Below are positions 1 to 64,000 of a DNA stretch of 64,000 bases, piece after piece; position 1 is the stretch's first letter, and each line of letters opens with the position of its first letter. A program made the position numbers and the translations under genes. The notes under the pieces are model-generated. The model worked only from the letters and a program-made list of their open reading frames with translations, had not been told where the DNA came from and did no database searches. The stretch lies in assembly GCF_024714495.1 (NCBI RefSeq), contig NZ_JAMZMJ010000001.1, forward strand, positions 806,001 through 870,000, in the 5' to 3' direction. This DNA is from Marinoscillum pacificum. Lineage in GTDB: Bacteria; Bacteroidota; Bacteroidia; Cytophagales; Cyclobacteriaceae.

Positions 1-376
1 AGATGGTAGACAGATTCTAGAAGGAGAAAAAATCCCAAAAGGATCTAAAGTAGAGTTGATTGCCGGCAATGGCTTAGGCAATCAAGCACTAAACTCTCCT
101 AACTTGTTAGGTCTTGATAGTGAAAGTGCTCAGTTCGCTATTGTAGGTTCAGGATTAAAAATTGGTGAAATCAAATACGAGAAAGAAGGAAAAGCCGTTA
201 TCAAAGTTGTTCAGGGAGATGATGTAGCATATCGCAAAGAATCCGTTGCTCCAGGGTCCGTTTTCAAACAATCTCCAGATGTAGGAGATGCCATGAGACT
301 TGGCCAAATGGTGGACATCTGGATTTATCAACCTGATTCGATTAATACGAAGCCAACTTTGCTCGACGAACAGTGA
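1..376 (+). CDS. PASTA domain protein, C-terminal part (5' end outside window)
   Basis: The reading frame is open from base 2 and ends at the TGA at 374-376, so the start lies upstream of the window. The visible part reads like the end of one PASTA repeat (VELIAGNG) followed by another (the AIVGSGLKIGEIKYE...GSVFKQSPDVGDAMRLGQMVDIWIY region), with the typical small beta/alpha pattern and a GxxV...QSP core. PASTA domains bind peptidoglycan or muropeptides, and in Bacteroidota they often sit on single-pass membrane proteins without a kinase domain; whether a kinase is present here cannot be seen. The stop overlaps the GTG start of the next gene by four bases, so the two are probably co-transcribed. 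Confidence 0.8.
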   Translation, partial: DGRQILEGEKIPKGSKVELIAGNGLGNQALNSPNLLGLDSESAQFAIVGSGLKIGEIKYEKEGKAVIKVVQGDDVAYRKESVAPGSVFKQSPDVGDAMRLGQMVDIWIYQPDSINTKPTLLDEQ

Positions 377-2229
377 GATTAACCTTTTCTATCATAGCAT
401 TGCTCTTTTATGCGCAGTTGTTTGCTCAATTCGAGTTGAAGCCTGTAAAGCAGAAAAAGCACCTTCTTACGAACACAGAAAGAACTTTACAACTTCCCTT
501 TTGGGATGATTTCAGTCAATCAGGGGATTCACCAGACACCTTGCTATGGCTACACGGAGAAAACATTTATGTCAATGCTACCATTGGGCAAAATGCACCA
601 ACTTACAAGACGGCTACCTTTGATGGACTAAACAGTATAGGCAATGCCTACAACAAAGACAGTGAATTTAACACAGCAGGTGACAGTTTGGTCAGTCAAC
701 TAATAGACCTTAGCCAAATCGTATCTGACAAATGGAATACCGTCTACTTCAGTTTCTATTGGCAGGCAGGTGGATTTGGTGAACTTCCTGATGAAAATGA
801 TTCATTGACCGTATTTTTCAGAGCGGTGTCAGACAACCCAGACCTGGCCTATGATTGGGATTTGGTGTTTTCTCAATCTGGCGGCACTTCAAATGAAACC
901 TTTGAACAAGTGCTTATTCCATTGGACAGTAGTGATTACTTTCATGATGCCTTCCAGTTCAAATTTGTCTCCTACAGTAGTCAGAGAGGTCCATTTGACA
1001 CCTGGAATGTGGATTACATCTACTTAAATGAAAATAGAGATGAGAATGATTTTGGTGAAAGAGATGGAGCTTTAACAGGGTCACCATCCCTGTTATTTGC
1101 CCCATATTATGAATTGCCATCTAGCGTATTTTATGCGAACCCATCACAGTACCTAAGCAATCAAATGGTACAATTGAAAAATTTGGCAACGGACAGAACT
1201 ACCAATTCTTCCTACTCATATTTACTCCAAGATCTCACTGCCAATATAGATTATGGAACATATTCTGGATCAGCTGAAACAGGGGTACTGGAGTTTGAGG
1301 AAATCACAGATATTAACATCCCTGAATTCACATCTTTAGTTATTTCACCGATTGAAGAGCCAGAAGACTCTACAGTGATAGAAAGTACTTTTATTTATAC
1401 CTATCGTGAACCAGATCAAATAGATGTACTTTACGAAACGGATAGAAATGGCAACATTGTATTAACAGATATTAGCAAATATGTCAATGATACCATCAGA
1501 TCCAGATACAACCTTCATAACTACTACGCATATGATGATGGCTCAGCGGAATTTGCCCTAGCAATTAATGCTAAAGAAGGAATGGTTGCTGTGAAATATG
1601 GATTAGGTGAAGCTGATATTCTAACCCACGTGGATATCTTTATTCCAAGTATAGCTCCTGACAATGTTGGAAAGTCTCTTGATATTTTAGTTTGGAGAGA
1701 TTTAACCGATGATGGGATTTTAGCACGAAAATCAATCATCGTATCTGAACCATCAGGTATTAATGAATTTACCAGAGTACAGCTCTCTGCTCCTGTTGCT
1801 GTCAACGACACCATTTACGTTGGTTACGAACAAATAGTCGAAGATTACCTCGGTATTGGGTTTGATAGAAGCAATACGAATGCAGGTCAGTACATCTATT
1901 CTAACGTCAGTGGTGATTGGGAACAAAACACACAATTTGAAGGTGCATTGATGATACGGCCGGTTTTTGCCTATGATTCTGCCTATCAATTGTCTGCCAA
2001 ACCAAAATTAGAATCCCCAATTGTATACCCCAACCCATCAAATGGAATAATTAGCATTTCTGGCAAATACAATTATGTGCAACTTTATAATCTTGCAGGA
2101 GAATTAATCTTTGAAGAGCAAAAGTCTGAGTATCATCAACTTCCAATTGTAAAAGATGGAATATATTTGTTGCGAATCGCCAATGACAACAACATCAGTA
2201 CGCAAAAATTAAGGATACAATATGAATGA
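373..2229 (+). CDS. Secreted protein with T9SS type A C-terminal sorting domain
   Basis: 618 residues. The GTG start overlaps the upstream stop (GTGA). A signal peptide is clear (residues 1-19, hydrophobic FSIIALLFYAQLFA, cleavage likely before QFELK). The body is a beta-rich extracellular protein with no motif I recognise; it carries an early FWDDFS segment. The last 75 residues form a type A T9SS sorting domain: VYPNPSNG, then GKYNYVQLYNLAGELI, ending GIYLLRIANDN..TQKLRIQ. The protein is therefore predicted to cross the outer membrane by the type IX system and be cell-surface attached or released. Its own function is unknown. It overlaps the next gene by 8 bp, which suggests translational coupling in an operon with the PASTA gene and the rhodanese. 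Confidence 0.85.
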   Translation: MRLTFSIIALLFYAQLFAQFELKPVKQKKHLLTNTERTLQLPFWDDFSQSGDSPDTLLWLHGENIYVNATIGQNAPTYKTATFDGLNSIGNAYNKDSEFNTAGDSLVSQLIDLSQIVSDKWNTVYFSFYWQAGGFGELPDENDSLTVFFRAVSDNPDLAYDWDLVFSQSGGTSNETFEQVLIPLDSSDYFHDAFQFKFVSYSSQRGPFDTWNVDYIYLNENRDENDFGERDGALTGSPSLLFAPYYELPSSVFYANPSQYLSNQMVQLKNLATDRTTNSSYSYLLQDLTANIDYGTYSGSAETGVLEFEEITDINIPEFTSLVISPIEEPEDSTVIESTFIYTYREPDQIDVLYETDRNGNIVLTDISKYVNDTIRSRYNLHNYYAYDDGSAEFALAINAKEGMVAVKYGLGEADILTHVDIFIPSIAPDNVGKSLDILVWRDLTDDGILARKSIIVSEPSGINEFTRVQLSAPVAVNDTIYVGYEQIVEDYLGIGFDRSNTNAGQYIYSNVSGDWEQNTQFEGALMIRPVFAYDSAYQLSAKPKLESPIVYPNPSNGIISISGKYNYVQLYNLAGELIFEEQKSEYHQLPIVKDGIYLLRIANDNNISTQKLRIQYE

Positions 2230-2518
2230 CATTCTTCCTAACGAACTAAAGCATCGAATGGATCAAGGCGAACAGCTGACCATTATAGATGTAAGGGAAA
2301 AATGGGAATTTGAAGAATATAACATTGGCGCAAAACTCTTCCCCCTCTACGAATTACCAAAAAACTTACCACAACTAGAAAAGCTTAAAAACGAAGAAAT
2401 AATAGTTCATTGCCAATCAGGTAAAAGAAGCAATCAAGCTCGAAAATACCTGCAAAAAAATGGATTTATTAAAGTTCGTTCGCTTTCCGGAGGCTTAAAC
2501 GCCTTCATAGATAACTAA
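2222..2518 (+). CDS. Rhodanese-like domain protein (single domain)
   Basis: 98 residues, a single rhodanese domain. The N-terminal part has the typical IIDVREKWEFEEYNI strand-helix, and the active-site loop is HCQSGKRSNQA with the catalytic Cys at about residue 64, followed by the common SLSGGLNAF ending. Single-domain rhodaneses carry sulfur as a Cys persulfide; the partner is not evident here. No signal peptide is seen, so it is probably cytoplasmic. It starts inside the end of the preceding T9SS gene (8 bp overlap), and its TAA overlaps an ATG in frame with the next gene (TAATG). Confidence 0.9.
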   Translation: MNDILPNELKHRMDQGEQLTIIDVREKWEFEEYNIGAKLFPLYELPKNLPQLEKLKNEEIIVHCQSGKRSNQARKYLQKNGFIKVRSLSGGLNAFIDN

Positions 2519-2547
2519 TGGCATTATTCTTGAGAATAGAGCATTGT

Positions 2548-4539
2548 ATGAAAAATATAATGTTGCTCGCATTTTCAATTATTACCTTCTTATCAACTGC
2601 ACAAACCCCATGTGTAGACGGATATGCAGGAATATATCCATGTAACCAAGTGACTCTTTTGGCTCATATGACGCCTGATGAGATTGAGGCGGTTGAGCAT
2701 AACACTTTTTGGTTAAATGACATTTGGGGGTGGACAGACCCAGCAACCAACAAGGAGTATGCACTAGTAGGCTTGAAAGATGGAGTAGCATTTGTTGATG
2801 TGACCACTCCCACTGCTCCAGTATTTTTAGGAAAACTATCAGAACCAAAAACTGCAAATAACCGAAACTCCAGAGAAGACGAAGTACAACACGGAAAATC
2901 TACCTGGAGAGATATAAAAACGTATAACAACTATGCTTTAATAGTTAGTGACCTCAACTCAGCTCATGGAATGCAGGTTTTTGATCTTACGAAATTGAGA
3001 GGACTTGATGGTCAGAATCCTCAGGAGTTTGATCATGACTATCACTATGAGGAATTCGGCTCAGCACATAATATAGTGATCAATGAATCAACAGGTTATG
3101 CTTTCGCGGTGGGAATATCCTCCGGAGGAACAGGTTGCTCTGGAGGCTTACATATCATAGACATCAAAAACCCTTTAGCACCAACATTCGTCGGCTGTTT
3201 TGATGAGGATGGTTATACACACGACGCACAATGTGTTACTTATCAGGGTTTAGACGAGGATTATATTAATAAGCCAATCTGTTTCAACTCCAATGAAGAC
3301 ACTTTTACCATAGTGAACCTGGAGGATCCGAACAATCCAGTAATGATCAGTAGAAATGGATATGAAAATGCCGTGTACTCGCATCAAGGATGGCTCACTC
3401 CAGATCACAAATTCTTTTTAATGAATGATGAATTGGATGAGAACGCATTTGGTCACAACGCCAAAACCTTAATCTGGGACATAGAAGATCTAGACAATCC
3501 TAAACTAATAGGTTCGTATGTCAATAATATTTCATCGATAGATCATAACCTCTACACCAACGATACGCTGGTTTTTGAATCCAACTATTGGAGTGGACTG
3601 AGAGTATTGTCATCCGACAGTATTGGTTCTGGAGAGTTGGTAGAAATTGCTTCTTTTGACACCTATCCTCAAGGAGATGGCATTCACTTCGGGGGAACAT
3701 GGAGTAATTACCCTTATTTCAAAAGTGGAATTATTGTAGTTTCTGACATGAACAATGGCTTGTTCATACTAAAATTAAGTCCTGAAGTAAATCCAATTAC
3801 TCAAATGCCTACATCACAAACTACCTGCTCAGGATCAGGTTATGAGTTTTCAGTAGAAACTACCGGAGATGTGAACTTTCAATGGCAATCATTTGATGGA
3901 TTTACCTATCAAGAGATTAACGACAATGACTTCTACACAGGATCGAATGCAAATTCGCTTGTAGTTTCTCCAAATGAAACACTTGACGACTTACAATACC
4001 GATGTGTAGTCACAGACGAGGTTGGTAATACCTATTACACTTACCTGGTTCATTACGAGGGAGAAACATATCCGCCAATTGCGGAATTTGAGGTCTCCGT
4101 AGATGAATCTGGAGTTGCGACTTTTACGAATAAATCAAGCGATGCTACTTCCTATCTTTGGGAGTTTGGTGATGGAACCACTTCTACAGACACCAATCCT
4201 GAGCATCTATTTGAATATGGAGTATTTGATGTTACACTTACTGCATACAATGACTGTGGCTATAACATTATCACACAGAAAACACACATAGTAACAGGTG
4301 TAGATGAAGAATCCCGAGACCTCAGATTATATCCGAATCCCGCAGATGATTATGTAAATATTTACTCCAAGGAAGCCGGTAAACTATCAGTATACACTTT
4401 AGCCGGAGAATTGATTGAATCGTTTGACAAAACTTCTGGAATTGACTATTTCTCAATCAATCATTTAGCTGCCGGATCTTATATAATAAAAATCTCTACT
4501 TCATCAGGAACTGTAAGTAAGATCCTAATGAAGCAGTAG
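2548..4539 (+). CDS. Choice-of-anchor B (LVIVD repeat) protein with PKD domain and T9SS type A signal
   Basis: About 663 residues from the ATG at 2548, chosen because MKNIMLLAFSIITFLSTAQ is a clean signal peptide; an in-frame ATG at 2518 overlaps the rhodanese stop and would add 10 residues. The N-terminal two thirds has LVIVD-type propeller repeats (GVAFVDVTTPTAPVFLG, GLHIIDIKNPLAPTFVG, FTIVNLEDPNNPVMIS) as in the choice-of-anchor B family. An Ig/PKD-like stretch follows, with a PKD core (SYLWEFGDGTTSTDTNPEH), then a type A sorting domain (LRLYPNPADDYVNIYS...GSYIIKIST). It is predicted to be a T9SS cargo on the cell surface. Its stop is 2 bp from the stop of the convergent M50 protease gene. 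Confidence 0.88.
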   Translation: MKNIMLLAFSIITFLSTAQTPCVDGYAGIYPCNQVTLLAHMTPDEIEAVEHNTFWLNDIWGWTDPATNKEYALVGLKDGVAFVDVTTPTAPVFLGKLSEPKTANNRNSREDEVQHGKSTWRDIKTYNNYALIVSDLNSAHGMQVFDLTKLRGLDGQNPQEFDHDYHYEEFGSAHNIVINESTGYAFAVGISSGGTGCSGGLHIIDIKNPLAPTFVGCFDEDGYTHDAQCVTYQGLDEDYINKPICFNSNEDTFTIVNLEDPNNPVMISRNGYENAVYSHQGWLTPDHKFFLMNDELDENAFGHNAKTLIWDIEDLDNPKLIGSYVNNISSIDHNLYTNDTLVFESNYWSGLRVLSSDSIGSGELVEIASFDTYPQGDGIHFGGTWSNYPYFKSGIIVVSDMNNGLFILKLSPEVNPITQMPTSQTTCSGSGYEFSVETTGDVNFQWQSFDGFTYQEINDNDFYTGSNANSLVVSPNETLDDLQYRCVVTDEVGNTYYTYLVHYEGETYPPIAEFEVSVDESGVATFTNKSSDATSYLWEFGDGTTSTDTNPEHLFEYGVFDVTLTAYNDCGYNIITQKTHIVTGVDEESRDLRLYPNPADDYVNIYSKEAGKLSVYTLAGELIESFDKTSGIDYFSINHLAAGSYIIKISTSSGTVSKILMKQ

Positions 4540-4541
4540 AC

Positions 4542-5825
4542 TTAAGGCAATATGGTTTCTATCACCAATGGTTCAGGACTAAAACATAGTATGAACACAA
4601 TGATAGCAAACCAGCCAAGCACCTTACGAGGCGTATTAAGGGGTCTATGATCCAATACTGGCGGATGATCTAGGCCAAGCACCCTCCCAAGCAATAAAGC
4701 AAACAGAAGCCATCCTGAGTATCCTTCTATGCTTAAGAATGAGCTAAGTAAGAACTGCAACGTAAATATCACCGTGGCAAAAAGCCATCTATTACGCTTC
4801 TCCGAGAACATTGAACGTGTACTCACAAATAAGAAATACACATAGGCTAATATGATGACAATAAACTCCAACGAGCTTTCAAGTCCCACATCAGCCAAAT
4901 CATTGATGGTAATCAACCCTAAACCGGCATAAAAAATAAATGCGGTGAATAGCACCCTGGAAATAACTCGATGATTCTTAGCTCCAAACAAGCCAAATGT
5001 AATGTGTCCTCCATCCAATTGACCAATTGGTAATAAGTTCAATGCCGTAAAGAACATGGCCAGTAATCCTGCCAGCAAGAATGGATTATGCATGATCTCT
5101 TCCTTTCGGGGAACGTTTGCACCTTCAGGCATGAGGTATTTTTCAATCAATCGATAAAGCAAAGGTTTGCCAAAATACATGTTGGTATAACTCGGCTGAG
5201 GTTTGAAGTCTCGATAGTACCAATCTCCTTTTCTATTTTCATCAATATGAGCAACAGAATCTGCAGCACGCATTCGCGAATAGGCCAATGAATCCATATG
5301 TTTAGAAAATTCATATGTGTACACATGCTCTGGATAATCAAGACCATATTGTTCATACTCCGGATGTATTTCAAAGATCTGTTCTGGAGCGGGTAGAGTC
5401 GAATAGCCATATCCTATCACTCCGAGTGCAATCACGAATCCTGCCAAAGGTCCACTGATTCCTACATCAAAGTAATGCTTAAGTGAATAGATCTGATCTT
5501 TGATCTTGATAAATGCGCCCATTGTACCAAATGAAGGAGCAAGTATGAAACCTAGCCACATTGGTATGTAATAAGGCAAAGTAACATTGATCTTATGATA
5601 GCGTGCTGTAAAATAGTGACCGAACTCGTGGCATGTAAGTATCAGCAGAAATGGAATTGAAAACTGAAAACCAGAAAGAAAATCATCCCAGGTCATCAAT
5701 AAGCTCTCTGGAACCCAAAGAACAAACTTAGAGTAGATCCACTCGGCTCCTGCTATAGTAGTCGTTACAATCGTTACAAGAAACAATCCAATTTGAATGA
5801 GGAGTTGCTTTTGTTTATCAGTCAT
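4542..5825 (-). CDS. Site-2 protease family (M50) membrane zinc metalloprotease
   Basis: 427 residues with several transmembrane helices. The zinc motif HEFGH is at residues 66-70 and the third-ligand motif NLLPIGQLDGGH lies in the C-terminal half, as in M50 peptidases of the bacterial and plant EGY type. Between them is a roughly 110-residue soluble insert rich in Tyr and charged residues (EIHPEYEQYGLDYPEHVY region), larger than in minimal S2P cores. These enzymes cut transmembrane substrates within the bilayer; the substrate here is unknown. The start overlaps the end of the HAD phosphatase gene by 8 bp, so the two are a transcription unit. The 3' end almost touches the convergent LVIVD gene. 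Confidence 0.88.
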   Translation of the reverse strand: MTDKQKQLLIQIGLFLVTIVTTTIAGAEWIYSKFVLWVPESLLMTWDDFLSGFQFSIPFLLILTCHEFGHYFTARYHKINVTLPYYIPMWLGFILAPSFGTMGAFIKIKDQIYSLKHYFDVGISGPLAGFVIALGVIGYGYSTLPAPEQIFEIHPEYEQYGLDYPEHVYTYEFSKHMDSLAYSRMRAADSVAHIDENRKGDWYYRDFKPQPSYTNMYFGKPLLYRLIEKYLMPEGANVPRKEEIMHNPFLLAGLLAMFFTALNLLPIGQLDGGHITFGLFGAKNHRVISRVLFTAFIFYAGLGLITINDLADVGLESSLEFIVIILAYVYFLFVSTRSMFSEKRNRWLFATVIFTLQFLLSSFLSIEGYSGWLLFALLLGRVLGLDHPPVLDHRPLNTPRKVLGWFAIIVFILCFSPEPLVIETILP

Positions 5826-6447
5826 ACTTTAATATGTCAAAAATCTGATCAGGAAATAATACTTGTTCTGCTCTTAGTCCAACCTCTCTTGCCGCTAAAA
5901 TGTTGTCTTCACGATCATCCAAAAAGATAGCCTTGGAAGGATCCAGTGAATTCTCCTCAATAACAAACTGGTAGATATCATGATTTGGCTTTCTATAGCC
6001 AATACGATGCGAATAATAGGCGATATCGGCCAGATTCATCATAGATTGACCTATTCGTTCAATCATGATTTTCTCAAACTTATCCTCATGCATGTAATTA
6101 GTATTACTTAGGATAAATACCTGATGAGTTTTTTTCAATTTTTTTATGAATTCCAGTCTTTTAACAGGAATATCTTTGATCATTAGGTTCCAGGCATGCT
6201 TAAATTCCTCATAGCTAATGTTAGCTCCAAGCAAGGAATTCATTTCTTTCACAAAAGTTTCATCATCAATTTGTCCAGTTTCATACTGAAACAAATATGG
6301 GGTATTGATCAATCGATCTTTAAGTATAACTGCATCTAAACCAGTCAATTGATGAAATTCTGCCAGCACTGCTTCAGTGTCCAAATCAACGATCACTTCT
6401 CCCAGATCAAAAATAATTGTAGATAATTCCGATAGTCTATGCTCCAC
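5818..6447 (-). CDS. HAD family hydrolase (YihX-like phosphatase)
   Basis: 209 residues starting with GTG. Motif I reads IIFDLGEVIVDLD with the nucleophile Asp at residue 14. The second Asp of the usual DxD is replaced by Gly, as in the YihX/epoxide-hydrolase-like HAD subgroup that also has FDLG. Motif II (VFILSNTN), a Lys after a GYRKPN segment and motif IV (IFLDDREDN) are all present, and the cap is the helical type between motifs I and II. It is likely a cytoplasmic sugar-phosphate phosphatase, but the substrate cannot be named. It is the first gene of a two-gene unit with the M50 protease. Confidence 0.88.
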   Translation of the reverse strand: MEHRLSELSTIIFDLGEVIVDLDTEAVLAEFHQLTGLDAVILKDRLINTPYLFQYETGQIDDETFVKEMNSLLGANISYEEFKHAWNLMIKDIPVKRLEFIKKLKKTHQVFILSNTNYMHEDKFEKIMIERIGQSMMNLADIAYYSHRIGYRKPNHDIYQFVIEENSLDPSKAIFLDDREDNILAAREVGLRAEQVLFPDQIFDILKYD

Positions 6448-6731
6448 TTCGTTGTATTATTTGCGGCAAATATCTAATATTGCACACCCAAAACAAAAGC
6501 ACTAGTCAAATGGTGCGGATGTTTACATCATATCAAGCCGAAAGCGAGAAAATGATGGTTAGAGCTGACACCTCTGATGTACAAAAACTGTAAGGACCTC
6601 TAATACTTGACTAGATGTATTTCAGCAAGGAACGAGATTTTCCGCAAAAGGTGAACACACCAAAGTTGTTGACATTAGTAAATAACTGCTGTTTATCTTA
6701 AGAAACATTAGGAGTCTTAATTGACTCCTAC
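6448..6731. other. Intergenic region upstream of the tRNA gene
   Basis: 284 bp without a convincing gene. The longest ATG reading frame that catches the eye (from about 6510) is only 27 codons and has no recognisable signal. Two short sequences repeat in inverted form, CTAGTCAA near 6503 and TTGACTAG near 6606, about 100 bp apart. The last 22 bp before the tRNA form a hairpin, listed separately. The region should contain the promoter of the tRNA (forward) and of the HAD/M50 unit (reverse), but I cannot place either with confidence. Confidence 0.5.
6709..6730 (+). promoter_or_regulatory. Perfect hairpin directly in front of the tRNA
   Basis: TAGGAGTC (6709-6716) pairs perfectly with GACTCCTA (6723-6730) around the loop TTAATT, ending one base before the tRNA acceptor stem. 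No T-run follows, so it is not a typical intrinsic terminator. It may be a leader hairpin of the tRNA precursor that affects 5' processing, or a protein-binding site. The role is inference; the pairing is seen directly. Confidence 0.45.
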
Positions 6732-6805
6732 GGGCCTATAGCTCAGCTGGTTAGAGCACTTGACTCATAATCAAGGGGTCCCTGGTTCGAGCCCAGGTGG
6801 GCCCA
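6732..6805 (+). tRNA. tRNA with CAT anticodon (elongator Met or Ile2)
   Basis: A full 74-nt cloverleaf can be drawn: acceptor GGGCCTA with TGGGCCC plus discriminator A, D-arm GCTC...GAGC, anticodon arm CTTGA-CTCATAA-TCAAG, variable loop GGGTC and T-arm CCTGG-TTCGAGC-CCAGG. CCA is not encoded (ACCCC follows). The anticodon CAT means Met (elongator) or Ile with lysidine at position 34. The A73 discriminator and body fit either, and I do not decide between them. The initiator is unlikely because the acceptor has a normal first base pair. The gene is followed at once by its terminator and the GIY-YIG array. Confidence 0.9.
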
Positions 6806-6823
6806 CCCCTTAAAGTCTGATAA

Positions 6824-6856
6824 AGCCGATTGTTGAGAAACGATCGGCTTTTTTCG
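6824..6856 (+). terminator. Intrinsic terminator of the tRNA (copy 1)
   Basis: The stem GCCGATTGTT pairs with AACGATCGGC (one T-G pair) around a GAGA loop and is followed by a run of six T. It lies 19 nt after the tRNA, so it should end the tRNA transcript. The same hairpin occurs twice more downstream as part of the tandem array. Confidence 0.85.
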
Positions 6857-6858
6857 TC

Positions 6859-7150
6859 ATGGCACACATCGTCTACATACTACATAGCAGCAAACTGAAT
6901 AGGTTTTACAGGATCATCAGAACTAGAAGCTGCTGAAAGACTAGAATTACATCTCAACAAGTATTACGGCAACAACAAATTCAGTGCTAAAGCGGATGAC
7001 TGGAAACTATTTCTGGCAATAGACTGCTCGAATAAATCCCAGGCTCTAGCAATTGAAAAACATATCAAGAAGATGAAAAGCTCGAAGTACATCAATAACC
7101 TTAAGCAATACCCCGAAATGATCGATAAGCTTTTAGAAAAATACAAATAG
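6859..7150 (+). pseudogene. GIY-YIG nuclease, frameshifted copy
   Basis: This is the first of two tandem copies. Alignment by eye to the intact copy at 7235 shows the same length except for a 2-bp loss near 6909: TTTTACAGG here against TTTTACACAGG there, a loss of one CA in a short CA run. The loss comes just after the VYILHSSKLNRFY strand and causes an early stop (GSSELEAAERL is out of frame). If the two bases are restored, the frame stays open to the TAG at 7148-7150 and differs from the other copy at about 10 of 97 residues, with many more silent differences. It is therefore a recently broken gene. Confidence 0.88.
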
Positions 7151-7182
7151 CGAGCCCAGGTCCCCGATAGCTATCGGGGCAC
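7151..7182. repeat. tRNA 3' fragment with 18-bp palindrome (copy A)
   Basis: CGAGCCCAGGT (7151-7161) repeats the T-arm of the upstream tRNA. The next bases in the tRNA, GGGCC, are replaced here by the perfect palindrome CCCCGATAGCTATCGGGG (7162-7179), after which homology to the tRNA 3' flank resumes with CACCCCTTAAAG. In the tRNA the same place is itself a palindrome (GTGGGCCCAC), so a short palindrome has been exchanged for a longer one. Confidence 0.85.
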
Positions 7183-7200
7183 CCCTTAAAGTCTGATAAA

Positions 7201-7230
7201 GCCGATTGTTGAGAAACGATCGGCTTTTTT
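7201..7230 (+). terminator. Intrinsic terminator, copy 2 of the array
   Basis: Same sequence as the tRNA terminator: GCCGATTGTT-GAGA-AACGATCGGC followed by TTTTTT. It sits 4 bp before the ATG of the intact GIY-YIG gene, so read-through from the tRNA would be stopped just before that gene. Confidence 0.8.
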
Positions 7231-7234
7231 CGTT

Positions 7235-7528
7235 ATGACATACATCGTCTACATATTACACAGCAGCAAACTGAATAAGTTTTACACAGGATCATCAGAA
7301 TTAGCAGCCTCTGAGAGACTAGAACTTCATCTCAACAAGTATTACAGCAACAACAAATTCAGTGCTAAAGCCGATGACTGGAAACTTTTTCTGGCAATAG
7401 ACTGCTCCAATAAATCCCAGGCTCTAGCAATTGAAAAACATATCAAGAAAATGAAAAGCTCGAAATACATCACTAACCTAAAGCAATACCCCGAAATGAT
7501 CGCCAAGCTTTTAGATACATACAAATAA
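7235..7528 (+). CDS. GIY-YIG nuclease family protein (intact copy)
   Basis: 97 residues, a single GIY-YIG domain. The two signature strands are IVYILHSS and FYTGSS (the YTG form of YIG). A conserved Arg/Glu stretch (ERLELHLN) and the C-terminal AIEKHIKKMKSSKY and YPEMIAKLL segments are as in the small UPF0213-like GIY-YIG proteins common in Bacteroidota. These are predicted endonucleases, but the target is unknown. The ATG lies 4 bp after a terminator hairpin and no ribosome-binding site is obvious, so expression must use a promoter inside the unit or read-through. The protein has no partner domain for DNA recognition. Its setting inside a tRNA-derived tandem repeat suggests a small mobile or selfish element; that is inference. 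Confidence 0.9.
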   Translation: MTYIVYILHSSKLNKFYTGSSELAASERLELHLNKYYSNNKFSAKADDWKLFLAIDCSNKSQALAIEKHIKKMKSSKYITNLKQYPEMIAKLLDTYK

Positions 7529-7560
7529 CGAGCCCAGGTCCCCGATAGCTATCGGGGCAC
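7529..7560. repeat. tRNA 3' fragment with 18-bp palindrome (copy B)
   Basis: Second copy of the T-arm fragment CGAGCCCAGGT (7529-7539) followed by the same palindrome CCCCGATAGCTATCGGGG (7540-7557), identical to copy A and exactly 378 bp away from it. Confidence 0.85.
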
Positions 7561-7578
7561 CCCTTAAAGTCTGATAAA

Positions 7579-7610
7579 GCCGATTGTTGAGAAACGATCG
7601 GCTTTTTTCG
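7579..7610 (+). terminator. Intrinsic terminator, copy 3 (end of the array)
   Basis: Third identical copy of GCCGATTGTT-GAGA-AACGATCGGC-TTTTTT. No GIY-YIG ORF follows. Similarity to the other units fades after TTTCGTTA at about 7612, so this marks the distal edge of the array. Confidence 0.85.
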
Positions 7611-7631
7611 TTACTAACATCTACAAAAAAG

Positions 7632-7656
7632 AAAAACCCGACCAAAAGTCGGGTTC
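7632..7656 (-). terminator. Intrinsic terminator for the small gene at 7685-7939
   Basis: AACCCGAC (7635-7642) pairs with GTCGGGTT (7647-7654) around CAAAA. On the minus strand the hairpin is followed by a long T-rich run (the complement of the A-run at 7624-7639). It could also work weakly on the plus strand. Confidence 0.7.
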
Positions 7657-7684
7657 TTCTATCCTCTTCATACATGTAAAAATC

Positions 7685-7939
7685 TTAATTCAGTTGAACC
7701 AGCTCTTTGCCGGATATGCCTGACTGAAGTCTCTGGATCATCATCTGATGAATACTTCCCATGCTCTCCAGTTTATTTAATCTTCCTTTTAGAATATCCA
7801 TATCAGATTCAACACCGCTTATCTGCTTAAGCACATGTTTTTTAATGACTGTTATACACTTTAGATATTCTCTGTGTTCGGTTGTGGATAGGTTATTCAC
7901 CTCCGCCAGATACTCCAAATAATTGTAGCGTTGCTTCAT
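7685..7939 (-). CDS. Small hypothetical protein, helical
   Basis: 84 residues (KQRYNYLEYLAEVNN at the start, ISGKELVQLN at the end), mostly predicted helix with heptad-like leucines (ILKGRLNKLESMGSIHQMMIQRL). There is no signal peptide or membrane segment. I do not recognise the family. The gene has its own terminator and stands alone between the GIY-YIG array and the thioredoxin-like gene. The ATG is clear and the frame has normal composition for the genome, so it is probably real. Proximity to the array may be chance. Confidence 0.6.
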   Translation of the reverse strand: MKQRYNYLEYLAEVNNLSTTEHREYLKCITVIKKHVLKQISGVESDMDILKGRLNKLESMGSIHQMMIQRLQSGISGKELVQLN

Positions 7940-8020
7940 ACTAATAGCTGGTTAGTGGCAATTATATTTTTCCTTTATTGGCGGTAAAGTTTAGAAAAGG
8001 TAGTCATTTCATTTAAACCA

Positions 8021-8057
8021 AAAAAGCCCTGAAAACTTTTTTCTCAAGGCTTTTTTA
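8021..8057. terminator. Bidirectional-looking terminator hairpin
   Basis: AAAAAAGCC at the left pairs with GGCTTTTTT at the right, with partial pairing inside (GAAAA with TTTTC). Poly-A on one side and poly-T on the other would let it work on either strand. It sits in the 221-bp gap between two minus-strand genes, downstream of the thioredoxin-like gene at 8161-9552, and most likely ends that transcript. Confidence 0.55.
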
Positions 8058-8160
8058 TGACATTTATCAGAATTAAACTTTATACACCTGATTTACAATC
8101 ATTTACACAATGTTGTTTTTATTAAAAAATCAATCTTAGTAACGTTTAAATAAAGATTAA

Positions 8161-9552
8161 TTAATGAGGATCTGCAGCTCCCTCCCTATTTTTCACCAAA
8201 TCAATGAACTGCTCAATTTCTAATTTTTTAGCTATAATGGTCTTATCCTCATCTAATAAGTAAACCTGAGGCGTACTCCTAACATTATAATATACTCTGA
8301 AGTAATTCTTTCCTGTTGGATCAATCGCATGGATCCATTCTGGATTAGAGCCATCCACAAATTTCTTCCATCGGTTTACATCAGTGGTGGTACACAGAGC
8401 AAACACCTGAACTCCTAATTGATAAAGCTCTTGCTCATACGATTCAAGCGTTTTTATAGTCTTCTTACAATGCCCACAATCTGGATCATAAATAAACAAT
8501 AAGGTATAAGGCGAAGCAATTTGCTCCATATAAACAGGCTGCATCAATGTATCCACTACCTCCCCAATCGGTGGTGCTTGCATTCCAATTAAGCTGTGCT
8601 CTAAGTAAGCCACCTCTTCCCTTAGTTGTTTACGATATTCTTGTGAAATCCAATCGACCTTACCAGACAAATAATAATTCCTTGCCAAGTGAACCATTAC
8701 AGCATCCATACCCATCAGATTGGACTCAGCATATTTTTTAAACAAAGTAACCAACCAATATCTGAACATCTCATCGTTTGACCCAATCCTTTGCATTAAC
8801 TTATCCAGTCCTTTATTAATAGAGTCTGGCTGCTGGATCAGCACACGATCAAAATATTCCATGACTTTACTATGCAACAGAGGAGTTCGCAGCAATTCGG
8901 AGTTAGAAAGATCAATATCATCAAAGTAATGGTCTTTGAGGTATTGGTACGATTTGAACTTTCGAACAGAATCCGGCTCACCATCAAAAGTGGGAATTTC
9001 CAATGAACCCATCAGACTTAAAAACTCTGCGATAAAGGTTTCTGGGTTTTCGTTGATCAAATCCTTACGAAAATTGGTCATTTGATCAACAAGCTCCTGC
9101 ATTTCGCTTCTCACATTAATTGAATCCTGACCTGATGTGGTTTTTAACTGCTCACCAAGTGTACGTTGTTTTCGCTGCAAATCGATCATTGTGAGTTGAA
9201 ACTCCTTAAACAGCTCATTCTCCTTACTTCCTGAAATCACCAAACTCTCATACATCGTGTTAGCATCTGTCTCAATAGAATACTGACCCTTCTCCAGAAT
9301 GAATTCAAAATAAAATTTGGGAGAATACAAAAAATACACTCCATTAACAGCATCAGTTCGTAGTGTAAATGCATCATTCACCACATCCAAAGTATCCAAT
9401 AGATACTTCTGGCTTCCAAAATGATAACCTACATATACAGAAGTATCTGGATAGTTCAGAATCTTAAAATCCACAATAGATTGATCATTTTGGGCTTTTA
9501 GGCCTGCAATCAACCCCAATATTGAAAAGAATATACTTATGGTATGTCTCAT
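8161..9552 (-). CDS. Secreted thioredoxin-like (TlpA-type) protein
   Basis: 463 residues. A signal peptide is at 1-20 (ISIFFSILGLIAGLKAQ). The N-terminal 110 residues are beta-rich and resemble the DUF4369-type domain often found ahead of thioredoxin folds in Bacteroidota. A long helical middle section follows (FKEFQLTMIDLQRKQRTL). The C-terminal 140 residues form a thioredoxin-like domain with the active site DPDCGHCKKT and a TPQVYLLD strand with the cis-Pro. It is predicted to act in the periplasm as a thiol-disulfide reductant. The CGHC centre is intact. It stands alone with its own terminator. The exact subfamily name is inferred. Confidence 0.82.
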   Translation of the reverse strand: MRHTISIFFSILGLIAGLKAQNDQSIVDFKILNYPDTSVYVGYHFGSQKYLLDTLDVVNDAFTLRTDAVNGVYFLYSPKFYFEFILEKGQYSIETDANTMYESLVISGSKENELFKEFQLTMIDLQRKQRTLGEQLKTTSGQDSINVRSEMQELVDQMTNFRKDLINENPETFIAEFLSLMGSLEIPTFDGEPDSVRKFKSYQYLKDHYFDDIDLSNSELLRTPLLHSKVMEYFDRVLIQQPDSINKGLDKLMQRIGSNDEMFRYWLVTLFKKYAESNLMGMDAVMVHLARNYYLSGKVDWISQEYRKQLREEVAYLEHSLIGMQAPPIGEVVDTLMQPVYMEQIASPYTLLFIYDPDCGHCKKTIKTLESYEQELYQLGVQVFALCTTTDVNRWKKFVDGSNPEWIHAIDPTGKNYFRVYYNVRSTPQVYLLDEDKTIIAKKLEIEQFIDLVKNREGAADPH

Positions 9553-9732
9553 ATAAAGCCAAAGATAAATTGGTAAATCGAACTCATTATTGAAAGATTT
9601 TCAACAATGACATAATTTTCAGTACATTTTATTGTTTTCTCAACCAAATATCACATTTATTAAATGATTCGCAATTTACCATAGCTATTTTTTTTAGAAT
9701 TTGATAAAATTCAATTTTCCCAGCACAGTTTT

Positions 9733-9752
9733 AACAATATTAAAATATTGTT
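9733..9752. promoter_or_regulatory. Perfect inverted repeat upstream of gltB
   Basis: AACAATATT-AA-AATATTGTT, 9-bp arms with a 2-bp spacer, centred about 103 bp before the gltB ATG. The 293-bp gap around it is very AT-rich and holds a second weaker repeat (GAATTT near 9698, AAATTC). A dimeric regulator site controlling glutamate synthase is plausible; the regulator is unknown. Confidence 0.45.
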
Positions 9753-9845
9753 TGGCGTATCATTGATTTTAATACTTTTTATTTTATCTCTGCCGTAATT
9801 TTCAGTATTTTTAGGGTTGGTTTAACGATTAAAGCATAATTATTC

Positions 9846-12800
9846 ATGTCAAGTAAAGGACTGTATACCAAAGAGTTAGAGCATGACTCCTGTGGAGTGG
9901 GCTGTGTGGCTGATATAACTAACAAGCCATCACACAAAACCGTGAAGGATGCGCTGACGATGTTGGAGAATATGGAGCACAGAGGTGCTACCGGAAGTGA
10001 TGAGAATACAGGAGATGGAGCTGGTATTTTGGTACAGATTCCACATCAATTCTACAAAACAGAGCTAGGCAATTTTGGAATTGAACTCCCAGAAAAAGGT
10101 TCTTATGGTGTGGGAATGATCTTCTTTCCAAAGCATTATCAAATAAGAGAAGAATGCAGGAAGGTTCTTAACAACTGCATTAGAGATCTTGGACTTGAAT
10201 TGATTGGCTATCGTTTAGTACCCGTAAATGAGCAAGTACCGGGTCATGAATCCAAGGCCGCTGAACCATATATTGAGCAAGTATTCATTAAGGTAATAGA
10301 AGACCTTACTGAAGAAGAGCTCGAGCGTAAATTGTTCGTACTAAGCAATTATGCTACTCATGAAATCAAAAACAAAGTAGCCAGTCAAAATGGCGACTTC
10401 TATATCTGCAGTTTATCTGCAAGAACAATCATTTACAAAGGTCAGTTGAAAACAGAGCAAGTACAGCAATATTTTCATGATCTACAGAGCAAAGAATTCA
10501 AATCTGTTTTCGCGATTGTTCACTCGAGATTCTCTACCAACACATTCCCTAACTGGAAGCTTGCACAGCCATTCAGGTATCTAGCTCATAATGGAGAGAT
10601 CAACACTATTAGAGGTAACGTAACCAAAATGAAGTCCAAAGAGGCCAACATGTCCTCTCCTCTTTTCTCAGACAAAGAACTTCAATGGTTAATGCCTGTA
10701 ACTGATCCATCCAATTCGGATTCTGCAAACTTGGATGCATTAATTGAGCTACTTGTATTGGGAGGACGTCCTTTACCACATGTGATGATGATGTTGGTGC
10801 CGGAAGCTTGGCAAGACAACTCACACATGGATCCTTTGAAAAAGGCATTCTATAAATACCACGCGGCAATGATGGAGCCTTGGGATGGTCCAGCAGCGCT
10901 TTTCTTCACAAATGGCAAGCAACTAGGTGCTACTTTAGATAGAAACGGTCTTCGTCCGGTTCGTTACTGTATCACCAAAGACAATCGCCTCATCATGGCA
11001 TCCGAAACAGGAGCTTTGCCTGTTAAACCAGAAAATGTAGTTGAAAATGGACGTCTTCAACCAGGTAAAATGCTTTGGTTAGACCTTCCAAACAACAAAC
11101 TTTACAAAGACGAAGAGATCAAGAAGAAGATGGTGGAAAACAAGCCATACTTCGACTGGATCAAACAAGAAAGAATTAAACTTAGACTTCTTCCAGATCC
11201 TGAGATCAAGGAAGAAAAACTACCTAAAGAAGTTCACCAAAAACAACTTAAGGCTTACGGTTACACCCAGGAAGATCTTAAGTTAACGGTTGCACCATTG
11301 GCAGAATTGGGTAAAGAGCCACTTGGCTCAATGGGTGCTGATGCTCCGCTTGCTGTATTATCAAGACAGAGTCAGCACATCTCTAACTACTTCAAACAAT
11401 ATTTCGCACAGGTAAGTAATCCTCCTATCGATCCAATTAGAGAGCGATTGGTAATGTCTTTATTTACTCGTGTCGGTGATTCGTTGAATATTTTGGACGA
11501 AAGCCCAGAGCACACCAAACAGATTCACATTTCTCAACCGGTATTGTCTCGTGAAGACTTCTACAAGTTGACGAACCAAAAAGAACTTGGGTTTGACTAT
11601 GCAATAGTTGACGCTACTTACAATCCAAGTGAGATGGACATCAAAACCGCTTTAGATCAAGTATGTGAAGAAGCAAAAGTTGCTGTTGAAGAGGGTAAGA
11701 AAATCATCATTATCTCTAATAGAAATATCAGCGACACTAGAGTACCTCTTCCAACTTTGATGTCTATTGGCGGAGTACACCATCACCTGGTGAAGCACAA
11801 CATCAGAACGAAAGCCGGATTAATCTCTGAATCTGGAGATGTATGGGAAACACATCACTTCGCCACTGTAGTTGGTTATGGAGCAAGTGCTGTTTATCCT
11901 TTCAAAGTTTATGAAATTATAGAAGATCTTCTTTCTGAAGAAAAACTTGACACAGCTTATCCAGCTCAGAAATACTTCGAAAACTTCGCAAAAGGTATTG
12001 GTGGAGGATTGTTGAAGATTCTTTCTAAGATGGGTATTTCAACTCTTCAATCTTATCAATCTGCACAGATTTTCGAATGTGTAGGTCTCAGTTCTGAGGT
12101 AGTTAATAAATGTTTCAAAGGTACTGTAAGCAGAATCGAAGGCCTAACTTTTGAAGATCTGGAGAAGGAATGTTTGATTAAGCATCATACTGCTTATGAC
12201 TCGGACAACAAGCTTCTGGAAATTGGCGGATACTTCCAATGGAAACGCAATGGTGAATCCCACTTGTTAAATCCTGAAACCATCCATTTATTGCAAAAAT
12301 CCACTTCTCTTGGAGATTATGATTTATGGAAAAAATACTCTGAGGCCGTAAACGTTCATCAGGAAAATGCTATTACACTTAGAAGCCTATTCGACTTTAG
12401 AAAGCGTACTTCCATCACTTTAGACGAGGTAGAACCTGCAAGTAGCATTATGAAGCGTTTCGCAACTGGTGCTATGTCATTCGGATCTATTTCTCACGAG
12501 GCACACTCCACACTTGCTATCGCCATGAACAGAATTGGTGGTAAAAGTAACAGTGGCGAAGGTGGTGAAGACGAAGTTCGTTTCGCTCGCAAGCCAAATG
12601 GCGACTGGGAAAGGTCAGCTATCAAGCAGGTAGCTTCTGGTCGATTCGGTGTAACAAGTAACTACCTTAAAGAAGCAGAAGAACTTCAAATTAAAATTGC
12701 TCAAGGAGCAAAACCGGGAGAAGGTGGACAGCTTCCAGGACATAAAGTAGATGAGTGGATTGCTAAAGTAAGACACTCCACTCCAGGTGTAGGCTTGATA

Positions 12801-14324
12801 TCTCCTCCACCACACCACGACATCTACTCTATTGAGGACTTGAAGCAATTGATTTATGACCTTAAAAATGCCAACAGACACGCACGAATCAACGTGAAGC
12901 TCGTTTCTGAGGCAGGTGTAGGCACGATTGCATCTGGTGTTGCTAAAGCAAAAGCTGACGTAATACTTGTATCAGGTGCTGATGGTGGAACTGGAGCATC
13001 TCCATTAAGTTCTATCAGACACGCAGGTCTGCCATGGGAAATCGGTCTATCTGAAGCTCATCAGACGTTATTGAAAAACAACCTAAGAAGTAGAGTTACA
13101 CTACAGACTGATGGTAAATTAATGACCGGTAGAGATATTGCCGTAGCATGTCTTCTAGGAGCCGAAGAATTTGGATTCAGTACTACTGCTCTAATTGTAG
13201 AAGGCTGCATCATGATGAGAAAATGCCACTTAAACACTTGTCCAGTTGGTATTGCTACTCAAAAACCAGAATTGAGAAAATTATTCACTGGTAATCCTGA
13301 TCACGTAGTTAACTTCTTCAAGTTCTTGGCTGAAGAGTTAAGAGAAATCATGGCAGAGCTTGGATTTAGAACTATCAATGAGATGGTGGGTCAATCTCAA
13401 GTTTTGAAAGTGAAGTCAGAATTGAATCACTGGAAACTGAAAAACATCGACTTCTCTCCTATTCTTCATCAGGTAAGCGTTCCAACTTCGTTTGGTCAAT
13501 ACAAGCAAATTGATCAGATCCATGGACTAGAAAAAGTACTGGATCGTAAGTTGATTGAAGACTACATCAAGAAAGGATACAACAACAAAGAATATAAGAT
13601 AGTAAACGTTGATCGCTCAGTTGGAACCATGCTAAGTCATGAAGTATCTAAGCTTTATGGTAGCAAAGGAGTACAACTGAATGAGTTCAATATCAAATTC
13701 ACAGGATCAGCAGGACAAAGCTTTGGGGCATTCCTTGCACCTGGTATCAACTTCGAATTGACTGGAGAAGCCAATGACTACTGTGGTAAAGGGCTTTCTG
13801 GAGGACAAATTGTCGTAAGAGTGCCAGAAGAAGCAACTTTCCAACCTGATCAAAACATCATCATTGGAAACGTGGCATTCTATGGAGCTACACTTGGAAA
13901 AGCGTATATCCATGGAACCGCTGGTGAGCGATTCTGTGTAAGAAACTCAGGAGTAGAGGCAGTGGTAGAAGGTGTTGGTGATCACGGTTGTGAATACATG
14001 ACAGGCGGAAAAGTGATTATCCTTGGTGAAACAGGAAACAACTTCGCAGCAGGTATGAGTGGCGGTATCGCATATATTTTCGATACAGCAGATACATTTA
14101 AAGATCGAGTAAATACTGAAATGGTAGGCTTAGACCCGCTAGACCAGTCAGATATCGATTACTTGAAAGCTCAAATCAAAGCACATCACGAATTTACAGG
14201 CAGCACACTTGCTGCTAACATCCTAAATGACTGGGATCACATGTCTCAGTACTTCGTAAAAGTGATGCCAAATGACTTGAAGCGTGTATTAGAAGAAAGA
14301 AAACTTAAAGAAAAAGTAGCATAA
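9846..14324 (+). CDS. gltB: Glutamate synthase large subunit
   Basis: 1492 residues, the normal length for bacterial NADPH-GOGAT alpha. The N-terminal glutamine amidotransferase domain has its nucleophile in DSCGVGC; Cys16 would become the N-terminus after removal of a 15-residue propeptide. Central and FMN-binding synthase domains follow (GGKSNSGEGGEDE, KPGEGGQLPGHKV, ADVILVSGADGGTGASPLSS). The 3Fe-4S ligands fit C-x5-C-x4-C (Cys1121, 1127, 1132, in CIMMRKCHLNTCPVG). The C-terminal GXGXG beta-helix (GDHGCEYMTGGKVIILG) closes the protein. The enzyme makes two glutamates from glutamine and 2-oxoglutarate together with GltD, whose start overlaps this stop (TAATG). Confidence 0.98.
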   Translation: MSSKGLYTKELEHDSCGVGCVADITNKPSHKTVKDALTMLENMEHRGATGSDENTGDGAGILVQIPHQFYKTELGNFGIELPEKGSYGVGMIFFPKHYQIREECRKVLNNCIRDLGLELIGYRLVPVNEQVPGHESKAAEPYIEQVFIKVIEDLTEEELERKLFVLSNYATHEIKNKVASQNGDFYICSLSARTIIYKGQLKTEQVQQYFHDLQSKEFKSVFAIVHSRFSTNTFPNWKLAQPFRYLAHNGEINTIRGNVTKMKSKEANMSSPLFSDKELQWLMPVTDPSNSDSANLDALIELLVLGGRPLPHVMMMLVPEAWQDNSHMDPLKKAFYKYHAAMMEPWDGPAALFFTNGKQLGATLDRNGLRPVRYCITKDNRLIMASETGALPVKPENVVENGRLQPGKMLWLDLPNNKLYKDEEIKKKMVENKPYFDWIKQERIKLRLLPDPEIKEEKLPKEVHQKQLKAYGYTQEDLKLTVAPLAELGKEPLGSMGADAPLAVLSRQSQHISNYFKQYFAQVSNPPIDPIRERLVMSLFTRVGDSLNILDESPEHTKQIHISQPVLSREDFYKLTNQKELGFDYAIVDATYNPSEMDIKTALDQVCEEAKVAVEEGKKIIIISNRNISDTRVPLPTLMSIGGVHHHLVKHNIRTKAGLISESGDVWETHHFATVVGYGASAVYPFKVYEIIEDLLSEEKLDTAYPAQKYFENFAKGIGGGLLKILSKMGISTLQSYQSAQIFECVGLSSEVVNKCFKGTVSRIEGLTFEDLEKECLIKHHTAYDSDNKLLEIGGYFQWKRNGESHLLNPETIHLLQKSTSLGDYDLWKKYSEAVNVHQENAITLRSLFDFRKRTSITLDEVEPASSIMKRFATGAMSFGSISHEAHSTLAIAMNRIGGKSNSGEGGEDEVRFARKPNGDWERSAIKQVASGRFGVTSNYLKEAEELQIKIAQGAKPGEGGQLPGHKVDEWIAKVRHSTPGVGLISPPPHHDIYSIEDLKQLIYDLKNANRHARINVKLVSEAGVGTIASGVAKAKADVILVSGADGGTGASPLSSIRHAGLPWEIGLSEAHQTLLKNNLRSRVTLQTDGKLMTGRDIAVACLLGAEEFGFSTTALIVEGCIMMRKCHLNTCPVGIATQKPELRKLFTGNPDHVVNFFKFLAEELREIMAELGFRTINEMVGQSQVLKVKSELNHWKLKNIDFSPILHQVSVPTSFGQYKQIDQIHGLEKVLDRKLIEDYIKKGYNNKEYKIVNVDRSVGTMLSHEVSKLYGSKGVQLNEFNIKFTGSAGQSFGAFLAPGINFELTGEANDYCGKGLSGGQIVVRVPEEATFQPDQNIIIGNVAFYGATLGKAYIHGTAGERFCVRNSGVEAVVEGVGDHGCEYMTGGKVIILGETGNNFAAGMSGGIAYIFDTADTFKDRVNTEMVGLDPLDQSDIDYLKAQIKAHHEFTGSTLAANILNDWDHMSQYFVKVMPNDLKRVLEERKLKEKVA

Positions 14325-15796
14325 TGGGAGCAGTAGACGGATTTTTAAATTACAAAAGAGAGTTACCAAAGAGCAGAGATCCTAAAACTCGCGTTGAGGA
14401 TTATCAGGAAATCTACGAGCCGTTCTCAGAAGATAAGAAAAATGAGCAGGCAGCTAGATGCATGGACTGTGGGATTCCTTTTTGTCATAGTGGATGTCCG
14501 CTTGGCAATCAGATCCCAGATTTCAACGATGCAGTTTATAACAAAGACTGGGAATCTGCTTACAGCATTCTGAACTCTACCAATAACTTTCCAGAGTTTA
14601 CGGGTAGAATCTGCCCTGCCCCTTGCGAAGGTTCTTGTGTTTTAGGCATTAACAAAGACCCTGTTGCTATTGAGTTGATTGAAAAATCAATCATTGAGAA
14701 AGCTTTCGAACTTGGTCTGGTAAAGCCAGAGCCTCCAAAGCATCGCACAGGTAAATCTGTAGCTGTGGTAGGTTCAGGCCCTGCAGGATTAGCAGCAGCT
14801 TCACAGCTTAACAAAGCAGGTCACAATGTGACTGTATTTGAAAGAGCTGATAAAGTGGGTGGACTTTTGAGATATGGTATTCCAGATTTCAAACTAGAGA
14901 AATGGACCATTGACAGACGCCTTGAAGTACTAGAAGCTGAAGGCGTAGTTTTTAAAACTAATGCCAATGTTGGTGGCAATATCTCTGTAGATGAATTGAA
15001 ATCTAATTTCGATGCGATTCTTCTTTGTGGTGGATCAACAGTTCCGAGAGATCTTCCAATTCCAGGAAGAGATTTGGATGGCATTTACTTTGCAATGGAT
15101 TTCTTATCTCAGCAAAATAAAAGAGTATCAGGCAACTCTGATGTAATGTTCAATCACAAAGGTGAGCCTCTAGGTTTAGACCTGTTTGCGACAGATAAAA
15201 ATGTAGTAGTAATTGGAGGTGGGGATACTGGATCTGACTGTGTCGGAACATCTAACAGACACAAAGCTAAATCAATCACTCAAATAGAATTACTATCCAA
15301 ACCATCACAATCAAGAACTAAGACCAATCCATGGCCAGAATGGCCAATGACGCTTAAGACATCATCTTCACATGAAGAAGGATGTGAAAGAGACTGGGCT
15401 GTTCTTACCAAAGAGTTTGTGGGTAAAAACGGAAAGTTGACCGGACTTAAGATTGTAGATATCAAGTGGGGTGAAAACGGTATGGAAGAAATTCGTGGTA
15501 CTGATAGAATTATTCCATGTGACCTGGCGTTGCTGGCAGCAGGTTTCGTTCATCCACAAAAAGAAGGCATGATCGAGCAATTAGAGCTTGAGCTAGATGG
15601 TAGAGGAAACGTAGTTACTAACAACTATGCGACTAATCAAAAAGCGGTATTCAGTGCTGGTGATATGAGAAGAGGCCAATCTTTAGTTGTTTGGGCCATT
15701 TCAGAAGGACGTGAAGCGGCAAAAGCGGTTGATGAATTCCTAATGGGGTCTTCTACTCTTCCTTCAAAGTCTAAATCATTCTATGAATTAGTATAG
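14324..15796 (+). CDS. gltD: Glutamate synthase small subunit
   Basis: 490 residues. The N-terminus has the Cys-rich Fe-S region (CMDCGIPFCHSGCPLGN, then ICPAPCEGSC) for two 4Fe-4S clusters. The FAD site is VAVVGSGPAGLAAA and the NADPH site is VVVIGGGDTGSDC. The conserved AAGFVHPQ and VFSAGDMRRGQSLVVWAI near the end are typical of this family. It passes electrons from NADPH to the large subunit. Its ATG overlaps the gltB stop by one base, so expression is coupled. The last 9 bp overlap the end of the convergent gene at 15788. Confidence 0.97.
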   Translation: MGAVDGFLNYKRELPKSRDPKTRVEDYQEIYEPFSEDKKNEQAARCMDCGIPFCHSGCPLGNQIPDFNDAVYNKDWESAYSILNSTNNFPEFTGRICPAPCEGSCVLGINKDPVAIELIEKSIIEKAFELGLVKPEPPKHRTGKSVAVVGSGPAGLAAASQLNKAGHNVTVFERADKVGGLLRYGIPDFKLEKWTIDRRLEVLEAEGVVFKTNANVGGNISVDELKSNFDAILLCGGSTVPRDLPIPGRDLDGIYFAMDFLSQQNKRVSGNSDVMFNHKGEPLGLDLFATDKNVVVIGGGDTGSDCVGTSNRHKAKSITQIELLSKPSQSRTKTNPWPEWPMTLKTSSSHEEGCERDWAVLTKEFVGKNGKLTGLKIVDIKWGENGMEEIRGTDRIIPCDLALLAAGFVHPQKEGMIEQLELELDGRGNVVTNNYATNQKAVFSAGDMRRGQSLVVWAISEGREAAKAVDEFLMGSSTLPSKSKSFYELV

Positions 15797-16060
15797 TTCC
15801 CTGATTTCAAAGTCTTCCCCTTTCCCATATCGGGTCAGGTCAGACATAAGATAACTTTCCAGGGTATTTAAATCCTTTAATTTGAAATCCTCAGGTGGCA
15901 GCACTTCGAGGATTTCAAATTCATAGCGATCCCCATAATTTGTCATCCAATATTTCTGTCCCGCCCTTAAGCTGCTATAACTAATCCCTGCCATTGAAAT
16001 CTTTGCTAGTTTTTTGGTATTATTGAGTTTATATTTATCATCAATATCAATCCGACTCAA
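15788..16060 (-). CDS. Hypothetical protein
   Basis: 90 residues from a TTG start; the frame has a stop three codons further upstream and no ATG before residue 23. It reads as a small mixed alpha/beta cytoplasmic protein (AGQKYWMTNYGDRYEFEILEVLPPEDF) with no motif I recognise. The 3' end overlaps the end of gltD by 9 bp tail-to-tail. It lies divergent from the lipoprotein gene at 16106, with about 45 bp between the starts. The uncertain start lowers confidence, although amino-acid composition looks like a real protein. Confidence 0.6.
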   Translation of the reverse strand: MSRIDIDDKYKLNNTKKLAKISMAGISYSSLRAGQKYWMTNYGDRYEFEILEVLPPEDFKLKDLNTLESYLMSDLTRYGKGEDFEIRELY

Positions 16061-16105
16061 AAAACACTAAAATTGAGAGGAAATAAAAACCTAACCATTG
16101 TAAAA

Positions 16106-17014
16106 ATGAATAAGTCATTACGATTTACCCTTACGCTTCTTGTTTCAGCCTCGTTCTTATCTACTATGGTAAGTTGTGGCGGAGGATCTTCTAAGTCTAC
16201 TGCCGAGGATGTAGCATTTGAAGATGCTGAAAAGAAAATCGTAACAGACATGGACCAAGTAATCCATGATCTTCCTTCACCAACAGAAGTACCTTACATG
16301 CTTCAAGCTACAGGTGCTGATTTTAACAAAGACATCATTAATGGTCTTGAAAGACTACCAAAATATTTAACTAACGAAGATGAATCTGCACTTAACCTAG
16401 GTATCTACGCTACAGATATGGGTTACTTGATTTCATACAAGCAACTAGAGGAAGCTACAGACTATTTAGAGTCATCACAGAAACTTGCTGAGAGTTTAGG
16501 TGTTGCTTCTGTATTCAGTGTAGCTACAATTGAGAAATTCCAAAGCAATCTTGACAATCCTGACTCATTAAACAAAATCCTTACCAAGTCAATTGCGGAT
16601 GTTGAAGATAGATTGGAAAGTGCAGATAGAGTTTCTGTTGCTGCGTTAATCCTAGCTGGATCTTTTGTGGAAGGTCTTTATTTGGCAGTAGAGGTTATTG
16701 AAACTTACCCTACTGACGTTTTAGACGAAGAAACTAGAAACTTGATTCTTGAGCCTTTGGTGAAGGTTGTATTGGATCAAGAGAAGCCGCTTCTTGATGT
16801 TATTGGATTATTGAAAGATCTTCCGGAAGATGACATCATTGATCACATGATCAGCGAACTAGAAGTATTAAGAGTTCTTTATGAGACTGACTTAGCAGAA
16901 GTAGATAAGAAAATCGCAGAAAATACTGGTGATTTTATGCTAACTGAATCAGATCTTTCTGGCATCAGAACAGAAGTGAAAAGGATAAGAACTGATATCG
17001 TTGAATTCGAATAA
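16106..17014 (+). CDS. Lipoprotein of unknown function
   Basis: 302 residues from the ATG at 16106, chosen because MNKSLRFTLTLLVSASFLSTMVSCGGG is a lipoprotein signal with lipidation Cys at about residue 24, followed by a Gly-rich linker. The rest is almost all predicted helix and acidic (DYLESSQKLAESLGVASVF, ILAGSFVEGLYLAVEVIETYP), with no enzyme motif. It is probably a periplasmic or outer-membrane-anchored helical protein of a family restricted to Bacteroidota. A strong terminator follows, so it forms a single-gene unit. The leader contains CCTAACCATTGTAA, similar to one other leader in this window. Confidence 0.75.
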   Translation: MNKSLRFTLTLLVSASFLSTMVSCGGGSSKSTAEDVAFEDAEKKIVTDMDQVIHDLPSPTEVPYMLQATGADFNKDIINGLERLPKYLTNEDESALNLGIYATDMGYLISYKQLEEATDYLESSQKLAESLGVASVFSVATIEKFQSNLDNPDSLNKILTKSIADVEDRLESADRVSVAALILAGSFVEGLYLAVEVIETYPTDVLDEETRNLILEPLVKVVLDQEKPLLDVIGLLKDLPEDDIIDHMISELEVLRVLYETDLAEVDKKIAENTGDFMLTESDLSGIRTEVKRIRTDIVEFE

Positions 17015-17038
17015 TAGAACTTACCTAACCTAACATAT

Positions 17039-17076
17039 GAAAGCATTGGAGCAATTCCAATGCTTTTCGTATTTTT
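17039..17076 (+). terminator. Intrinsic terminator after the lipoprotein gene
   Basis: AAGCATTGGA (17041-17050) pairs perfectly with TCCAATGCTT (17056-17065) around GCAAT, followed by TTCGTATTTTT. It is flanked on both sides by CCTAACCTAAC (17024-17034 and 17084-17094). Confidence 0.85.
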
Positions 17077-17106
17077 AGCCTTTCCTAACCTAACTAATTA
17101 CCGCTG

Positions 17107-20100
17107 ATGAGTGAAGAGATACTCAATGCCATCATTAATCTACTGGCAATTGTTGCACGAGAAGACGATGTTACAACAGATGAAAGAGCATCTATCGAGA
17201 ACTTCTTGCGTAACAACCTGAACGAGCAAACAGCTCTCTCCTATTTAAAATTATTTGATGAAATCGCTTCGAATAAATCCAATATCAAAAGCGAAAAAGA
17301 AAAAATAAAGGAGATATGTGGCAAGATTAATTTAGAGCAAACGGCACAACAAAAGGTTGTGATTATCCTCAACTTGTTAGTATTAATTGCTGCGGATGGC
17401 AAGATTTCGTCGAGAGAGAAGGAATTACTCTATCTAATCTCTGAAGAAATAAATATTGCTACGACAATCACTGATTTGATCAAAGCATTCGTCATTTTTC
17501 AGGAACGAAGCAAAATCAGTTCGAAAAACTTATTGGTCATTGATGATGGTAATTATGCCATCCCTGATAAATGTCAACGAATAATAAGAGACTCTTTCAG
17601 TGATTTTATTTTAGTCCTTCGGATACCTGAAGTAGAAGTTTACCTTGCCAAACACATTGGTGAAGAAGTAGTAACGATGAATGACGTGCCTATGCGCACC
17701 AATCAGATTTACACTATTCCTACTGGTAGTTCCTTCAAATTCAAAAGAGCAACGGCAATCTACCATAGTGAGATAGTCAACAACTTCAGAAAAACCGAAA
17801 CAGAGGATGAACTCACCTTCGTAGCTCGAAATGTATCATTCAAGTTTAAAAACGGGAAAATCGGTCTTCGCAACATCAACATTGAAGAAGAATCAGGCAA
17901 CCTCATCGCCTTAATGGGTGGAAGTGGTGCTGGTAAATCCACTCTTCTAAACGTGCTGAATGGAAATGAAACCCCTTCGGAAGGTTCAGTTAGAATCAAT
18001 GGAGTGGACATACATATAAGTAAAAAACAAATTGAAGGCGTTATTGGCTATGTACCACAGGATGATCTTTTAATCGAAGAGTTAACAGTTTTTGACAACC
18101 TTTTCTATGCTGCCAAACTGTGTTTCAAGGATTTAAACGATGGCGAGCTTCAAAACCTGGTAACAAGAACCTTAGAATCCCTTGGACTGTATGAAACCAG
18201 AAACCTTAAAGTAGGATCACCTCTTGAAAAAACAATCTCTGGAGGTCAAAGAAAGCGCCTTAATATTGGACTGGAATTACTGAGAGAACCTTCAGTGATG
18301 TTTGTTGATGAACCTACCAGTGGCCTCTCCTCACGAGATTCAGAGAATATCATGGACTTACTCAAAGAACTTTCCCTAAAAGGAAAAATGATCTTTGTAG
18401 TAATTCATCAACCTTCAGAGGATATTTTCAAGATGTTTGACCGCTTACTCATTCTAGATGTAGGTGGTTATCAAATCTATTATGGCAATCCTGTTGAAGC
18501 CGTTAATTACTTCAAGGAAATTGTAAAAATGGTGGATCAAAGTTCAGGTGCAAACCCGGAACAGATTTTTAACATCATAGAAACCAAAGTGGTCAATGAA
18601 TATGGAAACTTTACTAAAGAGCGCAAAACCTCTCCATATGAATGGTACCAGTTCTTTAAAGAGCGCATAGAAATTAAAAAAATAAAGGAGACGGACTCCG
18701 TCCCACCAAAAACACTACATATCCCTAACAAGATCAAACAATTAAGTGTATTCACGATTCGCGATCTTAAGAGCAAGTTGAGCAACAAGCAATATTTAGC
18801 AATCAATCTGTTAGAGGCTCCTATTTTGGCATTTCTACTTGCCTTTATCGTACGATATATGCCTGAGGATACCCTGACATATCACTTTAGTGAAAACCTG
18901 AACATTCCAGTCTTCTTTTTCATGAGTGTGATTGTTGCACTGTTTATGGGATTAACCGTTAGTGCCGAAGAGATCATAAAAGATAGAAAAATACTCAAAA
19001 GAGAGGCATTCTTAAATCTGAGCAAATCAAGTTACATCATTTCAAAAGTGTTGATTTTGTTTGGACTATCCGCTTTCCAGACTCTTTCATTTGTTTTGAT
19101 TGGCCATTGGATTCTTGAGATTCAAGGCATGTTGTTACCATTCTGGATGGTTTTATTCACTGTTTCATGTTTTGCAAACTCTTTGGGTCTAAATGTTAGT
19201 TCTGCATTCAAATCGGCAGTCACGGTTTATATCTTGATTCCTCTTTTAGTAATTCCTCAATTGATATTAAGTGGTGTAGTGGTGAATTTTGACAAATTAA
19301 ATCCTTCAATTACTACAGAGGACAAAGTCCCAATGATTGGAGAAATAATGGCATCTAGATGGGCTTTTGAAGCCATGGCCGTTACCCAGTTCAAAGACAA
19401 TGAATTTGAAAAAGAGTTTTATCCTTTCGATAAGGTGATGGCTCAATCAGAGTTTAAAACAGGCTATTTGTTCCCAAAACTTCTCGAAATCCTTGAAGAT
19501 ACTCACCACAATATAAACGGAGCAAATGAAGAAGAACTTGCTAAAATCTCCTATGACTTAACGACTCTAAGCAATGAGCTGAACAAGGAACTTAGTAAAA
19601 TCGGGGCAGATAAATTCCCCCAAATATCTCAGCTAAATACGGATGATTGGAGTGAGGAAGTATATCAAGAAACAGACTTATTCATTCAAAAACTTCAGAC
19701 ATACTACAACCTTCGCTACAAAAAAGCCAATGAAGAAAAAAGGGCACTAATGTCTAGCTATATCGGAACTGAAGAAGGTCAAGAAGCTTATGAATTAAAA
19801 AAACTGACCTACACGAACGAAACACTTGGAATGCTCGTTAAAAACATGGGAACCAAGCATCGTCTTTTGGAGCACAACAACGAATTTGTTCAAAAGCTCT
19901 ATCCAATCTACAATGATCCAGAACACCCATCCGGACCATTGGATTTCAGAGCTCAATTTTATCAACCTACGAAACATTTTGCTGGTATTTGGTTTGACAC
20001 CTTGAAGTTCAACATGACAATTATTTGGTTAATGTCATTTATTCTTTTGGTGATACTTTACTTTGACGGATTCAGACGAATCATTTCTATTTTCGGTTAA
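17107..20100 (+). CDS. ABCG-type ABC transporter (ATPase and permease) with TerB-like N-terminus
   Basis: 997 residues. Residues 1-130 hold two TerB-like helical repeats (LLAIVAREDDVTTDERASIE and LLVLIAADGKISSREKELL). Residues 140-220 are a beta-rich section (EVEVYLAKHIGEEVVTMNDV) that could be FHA-like. The ATPase has Walker A GGSGAGKST (271-279), the Q-loop YVPQDD, signature ISGGQRKRLNIG, Walker B VMFVDEP and H-loop IHQPS. This is the ABCG/White order, with ABC-2 type membrane helices in the last 450 residues and a helical insert between them. It probably exports a lipid or hydrophobic substrate as a homodimer. It is coupled to the next gene (TAATG). Confidence 0.88.
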   Translation: MSEEILNAIINLLAIVAREDDVTTDERASIENFLRNNLNEQTALSYLKLFDEIASNKSNIKSEKEKIKEICGKINLEQTAQQKVVIILNLLVLIAADGKISSREKELLYLISEEINIATTITDLIKAFVIFQERSKISSKNLLVIDDGNYAIPDKCQRIIRDSFSDFILVLRIPEVEVYLAKHIGEEVVTMNDVPMRTNQIYTIPTGSSFKFKRATAIYHSEIVNNFRKTETEDELTFVARNVSFKFKNGKIGLRNINIEEESGNLIALMGGSGAGKSTLLNVLNGNETPSEGSVRINGVDIHISKKQIEGVIGYVPQDDLLIEELTVFDNLFYAAKLCFKDLNDGELQNLVTRTLESLGLYETRNLKVGSPLEKTISGGQRKRLNIGLELLREPSVMFVDEPTSGLSSRDSENIMDLLKELSLKGKMIFVVIHQPSEDIFKMFDRLLILDVGGYQIYYGNPVEAVNYFKEIVKMVDQSSGANPEQIFNIIETKVVNEYGNFTKERKTSPYEWYQFFKERIEIKKIKETDSVPPKTLHIPNKIKQLSVFTIRDLKSKLSNKQYLAINLLEAPILAFLLAFIVRYMPEDTLTYHFSENLNIPVFFFMSVIVALFMGLTVSAEEIIKDRKILKREAFLNLSKSSYIISKVLILFGLSAFQTLSFVLIGHWILEIQGMLLPFWMVLFTVSCFANSLGLNVSSAFKSAVTVYILIPLLVIPQLILSGVVVNFDKLNPSITTEDKVPMIGEIMASRWAFEAMAVTQFKDNEFEKEFYPFDKVMAQSEFKTGYLFPKLLEILEDTHHNINGANEEELAKISYDLTTLSNELNKELSKIGADKFPQISQLNTDDWSEEVYQETDLFIQKLQTYYNLRYKKANEEKRALMSSYIGTEEGQEAYELKKLTYTNETLGMLVKNMGTKHRLLEHNNEFVQKLYPIYNDPEHPSGPLDFRAQFYQPTKHFAGIWFDTLKFNMTIIWLMSFILLVILYFDGFRRIISIFG

Positions 20101-20861
20101 TGTTTTTCATACTTTCAAAGCTCTTAGTCTTTGTATTGAACCCTTTGGTATGGGTTTGCACATTGTTTATTTACGGGTTATTCACGTCCAAAGCCAAAAT
20201 GAAAAAAGGGGCTTTGGTCACCGCTTTAATTGTGTTGCTACTAAGCAGCAACCCACTCATTTGCAATATGGCGATGAGTAAATTAGAGTGGACACCCAAG
20301 TCAAAGGATGAAATTCCATTGGTTAGCACAGGCGTGGTGTTAGGTGGAATAGTAGAATGGAAGGATCAGACCGACTTAATTAACCTGAACGCAAGTGTTG
20401 AACGAATAGAAGAAGCAATAAACCTATATCACGAAGGTTTGATTGGTCAAATCATTCTTTCTGGCGGGTCAGGAAGTTTATTGGAACCGGATAAATTAGA
20501 AAGTGTGGCACTTAAAGATTTCATTTTAACAAGAGGAGTTAAAAAAAGAGATCTTATAATAGATCCAAAATCACGCAATACGTATGAAAACGCAGTAGAA
20601 TCTAAGAAAATACTGGACTCCCTGGGTATAGCTGATCAGCCTATTTTACTAATCACCTCAGCCTTTCATATGAAACGTGCTGTTCGGTGTTTTAATAAAC
20701 AAGGAGTTGACAATGTCCCATTCCCTGTAGATTTCAAAAGTGACCAATTAGACTGGTCCGTGGAATGGATCATCCCAAGCGCGGAAGCCATTACCACGTG
20801 GCAGTTAATGCTAAAAGAATATGTGGGGATGTTAGCTTACAGTATTACGGGGTATATATAA
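20100..20861 (+). CDS. YdcF family protein (DUF218, ElyC/SanA-like)
   Basis: 253 residues. Two N-terminal membrane helices (FILSKLLVFVLNPLVWVCTLFIYGLF and ALVTALIVLLLSSNPLIC) are followed by the DUF218 domain: VVLGGIVEW, IILSGGSG, a conserved SRNTYENAVESK and LLITSAFHMKRA. ElyC and SanA of this family act in envelope integrity and the lipid carrier pool of cell-wall synthesis, so this is probably an inner-membrane protein with the domain facing the periplasm. Its ATG overlaps the stop of the ABC transporter, which supports a shared envelope role. The stop runs straight into a terminator hairpin. Confidence 0.88.
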   Translation: MFFILSKLLVFVLNPLVWVCTLFIYGLFTSKAKMKKGALVTALIVLLLSSNPLICNMAMSKLEWTPKSKDEIPLVSTGVVLGGIVEWKDQTDLINLNASVERIEEAINLYHEGLIGQIILSGGSGSLLEPDKLESVALKDFILTRGVKKRDLIIDPKSRNTYENAVESKKILDSLGIADQPILLITSAFHMKRAVRCFNKQGVDNVPFPVDFKSDQLDWSVEWIIPSAEAITTWQLMLKEYVGMLAYSITGYI

Positions 20862-20892
20862 AAAAAGCCCTGACCGATTAAGTCAGGGCTGG
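20861..20892 (-). terminator. Terminator for the Lys/Ala/Glu-rich gene (possibly both strands)
   Basis: AGCCCTGAC (20866-20874) pairs with GTCAGGGCT (20882-20890) around CGATTAA. On the minus strand it is followed by a run of seven T, so it serves the gene at 20918-21208. The plus strand lacks a T-run, but the stem may still help end the YdcF transcript. Confidence 0.75.
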
Positions 20893-20917
20893 ATATATCT
20901 TTAAGAAATAAGGTCTG

Positions 20918-21208
20918 TTACTCCTCTCCTTTTGGAGCTTTAGCTTCTTTTTCAGCTTTAGCTTCTTCTTTCTTTGCTTTAGGAGCAGCTTTTTTAGCTT
21001 TTGCTTCAGCTTTCTCTTCTTTAGCAGGAGCTTCTTCCTTCTTTGCTGATGCTTTTTTAGCAGGAGCTTTCTCGAAGCTCTTCTTAATCTCTTCTACATC
21101 AACGTTTTTAATAGTCGGAACCGTATTCAATCTTTTGATTGCGTTTACACGGTTTTTAGCTCTTGACTTATTTCTTTTGCCTTTTCTTTCTAATCTTGTA
21201 ACAGCCAT
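20918..21208 (-). CDS. Small basic protein with Lys/Ala/Glu-rich tail
   Basis: 96 residues. The N-terminal 45 residues are strongly basic (MAVTRLERKGKRNKSRAKNR) and then IKNVDVEEIKKSFE. The last 50 are low-complexity Ala/Lys/Glu with PAK, AKK and KEE repeats, like the tails of bacterial histone-like proteins. The basic head resembles a short conserved protein seen widely in Bacteroidota whose function is, as far as I know, not established; the tail is probably lineage-specific. RNA or DNA binding is likely from charge alone. It is transcribed divergently from hisS with about 70 bp between starts and ends in its own terminator. Confidence 0.75.
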   Translation of the reverse strand: MAVTRLERKGKRNKSRAKNRVNAIKRLNTVPTIKNVDVEEIKKSFEKAPAKKASAKKEEAPAKEEKAEAKAKKAAPKAKKEEAKAEKEAKAPKGEE

Positions 21209-21254
21209 TTTCTGAACATTTCGTTTTAACGAGGTGCAAATTTAGAGTATTAGT

Positions 21255-21262
21255 TAGTTTTG
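21255..21262 (+). promoter_or_regulatory. Candidate -7 box of hisS
   Basis: TAGTTTTG matches the Bacteroidota -7 consensus TAnnTTTG and lies 15 bp before the hisS ATG, giving a very short leader. I see no clear TTG at -33, so this is a weak call. Confidence 0.35.
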
Positions 21263-21276
21263 TCCAAAATTATTCT

Positions 21277-22641
21277 ATGGCAACTTCAAAACCTTCTTTA
21301 CCAAAAGGAACTAGAGATTTCGGACCAGAGCAATCTGCGAAAAGATCATACATCATTGAAACCATTAAAAATAACTTCATAAAGTACGGTTTCAGCCAAA
21401 TTGAGACCCCTGCAATGGAGCAATTGTCTGTTTTGACAGGCAAGTATGGAGACGAAGGAGATCAATTATTATTTAAAATAATGAACTCTGGTGATTACTT
21501 AAAAAAATCAGATTCGACTGATTTTGAGAAAGGAAGTGCTCACTTGTTGCCAAAAATCTCCGAAAAAGGACTGAAATACGATCTTACGGTTCCATTTGCA
21601 CGATTCGTAGTGATGAACCAAAACGACATCACCTTCCCTTTCAAAAGATTTCAGATACAACCCGTGTGGCGAGCAGACCGTCCGCAAAAAGGCAGATATA
21701 GAGAGTTTTATCAGTGTGATGCTGACATTGTAGGCACTGACTCCTTGGTCAATGAAGCCGAACTAACTCAATTAATCCATGATGTGTACAATGATCTTGG
21801 ATACAAAGGCTTTGTTTTAAAGATCAATCACAGAGAAATTTTAATGGAATTGGCAAGATATGCCGGACTTGCTGGTAAAGAAATGCCTTTCTGTGTCATT
21901 ATAGACAAACTGGATAAAGTGGGTCAAGAGAAAGTCATTGAAGAACTTTTGGCTATAGGAGCTAATCAGGAAAAATTAGCGGATGTTATCAACTCATTTT
22001 CTACCGAAGGTGAAAACACCTTGAAAGTTGAAATGATCGAAAAAGTGATTGGTAGCAACAGAGGCACAAAGGAGCTAACTGAATATTTTGATTTCCTTCA
22101 ATCATACGGTACAGAAAACCTGCAAATAGAATTAGATTTTAGTTTAGCCAGAGGTCTCTCCTATTACACTGGAATCATCTTTGAAGTGAAAGCCACAGAT
22201 GTTCAAATCGGGAGCATTACAGGAGGTGGACGATACGACAACCTTACAGGCGTTTTTGGACTTCAGGGCACATCGGGTGTAGGAATTTCTTTTGGACTGG
22301 ATAGAATCTACGATGTATTGGAAGAAAAAGGTCTTTTCCCTCCTTCATTGACTCAATCATCCGATGTGCTAATTACTCACTTTGATGAGGAGTGCATGAA
22401 GCATGGCCTTGGTCTTTTAAAGCAATTACGCGCTGCAGGCATCAGAGCAGAAATGTTTCCAGAGTCAGTGAAAATGAAAAAACAATTCAATTATGCTGAT
22501 AAAAAAGAAATACCTTATGTATTGGTAATTGGCTCTGAAGAAATAAAAAGAGGTGAATACTCTCTAAAAAACATGAAGGACGGCTCACAGGAAATGTTGT
22601 CAATAGAACGCATAATTGAGAGCATTACTGATCAAAAATAA
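21277..22641 (+). CDS. hisS: Histidyl-tRNA synthetase
   Basis: 454 residues, a class II synthetase. The N-terminus KGTRDFGPEQ is the usual start of the fold. Motif 2 is FQIQPVWRADRPQKGRYREFYQCDAD, the histidine-binding signature is LARGLSYYTGIIFE, and motif 3 is GVGISFGLDRIYD. The C-terminal 90 residues are the anticodon-binding domain (VLITHFDEECMKHGLGLLKQL). All expected parts are present and the length is normal. It charges tRNA-His in the cytoplasm. It reads forward with a 34-bp gap to the next gene. Confidence 0.97.
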   Translation: MATSKPSLPKGTRDFGPEQSAKRSYIIETIKNNFIKYGFSQIETPAMEQLSVLTGKYGDEGDQLLFKIMNSGDYLKKSDSTDFEKGSAHLLPKISEKGLKYDLTVPFARFVVMNQNDITFPFKRFQIQPVWRADRPQKGRYREFYQCDADIVGTDSLVNEAELTQLIHDVYNDLGYKGFVLKINHREILMELARYAGLAGKEMPFCVIIDKLDKVGQEKVIEELLAIGANQEKLADVINSFSTEGENTLKVEMIEKVIGSNRGTKELTEYFDFLQSYGTENLQIELDFSLARGLSYYTGIIFEVKATDVQIGSITGGGRYDNLTGVFGLQGTSGVGISFGLDRIYDVLEEKGLFPPSLTQSSDVLITHFDEECMKHGLGLLKQLRAAGIRAEMFPESVKMKKQFNYADKKEIPYVLVIGSEEIKRGEYSLKNMKDGSQEMLSIERIIESITDQK

Positions 22642-22675
22642 TATTCGAAAGGGATCGTTAAGATCATACTATTGA

Positions 22676-24286
22676 ATGAAGCAACTGACAACCATATTCT
22701 TCCTGGCAATCTTACTGCCTGCTACGGCACAGTATGTTAGCCCGCTGGGGAGATTTACGGTTGACTATAATAAAGGTTGTTCCCCATTGACAATTACAGT
22801 TACACCCACTGGTGAAGCAGCATCAGTTCAGGGAATCCAGTACAGCTACGAAGAAGATGAAGTAGAAACTACCGAAACCTCCTATGACTATACCACAGCT
22901 GGTAATTACAGAATCATCCAGTTTCTTGGAGAGAGTTTCTCACCACAAACAGACACCGTTTATTTAACCATTCGCGAACCATTAGAGCCTGTTTTCGAAA
23001 TTTACTATTGTAGTGAAACTCAATTTGTGCTACACATGAAAGATGATTATTATGACTTCTTTTATGCGAAAACAAACTCAAATGATTCAGTATTGGTGAG
23101 TCCAAACTCTTCGACAACACTTGATTTCCCATCCGGAAATGGCACATTAACCATAGAGGGTTATTTTGAGGGATCTTTTGCTAACTGCGGAGTAGTTAAT
23201 CGATCATTTAGTTTGACAACATTAGAAGAAACCCATCCTGACAATCTCCAACTCCAATATGGTTGTTCTGACGATTATTACCTTCAACTGGATGCCACCA
23301 GATTAAGCCCATTTCAGCTTTATCAATTGCAATATTCAGTGGATAATTCCGGTTTTCAAGACGCCTATACTGGTCAAGTTTTGAATGGACAAACACTCTA
23401 TCCTATCACACTTCCTGGATTAAATAATCCTCAGGAAGTCTGCCTGAGGTTCAATACATTAAATCCATGTGACTCCACCATCCTTTTCAGCACAGACTAT
23501 TGCCAAAACATTGAAAGTTTTTACTCACTGGAAAATGCCTATGCTACTTATTTGGGAGAACAGGTTCTAATCAATTCTGACACCATTAACGGCACTTTAA
23601 ATCTTTATAAAACCACCGGTCAAAATTTTGCCTTTGCAACAGAATTCACCTCATCTACATTAGATAATCCTTCTAGTAAGTTCAGACCAACCAACTACAA
23701 GATTGTTGCCACTGATAGCTGCGGGATAGTCCTTGATTCCATTTTCATAAGTCCTCCTTTTTTAGAATTAATAGATAAAAGCTACAGTGACAACCTGCTA
23801 ACTATTGACGCTCAAGAACCTTTGAATAACTACAATAGAATAGCCGATTCGGTTTTGATCTATAATTTGGACAGCACTATTGTTACTTCCACTCTTTACA
23901 GTCCAGAAATTAGAATTCCTGCAACTATTGGGGATTTTGTAAGGCTACGCTTGAAATACACTTATGACAATAACCTGAACCTCTACTCTAACGCAGTAGA
24001 AACCGAAGTAATCGTTAAAGTTTATGTACCAGATGCATTCACACCTAACAATGATGGATTAAATGACGAATTGGAGATTTTTGGACTTCCTACCAGCAAC
24101 TTCACGATTCAGATCTTTGACAGATGGGGAAAAGTAATTCATCAAGCGACAGAAAACCCCGTATGGAACGGGAGAGTAGGCAAAAAACAGGTGATAACTG
24201 GCAGCTACCTTTATCGGTTAACCTTTGAGTTAGAATCTGGGGAACTTAAAACTCAAGTTGGTACTTTTGCTGTATTAAAGAATTAA
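22676..24286 (+). CDS. Secreted protein with T9SS type B (gliding-motility-associated) C-terminal domain
   Basis: 536 residues. A signal peptide is at 1-18 (QLTTIFFLAILLPATAQ). A PKD-like start (FTVDYNKGCSPLTITVTPTGE) is followed by beta-sandwich material with paired Cys. The last 85 residues are the CHU_C/type B sorting domain: VPDAFTPNNDGLNDELEI, then IQIFDRWGKVIHQ, PVWNGRV and GSYLYRLTFE. Proteins with this ending are secreted by the type IX system and usually stay attached to the surface. The molecular role is unknown. It sits between hisS and the YbaB gene, 11 bp from the latter, so it may be co-transcribed. Confidence 0.88.
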   Translation: MKQLTTIFFLAILLPATAQYVSPLGRFTVDYNKGCSPLTITVTPTGEAASVQGIQYSYEEDEVETTETSYDYTTAGNYRIIQFLGESFSPQTDTVYLTIREPLEPVFEIYYCSETQFVLHMKDDYYDFFYAKTNSNDSVLVSPNSSTTLDFPSGNGTLTIEGYFEGSFANCGVVNRSFSLTTLEETHPDNLQLQYGCSDDYYLQLDATRLSPFQLYQLQYSVDNSGFQDAYTGQVLNGQTLYPITLPGLNNPQEVCLRFNTLNPCDSTILFSTDYCQNIESFYSLENAYATYLGEQVLINSDTINGTLNLYKTTGQNFAFATEFTSSTLDNPSSKFRPTNYKIVATDSCGIVLDSIFISPPFLELIDKSYSDNLLTIDAQEPLNNYNRIADSVLIYNLDSTIVTSTLYSPEIRIPATIGDFVRLRLKYTYDNNLNLYSNAVETEVIVKVYVPDAFTPNNDGLNDELEIFGLPTSNFTIQIFDRWGKVIHQATENPVWNGRVGKKQVITGSYLYRLTFELESGELKTQVGTFAVLKN

Positions 24287-24297
24287 ACCTGTAGGAT

Positions 24298-24630
24298 ATG
24301 TTAGATATGATGAAAATGATGGGCAAACTGAAGGAAGTTCAGGAAAACATGAAAAAAGCCCAGGAAGGTTTAAAAGACATCAAAGCTACTGGTGATGCCG
24401 GTGCCGGTATGGTAACAGCCACAGTTAATGGAAACAAAGAACTAGTTGACTTAAAAATTGACGAATCACTTGTTTCTAAGGACGATCAGGATATGATGAA
24501 AGACCTGATAATAGCTGCTGTAAATAAAGCAATAAGCAATGTAGAGGTAGAGGCTCGTGAACATATGAAGAAGGCCACTGATGGAGTGATTCCAAACATT
24601 CCAGGTTTTGACCTGAACAACATGATGTAA
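24298..24630 (+). CDS. YbaB/EbfC family nucleoid-associated protein
   Basis: 110 residues, a normal length for YbaB. The N-terminal helix MLDMMKMMGKLKEVQENMKKAQEGL is followed by the beta section MVTATVNGNKELVDLKIDESL and a long C-terminal helix, ending with a PNIPGF segment. The family forms DNA-binding dimers. In many bacteria the gene lies beside dnaX and recR; here it lies between a T9SS cargo gene and a glycosyltransferase, with the stop overlapping the next ATG (TAATG). Confidence 0.92.
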   Translation: MLDMMKMMGKLKEVQENMKKAQEGLKDIKATGDAGAGMVTATVNGNKELVDLKIDESLVSKDDQDMMKDLIIAAVNKAISNVEVEAREHMKKATDGVIPNIPGFDLNNMM

Positions 24631-25628
24631 TGAGCACTACAGCAGTTGTTATACTCAATTATAACGGAAGCGAGTTTTTACAACAGTTTCTACCTACATT
24701 AATTAAGTATTCAGGCAAAGCTCAAATCGTAGTTGCAGACAACAAATCAACGGATGATTCATTAGAAGTTCTCAAGCAATTTCCTAAAGTCACAGCCTTA
24801 ACTCTTGCAGAGAATTACGGATACGCTGGAGGCTATAATGAAGCCTTACAGCAAGTTTCTGCCTATTATTACGCTTTAGTCAACTCAGACATTGAAGTCA
24901 CCCAAGGTTGGTTAAATCCTTTGATTTCTTTCTTAGAGAACAATTCAGATTACGCTGCGGTACAGCCCAAAATCCTCGATTTCAAGAACAGACAACACTT
25001 TGAATATGCAGGAGCCTCAGGTGGATTCATGGATTCACTTGGATATGCCTATTGCCGAGGACGAATCTTCGACACGCTAGAAAAAGACATCCATCAATAC
25101 GATAACCCAACAGATGTTTTCTGGACTACAGGAGCGTGTTTCATGATCCGAAGTTCCATCTTTCACAAAATCGGTGGCTTTCCTGCTGATTTCTTTGCAC
25201 ACATGGAAGAAGTAGACTTATGCTGGAGATTACTAAGCAATGGTTTTAAACTAGCAGCTATTCCTCAATCCGAGGTTTATCATGTTGGAGGCGGAACATT
25301 GAACAAAAACAGCCCCAGGAAAACATACCTCAATTTCCGGAACAACATTAGGCTTTTAGTCAGAAATTTACCGAAGAGTCACCTCCTACTTACTTTACCA
25401 ATAAGAATAGTATTGGACTGGGCAGCTGCGCTCTTATTTTGGAAGCAACAATCCTTTGAACACTTCACTGCAGTATTTAAAGCACACAAAGATGCTTTCA
25501 GATCGATGAACCATGATTTAAGCCAAAAAGACAGATCCAAACCTAGAATAATGACATCAAGCTGGATAGTCTTGCAATATTATCTATTCGGAAAAAAAAC
25601 GTTTAAGGAGCTTAATAATACCAAATAG
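24630..25628 (+). CDS. Glycosyltransferase family 2
   Basis: 332 residues. The GT-A fold begins TAVVILNYNGSEFLQQFLP and has ADNKSTDDS, AENYGYAGGYNEAL and the DxD-like ALVNSDIEV, followed by ACFMIRSSIFHKIGGFPADFFAHMEEVDLCWR with the catalytic ED. This is the rhamnosyltransferase-like subgroup of GT2. A C-terminal amphipathic or membrane-associated section follows. It is probably a cytoplasmic-face enzyme of surface polysaccharide synthesis, although no other polysaccharide genes are nearby. The end overlaps the convergent PspC gene by 17 bp. Confidence 0.92.
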   Translation: MSTTAVVILNYNGSEFLQQFLPTLIKYSGKAQIVVADNKSTDDSLEVLKQFPKVTALTLAENYGYAGGYNEALQQVSAYYYALVNSDIEVTQGWLNPLISFLENNSDYAAVQPKILDFKNRQHFEYAGASGGFMDSLGYAYCRGRIFDTLEKDIHQYDNPTDVFWTTGACFMIRSSIFHKIGGFPADFFAHMEEVDLCWRLLSNGFKLAAIPQSEVYHVGGGTLNKNSPRKTYLNFRNNIRLLVRNLPKSHLLLTLPIRIVLDWAAALLFWKQQSFEHFTAVFKAHKDAFRSMNHDLSQKDRSKPRIMTSSWIVLQYYLFGKKTFKELNNTK

Positions 25629-25821
25629 AGTTATCCCTTCGTCTCAACATTTTGCGAAAATTCATCACAAAAGCAAGTGCGAGATAGACAATAATTGGCG
25701 ACCCAAAGGTCAAAAAAGAGGTATAAATGAAAAATAACCGAATGCCAGAAGTCGGTATTCTAAGCTTTTCGCCCAAACGGGTACATACCCCAAAAGCATA
25801 TTTTTCAAAAAACTTTTGCAT
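25612..25821 (-). CDS. PspC domain protein
   Basis: 69 residues, a single PspC-type domain: FEKYAFGVCTRLGEKLRIPTSGIRLFFIYTSFLTFG followed by a membrane helix (PIIVYLALAFVMNF) and a basic end (RKMLRRRDN). PspC proteins are small inner-membrane proteins linked to phage-shock or envelope-stress responses; stand-alone copies are common in Bacteroidota. The start is a clear ATG. The 3' end overlaps the glycosyltransferase gene tail-to-tail by 17 bp. Confidence 0.88.
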   Translation of the reverse strand: MQKFFEKYAFGVCTRLGEKLRIPTSGIRLFFIYTSFLTFGSPIIVYLALAFVMNFRKMLRRRDNSIWYY

Positions 25822-25970
25822 ATCTGACTGGAAATTAATGCTTCAAAGATAACAAATCTGGCTTAGATTTGTTGTGTATGCATTACGAAGTAAGTTATTA
25901 TTTCCGTATTATTGCATCTTATTATAGGATTCGACCATTATTGTATTTGAAAATCAAAAAAATGATCCAC

Positions 25971-27761
25971 ATGCGAAAAATTAACTTTGCTATGGCTTTA
26001 GTTGCCGGAGCAATCTTTTTTTCCGGCTGTTCGCTTAGTAAAATGATTAAGCTTGCGGCTGACCAAGATTTGCAGGTAACACCTAACCCTTTAGAGGTAC
26101 ACGGTGGTGCTGTACCATTCGATGTATCTGCTGTCCTTCCTCCAAAAATGCTTCCAACTGGTAAAGTGTATACAATCAACACTATCTATCAATATGGAGA
26201 CCAAGAGGTAGCTGTAGGTTCAATTGAATTTAAAGCTGAAGATTTCCCTAACAGTAGTTCTTCTACTTCTAGAAAAAGCGAAAGCTTCACATTCCCATAT
26301 CAGGCAGGCATGAATCCTGGTACCCTTTATGTAGAAGGTGTTGCTAGCGATCCAAAATCTGGTAAGTCTAAAACTTCTCCAAGATTGGCAGTAGCTCAAG
26401 GTCTAGTTATGACTAGCACATTTGCGAAGCCTGTAACTTTCAGCACATACGCTGATCACGGCTACAACGACAAGGAAGAGCTTATTCCAACAAACGTAAA
26501 CTTCTTCTTCGAGCAAGGTGCTGCTAGATTGAATCCTTCAGTAAACACTGACGGAACTTCAAACAGAGCTAAAAGTAACGACTTAGCTGCATTCATCGCA
26601 GAGAAAAACGTTACCAGAACTGTTACTATCACTGGTACTCACTCTCCAGAGGGTACTGAAAGAGTAAACAGCGACTTGGCAGAAGATAGAGCAAAAGCTA
26701 TCGAAGACTTCTACAGAAAGCAAATGAAAAGATATGACTACAAAGGTATGTCTGACTCTATTAAATTCATTTTGAAGCCAATCGTAGAAGATTGGAGTGG
26801 TCTTAAAGCTGCTCTTTCGTCTTATGATGGAATTTCTGCTTCTGATAAATCTTCTGTTACAAACATTGTAAACGGAACAGGTTCATTCGAAGAAAAAGAA
26901 GAGAGCTTGCAAAAACTTGCTTTCTATGACAAACTTTTGAAAGAAGTTTATCCAGGTTTGAGAACTGCTAAAACAGAGATCTTAACTGTAAAAGCTAAAA
27001 AATCAAACGCACAAATCGCAGTACTTTCTAAGCAAGTAGTAAATGGTGAAGCTGAGGCTGACACTCTTTCATTCGAAGAGTTCATGTTCTCTGCAACACT
27101 TACTCCTTCTCTAGATGAGAAAGCAGCTATCTACAAAGCAGCTTCTAAGTCTGGCAACTGGCAAGCACACAACAACCTTGCTGCTGTTTACCTAGATCAA
27201 GCAGCTAAAGCTGAAGGATCTGCTAAAACTAAATTGGTACAGGATGCTGTAACTCAATTGGAAATTGCTGCTAACAAGCAAAAGTCTGCTATCGTTTCTG
27301 CCAACATGGCTGCTGCATACATCATGCAAGCAGATTATGCTAAAGGTTTGGACGCTATCGGAACTGCTTCAAGCGCTTCTCCTTCAAACAAAACTGCTAG
27401 TAACCTATCAGGTATGAAAGGTTCTATCCAGGTAATGAACGGTCAGTACGATGCTGCTAACGCTTCTTTCGCTAACTCTGCGAAAAGTGATGTAGTAACT
27501 TTCGATACTGGTTTGTCTCAATTGTTGTCAGGTGACTATGCTACTGCTAAAAACACATTAGGTGATGTAGCAAACAGCGAAACTGTAGGAGCTGAAGCCA
27601 ACTACCTAATCGCTATTGCATCTGCAAGACAAAACAATGCATCTGACGTAATCAGCAGCTTGAAAGCAGCTATTAAGAAAGATCCAGCATTGAAAGACAA
27701 AGCGATCAACGATCTTGAGTTTGTAAATTACACTGATGCAGTTGCTGAAGCTGTTAAGTAA
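25971..27761 (+). CDS. Lipoprotein with OmpA-like domain and TPR repeats
   Basis: About 596 residues from the ATG at 25971 (an ATG at 25962 is also possible). MRKINFAMALVAGAIFFSGCS is a lipoprotein signal with Cys at residue 20. The N-terminal beta region is followed by an OmpA-like section (NVNFFFEQGAARLNPSVN ... ITGTHSPEGTERVNSDLAEDRA), then a long Ala-rich helical part with TPR-like repeats (NNLAAVYLDQAAKAEGSAK, SANMAAAYIMQADYAKGLD). Codon use from about 26450 is very uniform (GCT, AAA, CTT/TTG), suggesting strong expression. It is probably an abundant outer-membrane lipoprotein that contacts peptidoglycan. A strong terminator follows. Confidence 0.82.
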   Translation: MRKINFAMALVAGAIFFSGCSLSKMIKLAADQDLQVTPNPLEVHGGAVPFDVSAVLPPKMLPTGKVYTINTIYQYGDQEVAVGSIEFKAEDFPNSSSSTSRKSESFTFPYQAGMNPGTLYVEGVASDPKSGKSKTSPRLAVAQGLVMTSTFAKPVTFSTYADHGYNDKEELIPTNVNFFFEQGAARLNPSVNTDGTSNRAKSNDLAAFIAEKNVTRTVTITGTHSPEGTERVNSDLAEDRAKAIEDFYRKQMKRYDYKGMSDSIKFILKPIVEDWSGLKAALSSYDGISASDKSSVTNIVNGTGSFEEKEESLQKLAFYDKLLKEVYPGLRTAKTEILTVKAKKSNAQIAVLSKQVVNGEAEADTLSFEEFMFSATLTPSLDEKAAIYKAASKSGNWQAHNNLAAVYLDQAAKAEGSAKTKLVQDAVTQLEIAANKQKSAIVSANMAAAYIMQADYAKGLDAIGTASSASPSNKTASNLSGMKGSIQVMNGQYDAANASFANSAKSDVVTFDTGLSQLLSGDYATAKNTLGDVANSETVGAEANYLIAIASARQNNASDVISSLKAAIKKDPALKDKAINDLEFVNYTDAVAEAVK

Positions 27762-27785
27762 TTAACAAAACGAAATAAATTACAA

Positions 27786-27816
27786 GAAAGCTCTCCATTT
27801 TGGAGAGCTTTTTTTA
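27786..27816 (+). terminator. Intrinsic terminator after the OmpA/TPR lipoprotein gene
   Basis: AAGCTCTCC (27788-27796) pairs perfectly with GGAGAGCTT (27802-27810) around ATTTT and is followed by a T-run. Confidence 0.9.
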
Positions 27817-27870
27817 TGATTATCAGCCTAATGAATTAATTTAGCAGGGCTTTAAAACAAAGACTAGAAC

Positions 27871-28848
27871 ATGCGCGAAATACAGTTTAGACAAGCACTT
27901 GGTGAAGCGATGACCGAAGAGATGAGACGCGACGACAAGGTGTTTTTAATGGGTGAAGAAGTAGCTGAATACAATGGAGCTTACAAAGTAAGCCAGGGAA
28001 TGCTAGATGAATTCGGCGCCAAAAGAGTTATCGATACCCCTATCGCAGAATTAGGTTTCGCAGGAATGGGCGTTGGAGCAGCTATGAACGGCCTTAGACC
28101 GATCGTAGAATTCATGACTTTCAACTTCTCTCTTGTAGCAATTGATCAGGTAATTAACAGTGCCGCAAAAATAAAATCAATGTCTGGTGGTCAGTTTGAC
28201 TGTCCTATCGTATTCAGAGGACCTACTGGTAACGCTGGACAATTATCATCACAACACTCTCAAAACTTTGAGAACTGGTATGCCAATACTCCAGGTTTGA
28301 AAGTAGTTGTACCTTCTAATCCATACGATGCAAAAGGACTTCTAAAGTCTTCTATTCGTGATAACGACCCTGTTATTTTCATGGAATCAGAATTGATGTA
28401 TGGTGATAAAGGTGAAGTTCCTGAAGAAGAATACTTGATCCCAATCGGACAGGCTGTAACTGTAAAACAAGGCTCTGATGTAACACTCGTATCATTTGGT
28501 AAAATGATGAAAGTGGTTGACGAAGCTGCTGCAGAACTTGCAAAAGAAGGAATCAACGCTGAGGTTATTGACCTTAGAACTGTTAGACCAATCGACTATG
28601 CTTCTGTAATTGAATCTGTAAAGAAAACGAACAGATTAGTGATTGTTGAAGAAGCATGGCCACTAGCCTCTATCTCTGCTGAATTGAGTCACCATATCCA
28701 AAAGAATGCTTTTGATTATCTTGATGCACCAGTTCATAGAGTAAATAGTAAAGATCTTCCTTTGCCATACGCTCCTACTTTGATTGAAGAAATTCTTCCA
28801 AACGTGAAGAGAACAATCGAAGCTGTGAAGGCGGTTATGTATAGATAA
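27871..28848 (+). CDS. pdhB: Pyruvate dehydrogenase E1 component, beta subunit
   Basis: 325 residues, the usual length. The N-terminus REIQFRQALGEAMTEEM and the sequence VFLMGEEVAEYNGAYKVSQGMLDEFG (Glu that activates the ThDP cofactor) are diagnostic. TPIAELGFAGMGVGAAMNGLRPIVEFMTF and the C-terminal transketolase domain (VIDLRTVRPID, RLVIVEEAWP) follow. It decarboxylates pyruvate together with the E1 alpha subunit. The alpha subunit and E2 are not adjacent, so the complex genes are dispersed, which is common in Bacteroidota. It stands alone with a terminator on each side. Confidence 0.95.
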   Translation: MREIQFRQALGEAMTEEMRRDDKVFLMGEEVAEYNGAYKVSQGMLDEFGAKRVIDTPIAELGFAGMGVGAAMNGLRPIVEFMTFNFSLVAIDQVINSAAKIKSMSGGQFDCPIVFRGPTGNAGQLSSQHSQNFENWYANTPGLKVVVPSNPYDAKGLLKSSIRDNDPVIFMESELMYGDKGEVPEEEYLIPIGQAVTVKQGSDVTLVSFGKMMKVVDEAAAELAKEGINAEVIDLRTVRPIDYASVIESVKKTNRLVIVEEAWPLASISAELSHHIQKNAFDYLDAPVHRVNSKDLPLPYAPTLIEEILPNVKRTIEAVKAVMYR

Positions 28849-28871
28849 GAAATACTAAACGTATTAATTGA

Positions 28872-28904
28872 TAAAAAGAGGTGCCTTTTAGCACCTCTTT
28901 TTTA
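28872..28904 (+). terminator. Intrinsic terminator after pdhB
   Basis: AAAGAGGTGC (28875-28884) pairs perfectly with GCACCTCTTT (28891-28900) around CTTTTA, with more T after it. Confidence 0.9.
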
Positions 28905-28914
28905 TTTTAATGGA

Positions 28915-29457
28915 ATGAACTCAATCTTCGGAAGCCCAGAACTACTAGAGACACTCAAAGAGCATATGCAGCTAGAGCAATATGCAAAGGGAGATATCAT
29001 AGAAAATGCTGGAGATGTATCAAAACGACTATTCTTTATCAAAAAAGGAATTATCAGAGTATTTTATCGAACAGCAGGTAGAGAGATTTGCTGCCACTTC
29101 GCTAAGGAAAATGAAATTTTGACTGGTATCGACAGCTTCTTTACTGGAAAACCTACTATATACACATCTCAAGCACTTGAGACTACAGAGTGCTATTCAT
29201 TAACTAAAAACAACCTGGATTGGGTCTTCGACCATGTAGAAGGAATGGATAGATATGGCAGAATCTTTATGATTGAAGCTTATTCAGAATTAGTAGAGCG
29301 TTACAACTCTATAGTCTCTATGTCTGCAGAAGAGCGATATGAAGACTTTATGAATAAACATTCGGACTTGCTTAATCGAGTACCCCTTGGCTATATTTCT
29401 TCCTATTTAGGTATGAAACAAGAGACACTAAGTAGAATTAGAAGCAAACAAAATTAG
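28915..29457 (+). CDS. Crp/Fnr family transcriptional regulator
   Basis: 180 residues. A cyclic-nucleotide-binding-like beta-roll (YAKGDIIENAGDVSKRLFFIKKGIIRVFY) is followed by the dimer helix and a short C-terminal HTH (GYISSYLGMKQETLSRIR) of the type common in Bacteroidota Crp/Fnr proteins. There is no N-terminal cluster of Cys as in FNR, so an Fe-S sensor is unlikely; two adjacent Cys (ICCHF) lie in the beta-roll. The next gene, an NAD(P)H oxidoreductase, has an exact TTGAT-N4-ATCAA box, which is the likely target of this regulator. Confidence 0.9.
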   Translation: MNSIFGSPELLETLKEHMQLEQYAKGDIIENAGDVSKRLFFIKKGIIRVFYRTAGREICCHFAKENEILTGIDSFFTGKPTIYTSQALETTECYSLTKNNLDWVFDHVEGMDRYGRIFMIEAYSELVERYNSIVSMSAEERYEDFMNKHSDLLNRVPLGYISSYLGMKQETLSRIRSKQN

Positions 29458-29470
29458 CCTTGATTGTCGT

Positions 29471-29488
29471 TTTTGATCTAGATCAAAA
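29471..29488. promoter_or_regulatory. FNR/CRP-type operator (TTTTGATCTAGATCAAAA)
   Basis: An 18-bp perfect palindrome whose core TTGATCTAGATCAA (29473-29486) matches the FNR/DNR consensus TTGAT-N4-ATCAA exactly. It lies between a Crp/Fnr-family gene (ends 29457) and the oxidoreductase ATG at 29540. A possible -7 box TACCTTCA (29509-29516) would put the site centre near -40, the usual place for activation. The consensus is known; its use here is inference. Confidence 0.65.
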
Positions 29489-29539
29489 GAAACGAAATAC
29501 CACACTCCTACCTTCACATGTATAACCATATTATACATT

Positions 29540-30112
29540 ATGAAGAAAATACTTGTCATCTGTGGACATCCAGATCAAGAAAGCCTCAATGCCTACATGG
29601 CGTCCAATTATGCAGAACAGGCAGCTAAAAATCATGAAGTAAAGACCATTCATCTTCGATCACTTGAGTTTAATTATAACCTGGAGCATGGCTACAATAA
29701 AAGAACTGAGCTGGAGCCGGACCTTATTCAAGCACAAAAAGACATTCAATGGGCTGATCATCTTGTGTGGTTCTTCCCAACCTGGTGGGGAAGCTATCCT
29801 GCAGTGATGAAAGCCTTTATTGATCGTGTATTTCTTCCTGGATTTGCTTTTAAATACCGGGAAAACTCCGTTTGGTGGGACAAGTTCTTAAACAAGAAAA
29901 CTGCTAGAATTGTATCTACCATGCACACTCCCTATTGGTATTACCGACTTGTATATCGCAATCCATCCATTAATGCCTTAAAAAAGTTAACCATGGAGTT
30001 TTGTGGTGTATCGTCTGTGAAAACAACCATACTTGCCGCTACACATAATCAAAAGGCGCCAGTAGAACAATGGATAGATAGGATCAAAAAAATAGGTCAT
30101 GCAGCTGCATGA
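29540..30112 (+). CDS. NAD(P)H-dependent oxidoreductase, flavodoxin-like fold (NQO1/KefF-like)
   Basis: 190 residues. The N-terminal KKILVICGHPDQESLNAY is the FMN/FAD phosphate loop of the quinone-reductase family. HLRSLEFNYNLEHGY, DHLVWFFPTWWGSYPAVMKAFIDRVFLPGFAF and the later GVSSVKTTIL complete the flavodoxin-like fold. The enzyme should reduce quinones or similar acceptors by two electrons. It lies just after a Crp/Fnr regulator and its FNR-type box. The last codons (GHAAA, stop) lie inside a palindrome that also acts as the ffh terminator on the other strand. Confidence 0.9.
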   Translation: MKKILVICGHPDQESLNAYMASNYAEQAAKNHEVKTIHLRSLEFNYNLEHGYNKRTELEPDLIQAQKDIQWADHLVWFFPTWWGSYPAVMKAFIDRVFLPGFAFKYRENSVWWDKFLNKKTARIVSTMHTPYWYYRLVYRNPSINALKKLTMEFCGVSSVKTTILAATHNQKAPVEQWIDRIKKIGHAAA

Positions 30113-30117
30113 CCTAT
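30086..30117 (-). terminator. ffh terminator embedded in the end of the oxidoreductase gene
   Basis: A 26-bp perfect palindrome (30092-30117) with arms ATAGGTCATGCAG and CTGCATGACCTAT. Read on the minus strand it is followed by a run of T (the A-run at 30086-30092), giving a normal intrinsic terminator for ffh. The TGA stop of the plus-strand gene (30110-30112) lies inside the right arm, so both functions share the same bases. Confidence 0.75.
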
Positions 30118-30144
30118 CGTATATTAAAAATGCACGATCTTGGT

Positions 30145-31464
30145 TTATCGCATCAAGTTAGAAAGCGCTTTAGCGCCACCCATTTTATTCATGGTTTTCA
30201 TCATCTTTCTCATTTGCTCAAATTGCTTAAGCAACTGATTCACCTGATTGACACTAGTACCACTACCTTTTGCTATTCTTTGTCTTCGAGATCCATTGAT
30301 GATATCTGGGTTTTCTCTTTCCTTAGGTGTCATCGATTTAATGATCGCTTCAATAGGCTTTAGAGAATCATCATCAATGTCTATATCCTTGATAGCCTTA
30401 CCAACCCCAGGAATCATCCCCATCAAGTCCTTCAGGTTACCCATTTTCTTAATTTGCTCCATCTGAGACAAGAAATCATCAAACCCAAATTGGTTCTTTT
30501 TAATCTTCTTATTGATTCTTCGAGCTTCTTCCTGGTCGAATGTCTGCTGTGCTTTCTCAACTAAGGAAACCACGTCACCCATACCAAGAATTCTATTGGC
30601 CATCCTGTCTGGGTGGAAAAGATCGATCGCATCCATCTTCTCACCAGTACTGATGTACTTAATAGGCTTAGTTACTTCTTTTCTAATAGATAAAGCAGCA
30701 CCACCACGTGTATCACCATCCAATTTGGTTAGAACAACTCCATCAAAATCTAGACGCTCATTGAAGGCCGCTGCAGTATTTACAGCATCCTGACCTGTCA
30801 TGGAATCCACCACAAACAACGTCTCAGAAGGGTCGATTGCTTTCTTGATTGCAGCAATCTCTTCCATCATCTTTTCATCAACAGCAAGACGTCCGGCTGT
30901 ATCTATAATCAATGATTTTTTGCCTTGATCCTTAGCATATTTAACTGCGTTTTTTGCAATCTTCACAGGATCTTTCTCATCCGGCTCAGTATATACTTCT
31001 ACGCCTATCTGCTCACCCAACACTTTCAACTGATCAATCGCAGCAGGTCTGTAAACATCACAGGCAGCAAGCAAAACTGTTCTTCCTTGCTTCTTCAACT
31101 GATTGGCAAGCTTACCACTGAAGGTAGTTTTACCAGAACCTTGAAGACCTGATATTAATATCGTATTTGGATTTCCTGTCAAATCGATTGGCACATTGGT
31201 CTCACCCATCAATAGAGTAAGCTCCTCAGCCACGATCTTAGTTAATAATTGACCCGGTGAAACCGCAATAAGTACATCTCTACCAAGCGCTTTTTGCTTA
31301 ATAGAATCTGTAACCTCTTTTGCTACCTTATAGTTAACATCGGCATCAATAAGAGCTCTGCGGATCTCCTTTACAGTGGAGGCCACATTTATTTCGGTAA
31401 TACTTCCCTGCCCTTTTAGGGTCTTAAACGCGCGATCTAATTTTACACTAAGATTATCAAACAT
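30145..31464 (-). CDS. ffh: Signal recognition particle protein (Ffh)
   Basis: 439 residues. The N domain begins MFDNLSVKLDRAFKTLKGQGSI. The G domain has G1 GLQGSGKTTFSGKLA, then AACDVYRPAAIDQL, DTAGRLAVDEKMM and G4 TKLDGDTRGGAALS. The C-terminal M domain has its Met-rich helices (QMEQIKKMGNLKDLMGMIPG, QFEQMRKMMKTMNKMGG) for signal-peptide and 4.5S RNA binding. It targets nascent membrane proteins to the translocon with FtsY. The terminator lies inside the convergent oxidoreductase gene. No neighbours share its function. Confidence 0.97.
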   Translation of the reverse strand: MFDNLSVKLDRAFKTLKGQGSITEINVASTVKEIRRALIDADVNYKVAKEVTDSIKQKALGRDVLIAVSPGQLLTKIVAEELTLLMGETNVPIDLTGNPNTILISGLQGSGKTTFSGKLANQLKKQGRTVLLAACDVYRPAAIDQLKVLGEQIGVEVYTEPDEKDPVKIAKNAVKYAKDQGKKSLIIDTAGRLAVDEKMMEEIAAIKKAIDPSETLFVVDSMTGQDAVNTAAAFNERLDFDGVVLTKLDGDTRGGAALSIRKEVTKPIKYISTGEKMDAIDLFHPDRMANRILGMGDVVSLVEKAQQTFDQEEARRINKKIKKNQFGFDDFLSQMEQIKKMGNLKDLMGMIPGVGKAIKDIDIDDDSLKPIEAIIKSMTPKERENPDIINGSRRQRIAKGSGTSVNQVNQLLKQFEQMRKMMKTMNKMGGAKALSNLMR

Positions 31465-31641
31465 GAACTCTGATTTTTAACAGCTGCAAAACTAATAAAC
31501 ATTGTATTACTGTAACCTATTTAAACGAATTCAGTATTATACATTATGCAGTACCTTGCAATACATAATAACCACCTAATGTGGAATATGTTTTGAATAG
31601 GAACTGATAACTAGTAACAATGGACATCAAACTAAATCAAA

Positions 31642-32109
31642 ATGAAAAAGGCACTATTAGTACTAATTGTTGGAGTAATGGCATTTACATCCAATGCCCA
31701 GAACAAAGTCAAAGAAAGGGATATCACAGATAAAACCTGGAAACTGGTCATCAATGTCGATGAAGAGTTAGAAGAAGCAAAAAAAGAGGCAGAAGAAGAA
31801 GATTCATTCTTAGGTGAAGTAATTGTCAATTCCGTATCTGGTCTCGTTTCTGGGTTATTAGACGAGTTGGAAATTTATATGGAATTCAGAGCCAATGGAG
31901 AAGTTAAGGTAACTGTCGAGGCATTTGGCGAGCGTGAAATTGAATATTCAGAGTGGTCAATTGACAATAGAGGTCGCTTGAGAATCTCTGATACGGACAG
32001 ATTTCAAACAGATGATGAAGATTACTGGATGCTAGAAGATGGTGTTTTAGTGTCTTTTGAAGACGATGGAGAGTTGAATGAAAACGTATATTTAGTGAAG
32101 ATCGAATAA
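31642..32109 (+). CDS. Secreted lipocalin-like hypothetical protein
   Basis: 155 residues. A signal peptide is at 1-20 (KKALLVLIVGVMAFTSNAQ). The mature part starts DITDKTWKLVINVDEE, has an acidic helix (EEAKKEAEEEDSF) and then beta strands (IYMEFRANGEVKVTVEAFG, EYSEWSIDNRGRLRIS, YWMLEDGVLVSFEDDG), a pattern like small lipocalin-like proteins of Bacteroidota. The ligand is unknown. The pI is clearly acidic. It stands alone; the 177-bp upstream gap holds an imperfect AT-rich inverted repeat (31534-31569). Confidence 0.7.
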   Translation: MKKALLVLIVGVMAFTSNAQNKVKERDITDKTWKLVINVDEELEEAKKEAEEEDSFLGEVIVNSVSGLVSGLLDELEIYMEFRANGEVKVTVEAFGEREIEYSEWSIDNRGRLRISDTDRFQTDDEDYWMLEDGVLVSFEDDGELNENVYLVKIE

Positions 32110-32141
32110 TAAATACCCTATTCTGGGTATATAAAAATCAA

Positions 32142-32218
32142 CAAATCCTGATTTTATTTGTAAAATCAATGAATTTTTAAGTGAAATAATTATAATTTTA
32201 CAACGAAATCAGGATTTG
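32142..32218. promoter_or_regulatory. 13-bp inverted repeat that could hide the start site of the 51-aa gene
   Basis: CAAATCCTGATTT (32142-32154) is the exact complement of AAATCAGGATTTG (32206-32218), with about 50 bp between. The right arm contains AGGA (32211-32214), six bases before the ATG at 32221. In an RNA the arms could pair and cover this purine stretch. The pairing is seen directly; a regulatory role is inference, and Bacteroidota rely little on Shine-Dalgarno sequences. Confidence 0.4.
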
Positions 32219-32220
32219 AT

Positions 32221-32376
32221 ATGATTAACAAAAAAGTAGTCAAATTGCTTTCTTCCCTCGCCGCTTACTTCATCTTGATGTTTGGCCTTGGATGTGATCA
32301 AAATATTTTCAACGGATTGTTCGATCTTCAGAACAATTTGATTTCTACGATCTCTTTCGTACTACCTATTCTATAA
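32221..32376 (+). CDS. Small putative lipoprotein (51 aa)
   Basis: A short frame: ATG at 32221, TAA at 32374-32376. The protein is MINKKVVKLLSSLAAYFILM, then FGLGCDQNIFNGLFDLQ and a short hydrophobic end. A basic N-terminus, hydrophobic stretch and FGLGC lipobox-like site (Cys25) suggest a lipoprotein with a 27-residue mature peptide. A good AGGA is spaced 6 nt from the ATG. No family is recognised. Its last 11 bp overlap the end of the convergent MazG-like gene. It is either a real microprotein or the first part of a gene that has decayed. Confidence 0.5.
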   Translation: MINKKVVKLLSSLAAYFILMFGLGCDQNIFNGLFDLQNNLISTISFVLPIL

Positions 32377-32848
32377 TAGATTTTAGGTTGGCAGGAGAAT
32401 AATTAATAGACTTCAACGTCTTATTATCTCCTTTTCTGTAAACCAGAAACTTACCATCCTCTTCCTTATAATAAGCTTCTGTATCCTTATTGTTTTGGTA
32501 ATGATCAACAGTAGCTTGAGCTTCCTCTTCTGTCTCACATGCTTTACTCATGTTGGAACGTTGAACTTCGTTGAACAACTCAACAAACTTATTACCAAGC
32601 CCAAACTCTAATACCGCACCAGACAATACATATTGTATATCACAAAGGGCATCAGCAACCTCAACAAGGTCATTATCTTTAATAGCTTGCTCCAACTCTT
32701 TCAACTCCTCTGCTATCAACGAAACCCTTAAATCACATCTATCCATAGATGGAATTTTAGGCTCGGAAACAACTGGGTGCTTAAATGTTTTATGAAATTC
32801 GGCTACCTGATTTAAAGAATCTATTTTATCCATTTTTTGATTTTTCAT
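32366..32848 (-). CDS. MazG-like nucleoside triphosphate pyrophosphohydrolase
   Basis: 160 residues (an internal ATG at 32833 gives 155, starting MDKIDSLNQV and overlapping the stop of the upstream small gene). The all-helical NTP-PPase motif is visible: LIAEELKELEQAIKDNDLVEVADALCDIQYVL, with the EExxE and the ExxDA Mg-binding residues. The C-terminal 60 residues are unlike MazG (YYKEEDGKFLVYRKGDNKTL). It probably hydrolyses a nucleotide triphosphate or similar. It is the last gene of the OPT/NSS/MetS unit, which hints at clean-up or an unrelated co-transcribed role. Confidence 0.85.
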   Translation of the reverse strand: MKNQKMDKIDSLNQVAEFHKTFKHPVVSEPKIPSMDRCDLRVSLIAEELKELEQAIKDNDLVEVADALCDIQYVLSGAVLEFGLGNKFVELFNEVQRSNMSKACETEEEAQATVDHYQNNKDTEAYYKEEDGKFLVYRKGDNKTLKSINYSPANLKSIIE

Positions 32849-32936
32849 TTCTCATGGCCAACACTAGAAAGTAAACAAAGCCTCCAAGTATTATAGAGAC
32901 TGTACAAATCATACTTATAATTGAACTAATACTCAT
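32826..32936 (-). CDS. metS: MetS-like small subunit of an NSS transporter (36 aa)
   Basis: A 36-codon frame starting one base after the NSS transporter stop. The peptide is MSISSIISMICTVSIILGG followed by FVYFLVLAMRNEKSKNG: one membrane helix with a Gly-Gly in the middle and a short charged tail. This matches the layout of MetS-type small subunits that accompany NSS (MetP) transporters, including the position right after the transporter gene. It overlaps the start of the next gene. The symbol rests on context and pattern, not on a search. Confidence 0.75.
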   Translation of the reverse strand: MSISSIISMICTVSIILGGFVYFLVLAMRNEKSKNG

Positions 32937-32937
32937 A

Positions 32938-34446
32938 TCAATCTGTGTTAGCACAAAACTTATTAAACAACCATTTATTTAACAACAATCCCAACAAGAT
33001 AACCGCACCCCACTGAGTAACAATTGTGGCATTGCTATATACATCTATCCAATTCCATGTACCCTCTTTCGTAATCCATGGATCACTACTATAGCCCTGA
33101 CTCATCCACCAGTAAATCAGAAAAATGGCCATTGCAATATTGATATACAGTGCAAACTGGAAATACTTATCGCTCAATTTGAAATCAGAATCCTGATCAA
33201 TTAGTTCTGCTTTAAACTTGATAGGCCCATAAATCGCTGTGGCTATTGCAATAAATAGACCACTAACAATCAGACCAAGTCCCCACACCCAATCTTGATT
33301 GGTGAAGAAATCCAAACTATACGCACTCGGGTAGCCAAAAACAACAAACACAACCACCATAAGTCCCAGTACTACTCCTTTACTCAGATCAAGGTTGACG
33401 ATATTGGTTTTAAACAATTCCAGCATTGGCAAAAAGGAACTGAATGCCGCCAAGGTTAAAGCCAAAAAGAACAACACTGACATAAATGCTCCACCAGGAA
33501 TTGTCGCAAATAACTTTGGAATAATGGTAAAGGTTAATGCCTGACTACCAGATTGCAAGTGACTGATTGCCTCTTGTTCTGATGCTGCTAATGCAAAAAC
33601 AGCTGGCAATATGGCCACTCCAGCCAAAATGGATGCCGTGTTATTGCCGAATGCGCCGATGAAGGTATTGAGCGTAACATCCTCTTTAGATCTACTGTAA
33701 GATGAAATGGTGATCATCAATCCCCAACCAGCACCAGTCGACCAGGCAGATTGTGATAACGCTTCAATCCATATGGTTGGATTTTGAAAATCTGACCAAC
33801 GGATAGCAAACATATAATCCAGCCCTTTAATTCCATTATCCATTGATAACGCCGCAATGGCTACAATTACCAAAAGAACGAATAAGCTAGGTATAAGAAT
33901 TCTATTAGCAGCTTCCAGTCCTTTTCGTACTCCTCTACTAATCACTAAAACTCCTATAACTACTACAACGATGTAAATAGACACCGTTAGCCAGCTTTCA
34001 TTGGCAAAACCATCCCATTGTGCATCCAAATAAGACGGATTTTCAGCAAGTCGATCCAACAAAGTCACATTAGTAACTAATGAATCATATAGGTTTGCAA
34101 TGGAAGCTCCCAGGTACTCAATGGACCAAGCAGTTACAACTGAATAATAAAAGGCAATCCCCAAAGTACAAAGCGTAATGAAGAAGCCCATCCAGCTCAT
34201 TTTTGGCCCTGCAAGCTGCCCAAAAGAACCAATAACACCTTTTTTGAACTTTTTACCAATGGAGAACTCTGCCAGGAGAAGAGGAATGGACCATACAAAT
34301 AGGAATAATATCCAAAGTGCGATGAAACTTCCTCCATACTGACCGGCTAATCGAGGAAACCTCCAAAGGTTTCCCGCTCCGATTGCCATACCTAGAGATG
34401 CCAGAATAATACCCCAGCGACTGCTAAACTCTTCTTGTTTGGACAT
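32938..34446 (-). CDS. Sodium-dependent transporter, NSS (SNF) family, MetP-like
   Basis: 502 residues with about 12 membrane helices. The start SSRWGIILASLGMAIGAGNLWRFPRLAGQYGGSFIALW is the signature of the neurotransmitter:sodium symporter family (TM1 with the unwound G-A-G-N-L-W-R-F-P). TM6 and Na-site segments (LSQSAWSTGAGWGLMITISSYSRS) also fit. It should import an amino acid with Na+; with the MetS-like subunit next door, methionine or alanine are the known substrates of related pairs. It starts 1 bp after the OPT transporter stop, so the two genes are one operon. Confidence 0.93.
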   Translation of the reverse strand: MSKQEEFSSRWGIILASLGMAIGAGNLWRFPRLAGQYGGSFIALWILFLFVWSIPLLLAEFSIGKKFKKGVIGSFGQLAGPKMSWMGFFITLCTLGIAFYYSVVTAWSIEYLGASIANLYDSLVTNVTLLDRLAENPSYLDAQWDGFANESWLTVSIYIVVVVIGVLVISRGVRKGLEAANRILIPSLFVLLVIVAIAALSMDNGIKGLDYMFAIRWSDFQNPTIWIEALSQSAWSTGAGWGLMITISSYSRSKEDVTLNTFIGAFGNNTASILAGVAILPAVFALAASEQEAISHLQSGSQALTFTIIPKLFATIPGGAFMSVLFFLALTLAAFSSFLPMLELFKTNIVNLDLSKGVVLGLMVVVFVVFGYPSAYSLDFFTNQDWVWGLGLIVSGLFIAIATAIYGPIKFKAELIDQDSDFKLSDKYFQFALYINIAMAIFLIYWWMSQGYSSDPWITKEGTWNWIDVYSNATIVTQWGAVILLGLLLNKWLFNKFCANTD

Positions 34447-34447
34447 A

Positions 34448-36421
34448 TTATTTCTTAGAAACCTTTACAACAGATCGATAAAGGAAGATAAGAATGAATA
34501 TAAGTAGCAATACACCTAAATAGCTTCCACCGATTGGCTCGTCAAACAAGGACAAATTGGTTTGGAATCCAGCAACCATTATAGCGATGAAAATCCCCAT
34601 CAATGCCTCTCCAGTAATTAAGCCTGACGCAATCAAAAGACCAGCATTCGATGCTGTATCCTTACTTTCCTTGGACACATTATTCTTTTTGAAACTTCTC
34701 TCCAATAGATAGGCAATTACACCTCCTATGAAAATTGATGAATCTAGTTCAAATGGCAAGTATAGTCCTACCGCAACTGCCAAAACCGGCATTCTAAAGT
34801 TGCTATTAATTTTCTTTAAGTAAATATCTGTACCGATAATCACTGCTCCTATCGCAGCACCAATACCAATTATTCCCCATGGCAATTCTCCACCAAAAAT
34901 CCCAGTGGCAACACTCATCATTAACGACGCTTGAGGTGCAGCCAATGGATTAGGATGTTCAGCTGTTGGATTACCAATACCTCTTGATTCTAACAGGATA
35001 TCCAATACTGGCGCAATCAACAACGCTCCAGCAACAACACCGACAACCTGCATAATTTGCTGATTTCTTGGAGTCGCTCCAAGCACGTGACCGGCTTTTA
35101 AGTCCTGCATGTTATCTCCAGCAATTGCTGCAGCACAGGCCACAACAGCTCCAACCAGAATGGCTCCAGCTGCTCCTCTTCCTGGATCTGAGCTACCCAT
35201 TAACAATAACAATAGTAACGCTGTACTTAAAATAGTTGCGATTGTAACTCCCGAAATTGGATTATTCGAACTACCAACCAAGCCTGCCATGTACCCTGCA
35301 ACCGCTGAAAACAAGAATCCAGCAATTACCATCATAATCGCCATGAAAAGCGTCACAGACACATCTTGAATGATGGTCAGGTATATAAAGAAGATCGGAA
35401 CGATCAAAATACCAATACCCATCAACACCCATGACATTGGGGTATCTAATTCTGTTCTTAAAGTGTCTGATGCTTTTTGCGCACCAGCCTTAAATGCTTT
35501 AACACCTGAAGTAAATGCCGTTGATAAAGCTGATCTTAAGCTTATAAGTGCCCACAGACCACCAATCACCATTGCCCCTACACCTAAGTATCTCATTTTA
35601 TGGCTCCACAAAGCACCTCCAAGAGCTTCTGGTGATACTCCATCTGGACTTGCGAACTTTCCAGCAGCTACCAGTTCAGCTACTACACCATCAAAACCCT
35701 CCATTCCCACGTACGCTGGAATAGCAATCCACCAGGTGATTACTCCACCCATAAATACCAACGTAGAAACATTCAATCCAACAATGTATCCCACAGCAAC
35801 AAGTGCCGGAGACAAGTTCAAACTGAAATACAAGTATACCTTTTGATTCAGGATAGCAGCTTTTTCAAACAGGCCATCCCATAATTTTAACGCTTCATTT
35901 CCAAGCTTGAAAACACCACCAATTAAACCACCGTAAACAAGATATTTAACAGATTTACCACCAGTCTGACCTGTCTTTAGCACCTCAGCAGTTGCGACAC
36001 CTTCTGGGAACATTAATTTCTCCTTCACAATCAGCGCTTGACGCAATGGGATAGTAAATAAGATACCTAGAACACCACCGCTAATAGAAATTAGCGTCGT
36101 TTCGAAATAGTTAAAGTGCTGCCAATATCCCATTATAACCAATGCAGGAATAGTGAAAATTACACCAGCTGCAAGGGATTCTCCAGCTGAAGCAGCTGTT
36201 TGAACCATGTTATTCTCGAGTACATTCGAATTTTTGAATGCTTTTAGGATCGCCATTGAGATTACCGCTGCGGGGATGGAAGCAGATACGGTAAGTCCTG
36301 AAAAAAGTCCGAAGTAAGCATTGGCTGCTCCCAATACCACTGATAATACGGCCCCAAGTATGATGGACCTGAAGGTTAATTCGTTTAGCCTGGTCTCTGG
36401 GCTGATATATGGTTTATCCAT
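34448..36421 (-). CDS. OPT family oligopeptide transporter
   Basis: 657 residues with about 15 membrane helices. The start ETRLNELTFRSIILGAVLSVVLGAANAYFGLFSGLTVSASIPAAVIS is typical of bacterial OPT/YSL-like proteins, and the central GDNMQDLKAGHVLGATPRNQQIMQ is the conserved OPT motif. It probably imports small peptides or a metal chelate with protons. It is the first gene of the unit with the NSS transporter and MetS-like subunit, so the operon looks like an amino-acid/peptide uptake set. The ATG is preceded by a leader with CTAACCT. Confidence 0.93.
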   Translation of the reverse strand: MDKPYISPETRLNELTFRSIILGAVLSVVLGAANAYFGLFSGLTVSASIPAAVISMAILKAFKNSNVLENNMVQTAASAGESLAAGVIFTIPALVIMGYWQHFNYFETTLISISGGVLGILFTIPLRQALIVKEKLMFPEGVATAEVLKTGQTGGKSVKYLVYGGLIGGVFKLGNEALKLWDGLFEKAAILNQKVYLYFSLNLSPALVAVGYIVGLNVSTLVFMGGVITWWIAIPAYVGMEGFDGVVAELVAAGKFASPDGVSPEALGGALWSHKMRYLGVGAMVIGGLWALISLRSALSTAFTSGVKAFKAGAQKASDTLRTELDTPMSWVLMGIGILIVPIFFIYLTIIQDVSVTLFMAIMMVIAGFLFSAVAGYMAGLVGSSNNPISGVTIATILSTALLLLLLMGSSDPGRGAAGAILVGAVVACAAAIAGDNMQDLKAGHVLGATPRNQQIMQVVGVVAGALLIAPVLDILLESRGIGNPTAEHPNPLAAPQASLMMSVATGIFGGELPWGIIGIGAAIGAVIIGTDIYLKKINSNFRMPVLAVAVGLYLPFELDSSIFIGGVIAYLLERSFKKNNVSKESKDTASNAGLLIASGLITGEALMGIFIAIMVAGFQTNLSLFDEPIGGSYLGVLLLIFILIFLYRSVVKVSKK

Positions 36422-36483
36422 AGGTTAGTTAAAGTTGAAATATTCGAATTTTTGGAATCTGACAAAAATGTCGATTTAAAGGC

Positions 36484-36524
36484 TAAAAAAAAAGGAGCTA
36501 TCATGTTAGATGACAGCTCCTTTA
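36484..36524 (-). terminator. Intrinsic terminator for the DUF4097 gene
   Basis: AAAGGAGCT (36491-36499) pairs with AGCTCCTTT (36515-36523), and the stem extends inward with one mismatch to TCAT/ATGA. On the minus strand it is followed by a run of about nine T. It ends transcription from the gene at 36565-37488 before the OPT operon promoter. Confidence 0.85.
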
Positions 36525-36564
36525 TTTAAAAGGCTAATAAACCAATTGAATTATTCCAAATTTC

Positions 36565-37488
36565 TTAATTGGTATATCGTTGATCTCCACTTGTACTGAT
36601 ACCAGTAACTGAAATATCGCCTCTTCGAATAATCAGGTGGTCATCCCCATCAATTCTGCCAACCTCCAAATCACCAGAAGTTGCTCTTAAATCAAACCCA
36701 ACCTTTTCCAGGTCATTCTCTAATTCAATATAAATATTGCCAGATGTTGATTTGAATCTCGAATCACCTGTCAGCAACACATAATTACCTTCAATATTAC
36801 CAGACGTAGCAGATGCCTGAATCATGCCTTCCACACTATCAACATCCATATCTCCACTTGTTGTTGACATATCCAAATCTCCCACCATTCTGTCAATTTC
36901 GATATCCCCTGAGGTAGCAACTGTTTTTATATCACCAGTAATCCCAAAAAATTCCTGATCTCCACTGGTTGATCTCATGGCAATATTTCCAGTGATGTCC
37001 CTGAACAATACATCGCCACTTGTAGTTCGAACCTGAATGTTTGCATCAATTTGTTTTAATGTAATATCACCACTTGTTGCAGACACATCTAAATATGAAG
37101 AAGAATATTCATCTATTGAGATATCACCTGATGTATTTTCAATGCTTAATTCAACACCAGCCGGAAGCTGTAAATCCAATTTGGCAACATCGATATCATT
37201 CCAACCCCAATTACGATCTTTCTTACGTTCTACTTTGAACACAATTTCAGATCCTGACTGGATTACAGCGATCACATAATCACCTTCATTTCCATCACCT
37301 TTGATTAATCCGTCGAAAACAAGTTGGTCTCTTTGTACAACATTTACGTCACAAAAAATGCCAATAACCTTAACGGACTTGGCATTATCTGTTTCAAAAT
37401 GTTTTTCAGCTAAAACGCTTTGACCGTAAGAAATGGTCAATAATCCTATAAAAAATAAGGTAAGAAAAAGTCGAAGAGTTGATTTCAT
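36565..37488 (-). CDS. DUF4097-type secreted beta-helix protein with TSGD repeats
   Basis: 307 residues. A signal peptide is at 1-22 (LRLFLTLFFIGLLTISYGQ). The mature part is a regular series of short strands with the repeat T-S-G-D/N roughly every 18-20 residues (ENTSGDISI, SATSGDITL, RTTSGDVLF, RSTSGDQEF, VATSGDIEI, STTSGDMDV, SATSGNIEG and so on), at least ten turns. This is the DUF4097 family pattern, expected to form a right-handed beta-helix or adhesin-like stack. It is exported; whether it sits in periplasm or surface is unknown. Function unknown. Confidence 0.88.
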   Translation of the reverse strand: MKSTLRLFLTLFFIGLLTISYGQSVLAEKHFETDNAKSVKVIGIFCDVNVVQRDQLVFDGLIKGDGNEGDYVIAVIQSGSEIVFKVERKKDRNWGWNDIDVAKLDLQLPAGVELSIENTSGDISIDEYSSSYLDVSATSGDITLKQIDANIQVRTTSGDVLFRDITGNIAMRSTSGDQEFFGITGDIKTVATSGDIEIDRMVGDLDMSTTSGDMDVDSVEGMIQASATSGNIEGNYVLLTGDSRFKSTSGNIYIELENDLEKVGFDLRATSGDLEVGRIDGDDHLIIRRGDISVTGISTSGDQRYTN

Positions 37489-37537
37489 AATAGTTTGTTT
37501 TTCATATAGATGTCAATTCTTCGACTTTAGTTGCATG

Positions 37538-39619
37538 CTATCCAACTTTTGTTTTTGCTAGCTCGGCAAGAAGCCTCAATCCTTCTTTTAAGTATGCGTC
37601 TTCAGATAACTTCTCCAGATTTTCGTCATCTGTAAATACTTCGCCTGATTTAATTGTAGTGGACAAATTATCCTTCACACTGTTTTCTTTTGCATCAAGA
37701 GCTTTGCGTTCGTCAAGGTTCAAAGAAACTTTTGTCTGACTTCTTAACTCTTTTGCTTTTTCTATATCAGCTACCAGATCTTGCAAACCTTGATCTGAGT
37801 CCAAATGCTTACCATAAAGCTTTTGAAGTTTGTCAATCATCTTCTGATCAATCTGATTAGTAGGCTTGAACTTGGCTGATGTAATTTCATCCCAAGGCAG
37901 TGCAGTTGGTCTGCCACTTTCACCAAAGATTTCATCTTCATAAGGGGAAGGGAATTCAATGTCTGGTGCCACACCTATTCTTTGAGTGCTGCTTCCAGTC
38001 ACTCTGTAGAATTTAGCCAAGGTCATTTTTAACTGCCCAAGCTCCACATCTTCCTGACGCATGTATCTTCCGATATCTATTAAGTTCTGTACGGTTCCTT
38101 TACCAAAAGTATTCTCTCCTACTATGATACCTCTTTTGTAATCCTGAATAGCACCAGAGAAAATTTCAGATGCCGAAGCACTGTATCTGTTGGTCAATAC
38201 AGCTAAAGGCCCATCATAGAATACTTCTCCATGATCCTCGTCTTTCATTACGTCAACAGAATTATCTGTATTTCTAACCTGCACAACTGGTCCCTGAGGA
38301 ATAAATAGTCCAGTCAATTCAATAGCTTCCTGTAATGATCCTCCTCCATTAAATCGAAGATCGATCATCAAGCCATCAATTCCTTTCAATTTCAAGCTAT
38401 CTACTATTTTACGAACATCTCTTGTAGTGCTACGGTAATCCTTCACACCCTTGTTCATTTCATCAAAATTGAGATAGAAACTTGGAACAGTAACTACTCC
38501 TAAGCTATATGTTTGGTTATTCTCGATTAAAGGAATTATTTCTCCTTTTGCTGCTGATCTTTCAAGTTTGATTTTGTCTCTTACAAGGCGCAACGTATCC
38601 GGTAAACCATTGATGTCTTTATCATTCTTTATTACTTGAAGACGAACTACTGATCCTTTTGGACCTCTAATTTTCTGAACTACTTCATCCAGTCTCCATC
38701 CAATTACATCCACAAAATCACCATCATCTCCCTGTGCTACACCTATGATACGATCATCTTTCTGCAAATACTTACTCTTATAAGCTGGTCCACCAGGAAT
38801 AATGTCTGCAACCTTGGTATAATCTAATTGCTGAGTTAATTGTGCTCCAATACCTTCCAACGACAAACTCATATCGATCTGGAAGTTTTCTTTCGCTACT
38901 GGAGAAAAATAGTCAGTATGAGGGTCGTAAGCGCTAGTGAAAGCATTCATGTAAGCTTGATAGACATCTTCACTATTATATTGATACAGTGCTTTCTCTA
39001 CACGCTGATATCTTTTTGCTAAGGCATCAGCAATGTAATCCCAGTCTTTACCAGAAATCTTGTAACTAAGCGCCTGATTTTTAATGATTTTAGCCCAAAC
39101 CGCATTCAACTCTTCCTTGTTCTTAGGCCAAGGCATTTTTTCTCTGTCAGTTTCAAAGAACTCCTCTTTACTGAAATCCGGCTCTGTTTTAAGAATCTCT
39201 GTGATATAATCCATTCTATCCAAAGATCGCTCGCGATAAATACTGAAAACCTGATAGGCAAAATCAAGATTACCCTCAGGTAAATGATCATCTATAGTAT
39301 ATCTGTACTTCTCAAAGTAGTCAAGATCTGACTGTAGAAAGTAAGACTTATTAGGATCTAGAGATTCAAAGTAATTGTCATAAACTACTGATGACATGGA
39401 GTCATTTAGCGTGACTTTATTATAATGATATCTGTTTAATAAGTTAACGATAACGAACGTTTCGCTCGCGTGCTCAGGTTTTGGCTCAAGCGTTTTGAGG
39501 GTATCTCCCTCCAAAATCTGAATATTCTCGGCATTTTGAACACCTTCATCTTTCAGGGCTATCTCTCCAACACCATAGGTCATTATTACTGACCCTATTA
39601 TTAAAAGCAACTTGTTCAT
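37538..39619 (-). CDS. Carboxy-terminal processing peptidase (S41, tail-specific protease)
   Basis: About 693 residues from the ATG at 39619; the frame continues three codons further to an ATT. An N-terminal hydrophobic signal or anchor (KLLLIIGSVIMTYGVG) is followed by a helical domain, then a PDZ domain (MSLSLEGIGAQLTQQLDYTK, DRIIGVAQG) and the S41 core with DLRFNGGGSL and NRYSASASEIFSGAIQDYKR (catalytic Ser) and GENTFGKGTVQ (catalytic Lys). A charged helical C-terminus as in Prc/Tsp is present. It degrades or trims periplasmic proteins from the C-terminus. Confidence 0.93.
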   Translation of the reverse strand: MNKLLLIIGSVIMTYGVGEIALKDEGVQNAENIQILEGDTLKTLEPKPEHASETFVIVNLLNRYHYNKVTLNDSMSSVVYDNYFESLDPNKSYFLQSDLDYFEKYRYTIDDHLPEGNLDFAYQVFSIYRERSLDRMDYITEILKTEPDFSKEEFFETDREKMPWPKNKEELNAVWAKIIKNQALSYKISGKDWDYIADALAKRYQRVEKALYQYNSEDVYQAYMNAFTSAYDPHTDYFSPVAKENFQIDMSLSLEGIGAQLTQQLDYTKVADIIPGGPAYKSKYLQKDDRIIGVAQGDDGDFVDVIGWRLDEVVQKIRGPKGSVVRLQVIKNDKDINGLPDTLRLVRDKIKLERSAAKGEIIPLIENNQTYSLGVVTVPSFYLNFDEMNKGVKDYRSTTRDVRKIVDSLKLKGIDGLMIDLRFNGGGSLQEAIELTGLFIPQGPVVQVRNTDNSVDVMKDEDHGEVFYDGPLAVLTNRYSASASEIFSGAIQDYKRGIIVGENTFGKGTVQNLIDIGRYMRQEDVELGQLKMTLAKFYRVTGSSTQRIGVAPDIEFPSPYEDEIFGESGRPTALPWDEITSAKFKPTNQIDQKMIDKLQKLYGKHLDSDQGLQDLVADIEKAKELRSQTKVSLNLDERKALDAKENSVKDNLSTTIKSGEVFTDDENLEKLSEDAYLKEGLRLLAELAKTKVG

Positions 39620-39747
39620 AACAATCAATTTTGTTCGTACCTCTCGGCAATCTTACCAAACCAACGAATAAGGAAGGAATTAAGTTAGTTAAATTTTACT
39701 AACGGCATGGTGTTAAATACGACGAATGGTCTTCAATTAACAACCAA

Positions 39748-40710
39748 TCACCCCTCCTGATGATTCCAAACCAACGCTGCCGCACCTAGAATAGCAGCAT
39801 TTTTATTCATCATACCTGATGGAAGCAGCTTAACCTTACCCTTATAGAAAGGAAGTAAATTCTCTTCCAGGTGTTTTTGTGTTGGTTCAAAAATCCACTT
39901 ACCCGCTTTAGCTAATCCTCCAAGCAAGAAGTATGCCTCAGGGTGAGAGAAGGTAGTAAAATTAGCTAGTTGCTCGCCTAAAATACGGCCAGTCATTTCA
40001 AAAGCTGCTTGTGCAATCGGGTCGCCATCTTCGGCTGCTTTCGTGATAATTTCACCGTGAAGATCATTGAATGAATAATCTCTTAAAACACTATCTTCCA
40101 GGCTATCACACAGCAAGAAAAACACGGTTCTTTTGAGACCAGTACTTGAGACATATGCTTCTAATCCACCACGTCTGCCAAGACCTGTTAAGCGCCCTCC
40201 CTTTTCGATCATTACATGACCTAATTCACCAGCTTGAGAGTCATAACCGTAGATTAGTTGTCCATTGGCCACAATACCACTACCTAATCCGGTACCAAGG
40301 GTAATGACCATAAAATCTTTCATATCTACAGCATTTCCATAGATCATCTCGCCTATCGCCGCTGCGCTAGCATCATTGGTAATATGGATTGGCAAATCAT
40401 ATCGCTTTTTTAACTCTTCTGTAAACGGCACAATACCCTTCCATAAAAGGTTCGCAGCATACTCAATGGTTCCTCTATAATAATTAGCATTAGGAGCTCC
40501 TACCCCAATACCAACAATTTCATATTCAAAGTCAATTTGAGATTTTAAATTCTCAATATGAGATTTCAGCTCATCCAGATAGGCTCCAAACTCCTTGTGT
40601 TTGGTAGTGGAAAAATCAGTGTGTGCAAAAAGATCACCTTCACGATCTACAATTCCTACTTTCGTAAGAGTCCCTCCAATATCAACGCCAATGGCTACTT
40701 TTTTAGACAT
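39748..40710 (-). CDS. ROK family protein (glucokinase-like)
   Basis: 320 residues. The phosphate motif GVDIGGTLTKVGIVD is at 8-22, followed by GIGVGAPNAN, the catalytic Asp in ITNDASAAAIGE and the second ATP-binding motif MVITLGTGLGSGIVANGQLIYG. The zinc-binding Cys-rich motif (CxCGxxGCxE) of typical ROK repressors/kinases is absent; GRRGGLEAYVS takes that place. It lacks a DNA-binding N-terminus, so it is a sugar kinase, probably for glucose or an aminosugar. Context gives no further clue; the S41 protease lies downstream. Confidence 0.88.
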   Translation of the reverse strand: MSKKVAIGVDIGGTLTKVGIVDREGDLFAHTDFSTTKHKEFGAYLDELKSHIENLKSQIDFEYEIVGIGVGAPNANYYRGTIEYAANLLWKGIVPFTEELKKRYDLPIHITNDASAAAIGEMIYGNAVDMKDFMVITLGTGLGSGIVANGQLIYGYDSQAGELGHVMIEKGGRLTGLGRRGGLEAYVSSTGLKRTVFFLLCDSLEDSVLRDYSFNDLHGEIITKAAEDGDPIAQAAFEMTGRILGEQLANFTTFSHPEAYFLLGGLAKAGKWIFEPTQKHLEENLLPFYKGKVKLLPSGMMNKNAAILGAAALVWNHQEG

Positions 40711-40803
40711 TTATCAAAATTTGATTGCTATTTTCAAAAAGATTCAATCAAATATATGAACTATAGTGCAAGGTTTTGACATAAAAATGCGCTGTATTTC
40801 GAG

Positions 40804-40829
40804 CAAAAAAAATGCAAACGTATGCATTA
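40804..40829 (-). terminator. Intrinsic terminator after the sigma-linked membrane gene
   Basis: AATGCA (40811-40816) pairs with TGCATT (40823-40828) around AACGTA. On the minus strand the hairpin is followed by eight T (the A-run at 40804-40812). The stop codon of the gene (TAA at 40827-40829) lies in the stem, so the terminator overlaps the coding end. Confidence 0.6.
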
Positions 40830-41411
40830 CCTTTTGAAGGCTTCTAACTCATCCACAATTGGTTGAACATCCTTCAAATAGCGTCTCATTTTCACCGCAT
40901 AGGACGCATAGCTCACCACCATGATATACAACCAGTTGATATTGGTCATCCAAAACACAAACTCACCGGAGGCGTGTTCGAGTAGAGAATACGCATAAGC
41001 ATTCACACAAATACCAAGAAGTAAACCGTACAATGGAGAAAATTGAATGATTCTTTTTGATCTTTTGAGCTTCTTCAATTGATAATCTGTGTATTCTGTA
41101 GCTGAAAGAACTAGCTTTTTACTCGCATCCATTCGTCTCGTCCAGAGAATCAGCACTATAGTGATAGAAAGGATCACAACAGAACTTACAGAAAGATAAA
41201 ACAACCAACTTTCTTCATTGTAAATAAACATTAAGCTTATTAGGAACAGAACCGTACCAGTCATATAGACCGATGCTAAGACATTAGTACGCTTAACTTT
41301 TCGCTGATATTTAGTAATGGCGTCCTCTGTTTCAACAGCAACACTTTTCTTACTGTTAGGAGCAACAGCACTAGTTTGCCATATTTCTTTTAATTCATCA
41401 AGCTCTTCCAT
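40827..41411 (-). CDS. Membrane protein paired with ECF sigma factor (possible anti-sigma)
   Basis: 194 residues. The soluble N-terminus begins MEELDELKEIWQTS, the usual start of membrane proteins encoded after ECF sigma factors in Bacteroidota. Four predicted membrane helices follow (VYMTGTVLFLISLMFIY, VSSVVILSITIVLILW, FSPLYGLLLGICVNAYAY, WLYIMVVSYASYAV). It has no ZAS motif. Its start overlaps the sigma gene by 14 bp, so the pair is translationally coupled. An anti-sigma role is likely but not shown by any motif. Confidence 0.75.
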   Translation of the reverse strand: MEELDELKEIWQTSAVAPNSKKSVAVETEDAITKYQRKVKRTNVLASVYMTGTVLFLISLMFIYNEESWLFYLSVSSVVILSITIVLILWTRRMDASKKLVLSATEYTDYQLKKLKRSKRIIQFSPLYGLLLGICVNAYAYSLLEHASGEFVFWMTNINWLYIMVVSYASYAVKMRRYLKDVQPIVDELEAFKR

Positions 41412-41904
41412 GTTGCATTAGTTTAGAAAGCTTATCCTTAATTCGTGTAATATTCACCCCTACATAATTGGTATCCTTACCTATTACTTCGGCTATTTCT
41501 TTGTAACTCAAATCTTCCAGATAGAGACCTATAATTAGTCTGTGATCAGGCTTTAATTGCTCTATGGTTGTTAGAAGCAGTTGATATTGTTGTTCTCGCT
41601 CTTTTTTGATGATACTTTCACTGGCGTCATATTCAAGATCTTCAAGAATCACATTATTGTTATATGGTTGTTTGGACTTTTTCCTTCGAAAAGTAATTGC
41701 GGTGTTGACGGTAATTCGATAGATCCAGGTGCTCAGTTTGGAATCACCTCGAAAGGAGGACATGGACTTCCAAATATTAATAAGCGTTTCCTGATAGACA
41801 TCATCCAGTTCTTCGTGAGCACCAAAGTACGCCTTGCATAAGCGATAGATTTTTGGGCCATGCTCTTGAACCACCTGGTTAAATTCATCTCTACTAACTG
41901 CCAA
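41398..41904 (-). CDS. ECF-type RNA polymerase sigma factor
   Basis: 168 residues from a TTG start; no ATG or GTG lies further upstream before the stop at 41938-41940. Region 2 is visible (AYFGAHEELDDVYQETLINIWKSMSSFRGDSKLSTWIYRITVNT), as is region 4 with its HTH (LIIGLYLEDLSYKEIAEVIGKDTNYVGVNITRIKDKL). There is no region 3, as expected for ECF sigma factors. It overlaps a membrane protein gene downstream and follows a small membrane gene, giving a three-gene unit. The weak TTG start may keep its level low. Confidence 0.92.
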   Translation of the reverse strand: MAVSRDEFNQVVQEHGPKIYRLCKAYFGAHEELDDVYQETLINIWKSMSSFRGDSKLSTWIYRITVNTAITFRRKKSKQPYNNNVILEDLEYDASESIIKKEREQQYQLLLTTIEQLKPDHRLIIGLYLEDLSYKEIAEVIGKDTNYVGVNITRIKDKLSKLMQHGRA

Positions 41905-41905
41905 A

Positions 41906-42097
41906 CTATTTCGATAACGTTTGAATGATACCAGCTCCTACTTGTGTGGTAAACTCATTTGTTACAGTGTGAGTAGCCGATTTGATACTATAGCTGAACT
42001 TAGGTGCAGGAACACTTGAAAAGCTACTTGTATATAGTAAGAAAAACGCGATGATCAGCCCAAGTATAATAACATAAACTTTCGAATTCCTTTTCAT
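41906..42097 (-). CDS. Small single-pass membrane protein upstream of the sigma gene
   Basis: 63 residues from the ATG at 42097 (MKRNSKVYVIILGLIIAF); a longer frame from 42163 adds 22 residues but lacks a membrane-protein-like start. A single hydrophobic segment is followed by a Ser/Thr-rich outer part (SSFSSVPAPKFSYSIKSATH) ending GAGIIQTLSK. No family is recognised. It ends one base before the sigma factor start, so it is the first gene of the ECF unit and could be the sensor or a target. That is inference from position. Confidence 0.6.
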   Translation of the reverse strand: MKRNSKVYVIILGLIIAFFLLYTSSFSSVPAPKFSYSIKSATHTVTNEFTTQVGAGIIQTLSK

Positions 42098-42223
42098 ATC
42101 AGTTAGATGTCGGTTTCGATAACTTAGTTGCGCGATCTGGACATTTATTACAGTTTTGATCAAAATAATTTAAAAGCAACTGACTATTTCCTATTTTTAG
42201 ATAGTAACTAACCGAGATTAACT

Positions 42224-42475
42224 ATGAAAAAAGCGTGGTATCACATTCTATATTTATTAGTAATTGTCTTCTTTCTCGTCTTGGCCCAAATAAAAGCTGC
42301 TGATGCTCAAAAAAATAAGGAAATGGCTGAAGCTGAGGCTGAGAAATTTTTAAGATTATCGGACGAAGTACTAAAATGTGCCGCAGAAGCGGTAAAAGCT
42401 CAGGATGAAGCTGAGAAAGCCATGTTGATGGCAAATGAAGCAAATAGACTATTAAAAGAGTGTGAGGGGAAATGA
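42224..42475 (+). CDS. Small membrane-anchored coiled-coil protein 1
   Basis: 83 residues: a membrane helix at 5-21 (WYHILYLLVIVFFLVLA) followed by one long charged helix (QKNKEMAEAEAEKFLRL... EAVKAQDEAEKAMLMANEANRLL) ending LLKECEGK with a single Cys near the end (a second Cys is at KCAAEA). The pattern Ala/Glu/Lys with heptads suggests a coiled coil. The next gene encodes a protein of the same length and layout and starts inside this stop (ATGA), so they are a paralogous pair, probably partners. Function unknown. Confidence 0.7.
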   Translation: MKKAWYHILYLLVIVFFLVLAQIKAADAQKNKEMAEAEAEKFLRLSDEVLKCAAEAVKAQDEAEKAMLMANEANRLLKECEGK

Positions 42476-42723
42476 AGAAGTATTTAGCACATTTCATTTT
42501 TGTTTCAATTATTCTTGTTCTATCGGTGTCTTTGTTAATGCAATCCAAAAAAGCTGATAATCAAGTTATTCTTACTGAAAAGGCTATTGAAAAAGCTAAT
42601 CTACAAGAAAAACTAGCACAACAGGAGGCTGCCAGAGCAACTCTGGCAACCGAAAAAGCCATGGAAGCATTACAAGAGGCTAAAAAAGTCAAAAAATTAC
42701 TCGCCGAATGCCAAGAGAACTGA
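42472..42723 (+). CDS. Small membrane-anchored coiled-coil protein 2
   Basis: 83 residues, the same architecture as the preceding gene: basic start, membrane helix (FIFVSIILVLSVSLLM), long Ala/Glu/Lys helix (EKAIEKANLQEKLAQQEAAR, TLATEKAMEALQEAKKV), and a Cys four residues before the end (LLAECQEN). The MKK start and LLxEC end match its neighbour, while the middle has diverged strongly, so the duplication is old. The 4-bp ATGA overlap implies fixed 1:1 synthesis. It overlaps the next gene by 16 bp. Confidence 0.7.
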   Translation: MKKYLAHFIFVSIILVLSVSLLMQSKKADNQVILTEKAIEKANLQEKLAQQEAARATLATEKAMEALQEAKKVKKLLAECQEN

Positions 42724-43106
42724 GTTCCTACTTATTTGCTTATGGTTTTTTGAAACGCAAGTTTCATGGAAACGAAAAAACTCAAACTCCCGATTTTGAG
42801 CATCGATTTGTATCGGAAGGAACTCTTACTGGAGATATTTACAGAGTGGATGTATTTCCAGGTGTCATTTATGATGATCAAATAGAGAATCTGGTACACG
42901 GTGAGGTTTTCGAACTAATGGATCCAGAACATGCTCTAAGGATTCTGGATCGCTATGAAAATGCCAAACCACTAGTACATTTAGACCCTGATTATGAACG
43001 GAGATTAAGACCGATAAAGACAGATCAAGGCATATTGAATTGCTGGGTTTATGAATACCTAAAACCTGTAAATCCAGCAACAATCATTGAATCAGGAGAA
43101 TTTTAA
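42708..43106 (+). CDS. Gamma-glutamylcyclotransferase-like (AIG2-like) protein
   Basis: 132 residues. The fold begins LFAYGFLKRKFHG (typically YGTLxxG) and continues with GDIYRVDVFPGVIYDD, HGEVFELMDPEHALRILDRYE (catalytic Glu region) and a VYEYLKP strand. These small enzymes act on gamma-glutamyl amines or peptides. The start ATG overlaps the previous gene by 16 bp; no later in-frame ATG fits the fold, so the overlap is probably real. It is followed after 12 bp by a VOC protein, forming one operon. Confidence 0.85.
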   Translation: MPRELSSYLFAYGFLKRKFHGNEKTQTPDFEHRFVSEGTLTGDIYRVDVFPGVIYDDQIENLVHGEVFELMDPEHALRILDRYENAKPLVHLDPDYERRLRPIKTDQGILNCWVYEYLKPVNPATIIESGEF

Positions 43107-43118
43107 AGTAATCAAATC

Positions 43119-43547
43119 ATGAGTAACAAAGAACCTAAAGTCGTAGGAATTGGAGGAGTTTTCTTCAAATGCAAAGACCCAAACAGCACTAAAGATTGGT
43201 ATAAAAATCACTTGGGTTTGAAAACGGATCAATATGGTACTTTATTTGAATTCCGAAATGCATTGAACCCTGATGAGATCAATTACTTGCAATGGAGTCC
43301 ATTTAAAGATGACACTACCTATTTTGAGCCATCAACGCAACCATTTATGATCAATTATCGAGTTCAGAACATGGAAGAGCTTGTCGAGAAACTCAAAAGC
43401 GAAGGTGTAACCATATGTGATGAAATAGCAACATATGATTATGGAAAGTTTGTCCATATCATGGATGCCGATGGAAATAAACTTGAGCTTTGGGAGCCTG
43501 TAGATGAGGTGTTCACTGAATCAAGTGAAGGAAATACTACCAAGTAA
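43119..43547 (+). CDS. VOC family (glyoxalase/bleomycin-resistance-like) protein
   Basis: 142 residues, a single-chain vicinal-oxygen-chelate fold: GIGGVFFKCKDPNSTKDWYKNHLGL, then MINYRVQNMEELVEKLKSEGV and the closing FVHIMDADGNKLELWEP with the metal-binding Glu. It is likely a small metal-dependent lyase or isomerase; the substrate cannot be named. It starts 12 bp after the cyclotransferase-like gene. Confidence 0.9.
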   Translation: MSNKEPKVVGIGGVFFKCKDPNSTKDWYKNHLGLKTDQYGTLFEFRNALNPDEINYLQWSPFKDDTTYFEPSTQPFMINYRVQNMEELVEKLKSEGVTICDEIATYDYGKFVHIMDADGNKLELWEPVDEVFTESSEGNTTK

Positions 43548-43604
43548 ATTATCATCCCCTAGCTGATTTGACTAATTTAGTTTCCTCAATAACGAATCGA
43601 ACCA

Positions 43605-43952
43605 ATGGCTAAAATCAGACTGACCAAACTTCAATGCATCGTCAACGATGAAATTGATGAAGATGAAGTATTCCTCAAGTACAACGGAGATAAAATTTGG
43701 CCAGAATCAGGGTTATATAAAAGCATAGATAACTCTGAGGAATTTGAAATATCGGTAGAACTAGAACACCAGGATCCTTTTAAGCCGCTCGTTATAGAAC
43801 TATGGGACTTTGATTACCTGAGTGCCAACGACTTTTTAGGCACTTTTGAAATGCTCATTGGAAATGATACTAGTGGATCATTTTCAACAAGTATGAAAAT
43901 TAAAGAAACTGGCTCTACAGCATCCTATATTCTTTTTTGGGAAATTGTATAA
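43605..43952 (+). CDS. C2-domain-like hypothetical protein
   Basis: 115 residues, all beta. The pattern RLTKLQCIVNDEIDEDEVFLKYNGDKIWP and PLVIELWDFDYLSANDFLGTFEM, with Asp-rich loops, resembles a C2-type calcium/lipid-binding fold (the ELWDxD..xxDDFLG pattern). No signal peptide. Such stand-alone C2-like proteins are uncommon in bacteria; related forms occur in secretion or toxin contexts, but nothing near supports that here. Moderately confident of the fold, not of the role. Confidence 0.65.
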   Translation: MAKIRLTKLQCIVNDEIDEDEVFLKYNGDKIWPESGLYKSIDNSEEFEISVELEHQDPFKPLVIELWDFDYLSANDFLGTFEMLIGNDTSGSFSTSMKIKETGSTASYILFWEIV

Positions 43953-43992
43953 GCCTGCAACTTTTTAGTAATCTTTGCTGTTTAAACGCATT

Positions 43993-44289
43993 ATGTCAAA
44001 ATTTCACGAACTAATCAATAGAAATACACCTACACTTGTAGACTTCTCGGCTAACTGGTGCGAACCATGTCGTAAGATGCCTCCAATCCTTAATGAAGTA
44101 AAAGCAGAATTAGGAGATTCTGTAAACATCATCAAGGTAGATGTGCAAAAAGACAAGAAAGCAGCTCACAAGTATGAAATCACCAACATTCCGACCTTAT
44201 TACTATTCAAAAATGGTAAAGTGATCTGGAGGAAAAGTGGGGTTACTGGAGCTAGAGAAATCTCTAATGCTGTTAAGAAGCGCTCTTAA
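43993..44289 (+). CDS. Thioredoxin family protein
   Basis: 98 residues from the ATG at 43993 (an alternative codon at 43975 adds 6). It is a thioredoxin fold: PTLVDFSANWCEPCRKMPPIL with active site CEPC, VNIIKVDVQKD, and cis-Pro in ITNIPTLLLFKNGK. No export signal, so it is a cytoplasmic reductant or chaperone-like thioredoxin. The CEPC dipeptide differs from CGPC of classical thioredoxin and will shift the redox potential. The 3' end abuts the convergent penicillin-acylase gene with no gap. Confidence 0.92.
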   Translation: MSKFHELINRNTPTLVDFSANWCEPCRKMPPILNEVKAELGDSVNIIKVDVQKDKKAAHKYEITNIPTLLLFKNGKVIWRKSGVTGAREISNAVKKRS

Positions 44290-46350
44290 TCACTTTGGGT
44301 GATAAATTGACTCAGCATTTTTACGAACTGCGTCAATATCCAACGTCATAGACTTCCTTTTTTGATTAAGAAACAGGAGCATTTGATCATCATAATGAGG
44401 ACTATCCTTTTGATTAGATGCTCCATATACGTTCACTGTTTCAATAATTGGCAGCCCCACCTCAGGATAACGAACCAGCATGATATAAGACTCTCCCTGA
44501 ACTGCCTTTACTCTACCGTTTCGATAGGGTTCACTATACATGGCTGTAATCACATCAGGTATACCATTCACCGGAATTTCCTTATCTCCACGAACCAGCA
44601 ATTGATAGTCTCCTAATCGTATGTTCACACGCTTAAAATGACGCTTGAGGTATTTGTTGGTATGGGCAATTCCATCTATTAATTGAAACTCAGTGAGAAC
44701 CTTTGTGGAGTCTAAATAAGATGTTGGATATTTCCGTTTCAGATAGTCATAAAGAATCACAAACTGTGCTACTCCCAGGTTGTCAAAACTCGATTGACCA
44801 TCCCATGTCTGTAAGATATCAAGAAGCTCTTCATACTTTTTATACTTCGATGCATCCAATTCAAAAAGCACTTTTATATCCACTGGATAATGCAACTCAT
44901 TTGGTAATTGACCATCGTATTTAATAGCTAAAAAATCATCCCAACTGAGTGATTTTCTTTTCTCCATCAACTGCATAAAACGGACACTCCGATTGTTTTC
45001 AAACTGACGATAACCCATCGTAAAATCATAGTCATTTGGATCTGGATTGTCTGCCGAAAAAGTACAAGAAAATGCCGAGTTATTGGTATTGAAAACATAC
45101 CCTGATTTTGGGTTCAAAACTTGAGGTAAATCCTCTAAGGGATGATACGATTTAACCAGGGTTTCAGAAGTGTTTCCAGGCAACGTTTTTGACCAATCAA
45201 AAGCAGCGTTCCTCATTGGAATCTTCCCATTGCCCAGGTAGTAAATATTATCTTCTTGATCTGCATACACAATGTTGAATCCTGGTATGGATACCATCGA
45301 CAATGCCTCTCGATATTCCACCCATGAAGTAGCCTTGTTCATGCGGTACCATTGCTCTGGTGCTTTGAGATCATGTAGTGCTCCAAGGTCAAATGCAAAA
45401 TAACCGTTCTTATTCTTCACAACAGGGCCATAAACACTCCTGTAAATTGTCTTTTTTACCTTGATTTTAAGACCAAATAAAATTTGGACTGGAAGTATAA
45501 CTTCTTTTTGTTCAAGATCTTTCCATTCCCCATCAAACTTATACTTTAATGCTTTTTCAGAATGCATCTCCAATTGAAAGACATCAATTTTATCAGGGTA
45601 ATTTACTGTATGTGCCCACCCTAGATGTTCATTTGTGCCATGAAAAATGGTTGCTGCTCCAGGGAATAATCCGCCTAAAGCGTTCCAGCCTTCATCACTG
45701 ATTAGGTGCGCTTCGTACCAGGAAGAAGGACCTTCCAAAGGTTGATGAGAGTTTACATTTAAGTAGACATTTCCATCTGTAGTCATGCTCCTTGAGAACG
45801 CAAAAGCATTGGATCCTCCACCCTCCTTTAGAGGATAATAATCCACTTTTCCATTGACCAAATTTGAGATCACCTGATCAGCTCCTGAGATAACAGCAAG
45901 AGATAAAACATAGGCGGATAAAACTTCCTCAACCGTTACCGGAAATGAGCCTTCTAACAGCACCTTTTCAGGATGTTTGAAAGCGTAGGAGTTTAAGCCT
46001 TCTGTGTAAGCACTAATCAGTTGTTTATAATCATCAGACAAAGTTGACCATTCCCGCTCGACTACACCTTTGCAATCCAGCAGTTGAACCACATAGTCTA
46101 CTACTGCTCCTTTCTTACCGAGATGAAGACCCAACATACCTTTACCCGACAGCATTGTTAGCTGGATAGTTTGAAAGTCATCCTCTGCATGAGCCCACGC
46201 TAAACCATAGGCTACCTCAGGATCTGTCGGCGCATAAATATGAGGAACACCATAAGCATCTCTGATAATTTCAATATTATTGGGATCGATCTGGCCAGTG
46301 CTCTGCAGGCCAAATATGATCAGAACAATAGCTAAGATTACAGGTTTCAT
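44290..46350 (-). CDS. Penicillin acylase family protein (S45 N-terminal nucleophile hydrolase)
   Basis: About 686 residues from the ATG at 46350, chosen because MKPVILAIVLIIFGLQSTGQ is a signal peptide; the frame extends 37 codons further but would overlap the divergent patatin gene. The alpha part ends at GGG with the nucleophile Ser at residue 180 (KEGGGSNAFAFS), where self-cleavage would free the beta chain. HGTNEHLGWAHTVNYPDKIDVF fits the oxyanion and Asn region. Secreted amidase; substrates could be acyl-homoserine lactones or beta-lactams, not decidable. It starts only 23 bp from the patatin gene. Confidence 0.9.
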   Translation of the reverse strand: MKPVILAIVLIIFGLQSTGQIDPNNIEIIRDAYGVPHIYAPTDPEVAYGLAWAHAEDDFQTIQLTMLSGKGMLGLHLGKKGAVVDYVVQLLDCKGVVEREWSTLSDDYKQLISAYTEGLNSYAFKHPEKVLLEGSFPVTVEEVLSAYVLSLAVISGADQVISNLVNGKVDYYPLKEGGGSNAFAFSRSMTTDGNVYLNVNSHQPLEGPSSWYEAHLISDEGWNALGGLFPGAATIFHGTNEHLGWAHTVNYPDKIDVFQLEMHSEKALKYKFDGEWKDLEQKEVILPVQILFGLKIKVKKTIYRSVYGPVVKNKNGYFAFDLGALHDLKAPEQWYRMNKATSWVEYREALSMVSIPGFNIVYADQEDNIYYLGNGKIPMRNAAFDWSKTLPGNTSETLVKSYHPLEDLPQVLNPKSGYVFNTNNSAFSCTFSADNPDPNDYDFTMGYRQFENNRSVRFMQLMEKRKSLSWDDFLAIKYDGQLPNELHYPVDIKVLFELDASKYKKYEELLDILQTWDGQSSFDNLGVAQFVILYDYLKRKYPTSYLDSTKVLTEFQLIDGIAHTNKYLKRHFKRVNIRLGDYQLLVRGDKEIPVNGIPDVITAMYSEPYRNGRVKAVQGESYIMLVRYPEVGLPIIETVNVYGASNQKDSPHYDDQMLLFLNQKRKSMTLDIDAVRKNAESIYHPK

Positions 46351-46373
46351 TGGGGTGTAAATGTGATTAAGAC

Positions 46374-47141
46374 TTGACAAAAGATAAACAATATAAAATT
46401 GGAATTGTACTAAGTGGCGGCGGTGCCAGAGGGTTTGCTCACCTGGGTGCATTACAAGCACTTCATGAGCATAAAATTTATCCTCAAATCATTTCAGGTG
46501 TAAGCGCAGGTGCAATCGTTGGAGCATTCTATGCAAACGGTATGGCTCCTGAAGATATTTTTGATTTATTAAAGTCAAAAGGTATCTTCAACTATTCATC
46601 TCTTGCACTACCATTGAAAGGTTTACTAGGACTGGAAGGACTGATTCAAGAACTTCAATCTCATATAGAATGCAAAGATGCTTCAGAACTCACCAAACCC
46701 GCATTTTTTGCTACTACTAACCTCAATAAAGGAATTGTGGAGTACAAGAATAGTGGTCCATTGCCTCAAGTCGTAGCAGCTTCTTCATGCATCCCTATTC
46801 TATTCAAACCGATTGAAATGGATGGATGTTTGTACATTGACGGGGGCACCTATGACAATTTCCCAATCAAACCTATCCGATCTCTATGTGAGACGGTTAT
46901 CGGTATCAATATTAGTCCTATTCATGTGACCCAGGAGTTAGACGGAATGCTTCAAATCGCTGCAAGAGTCTTTCAGCTAAGTGTTAACTCCACTATTCAG
47001 AGTAGTCTTAGTGATTGTGACATCATGATAGAACCAAAAAAACTAAGCACTTTTAGTATTTTGGATAGTAGTGTGGCTGACCAACTTTATGAAATAGGCT
47101 ACGACGCTACCATAGAAAAACTGGAGGAATTAGATTTATAA
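46374..47141 (+). CDS. Patatin-like phospholipase family protein
   Basis: 255 residues from a TTG start; an in-frame TAA lies 6 bp upstream, so no earlier start exists. The oxyanion motif GGGARG (15-20), the nucleophile in GVSAG (Ser44) and the Asp in [11 protein letters not shown] are intact. It is a short single-domain patatin (RssA-like), predicted to hydrolyse acyl esters of lipids at the membrane face. There is no signal peptide. Only 23 bp separate its start from the divergent acylase gene, so its promoter must lie within that gene's coding sequence. Confidence 0.9.
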
Positions 47142-47174
47142 CAGTTATATAATACCCTACAAGCTAAGTTGGTA

Positions 47175-47182
47175 TATCTTTG
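47175..47182 (+). promoter_or_regulatory. -7 promoter box of the pyrophosphatase gene
   Basis: TATCTTTG fits the Bacteroidota consensus TAnnTTTG exactly and is followed by CGGC, 20 bp before the ATG at 47203. This would give a leader of about 15 nt. A clear TTG at -33 is not seen. Confidence 0.55.
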
Positions 47183-47202
47183 CGGCAAAAAACAGACAAA
47201 CT

Positions 47203-47736
47203 ATGATGAATCCGTGGCATGACGTGAGAATTGGAGAGGACGCACCAGAAGTGGTGAATGGGATAATTGAAATCCCAAAGAATACTCGTGCCAAATACGA
47301 ACTTGATAAAGAATCAGGGATGTTGATCCTGGACAGAGTGATTTTCTCTTCTATGCACTACCCTGCTAACTATGGTTTTATACCTAAAACCTACTGTGAT
47401 GATAACGATCCACTAGATATACTTGTGCTAACTCAGATTGTAGTAGACCCATTATGTATCGTTCCAGCGAAAGTAATTGGTGCTATGCAAATGTTGGATG
47501 GTGGTGAGAAAGATGACAAGATAATCGCTGTAGCTACAGGTGATATGAGTGTAAATCACATCAATGACATCTCTGACCTTGGACCTCACTTTGTTAAAGA
47601 GCTCCAGAACTTCTTCGAAGATTACAAGAAGCTTGAAAATAAGACTGTTGTTATCGAGGATTTCCAAAATAGACAGACTGCTGTGGAAATCGTTGAAAAG
47701 GCAATGTCTGATTACACTAAAAAATTTGGTAAGTAA
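47203..47736 (+). CDS. ppa: Inorganic pyrophosphatase (family I)
   Basis: 177 residues. [43 protein letters not shown] (the D-D-P-L-D metal site) and [11 protein letters not shown] are the family I signatures. It hydrolyses pyrophosphate from biosynthesis, driving those reactions. Complete, normal length. It has its own promoter and its stop directly abuts the stop of the convergent zinc-ribbon gene. Confidence 0.97.
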
Positions 47737-48024
47737 TTAGCTACCTGCTATTGGATTAGCTAAGCCGCATTCGGTGCATGTAATTACACCCTTGTAGTTC
47801 GATGCACCGCATGCCTTACACAAATAAGTCTCACCTCCCAGTTTCACGTCTTTATTGCACCCAGAGCAGGTGTAATCCTCTAATTCCGATATTCTTTGAT
47901 CCTTACTACAATAAGGACACCTTACAGCCACACTGTTTTTTCTCTTATTGTAGCTTCTGACTCGAAACCAAAAGAAAAACGGTATCACAACGATCATTAC
48001 CAATATCAAATAATAGGATTGCAT
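47737..48024 (-). CDS. Membrane-anchored zinc-ribbon protein
   Basis: 95 residues. One N-terminal membrane helix (YYLILVMIVVIPFFFWF) is followed by a basic linker (RVRSYNKRKN) and four Cys pairs: CPYC, CSGC, CKAC and CTEC. The spacing suggests two zinc ribbons. The cytoplasmic zinc part may bind nucleic acid or protein. No family name is certain. It directly abuts the pyrophosphatase gene tail-to-tail. Confidence 0.75.
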   Translation of the reverse strand: MQSYYLILVMIVVIPFFFWFRVRSYNKRKNSVAVRCPYCSKDQRISELEDYTCSGCNKDVKLGGETYLCKACGASNYKGVITCTECGLANPIAGS

Positions 48025-48190
48025 AAGTCTTACAAGACTAGTCAGTGAAAAGGATTCTGATTAAAATTATTTAGAATTCGAATAACTCCACAAAATACTG
48101 CATGACTGTCTTGAATTATTTAAAAAAATCGAAGCATAGGTAGTATATTTAACACCAGACAAGACCTTATAAGCTAACAACCAACTATTA

Positions 48191-49903
48191 ATGTCTTCGG
48201 AAGAGACCGCAAAAAAATACGTCAAAAACCGCCTAGATGACATCATGACTCTGCTTCATGAGGTCGCATCGGGAAATTTTGATCACAAAATAGATCTTGG
48301 TGATGAGGAAGATGAACTTGAAGGACTGATAGGTGGAATCACCATGCTGGGTGAAGAGCTTAAGTCCTCCACCGTTTCAAGGGACTTAATGGAAAGTTTA
48401 TATCGTGGTGTGGATGATATACTTATCATTATTAACCCCGACCATAAAATAGAACGTGCTAACGATGCTGTTTCTAACTACTTGGGTTTCGTGCCATCAG
48501 AACTGATAGGAAAAAACTTCACCTCCATCATCCATGAAGACAACAAACATCCATACGATTCTGTAATAAAGACATTAGAAAACAACGCTTCTCACAAGGA
48601 ACCTGATTTCATCTTGAAGAAAAAAGATGGCTCTATTTTAGAAACTTCAGCTTCGTTTTCCGCTCTTTTCGATAACCAAAAGAATCCTCTTGGCAGCATA
48701 TTAATAGCCAAAGACATCACTCAGATAAAGAAAACCGAACGTGAGCTGATGCATGCGAAAGAAAAAGCGGAATCAGCTAATGAAGCCAAATCGAGTTTCC
48801 TTGCGAATATGAGTCATGAAATCAGGACCCCTTTGAATGGGATGCTTGGGTTCATTGATTTACTGGCAGACACCTCCACCACCGAACTGCAACGTCAATA
48901 CTTGCGAATGGTCAAAGTATCTGGGGAATCACTATCCAAATTGCTCAATGACATTTTGGATTTAAACCGTGTGGAACAAGGAAAGTTGAGTTTAGAGTCC
49001 ATTCCTTTTGTGCTTCATGAAACTCTAAAAGCAAGTCTTCACCCTTTTAAATATTTGGCGAACGAAAAAGGCTTAAAATTTCAACTAGAATTAGATGAGA
49101 ATCTTCCTGAATTAGTGGTTGGTGATCCTTCTCGAATCAATCAGGTCATTCGAAACCTGGTTGGCAACAGCCTAAAATTCACTGAAGATGGGTTTATTAA
49201 AATTGTTTTTGAAGCAATTAAGAACAATGAGCAGTTCCTTTTGAAAACGTCAGTCATTGACAGTGGTATTGGCATTCCCGAAGAAAAACGATCCAACATT
49301 TTTGAAAGCTTCACACAGGCTGATAATTCTACAACGAGACGATATGGAGGTTCTGGACTTGGCTTAACTATCTCCAAGCACTTGGTTTCTCTGATGGGTG
49401 GAACGATCAACTTCCAAAGCCCTCCTATCAGCTGTAATTTGGAGAAAGGATCATGTTTCTCTTTTGAAATCCCGTTAGCAATAGATGACACCATTTCGCT
49501 TGGAGACTTTGAAAAAGCAGCTGCCAATAAAAAGCATTTCAATACCAAGTACGAAATACTGGTAGTAGATGACAATGACATAAACCTCCTTCTAGCACAG
49601 AAAATTCTCGAGTCTATGAACTTACACGTAACTACGTGCAAAAATGGCCAGGAGGCGGTAGATGAAGCACTAAAAAAACCATATGACGTGATCTTTATGG
49701 ATATTCAAATGCCTGTAATGGATGGGTATTTAGCGACGCAGCATCTTCGTAAGGCAAACTATTTTGGGCCCATCATTGCTTTGTCTGCAAATGTTTACAA
49801 AGATGACATTAAGAAGTGCTATCAGAGTGGTATGAATGGGCACCTTAAGAAACCATTTACCAAAGATGAGATTTACCAAAAAGTTTCTGCAGTGGTAGCC
49901 TAG
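48191..49903 (+). CDS. Hybrid sensor histidine kinase with PAS and receiver domains
   Basis: 570 residues and no membrane segment. A HAMP-like N-terminus (VASGNFDHKIDLGDEEDE) is followed by a PAS domain (RGVDDILIIINPDHKIERANDAVSNYLGF), HisKA with His209 (NMSHEIRTPLNG), HATPase_c (N box NQVIRNLVGNSLKF, GSGLGLTI) and a C-terminal receiver with Asp504 (FMDIQMP). There is no Hpt domain or DNA-binding output, so the phosphate must move to an unknown partner. As the protein is soluble it senses an internal signal, probably through PAS. It ends convergent with the AOS-GNAT gene, overlapping by 4 bp. Confidence 0.93.
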   Translation: MSSEETAKKYVKNRLDDIMTLLHEVASGNFDHKIDLGDEEDELEGLIGGITMLGEELKSSTVSRDLMESLYRGVDDILIIINPDHKIERANDAVSNYLGFVPSELIGKNFTSIIHEDNKHPYDSVIKTLENNASHKEPDFILKKKDGSILETSASFSALFDNQKNPLGSILIAKDITQIKKTERELMHAKEKAESANEAKSSFLANMSHEIRTPLNGMLGFIDLLADTSTTELQRQYLRMVKVSGESLSKLLNDILDLNRVEQGKLSLESIPFVLHETLKASLHPFKYLANEKGLKFQLELDENLPELVVGDPSRINQVIRNLVGNSLKFTEDGFIKIVFEAIKNNEQFLLKTSVIDSGIGIPEEKRSNIFESFTQADNSTTRRYGGSGLGLTISKHLVSLMGGTINFQSPPISCNLEKGSCFSFEIPLAIDDTISLGDFEKAAANKKHFNTKYEILVVDDNDINLLLAQKILESMNLHVTTCKNGQEAVDEALKKPYDVIFMDIQMPVMDGYLATQHLRKANYFGPIIALSANVYKDDIKKCYQSGMNGHLKKPFTKDEIYQKVSAVVA

Positions 49904-52320
49904 TTTTTTGACGAGTTAATAATCTCAAACATTTCCAATGCATAATTGTCTTTTGCTTGCAAATAAGCAAACTTAGGAATAGCAACAGCACCAAGCTTAT
50001 GTTTTTCAAAAGAAGCTGAGAACCCAAAATCAACTTTACTATTTCTCAGAGATTTTGCTCTAAGCACTGTTTGATAAAGCAACTGCCTATAAACTGAAAA
50101 TTCAACTGAATATTGATAATCCAAGCCAACCAGCGAAGGACAATAGGTACCATTCGAACTTTTATAACACAACATTACCCCTACAAGCTCCATCGTTTCT
50201 GGATCATGTGCACATATAAACTCCCAGTTAGCATTTGAAGACATCAGTTCAATCATCTTCACAGGGTATTGGAAGGTATTCATTGCTAAATTATTCTTCC
50301 AAACATTGGTATATAGATCGTATACCTTCTGAATCTCCTGACTACTCAAACTTGACCTTACAGAGATTTCTAGTTGACCAATAAACGGTTGTATATCTTT
50401 TTTGAAATGTTTCTGAGAACGATTGGTCAGGGATTTTATATAGGAATCCTCATCATCAAATGTGGTGAGATCTATCACATTAGCCTCTGGCATCATAAAC
50501 TTGACAAAACCCTGCTTATCCATTGCATTGGATAATAAATCATTATCAGTATCAAAATCTCTTAATGCAATGGTATTAGGTTTCAATTCATCGTCTAAAT
50601 GTTGCACATATTTAAAAAGTTCTGATAAGGCTCCTTCTTTATTTTCATGACTTCCATCAAGATACAAATGCTCACCCTCAGTGAATAAACACCCCATGGT
50701 CAGTACATAACTGGTATGGAAATACGGGTCTGTAATTCGAGTTTGTTCTATATTGGATGAAACCGACTCTGATGCTAACATATCCTCTTTCCACAAAGCA
50801 TTCGTGAAAAAGGTAGCTAATACAATCCCACCATCGGTATCTTTTACGATGAGGTACCTAAATTCCCAATTATGCTGTTTCTCCTCATTACCATGAAACA
50901 GTTGCTCCAAAAACTCCAATCCGGAATAATCAAAACAACCAGAATTACCGAATAGCTCATCCCATTCTGATTGTTCCAGGTCACTTATTGAATTATGCGT
51001 ATTTACAACTAGCCCGGAATCAGAAATCAGTTCTTTCGAATCATCAAATTCTGTTAAAATTGGAAGGTTAAAAAGTCGTCTAACGGTATTCATGGTGTAA
51101 CCTTCCTCACTTAGCGAGTTATAGTAGGTAGACTCCATTGCCTTAACAAGGCCTTTTATATCTTCAGGTTGATTATGTAAAGAGACTGTAAGCCTTATCC
51201 CCGTTTTCTTCACAGGAACTGCAGGAAATAAGCCCATATTCGCATAGTACCCCTGATTATATAGCTTGTTTGTGAAATTATATCCAACAGCGGGAGCTCC
51301 CGTTCCGATATAGAATACAGGAGTTTCATTCTTCTCTACTAATGGCAGGTTAGAGTTCTGTATCAATTCATTACACAGGGCAATTCGGCTTTTTAACTCT
51401 GCCTGCATCGTATTGATCTCATCACTCAAATGAATGTCAGCGGAGGCAATGGCTGCTCCAACGCTTGCCGGTTCCAATTGTGCAGAAAAAGTTAACGGCC
51501 CGCCGAAAGACTGAACACGTTGAAGAAACTCGCTATTGGATGTAACCATGGTGGACCCACTGGCACCGAACGATTTACTTAATGTTGTAAACACCACCAC
51601 ATTGGATGGAAGCTCTTCATATTGTGATAAAACATATCCGGTACCATTTTTTCCCGACCAACTCATTCCATGCACATCATCAAAATACAAATGCAGTTGC
51701 GGGTACCTTGAGCATAATTCTTTTAAGTCATCGATTGGAGCCACATCTCCAAACATGGAATAGACTCCATCTGCGAAATACCAGACTTTATCACAGTTTT
51801 GAGACAATCGCTTGAGCTTATCTTCCAACATATTCATGTCGCTATGCCTGATCATTTCTACTGGAATATCTCTGACTTTAAGGTTTTGAATTGCATTTTG
51901 AACACTCCAGTGCACTTGATGATCCAAAACCACTCCATCCTCATCTCGAATCAAAGAAGGTATAACCCCTATGTGTCCAAGTGTACTGTTTTTTGTCACC
52001 AGCACTTCATAACCATACATTTGAAACAGGCGCTCTTTCAAAGTCTTGTACAAGGGATGAGCAATGTAGGTCTTTGATAAAGGGAATTGTGTTCCATAAG
52101 CAAGAATAGCTTCAATTGCCGCTTGCTTGATTCTATGGTCTAATTCTAGTCCTAAATAACCAGTTGTTCCGAAGTAATAAAGGTGTTTGTTTGCTACTTT
52201 GATTTGACGACCTGAAAATTTTTCATCTTCTATATCCAGAAGAATCACTCCCTGTTTGGATGCGTGAGCTGACAAATCAACAAGGGTGTCAATAAAGTTA
52301 TTGTGTCTGATTTTGGCCAT
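49900..52320 (-). CDS. Alpha-oxoamine-synthase-like PLP enzyme fused to a GNAT acyltransferase
   Basis: 806 residues. The N-terminal 400 are a fold-type I PLP enzyme of the KBL/AONS/SPT group: FGTTGYLGLELDHRIKQAAIE, LYFDDVHGMSWSG and Lys249 in TTLSKSFGASGS. A linker of about 60 residues is followed by a C-terminal GNAT-like region (NRSQKHFKKDIQPF, QKVYDLYTNVWK, VGVMLCYKSSNG, FGFSASFEKHKLGAV). Members of the first class join an amino acid to an acyl thioester. A fused N-acyltransferase would suit sphingolipid or sulfonolipid-type synthesis, which Bacteroidota are known for. That product is my inference; no lipid genes lie beside it. Confidence 0.85.
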   Translation of the reverse strand: MAKIRHNNFIDTLVDLSAHASKQGVILLDIEDEKFSGRQIKVANKHLYYFGTTGYLGLELDHRIKQAAIEAILAYGTQFPLSKTYIAHPLYKTLKERLFQMYGYEVLVTKNSTLGHIGVIPSLIRDEDGVVLDHQVHWSVQNAIQNLKVRDIPVEMIRHSDMNMLEDKLKRLSQNCDKVWYFADGVYSMFGDVAPIDDLKELCSRYPQLHLYFDDVHGMSWSGKNGTGYVLSQYEELPSNVVVFTTLSKSFGASGSTMVTSNSEFLQRVQSFGGPLTFSAQLEPASVGAAIASADIHLSDEINTMQAELKSRIALCNELIQNSNLPLVEKNETPVFYIGTGAPAVGYNFTNKLYNQGYYANMGLFPAVPVKKTGIRLTVSLHNQPEDIKGLVKAMESTYYNSLSEEGYTMNTVRRLFNLPILTEFDDSKELISDSGLVVNTHNSISDLEQSEWDELFGNSGCFDYSGLEFLEQLFHGNEEKQHNWEFRYLIVKDTDGGIVLATFFTNALWKEDMLASESVSSNIEQTRITDPYFHTSYVLTMGCLFTEGEHLYLDGSHENKEGALSELFKYVQHLDDELKPNTIALRDFDTDNDLLSNAMDKQGFVKFMMPEANVIDLTTFDDEDSYIKSLTNRSQKHFKKDIQPFIGQLEISVRSSLSSQEIQKVYDLYTNVWKNNLAMNTFQYPVKMIELMSSNANWEFICAHDPETMELVGVMLCYKSSNGTYCPSLVGLDYQYSVEFSVYRQLLYQTVLRAKSLRNSKVDFGFSASFEKHKLGAVAIPKFAYLQAKDNYALEMFEIINSSKN

Positions 52321-52426
52321 AGGTCAAACCAAAAGTAACGGCTTGTTGACTAAAAGATTCGACGAAACCCCTGATATCGACGAACGAAAACATTTGTTCT
52401 ATATATGAACCAAAAGCTCCAATGAA

Positions 52427-52434
52427 TACCTTTG
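52427..52434 (+). promoter_or_regulatory. Candidate -7 box of the STAS-like gene
   Basis: TACCTTTG fits TAnnTTTG exactly and is followed by CAG, 37 bp before the ATG at 52471. No clear TTG sits at the right distance for a -33 element. Confidence 0.45.
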
Positions 52435-52470
52435 CAGATTAAACCAATCAGCTAACTACTATTATTCATT

Positions 52471-52842
52471 ATGAGTCAGGAAGTACAAAACGACTATGCT
52501 ATATTCAAAGTAGAACAAGGGATTATGCACTTCACTTACAAAAATGGAGTGGAACTTGATCTAACTGCGGCGATGGAAGTTGTTTCTGACCGAATCAAAG
52601 CCCAAGGCAACGAATCATTCAGGGTTATTTGCGACATCCGAGGGTTAAAAAGTGTCAACAAAGAGGCTAGGGATTATCTAGCAAAACAAGGCTCACAACA
52701 AGTAGACGCTGTTGCATTGATAGTAGGCTCGCCAGCACGCAAGGTGATGTCTAACTTCTATTTAGCTGTTAACAAACCTGATGTTCCTACTAAACTGTTC
52801 ATTTCACACCAGGAGGCTATGGAATTTCTTCAGAACCTATAA
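52471..52842 (+). CDS. STAS/SpoIIAA-like small protein
   Basis: 123 residues. The alternating beta/alpha order (FRVICDIRGLKSVNKEARDYLAKQG, AVALIVGSPARKVMSNFYLAVNKP, PTKLFISHQEAMEFLQNL) is that of the STAS/SpoIIAA-like fold. No phosphorylatable Ser is obvious in the STAS position. Similar small proteins of Bacteroidota have been assigned to unnamed domain families. No signal peptide. It has its own promoter-like box and overlaps the serine hydrolase gene by 6 bp at the tail. Confidence 0.65.
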   Translation: MSQEVQNDYAIFKVEQGIMHFTYKNGVELDLTAAMEVVSDRIKAQGNESFRVICDIRGLKSVNKEARDYLAKQGSQQVDAVALIVGSPARKVMSNFYLAVNKPDVPTKLFISHQEAMEFLQNL

Positions 52843-53976
52843 GGCTGAGTAAACTTTCTTCACCAGCTCTCCAATTTCAGTTGGCTCCAGCCAGCGGGTT
52901 ACAATGATCAGGTCTTCCCTATCATCAATCACGATGTAATTACCTCCAAACCCTGCAGCGTAATACAGGTGATCAGGAGCACCTTCCCATTGACGTTCTC
53001 CACGGTTGAGCCACCACATATATCCGTAGCTTTCGAAAGCTGAGGCAGGTGTTCTCACCTTTTTCACCCAACTCTCAGATATTAGCTGTTTATCATTCCA
53101 AACTCCTCCCCTACAAAACAGTAAACCAAAACGTGCTTGATCATAGGTATTGATAAACATACCACCTCCATGATGTCCGCCTCCGCTAACTGATGACATT
53201 TCTACTCCATCAATGACCGTCCAGGAATTATCATAACCATACCAGCGCCATGTAGTAGAAGCTCCTATCGGATCCATAATAGACTCTTTCAATAGCATAG
53301 GTAAAGGCTTTCTCCAAACCTGTAACAATGAATATGAAAGGATATTAACTCTAACATCATTGTACTTAAAAAAGCTACCTGGAGTATTCAGCTTTCGATA
53401 TCGCCAATCATCCAAACTACCTTCTTTACTTGGCCTATCTGCCCAATCGTACAGCCCAAATAGTGCTCCAGACCAATCTGATGTCTGTTGCAACAAGTGT
53501 TCCCACGTAATTTGACTATTGTGATCACCATCGAAAGTTCCATCCCAAACATAATCACCTACATTATCCTGAACACTTTCAATAAGTCCTTGATCGAGGG
53601 CTAAACCCAAGGTAGTCGACAAGTAGCTCTTGGTCACACTAAAAGTCATATCTACTCGACTCAAATCGCCCCATTCAGCAATTATGTATCCATTTTTGAT
53701 GATCATACCAGCAGGACCACCACGTTCTTTAGTTGGACCTAAGAGCTTATGATCTGGTTCTCGACTAAACGACTTTAAAATAGCTAATCGTAAATCTCGA
53801 TCTCCTGAATATTCATGAGTTTCTGCAAATTCAACAGCTCGTTTCAGCTTCTCTACGTTGACTTTTTGGGATTGAGGGTCTTTTCTCTCCCAGTCCTTCT
53901 CAGGAAAATATTGCCCCAGAGCAAACTGAAGAACGAAAAAATGAATAAGTATTGTTGGAATAACTCTTTTAAACAT
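52837..53976 (-). CDS. Serine hydrolase, beta-lactamase class C / DD-peptidase-like
   Basis: 379 residues. A signal peptide is at 1-21 (IPTILIHFFVLQFALGQ). The active site S-x-x-K is Ser113-Lys116 (TFSVTKSYLS), the Y-x-N is in FFKYNDVRVN, and a late HxG-like region is in GHHGGGMF. Class C-like serine hydrolases in the periplasm are often esterases or D-amino peptidases, and true beta-lactamase activity cannot be claimed. It is 9 bp downstream of the acyl-CoA oxidase-like gene and probably follows it in the same transcript. Confidence 0.88.
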   Translation of the reverse strand: MFKRVIPTILIHFFVLQFALGQYFPEKDWERKDPQSQKVNVEKLKRAVEFAETHEYSGDRDLRLAILKSFSREPDHKLLGPTKERGGPAGMIIKNGYIIAEWGDLSRVDMTFSVTKSYLSTTLGLALDQGLIESVQDNVGDYVWDGTFDGDHNSQITWEHLLQQTSDWSGALFGLYDWADRPSKEGSLDDWRYRKLNTPGSFFKYNDVRVNILSYSLLQVWRKPLPMLLKESIMDPIGASTTWRWYGYDNSWTVIDGVEMSSVSGGGHHGGGMFINTYDQARFGLLFCRGGVWNDKQLISESWVKKVRTPASAFESYGYMWWLNRGERQWEGAPDHLYYAAGFGGNYIVIDDREDLIIVTRWLEPTEIGELVKKVYSAL

Positions 53977-53985
53977 CTGGATATA

Positions 53986-56301
53986 TTATGATGGCACCAC
54001 TATTGGAGCTGCTAAACAGGTATCTGGAATATCAAATGCATCTACCAGAATAAGCGATTCTTTTCTCACTTCAAGGCAAAGCTGATTGACCATTTTGCGA
54101 ATAGCTTTTGTTTTGACTCCCTCCATATAATTATGTTCCAAATACCATCCCTTGTTCGCTTCTATGGTGTGAAGGGCATACAGTTGACACAATTTGCTCA
54201 AACTGTTCTTCATTGACCCGGAAGGAAGTTCATCTACCGCAATTGTAAATTGCTCCAAAATAACGCGTTCAATATAGGCAAAACCAACATTGAGCATATG
54301 ATACTGAGTCTGGTTGAATGCATCAAAAGAATCCATCCCATTGTCAATATGCTTTTTAATTCGCTTGGCCGCAGAGGTTAAAATATCTGTTTCACGGTAC
54401 TTGAAAGCACTAAGGTGAAAATCAGGATCCAATAAATGTTCCTCATCTGTACTTCTAATAGCAACAGGATTCTTTTCAGTAAATGACGTTTTGGCCTGAT
54501 TGGCGATATAGCTTAAAGCACCAAACAAGTTGATGTCGGAAAATTCCTTCTTAAACTCGGACAATCTACTTTTAGCCACCAACTGCATCAGCACCGTATT
54601 ATCTCCTTCAAATGTGGTGTAGATATCCGTGTCATTTTTCAATCGATCGATTCTATTCTCCGACAGATATCCCTTTCCACCGCACGCTTCTCGGCACTCC
54701 TGTAAGCCTGCAGTAACTTTCCATGTAGTATATGCCTTCAAGCCAGCAGCCAATGCTTCAATTTCCTGCATATCCTCATCCGTTCTATTCAAAAACCGAT
54801 TGGTTAAATATTGCAGAGCAAAATGAAGTGCATAGGATTGGGCCAATAATGGCATTAATCTTCTTTGATGAGTACGGTAGTTCAATATGGAAACTTCCTT
54901 CCCATTTTCAGGGCCAAATTGTTTGCGCTCATTTCCATAACGAATGGCAATGGTTAAGCCACTCTTCAGCGCACTGAGCCCAGACCTAGGAATTCCTATT
55001 CTTCCACCAACCAGCGTGCCCAACATAGTAAAAAATCGTCTGTTGTCACTGGAAATATCACTTCGAAATTTACCATCTACGTCAATAGAAGCAAATCTAT
55101 CCAACATATCATCTAATGGAATTTCAACCTGATCAAACCAAATTCGTCCGTTATCCACTCCATTTAGACCCATTTTCGGGCCACAGTCCTTAATAGTAAC
55201 TCCTGGATGCAATTCACCTTTTTTATTTCGTAAAGGCACTACAAACGCATTCACTCCATAGTCTGTTCCATCAATTATCAATTTAGCAAATACAGTCGCC
55301 TTTTGCCCGTGAAGGGCCGCATTACCAATGTATTCCTTACCTGCATCATGATTAGGAGTGTGTATAGTGATAGTTTTGGAATCATGATTGTATGATGCTG
55401 TAGTTTCCAGTCCTTTCACATTAGATCCATGCCCAGTTTCTGTCATCGCGAAACAGCCCGGCAATTCCAATGACCCAATATCCTTCAAATACTTCTTATG
55501 GTGCTTTTCCGTGCCCAAAAAATAAACACTCATACCCCACAGCCCGAATTGCACACCAAACTTAATCACCATACTCAGGTCATGGTATGAAAGCGTTTCC
55601 ATCACTGTGAAATATCCTTTCATATCATCTTGGCCTCCAGCATATGTAGGATAAGCCAAACTACCAAATCCCTGCTGAGCCAGATATTGACACCATTTTA
55701 AAACGAGTTGTCGGTATTCTTCCTTAGACTCTCCCTGGTAATAAGAAAACTCAGAATCGGACAAGATAATCTTTACCCTTCTGATTAAGTCAGCATTATC
55801 TCCTTCTAGCAATTGTTTGAGTTCTGCAGTCAGTGAGGCGGACTCTTCAGCTCCTTCCACATTCGCATTGCTCTCTTGATGATGAAATCTCAAATGAAAT
55901 GCTGCTTCACGTGATAAAATACCAAGAGCTTCTTCCAAATCAGTCAATGGTGCTCTGGCGGCATCAAGAGACTCATCGTTTTGATTTCGAGCATTCAATC
56001 GGGCGAGCTCTATGCCAATATCCACCAAACTACGTTTCATCTCTTTTGAGAGATTACCAGAAACCTTGGTTATTTCTTCCAGCCATCTTTTAAGCCTTTC
56101 TGGAGCAGGAGGATTTTTGGGATCGAGATAAGTCATAATAAACTTCTTATCTTCTTGGGTGATCCAAACTTGTTGATCCACAAGATCTCGGATTTTCAGC
56201 ACTTCACTCGGAGTGAGAACGGCATCTGCCCAAACCATATATAAAATAGGAAGGAACGAAAACAGATGGGGATTATCATGAAAATATTTTGATTCTATCA
56301 T
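53986..56301 (-). CDS. Acyl-CoA dehydrogenase / acyl-CoA oxidase-like protein with TerB-like N-terminus
   Basis: 771 residues, long for this family. Residues 1-90 are helical and TerB-like (YMVWADAVLTPSEVLKIRDL). The ACAD fold follows: CFAMTETGHGSNVKGLETTA, GVDNGRIWFDQVEIP, YGNERKQFGPENG, EACGGKGYLSENRI and YTTFEGDNTVLMQLVAKSRL, where the Glu in TFEGDN matches the acyl-CoA oxidase catalytic Glu. The C-terminal 180 residues are an ACOX-type helical domain. It starts beta-oxidation; whether it passes electrons to oxygen or ETF cannot be seen. It leads a unit with the serine hydrolase. Confidence 0.9.
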   Translation of the reverse strand: MIESKYFHDNPHLFSFLPILYMVWADAVLTPSEVLKIRDLVDQQVWITQEDKKFIMTYLDPKNPPAPERLKRWLEEITKVSGNLSKEMKRSLVDIGIELARLNARNQNDESLDAARAPLTDLEEALGILSREAAFHLRFHHQESNANVEGAEESASLTAELKQLLEGDNADLIRRVKIILSDSEFSYYQGESKEEYRQLVLKWCQYLAQQGFGSLAYPTYAGGQDDMKGYFTVMETLSYHDLSMVIKFGVQFGLWGMSVYFLGTEKHHKKYLKDIGSLELPGCFAMTETGHGSNVKGLETTASYNHDSKTITIHTPNHDAGKEYIGNAALHGQKATVFAKLIIDGTDYGVNAFVVPLRNKKGELHPGVTIKDCGPKMGLNGVDNGRIWFDQVEIPLDDMLDRFASIDVDGKFRSDISSDNRRFFTMLGTLVGGRIGIPRSGLSALKSGLTIAIRYGNERKQFGPENGKEVSILNYRTHQRRLMPLLAQSYALHFALQYLTNRFLNRTDEDMQEIEALAAGLKAYTTWKVTAGLQECREACGGKGYLSENRIDRLKNDTDIYTTFEGDNTVLMQLVAKSRLSEFKKEFSDINLFGALSYIANQAKTSFTEKNPVAIRSTDEEHLLDPDFHLSAFKYRETDILTSAAKRIKKHIDNGMDSFDAFNQTQYHMLNVGFAYIERVILEQFTIAVDELPSGSMKNSLSKLCQLYALHTIEANKGWYLEHNYMEGVKTKAIRKMVNQLCLEVRKESLILVDAFDIPDTCLAAPIVVPS

Positions 56302-56403
56302 TGTCGAAATTGGATGTTGTATCTAATAAACTAATATCCTATTAATTATTGTTAAAAATACTCCTTAACCTAACCAATGTAACTGTAAAGCGTTTTCTTT
56401 GGT

Positions 56404-57192
56404 GTGGTGAAATTTCAATTATTTATTTGTTTGGTTCTTGGAGCCCACTGGCTGGTAGCGCAAAATCAGATCCAAGGGATGGTTGTGGATGAAAATGAAG
56501 AACCCATTGGTTTCTGTCATGTGCACAACCTGACTTTAGAATTGGGCAAAGTGAGTGACATGCAGGGAAAATTTGTAGTTCTTGCAAATCAGGGAGACTC
56601 TATAAGATTCTCGTATGTAGGATACAAACCTGCAACCATTGCGGTAAACAACTCACATGTGGTTCATTACATTAAAATCACCTTACCGAGAGATTCTGTA
56701 TTACTGCCATCCATTACCATATACGCTGATAAATACTTCAAAGTACCTCTCAAACCACAAATGGATCCATTGATTATTCCAGGTGTATCTGTTGTAGATC
56801 CTCCAGAACCTGTCAAAGCTGGTGATATTGGGTTTGGCGCCTCAGGAGTAGGTGGAGTACCAGTACCAGGAGCGGTCATATATGGCCCAATCACCTACTT
56901 CAGTAGAGATGAGCGAGAAAAACGTAAAGCTGCTGATGCGTATGAAGAAACTCGTGAGACGATAAGTTATCAAAAATTCATGGCTAATGACACGGTACGG
57001 ATTCATTTGTCCAGACGGTTCAATTTAGACAGTGCTCAGTATACCCAAGTAATTTATAGGCTTCATGAAAACTTCCCGGGAATTCAAAAAGCCTATATGA
57101 AAAACGAGATTTGGCATTGGCTGCTCTCTTATTTCGAGCAAAACTCCCCCATCATCAAAAGAAACATGATGATGAGATCTTCTAATGAATAG
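56404..57192 (+). CDS. Carboxypeptidase-regulatory-like domain protein
   Basis: 262 residues starting with GTG (two GTG codons in a row). A signal peptide ends near LGAHWLVAQ; the mature part begins with a carboxypeptidase-regulatory-like beta domain (IQGMVVDENEEPIGFCHVHNLTLELGKVSDMQGKFVV, SIRFSYVGYKPATIAV), like the N-terminal plug-side domain of SusC-type proteins but without a TonB receptor. A Gly/Pro/Val-rich middle (DIGFGASGVGGVPVPG) and a helical C-terminus follow. Probably periplasmic and of unknown role. The leader contains CCTAACCAATGTAA. Confidence 0.78.
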   Translation: MVKFQLFICLVLGAHWLVAQNQIQGMVVDENEEPIGFCHVHNLTLELGKVSDMQGKFVVLANQGDSIRFSYVGYKPATIAVNNSHVVHYIKITLPRDSVLLPSITIYADKYFKVPLKPQMDPLIIPGVSVVDPPEPVKAGDIGFGASGVGGVPVPGAVIYGPITYFSRDEREKRKAADAYEETRETISYQKFMANDTVRIHLSRRFNLDSAQYTQVIYRLHENFPGIQKAYMKNEIWHWLLSYFEQNSPIIKRNMMMRSSNE

Positions 57193-57195
57193 TTG

Positions 57196-57942
57196 TTATT
57201 CTATTGGACTCAGTAGGAATAAGTCGTTATTTTCAAACCCAAACTGATAGATACCTTCGTCTCTAGTGATTATCATGGTGTTATCCAGAGCAATCATATC
57301 ATTAGCGGCAATATCTTCAAAGAATTGAATCAGAGTAGGATTGGAAGGATCTTCCAAACTAAACTGCTTCAAACCATTGTTACCCTCTGCAACGAATAAA
57401 TCACCTTTAAAGAAACAAAGCCCTCTTGGATTGACCATCTGCTGTTCACTGGTCGCAAAAGGATTCGTCAAATCTGTCACATCAAGCGTTATCAGTTGAT
57501 TGGCTTCAAATAGTCTTGTTCCACAGTTTTCTCCAGACCGAGTAGTTACATATGCATATTCATCATTGGCTATTACCGGATCACATGAGGTCTGATGAAC
57601 ATAATCAGACAGATAAACTGGAGCGCCATTGTTTTGAATGGAATAGATAAACATTCCGGTCTGGCTGCCTATAAAAAGATTGTCCTTATACCCGTAAATG
57701 GTTTCTATCCCCCAACCTACATCTACAGATGTTTGATAAAATGGGTCTTCTACATCTGATATATCAAATACATTGATAGAGGTATTATCAACTACATATA
57801 AGAAATCACCATATATAGCAAAGCGAGCTGTGGAACCTCCCGTTCCCACTATATCAGTAACAAAATCCGTATCTCCATCTTTACTCATTTCACAAGATGT
57901 TGCTATGAGCATTCCGAACATTATCCATAGTAACTTTCTCAT
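57196..57942 (-). CDS. LVIVD-repeat lipoprotein (downstream partner)
   Basis: 248 residues from the ATG at 57942, which overlaps the stop of the upstream gene as ATGA; MRKLLWIMFGMLIATSCEM is a lipoprotein signal with Cys at residue 17. LVIVD-type beta-propeller repeats follow (FLYVVDNTSINVFDISDVEDPFY, NQLITLDVTDLTNPFA, GLKQFSLEDPSNPTL). It is tightly coupled to the upstream lipoprotein gene and likely forms a surface or periplasmic pair with it. Substrate or partner unknown. Confidence 0.8.
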   Translation of the reverse strand: MRKLLWIMFGMLIATSCEMSKDGDTDFVTDIVGTGGSTARFAIYGDFLYVVDNTSINVFDISDVEDPFYQTSVDVGWGIETIYGYKDNLFIGSQTGMFIYSIQNNGAPVYLSDYVHQTSCDPVIANDEYAYVTTRSGENCGTRLFEANQLITLDVTDLTNPFATSEQQMVNPRGLCFFKGDLFVAEGNNGLKQFSLEDPSNPTLIQFFEDIAANDMIALDNTMIITRDEGIYQFGFENNDLFLLSPIE

Positions 57943-58472
57943 CTCACAAAGCATTTAGGATTATCAATATCTGTCATCTCCCAGCCTATGACAATTCCTT
58001 TAGACATGTCAACACATTCAAAATACGTTTGTGTAGCTGGTGGAAACTCCGAAGAAAATGGCATAACCCCGGGTATAGTTTTCAAAATTTGAAGTGTATC
58101 TTCAGTAACCTTCATGGCTACCAAATCCGAATAACTATCTGCATACAACACTCCATTTTTAATGGCCACATCCTGATTACCTGGAATGGTTACATACTTC
58201 ATATTGATAGGATTGGTCGGATCAGAATTGTCATAAATATGGATTCCTCGACCCACTTCATTAACCAATAACAGATTCTGATAGCTATAGATTTTACCTG
58301 CTTTCTCGATCGGAATGGGATCTCCGATACGGATGACTATGTCACTAGAATCACCATATACAGGCCTGTAACCCGTAACAACCCCAATATCTCGGGCATT
58401 GGAATCATAGGAATCAAGATTACAACTAGCAAGAATAACTGCTACCGCAATCAGTAAAATAAATTGTTTCAT
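57939..58472 (-). CDS. LVIVD-repeat-like lipoprotein (upstream partner)
   Basis: 177 residues. MKQFILLIAVAVILASCNLDS is a lipoprotein signal with Cys at 17. The mature chain has short beta repeats (GRGIHIYDNSDPTNPINMKYV, NGVLYADSYSDLVAMKV) like a part of the LVIVD propeller, too short to close a full ring. The downstream partner has its own signal and a longer propeller section, so the pair is more likely two separate proteins than one gene split by mutation. The ATGA overlap implies coupled translation. Confidence 0.78.
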   Translation of the reverse strand: MKQFILLIAVAVILASCNLDSYDSNARDIGVVTGYRPVYGDSSDIVIRIGDPIPIEKAGKIYSYQNLLLVNEVGRGIHIYDNSDPTNPINMKYVTIPGNQDVAIKNGVLYADSYSDLVAMKVTEDTLQILKTIPGVMPFSSEFPPATQTYFECVDMSKGIVIGWEMTDIDNPKCFVR

Positions 58473-58540
58473 GTGGTATATAGGTAGTGATATATACTCT
58501 GACCCCTAAACGACGAAAAGGGTTGGCAACTAACGCTTAT

Positions 58541-61264
58541 TTAATAATCCGCTTGCCTTCCACCTTGATCTATCATCTGACGTAGAAATCCATTAAAACC
58601 TTCTTCTTTCAATAAGTCTTCCATGGTCAAATGGAATCTATATTTCCAATAATGCTGAGAAATCGCTGGCACATTTATTCGTTCTACTTCTGGATCTTCC
58701 CTTCTTAACCTACCATCCATCGCCACCAAATCCTGAATTGGAAATATGGCCAACATACTTGGCGATGCTAAATGCTGACTTATAACATCTTTTGCCACCC
58801 AAGGCTCACATTGATCCGGCGCTTTGCCCCAATGACCTAGAATATGATTGAAGAAACGCTGGGTTTGTCCTTCATCCTCTTGCCACCATTCTCTCAATGT
58901 AGACATGTCATGACTTCCGGTACTGGTTACACTCAAGTATGGTGTATCTGCAGGATTCCAGAACTCACGATCATCATTAGGCATTCTTTGAATTGCTAAA
59001 CTCAAAATCTGTAGCTCATTCATCACACCAGGAACACTCGCAGGTACCATCCCCAAATCCTCTCCACAGATTAACATATCCGTAGCATCCTTTAGCATTG
59101 GTAGCTTGCGCATGGCACTTTCTCTCCAAAACTCATTGTGACGTCTGTAGTAATAGTCTATATACAGCTGATCGATCTTCTCTCGGGTACCATGATCCAA
59201 TTCATTAAATGAATAGGTACTGTGCAAACTCATACGAGGATTAAATGCTCTTCCATTACTCAAAGGAGCTTCCAGAAACAGCACCTCTCCTATGAGGCGA
59301 TACAGATTGTTTCGTATCCAATTATTGAAATCGGCACTTTCAGGCTCCTCCTGAATTTTAGAATCAAAATATTCCTTAACCTTTCGTTGTGTATCATAGA
59401 ACTCCTTCATTTGATAACAGCCTGGCGAATACTCATCCAAATAGGTACTAATAATGGATTCGGCATGATTACCAAACAAATCAAAGATCATATGCTCTCG
59501 AATGTATGGTTTACAGAATCGGTCGTAATCAAAATGAAGCCCTCTCTCAGCTAATTCATCTAAATGAAATGGAAGTGAGGGATTAAACCTCCCCATCAAG
59601 CCTTCCACTTGCTCCCATGGAATTTCCCAAATTCTAAAAAAGCCTAGAATATGGTCGATTCTAAATACATCAAAGTAGTCAGACATCTTCACCATGCGCT
59701 CACGCCACCAGCTGTAGTCGTCCTTTGACATTTCTTCCCAATTGTATGTAGGAAAGCCCCAGTTTTGTCCTGTAATAGAAAAGTCATCTGGTGGAGCTCC
59801 TGCTTGAGTAGCCATATTGAAAAGATGTGGCAACCTCCAGGCATCAACAGAATTTCTATAAATACCAATTGGGATATCTCCTTTCAACACAACTCCATTT
59901 GCTCTTGCATACGCTGTAGCATCTTTCAATTGTTGATCTAAATGAAACTGGATGTAATAATGAATCGCCACCTCATCGTAAAACTTAGATTTTGGAGCAA
60001 CAAAAGCAGCCAATTCTTTATCTGTCATTTGCTCATACTTGCCCCATTGAGTAAAGTCAGGTGTTTTGTTTCGATCTCTCAAACAACAAAATGCTGCGTA
60101 ATCTGGCAACCAATGTTCATTGGCAGAGAAGAAGCTTTTGAATTCCTTACTTTTCAGGAATGATGCCTTATTATCTTCAAAGCTCTGTTTGAAGAAGGAC
60201 ATTTTCAAAGCCATTACCTGTTCATAGTCTACTTCGGCAAGAGCATTCAATTCTTTTGCCCTAGTTTCAACTTCCTTTTGGGCTTTTATATCCTTCAGCT
60301 TACCAATGGCTCCCAGATTGGCATAAATAGGATGTAAAGCATCTACTGAAACAGCCGCATATGGATAGGAGTCTACCCAGGTGTGAGTAGCTACTGTATC
60401 ATTAACAGGCAATACCTGAACGACTTTCATCCCTGTTTTTACCGCCCAGTCCACCATTAGTTTGATATCTGGAAACTCACCTACACCAGCACTAGATTCA
60501 GTACGCAATGAAAATACAGGAATTGCAACTCCGGCAGTTTTCCAATGACCAACAGGATATCTAAACTCCTCTTCGGAGTGGATGACTAATTTCTTATGAT
60601 TCGAAAGATCGTAGAGAGGAAAATAACGATTTGTTCCACTCTCCCACGTGACTACTTTTTCTTCTTTGTGAGAGTAGATCACAAACTTGTATTCGAATGG
60701 AGTATCTACTTCATCTATTGGAAGATCAACAGTCCAAATTGGGAAATCCTGATCGCTCATTAAAATTACATTCTTCTCATCCCAATTTCCAAGGGAATCG
60801 ATACTCCCCAAAACCCCCATTTGATAGCTTTCACTTATTCTGGGAGCTCTTAGTTGTAACCTAATATAACTTTCTTTCTTGCGATAGGAGATCTTTTGAT
60901 ATGACCTATTTTCTCTTTTGAAAAATGCCTTCATAAAAGGAGCTGTCAATAGATTATTCTCAAAAGCGTGTTGCGATCTCCAATTATCCTTCAAATGCGC
61001 TATCTCAAAATGTTTTGGAACTTCCAAGGATCGGGCTCCTCCAAATTCTTTGATTACATGATCCTGACCTTCAGTTTTTACGATGTAGTTATACTCACAT
61101 GATTCAGAAGAAATTTCTATCTCCAACTCCCACAATTCACCAGATGTTGGCGTCATAGCCACAGCCTTATTGTTATCCCATTCTCCAAGTTCTTTACATG
61201 ATCCCTCTACACATAATTGCTGTCCCCAATTCGTGCGATACCCTACTACAAACTTTAGCTTCAT
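58541..61264 (-). CDS. malQ: 4-alpha-glucanotransferase, DPE2-like with two CBM20 domains
   Basis: 907 residues. Two starch-binding CBM20 modules come first (residues 3-100: FVVGYRTNWGQQLCVEGSCKELGEWD; and 130-240: LRAPRISESYQMGVLGSIDSLGNWD), then the GH77 catalytic domain (GMKVVQVLPVNDT, RNSVDAWRLPHLFNM, FDVFRIDHILGFFRIWEIPW with the nucleophile Asp, DMLICGEDLGMVPASVPG with the acid/base Glu, TSTGSHDMSTLREWW). The two CBM20 domains and the insert in GH77 are the layout of plant DPE2. It transfers glucan units between maltose/maltodextrin and longer chains. Divergent from the aldolase gene. Confidence 0.95.
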   Translation of the reverse strand: MKLKFVVGYRTNWGQQLCVEGSCKELGEWDNNKAVAMTPTSGELWELEIEISSESCEYNYIVKTEGQDHVIKEFGGARSLEVPKHFEIAHLKDNWRSQHAFENNLLTAPFMKAFFKRENRSYQKISYRKKESYIRLQLRAPRISESYQMGVLGSIDSLGNWDEKNVILMSDQDFPIWTVDLPIDEVDTPFEYKFVIYSHKEEKVVTWESGTNRYFPLYDLSNHKKLVIHSEEEFRYPVGHWKTAGVAIPVFSLRTESSAGVGEFPDIKLMVDWAVKTGMKVVQVLPVNDTVATHTWVDSYPYAAVSVDALHPIYANLGAIGKLKDIKAQKEVETRAKELNALAEVDYEQVMALKMSFFKQSFEDNKASFLKSKEFKSFFSANEHWLPDYAAFCCLRDRNKTPDFTQWGKYEQMTDKELAAFVAPKSKFYDEVAIHYYIQFHLDQQLKDATAYARANGVVLKGDIPIGIYRNSVDAWRLPHLFNMATQAGAPPDDFSITGQNWGFPTYNWEEMSKDDYSWWRERMVKMSDYFDVFRIDHILGFFRIWEIPWEQVEGLMGRFNPSLPFHLDELAERGLHFDYDRFCKPYIREHMIFDLFGNHAESIISTYLDEYSPGCYQMKEFYDTQRKVKEYFDSKIQEEPESADFNNWIRNNLYRLIGEVLFLEAPLSNGRAFNPRMSLHSTYSFNELDHGTREKIDQLYIDYYYRRHNEFWRESAMRKLPMLKDATDMLICGEDLGMVPASVPGVMNELQILSLAIQRMPNDDREFWNPADTPYLSVTSTGSHDMSTLREWWQEDEGQTQRFFNHILGHWGKAPDQCEPWVAKDVISQHLASPSMLAIFPIQDLVAMDGRLRREDPEVERINVPAISQHYWKYRFHLTMEDLLKEEGFNGFLRQMIDQGGRQADY

Positions 61265-61339
61265 TCCGATATAGTTTTTTATAACTTTTTAGCGTAAAAC
61301 GTACGATTAACGAAGATTATCGACATTTTTACATCAGAT

Positions 61340-61353
61340 ATGTCAAATGACAT
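61340..61353. promoter_or_regulatory. Palindromic candidate operator in the malQ-fbaA gap
   Basis: ATGTCA-AA-TGACAT, six-base arms with a two-base spacer, about 76 bp before the malQ start on the minus strand. It resembles a small dimeric regulator site. Seen directly; function inferred. Confidence 0.35.
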
Positions 61354-61532
61354 TTTAGGAGTTTCAAGACTTAAAGAAATAACAAACGTTTGAAACCAGT
61401 CTGAAACTCTATTTTCTTGAAAATCAAGCAAAAAACACACATTTAGACGCTGTTAAAATAGGAAATTCCTAAATAATTCTACTTGTAAATAGAAGATTTT
61501 AAAACGTAGGAAACCTTATCCAATGAACGGGT

Positions 61533-61540
61533 TATATTTG
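61533..61540 (+). promoter_or_regulatory. -7 promoter box of fbaA
   Basis: TATATTTG fits TAnnTTTG exactly, 33 bp before the fbaA ATG at 61574. No convincing TTG is found at -33. Confidence 0.5.
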
Positions 61541-61573
61541 TGTGAAATCTAAAACCTATAAACATTTTTAATA

Positions 61574-62638
61574 ATGAAATTCAGACCGGGTGTACTTACT
61601 GGAAAAGAAGCGACTGATCTTCTGAACTATGCTAATGAAAATGGATTTGCATTACCAGCTGTAAATACAATTGGTACCAACACCATCAATGGAGTATTGG
61701 AAACTGCGAGAGATTTAAACTCGCCGGTGATTATTCAATTCTCAAATGGTGGGGCTGCTTTTATTGCGGGTAAAGGAATGAGCAACGATGGACAGCAAGC
61801 AGCAATTGCGGGTGCAGTATCTGGTGCTCAGCACGTACATCAAATGGCTGAAAAATATGGTGTACCTGTAATTCTTCATACGGATCACGCTGCTAGAAAA
61901 CTTCTTCCTTGGATTGACGGACTGTTGGATGCAAATGAGAAGCATTTCGAGCAAACTGGTTCCCCTCTATTCAGCTCTCACATGATTGATTTATCAGAAG
62001 AGCCATTGGAAGAGAACATCGCTACATGTAAAAAGTATTTTGAAAGAATGGCCAAAATGGGCATGACTTTGGAAATAGAACTAGGTGTAACTGGTGGTGA
62101 AGAAGATGGTGTAGATAATACCGATATCGATAACAGTAAATTATATACACAACCAGAGGAAGTATCATATGCTTATGAAGAGCTTATGAAAGTATCTCCA
62201 AACTTTACTATTGCAGCTGCATTTGGTAACGTACACGGTGTATACAAGCCAGGTAACGTGAAATTGACTCCAAAAATCCTTCAAAACTCTCAGGATTACA
62301 TCCAGGAGAAGTTTGGTACTGGTAAAAATCCAGTAAACTTCGTATTCCACGGTGGATCAGGATCTACAAGAGAAGAAATCAGAGAAGCAATTTCTTACGG
62401 TGCTATAAAGATGAACATCGATACAGACATGCAATGGGCATTCTGGGATGGAATTAGAAATTTCTACCAAGCAAAAGAAGGATATCTTCAAGCACAAATT
62501 GGTAATCCTGATGGAGACGATGTTCCTAACAAAAAATTCTATGACCCACGTGTTTGGTTAAGAGAAGCTGAAAAATCTTTCGTTGAGAGATTAAAAGTTT
62601 CTTTTGAAGATCTAAACAACGTAGGTACAAACGCGTAA
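61574..62638 (+). CDS. fbaA: Class II fructose-bisphosphate aldolase
   Basis: 354 residues, close to the E. coli FbaA length and pattern. ALPAVNTIGTNTINGVLETA, QFSNGGAAFIAGKG, the zinc site HTDHAARKLLPW (HTDH at 102-105), LEIELGVTGGEEDGVDN, FGNVHGVYKPGNV (His ligand) and FVFHGGSGST (His ligand) are all present. It splits fructose-1,6-bisphosphate into two triose phosphates, and the reverse in gluconeogenesis. It has its own promoter box and a strong terminator. Confidence 0.97.
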   Translation: MKFRPGVLTGKEATDLLNYANENGFALPAVNTIGTNTINGVLETARDLNSPVIIQFSNGGAAFIAGKGMSNDGQQAAIAGAVSGAQHVHQMAEKYGVPVILHTDHAARKLLPWIDGLLDANEKHFEQTGSPLFSSHMIDLSEEPLEENIATCKKYFERMAKMGMTLEIELGVTGGEEDGVDNTDIDNSKLYTQPEEVSYAYEELMKVSPNFTIAAAFGNVHGVYKPGNVKLTPKILQNSQDYIQEKFGTGKNPVNFVFHGGSGSTREEIREAISYGAIKMNIDTDMQWAFWDGIRNFYQAKEGYLQAQIGNPDGDDVPNKKFYDPRVWLREAEKSFVERLKVSFEDLNNVGTNA

Positions 62639-62660
62639 TTTCAATCGTTTGAATTTTTAA

Positions 62661-62700
62661 GAAGCCATCGTGACTAAATTGTCACGATGGCTTCTTTGGT
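62661..62700 (+). terminator. Intrinsic terminator after fbaA
   Basis: GAAGCCATCGTGAC (62661-62674) pairs perfectly with GTCACGATGGCTTC (62681-62694) around TAAATT, a 14-bp stem, followed by TTTGGTTTT. Confidence 0.88.
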
Positions 62701-62709
62701 TTTAGACTA

Positions 62710-62740
62710 TTGTCAAAGGGGTTTTCATGTGCTACTTTAG
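62710..62740 (+). promoter_or_regulatory. Candidate promoter of the GH13 lipoprotein gene
   Basis: TTG (62710-62712) and TACTTTAG (62733-62740), separated by 20 bp, fit the Bacteroidota -33 TTG / -7 TAnnTTTG layout with one mismatch. The ATG follows 31 bp after the box. Confidence 0.5.
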
Positions 62741-62770
62741 GGGAACCAACAGCATTAAAACACTCAAGAA

Positions 62771-64000
62771 ATGAGATCACTCACTGTTAGTCTATTATTT
62801 CCATTATGCTTACTCATAGCTTGTACTACAACAAAAGAAACCACCGATAAACCCATGGCAGAATCTCAAGAAAGAATGATGTTGTATCAGATGTTTACAC
62901 GTCTGTTTACCAACACCAACCTCACTAACAAACCATGGGGAACCATCGAAGAAAATGGCGTTGGTAAGTTCAACGATATTACGGCTAAATCGCTAGAAGA
63001 GCTTAAGCTGATGGGAATCACTCATGTTTGGTATACAGGAGTCATAGAACATGCCTTACTAACGGATTATACTCAATTCGGCATTCCTCTTGATGATGCT
63101 GATGTGGTAAAAGGAAGAGCAGGATCTCCCTATGCCATCAAGGATTACTATGATGTGAATCCTGACCTAGCAAAGTCTGTGCCCAATCGAATGCGTGAAT
63201 TTGAAGCTTTGGTAAAGAGGACGCACGATGCCGGACTAAAAGTGATCGTTGACTTTGTGCCTAATCACGTAGCTCGAGCATACCACTCTGATGTAAAGCC
63301 TGAGGGAGTCATTGATTTTGGCGAAGATGACAATATGGAAGCTTCCTTTGACCCAAATAATAATTTCTACTACATACCAAATAGTAGTTTCGTGGTTCCA
63401 GAAGGCTACAACTCTCTTGGTGACAACACCTTCCCTACTAAGGATGGCAAGTTTGATGAATCGCCAGCAAAAGCTACTGGAAACGACGTATTCAGTGCTT
63501 CCCCATCTATCTACGATTGGTTTGAAACAGTCAAACTCAACTATGGAGTAGATTATTTAAACAACAGACAAACACATTTTGACAGTATCCCGGACACCTG
63601 GATCAAAATGAAGGACATACTGCTATTTTGGGCAGGTAAAAATGTCGATGGTTTCCGTTGTGATATGGCAGAAATGGTACCAGTAGAGTTTTGGGAATGG
63701 GTGACTAAAGAAGTGAAAGCACAATATCCAGAAATTTCTTTCACCGCTGAAATTTACAATCCACACGCTTACAGAAATTACATCCATCAAGGAGGGTTTG
63801 ACTACTTGTATGACAAAGTGGAACTCTATGACACATTAAAAGGTATCATACAGGGACATATGACAACAGATGCCATCACAGGAATCTGGCAACGTCAGGA
63901 CGGAATTGGCCCCAACATGCTCCGCTTCTTAGAAAATCATGACGAACAGAGAATTGCTTCTCCCGATTTTGCAGGAGAAATGAACAAAGGGATACCGATG
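62771..64000 (+). CDS. GH13 alpha-amylase-family lipoprotein, N-terminal part (runs off the window)
   Basis: The frame is open from the ATG at 62771 to the end of the window (410 codons). MRSLTVSLLFPLCLLIACTTT is a lipoprotein signal with Cys at 18. The GH13 barrel is clear: THVWYTGVIEH, KVIVDFVPNHVAR (region I), VDGFRCDMAEMVP (region II, catalytic Asp), ISFTAEIYNP (region III, catalytic Glu) and FLENHDEQRIA (region IV). It should cut or transfer alpha-glucans at the outer membrane, feeding maltodextrin to MalQ. The 3' end is not in the window. Confidence 0.92.
   Translation, partial: MRSLTVSLLFPLCLLIACTTTKETTDKPMAESQERMMLYQMFTRLFTNTNLTNKPWGTIEENGVGKFNDITAKSLEELKLMGITHVWYTGVIEHALLTDYTQFGIPLDDADVVKGRAGSPYAIKDYYDVNPDLAKSVPNRMREFEALVKRTHDAGLKVIVDFVPNHVARAYHSDVKPEGVIDFGEDDNMEASFDPNNNFYYIPNSSFVVPEGYNSLGDNTFPTKDGKFDESPAKATGNDVFSASPSIYDWFETVKLNYGVDYLNNRQTHFDSIPDTWIKMKDILLFWAGKNVDGFRCDMAEMVPVEFWEWVTKEVKAQYPEISFTAEIYNPHAYRNYIHQGGFDYLYDKVELYDTLKGIIQGHMTTDAITGIWQRQDGIGPNMLRFLENHDEQRIASPDFAGEMNKGIPM

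Follow-up and report, generated by a model that had tools for sequence, protein, structure and literature searches.

An intact tRNA-Met (CAT) was found by ARAGORN and Rfam (RF00005, 69.9 bits) on the plus strand at 6732-6807 of the window, by which we mean the whole 64,000-nucleotide stretch of Marinoscillum pacificum DNA that was analysed. This tRNA is the anchor and presumed target of the repeats behind it. Tandem Repeats Finder places a single array at 6804-7613, with a period of 378 and 93% matches. In a repeat search, the array copies start at 6804, 7180, and 7558 (spacings of 376 and 378), and a direct repeat of 300 nt at 6908 and 7286 shows 93% identity. Both results agree with the initial annotation, which had described a terminator, a GIY-YIG ORF, an 11-nt T-arm copy, and a palindrome repeating with a period of 376/378 bp behind the CAT tRNA.

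The array consists of two ~377-bp units that are 93% identical, with all directional features on the plus strand. The first copy of the tRNA 3' flank and intrinsic terminator spans 6808-6858 (hairpin at 6822-6851 plus a T run, inverted repeat I15). The GIY-YIG ORF of unit 1 (6859-7150) is a pseudogene, frameshifted near its start, with 89% identity to unit 2 over residues 16-97. Comparison with the tRNA identified the tail that follows at 7151-7161 as an exact 11-nt copy of tRNA positions 57-67 (CGAGCCCAGGT). After it comes an 18-nt palindrome, CCCCGATAGCTATCGGGG, at 7162-7179 (inverted repeat I6), in place of the GGGCC of the tRNA. The tRNA 3' flank and terminator are then repeated at 7180-7234 (hairpin at 7198-7227; direct repeat D2, 94%). 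The ORF of unit 2 (7235-7528) is intact and encodes 97 aa. Its tail at 7529-7539 is the same exact copy of tRNA positions 57-67 and is followed by the second palindrome at 7540-7557. A third copy of the flank and terminator at 7558-7613 (hairpin at 7576-7605), located by the repeat search and Tandem Repeats Finder, ends the array. Each unit had been thought to rebuild the tRNA tail and the terminator. Both are indeed copied, but the copied tails are not functional tRNA ends, since the palindrome replaces part of the tRNA.

The exact 18-mer palindrome occurs at only four sites in the 6.4-Mb genome, and 4/4 lie within tRNA-flanking copies. Because of this and of its recurrence across the phylum, the arrangement is not due to chance. 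When up to two mismatches are allowed, 12 of the 16 sites in this genome are in tRNA-flanking copies; the array of the window accounts for 2 of these, and the other 10 lie no more than ~95 bp from a tRNA.

The unit-2 protein belongs to the GIY-YIG superfamily (Pfam PF01541, E 3.5e-10). Unit ORFs are ~80-100 aa in size. Across 39 aligned proteins, Y6, S10, Y17, G19, R28, H32, W49, E67, and K71 are invariant, and the active-site residues Y6, Y17, G19, R28, and E67 are thus unchanged in 39/39. The AlphaFold model of the 97-aa protein is confident (pLDDT 94.0, pTM 0.84). By sequence profile and fold, the nearest solved relatives are UPF0213 proteins (1zg2, 1ywl) and SLX1; no match of the modelled protein reached E 0.001 in Foldseek. 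For pairs from different genomes whose dS was unsaturated, the dN/dS ratio was 0.07-0.25; with within-array pairs included, 58 pairs gave a median of 0.24. A few within-array pairs gave a ratio above 1, which rests on very few changes. The GIY-YIG protein is maintained for its function.

The association with tRNA genes was examined in 107 loci picked by protein similarity alone. A same-strand tRNA lies at most 150 bp upstream in 90 of them, 4 have one within 1700 bp, 3 have one downstream only, and 10 have none. Among these 10, three (L004, L006, and L028) begin with a tRNA 3' part that lacks its 5' counterpart, and three others (L005, L027, and L029) have tRNA-like tails at their ends. In a set of 80 loci from named genomes, which overlaps partly with the 107, the upstream tRNA is within 150 bp in 46 and at 150-1500 bp in 10, while 6 are cut by a contig edge. 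The remaining 18 have no upstream tRNA, and 8 of these have a tRNA within 200 bp downstream. The best 30 phylum-wide loci, 5 of which are common to the 107-locus set, have a same-strand tRNA within 200 bp upstream in 27/30. By a rough reckoning from 36 tRNAs in 6.4 Mb, the chance expectation of such adjacency is well under 0.1%. The tRNA types seen are Met, Asn, Thr, Val, Leu, Pro, Ala, Asp, Phe, His, and Gly, with Arg in a mirror form described below. A search for GIY-YIG ORFs beside tRNA or rRNA 3' ends had been proposed; tRNA linkage was found, and the full Rfam library at gathering threshold gave tRNA matches only, and no other structural RNA, in 30 loci. Attachment to structural RNAs other than tRNA was rejected on this result. 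A group I intron-encoded endonuclease was rejected on the same 30 loci and because the ORF lies outside the intact tRNA.

The nuclease clade also follows the tRNA type. On a tree of 105 nuclease domains (95 columns, with 43 of 100 inner branches open), the tRNA label changes 27 times compared to a shuffled mean of 68.7, and 0 of 200 shuffles were as low. "No tRNA" was counted as a label here; with those rows removed, the number of changes is 14. Val is used by two distant nuclease clades and Asn by several groups. The place of the palindrome within the tRNA copy tracks the nuclease clade, not the tRNA: it is mostly at ~31-43, with or without 59-65, in Val clade A and at ~55-63 in Val clade B, and the Asn groups have it at 33-43, at 44-51, or at 57-62 (L024). 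The ORF and tail are possibly co-inherited, so the fit between clade and isotype is stronger as support for a joint unit than as proof of a cut site, and part of it may be vertical co-inheritance. As expected of homing genes, the nuclease gene lies near the putative target, the tRNA, and its clade follows that target.

The tails were compared with the tRNAs next. A tRNA copy of at least 10 nt follows the ORF in 114 of 139 units and is absent in 25. Scanning the ORF as a control gave such a copy in 13/139, and shuffled tails gave 0/139. At least one internal replacement of 12-35 nt is present in 89 of the 139 units. A perfect stem of at least 6 was found in 101/120 replacements vs 2.8% of shuffled inserts, which kept the same flanking context; tails were scored against tRNAs without preselection by their own. 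The best match of the tail is a tRNA of its own genome strictly in 68 cases and with ties in 24, and only 1 of the 93 scored was worse. The origin or homogenisation of the tails is therefore local. In all, 57 distinct palindromes were counted, in which the outer CCCG/CGGG-type pairing is mostly kept and the centre changes on both sides. The outer motif TCCCGA...TCGGGA recurs across classes of the phylum.

The palindromes are not confined to tRNA copies. Hand counts of sites within 500 bp of a tRNA gave 9 of the 20 listed sites in genome G085 (11/20 not), 2 of 13 in G066, and 4 of 11 in G040, where 2 more lie farther along a unit array. One palindrome, CCCGATAGCTATCGGG, is at a helix tip of the bacterial RNase P RNA gene (L368, G085:C1:3828950-3829800, position 424). 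A tRNA-only feature was ruled out by these sites. Palindromes off tRNAs that sit in longer inverted repeats, with at least 6 of 8 flanking pairs, number 4/22 vs 2.1% expected, which is modest support for a hairpin-tip placement of the dispersed palindromes. By eye, the palindrome is inside apparent dispersed repeats off tRNAs at L360, L361, L363, and L367 (G085) and at L370-L372 and L375 (G066). At L379 (G040:C39), there are two ~180-bp repeats with tRNA-like ends and palindromes and no tRNA called nearby.

Occupied and unoccupied sites can be compared directly. The tRNA-Asn next to hsp20 was followed through ten species of one genus. Six are without a same-strand unit over ~600 bp, two of which (G116, G055) have opposite-strand GIY-YIG ORFs or fragments in the same stretch. 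One nuclease type occupies three others (with three units, at least two units, and one decayed unit), and the tenth species has a unit of an unrelated nuclease clade. For the tRNA-Met beside the HAD gene of the window, 90 loci were examined and 48 have that tRNA in place, 2 with a unit and 46 without; 2 of the 46 are too short to judge and known-occupied sites were left out, so these numbers do not give a frequency. By coordinates, units lie beside this HAD gene in nine more genomes (G193, G172, G121, G066, G185, G262, G273, G127, and G092). Thus, at both the tRNA-Asn and the tRNA-Met sites, the gene is present or absent at an orthologous position, as for homing genes. A single fixed unit everywhere, or a lack of copied tails beside other copies, had been named in the initial annotation as pointing to a local duplication; instead, the units are present or absent at orthologous sites and the tails recur across loci. 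A one-off duplication was also rejected because relatives are present in many genomes and tRNA adjacency is recurrent.

The boundaries of one insertion can be read in genus g64. In the empty genome G064, the tRNA is followed by a terminator, AAAAAGCCACTC..., and then its flank. In G193, which is occupied, another terminator comes after the tRNA, then the ORF and a palindromised tail, and only then the G064-type terminator and flank. G172 and G121 have a G193-like terminator pattern with more divergent copies, and G151 has a unit-type terminator without an ORF, which we read as a footprint. The order of the terminators in genus g64 indicates that the unit entered inside the tRNA and replaced its 3' end, so that the tRNA would have been rebuilt with the unit's own terminator and the native tail displaced downstream; this is claimed for that genus only. 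When the first and last terminators of 85 arrays were compared, 34 were alike, 21 different, 4 intermediate, and 26 unscored.

Relatives of the window protein were found in 172 of 295 family genomes (E<=1e-3), and a 39-row profile matched in 215 of 395 phylum genomes (E<=1e-10). Scanning named genomes yielded 265 relatives, and the best 80 were retained. By title, nearly all of these 80 are Bacteroidota (Flavobacterium, Algoriphagus, Roseivirga, Psychroflexus, Pedobacter, and others), the exceptions being one Chlorobiota MAG and one MAG titled Rickettsiales. A tblastn search of 50,697 phage records at E 1e-5 detected no relative of the window protein, plasmid records had no match to it, and 0 relatives were found among 47 pattern-matched stretches when viral contigs were scanned with the A2 alignment. 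Phage or plasmid cargo was ruled out by these results. PHROGs has no family for the 6 unit proteins tested.

The common 3' form begins with the tRNA and a terminator, continues with the ORF, and closes with a partial copy of the tRNA 3' end and a further terminator. The mirror form starts at the promoter region, after which a partial 5' copy, the ORF, and finally the tRNA follow. The mirror units at L252 and L269 (Altibacter, Muricauda) run from a promoter region through tRNA positions 1-13, a palindrome, tRNA positions 18-27, and the ORF to the full tRNA, and in the genome of the window the L003 ORF sits upstream of a tRNA-Arg. Either way, the ORF is flanked by a functional tRNA on one side and, on the other, by a redundant and incomplete copy of a tRNA from the same genome. 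Palindromised tRNA copies without an ORF flank many tRNAs. When a tRNA has copies on both sides, their palindromes occupy the same tRNA position in 15/27 cases and different ones in 12/27, a count in which several tRNAs appear twice due to overlapping loci. Downstream of tRNA-Met at L019 and L242, tandem ~165-bp units without an ORF (terminator, spacer, and palindromised tail) stand ahead of an ORF-bearing unit. At L039, three 94-bp ORF-less copies of tRNA-Asn precede the real tRNA-Asn, and more near-identical unit copies lie 2-11.5 kb off, which suggests that units can be carried off from their tRNA. ARAGORN calls the palindromised tRNA-Asn copies at L041 and L053 tRNA-Gly(CCC), likely an annotation artefact. 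The replacement of tRNA pieces by palindromes, the 5'-side mirror form, the ORF-less copies, and the phylum-wide spread all go beyond the initial annotation.

Units are often near-identical within an array, and array copies decay. Successive ORFs in the arrays examined are ~315-500 bp apart, and each unit has one small ORF and no integrase. Genes with a phage-integrase domain were seen at the same tRNA tails at L043 (G180, downstream of tRNA-Met) and L186 (G210, 3286-4600). At both loci, the integrase gene has separated the GIY-YIG unit or array from its tRNA, and the tRNA tail therefore serves both kinds of element.

Several known systems resemble the units in part. Tyrosine-recombinase integrative elements enter tRNA genes and make the tRNA whole again with a 3' end that they carry themselves. 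The units share this insertion and restoration, as well as tails with phage-integrase-type genes at L043 and L186, but the integrative elements carry a recombinase and the units have one small nuclease ORF only. UPF0213/YhbQ-type single-domain GIY-YIG proteins and SLX1 are the best profile and fold matches of the unit protein, but they are known as single chromosomal genes rather than as repeating tRNA-linked units. Yeast GC clusters and the sponge RHE are mitochondrial mobile hairpin elements. Like the units, they place short GC-rich hairpins within or beside genes for structural RNAs, but they are organellar. In fungal mitochondria, GIY-YIG elements replace the 3' end of a gene; there too, an endonuclease ORF rebuilds a gene end, but again in an organelle. 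We know of no mitochondrial element with a systematic pairing of a tRNA copy, a palindrome, and a nuclease.

The closest parallel is found in phage. Free-standing GIY-YIG homing endonucleases of T-even phages, including SegB, have, like the units, a nuclease gene beside tRNA genes, according to the available portions of the reports (PMC13096335, PMC2988022). SegB is reported there to cleave tRNA genes, where cleavage peaks, with a RAWTSGAAC motif that we read as a T-arm complement, and a tRNA plus segB is also reported to be amplified in tandem (PMC13096335). By its description, SegB is phage-borne, whereas the units are chromosomal, ~80-100 aa in ORF size, and phylum-wide. The available portions of the SegB accounts mention neither a rebuilt tRNA end nor palindromised tRNA copies, unlike the units.

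With moderate confidence, we take the units to be minimal homing-type elements of tRNA genes, SegB-like but chromosomal. Cleavage is putative, and nuclease cutting is proposed from the GIY-YIG family and the parallel with phage SegB. The nuclease would cut the tRNA gene of an unoccupied allele in the arm typical of its clade. Double-strand-break repair would then copy the unit in, with the two tRNA parts as homology arms, similar to the intronless homing of SegB. Tandem arrays may arise by self-cutting or by unequal exchange at the remaining tRNA parts. The palindromes that replace pieces of the redundant copy would remove the cut site, and perhaps tRNA function, so that the unit is not re-excised. 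The units are provisionally filed with free-standing homing endonucleases. A small element tied to a tRNA 3' end had been proposed in the initial annotation, and copied tails, tandem amplification, presence and absence, and isotype-following clades all favor such an element, with the cutting activity kept as putative. Against homing, the intact tRNA should retain any internal site, so self-cutting must be weak or context-dependent. The 12/27 two-sided cases with palindromes at different positions, the 25/139 units that lack a tRNA copy behind the ORF, and the 34/85 arrays with like terminators also speak against it. The palindrome is the weak point: the shared TCCCGA/TCGGGA motif and its sites elsewhere mean that simple site destruction does not explain it.

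A more far-reaching reading, which we put forward tentatively and with considerable doubt, gives the palindrome a role. Here the units would be a phylum-wide mobile element with an isotype-specific mini-nuclease at tRNA genes, the TCCCGA...TCGGGA hairpin at defined arms of the redundant copy would be a recognition or immunity signal, and the ORF-less marked copies would be non-autonomous offspring. To our knowledge, no homing or transposition system with such tRNA-specific marking of self and non-self has been described. The portions of the open-licence PMC literature covered hold no account of chromosomal tRNA-linked GIY-YIG arrays or of this palindrome.

It is unlikely that the units move by a hairpin-guided, transposition-like process, in which a structure-selective GIY-YIG enzyme of the UPF0213/Slx1 type would recognise the palindromic arm and move units, with or without the ORF, into hairpin-capable tRNA arms. 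The relationship to UPF0213 and the structure-selective nuclease SLX1 fits this idea, as do the pairing kept while the centres of the 57 palindromes vary, the same kind of palindrome in ORF-less copies, and the palindrome at the RNase P RNA helix tip. Nearly all units read adjoin tRNA genes, however, the off-tRNA palindromes are only modestly enriched in longer inverted repeats, and an unsystematic look at the loci read revealed no pattern of terminal recognition or target-site duplication.

Quite unlikely is an account in which the palindromes would be an independent short repeat, mobile or tied to repair and comparable to Rickettsia palindromic elements or mitochondrial hairpin elements. Such a repeat would land in redundant tRNA copies that are free of constraint, and the GIY-YIG unit would only supply the copies. 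The same 16-mer is dispersed off tRNAs in some genomes and is present in the RNase P RNA gene, as this account would have it. Yet in the genome of the window most sites are tRNA-flanking copies (the 12/16 given above). Different genomes also share the tRNA positions of their replacements, a recurrence that random landing would not produce.

We give very little weight to a device at the RNA level, where the palindromised copy would be a tRNA mimic (a decoy, antitoxin, or regulator) and the GIY-YIG protein a nuclease acting on tRNA. Some copies (L041, L026) do extend over almost an entire tRNA in which just the anticodon or D arm differs, but many tails are a T-arm fragment only, such as the 11 nt in the window, far too short to mimic a tRNA, and GIY-YIG domains are known as DNA nucleases. 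A further account, already disfavoured and barely credible, is that a tRNA tail was simply duplicated in tandem, locally, next to a domesticated host nuclease gene. The near-identity and decay of array copies, which it would account for, are set against a dozen tRNA amino-acid types phylum-wide, unit-free orthologous sites, a site occupied by two clades, and the displacement of a native terminator.

About half of the sampled phylum genomes carry a relative of the nuclease. The homing reading explains ORFs and pseudo-tRNAs that are open to misannotation, such as the L041 tails that ARAGORN takes for tRNA-Gly(CCC). If it is true, the tRNA genes of a whole phylum would be the hunting ground of a ~380-bp selfish element with one ORF. 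The dozen tRNA types and the nuclease clades would then raise the question of how a ~90-residue enzyme follows one tRNA gene. It would also raise the questions of how hosts survive under a nuclease aimed at an essential gene and why hairpins mark the tRNA copies.
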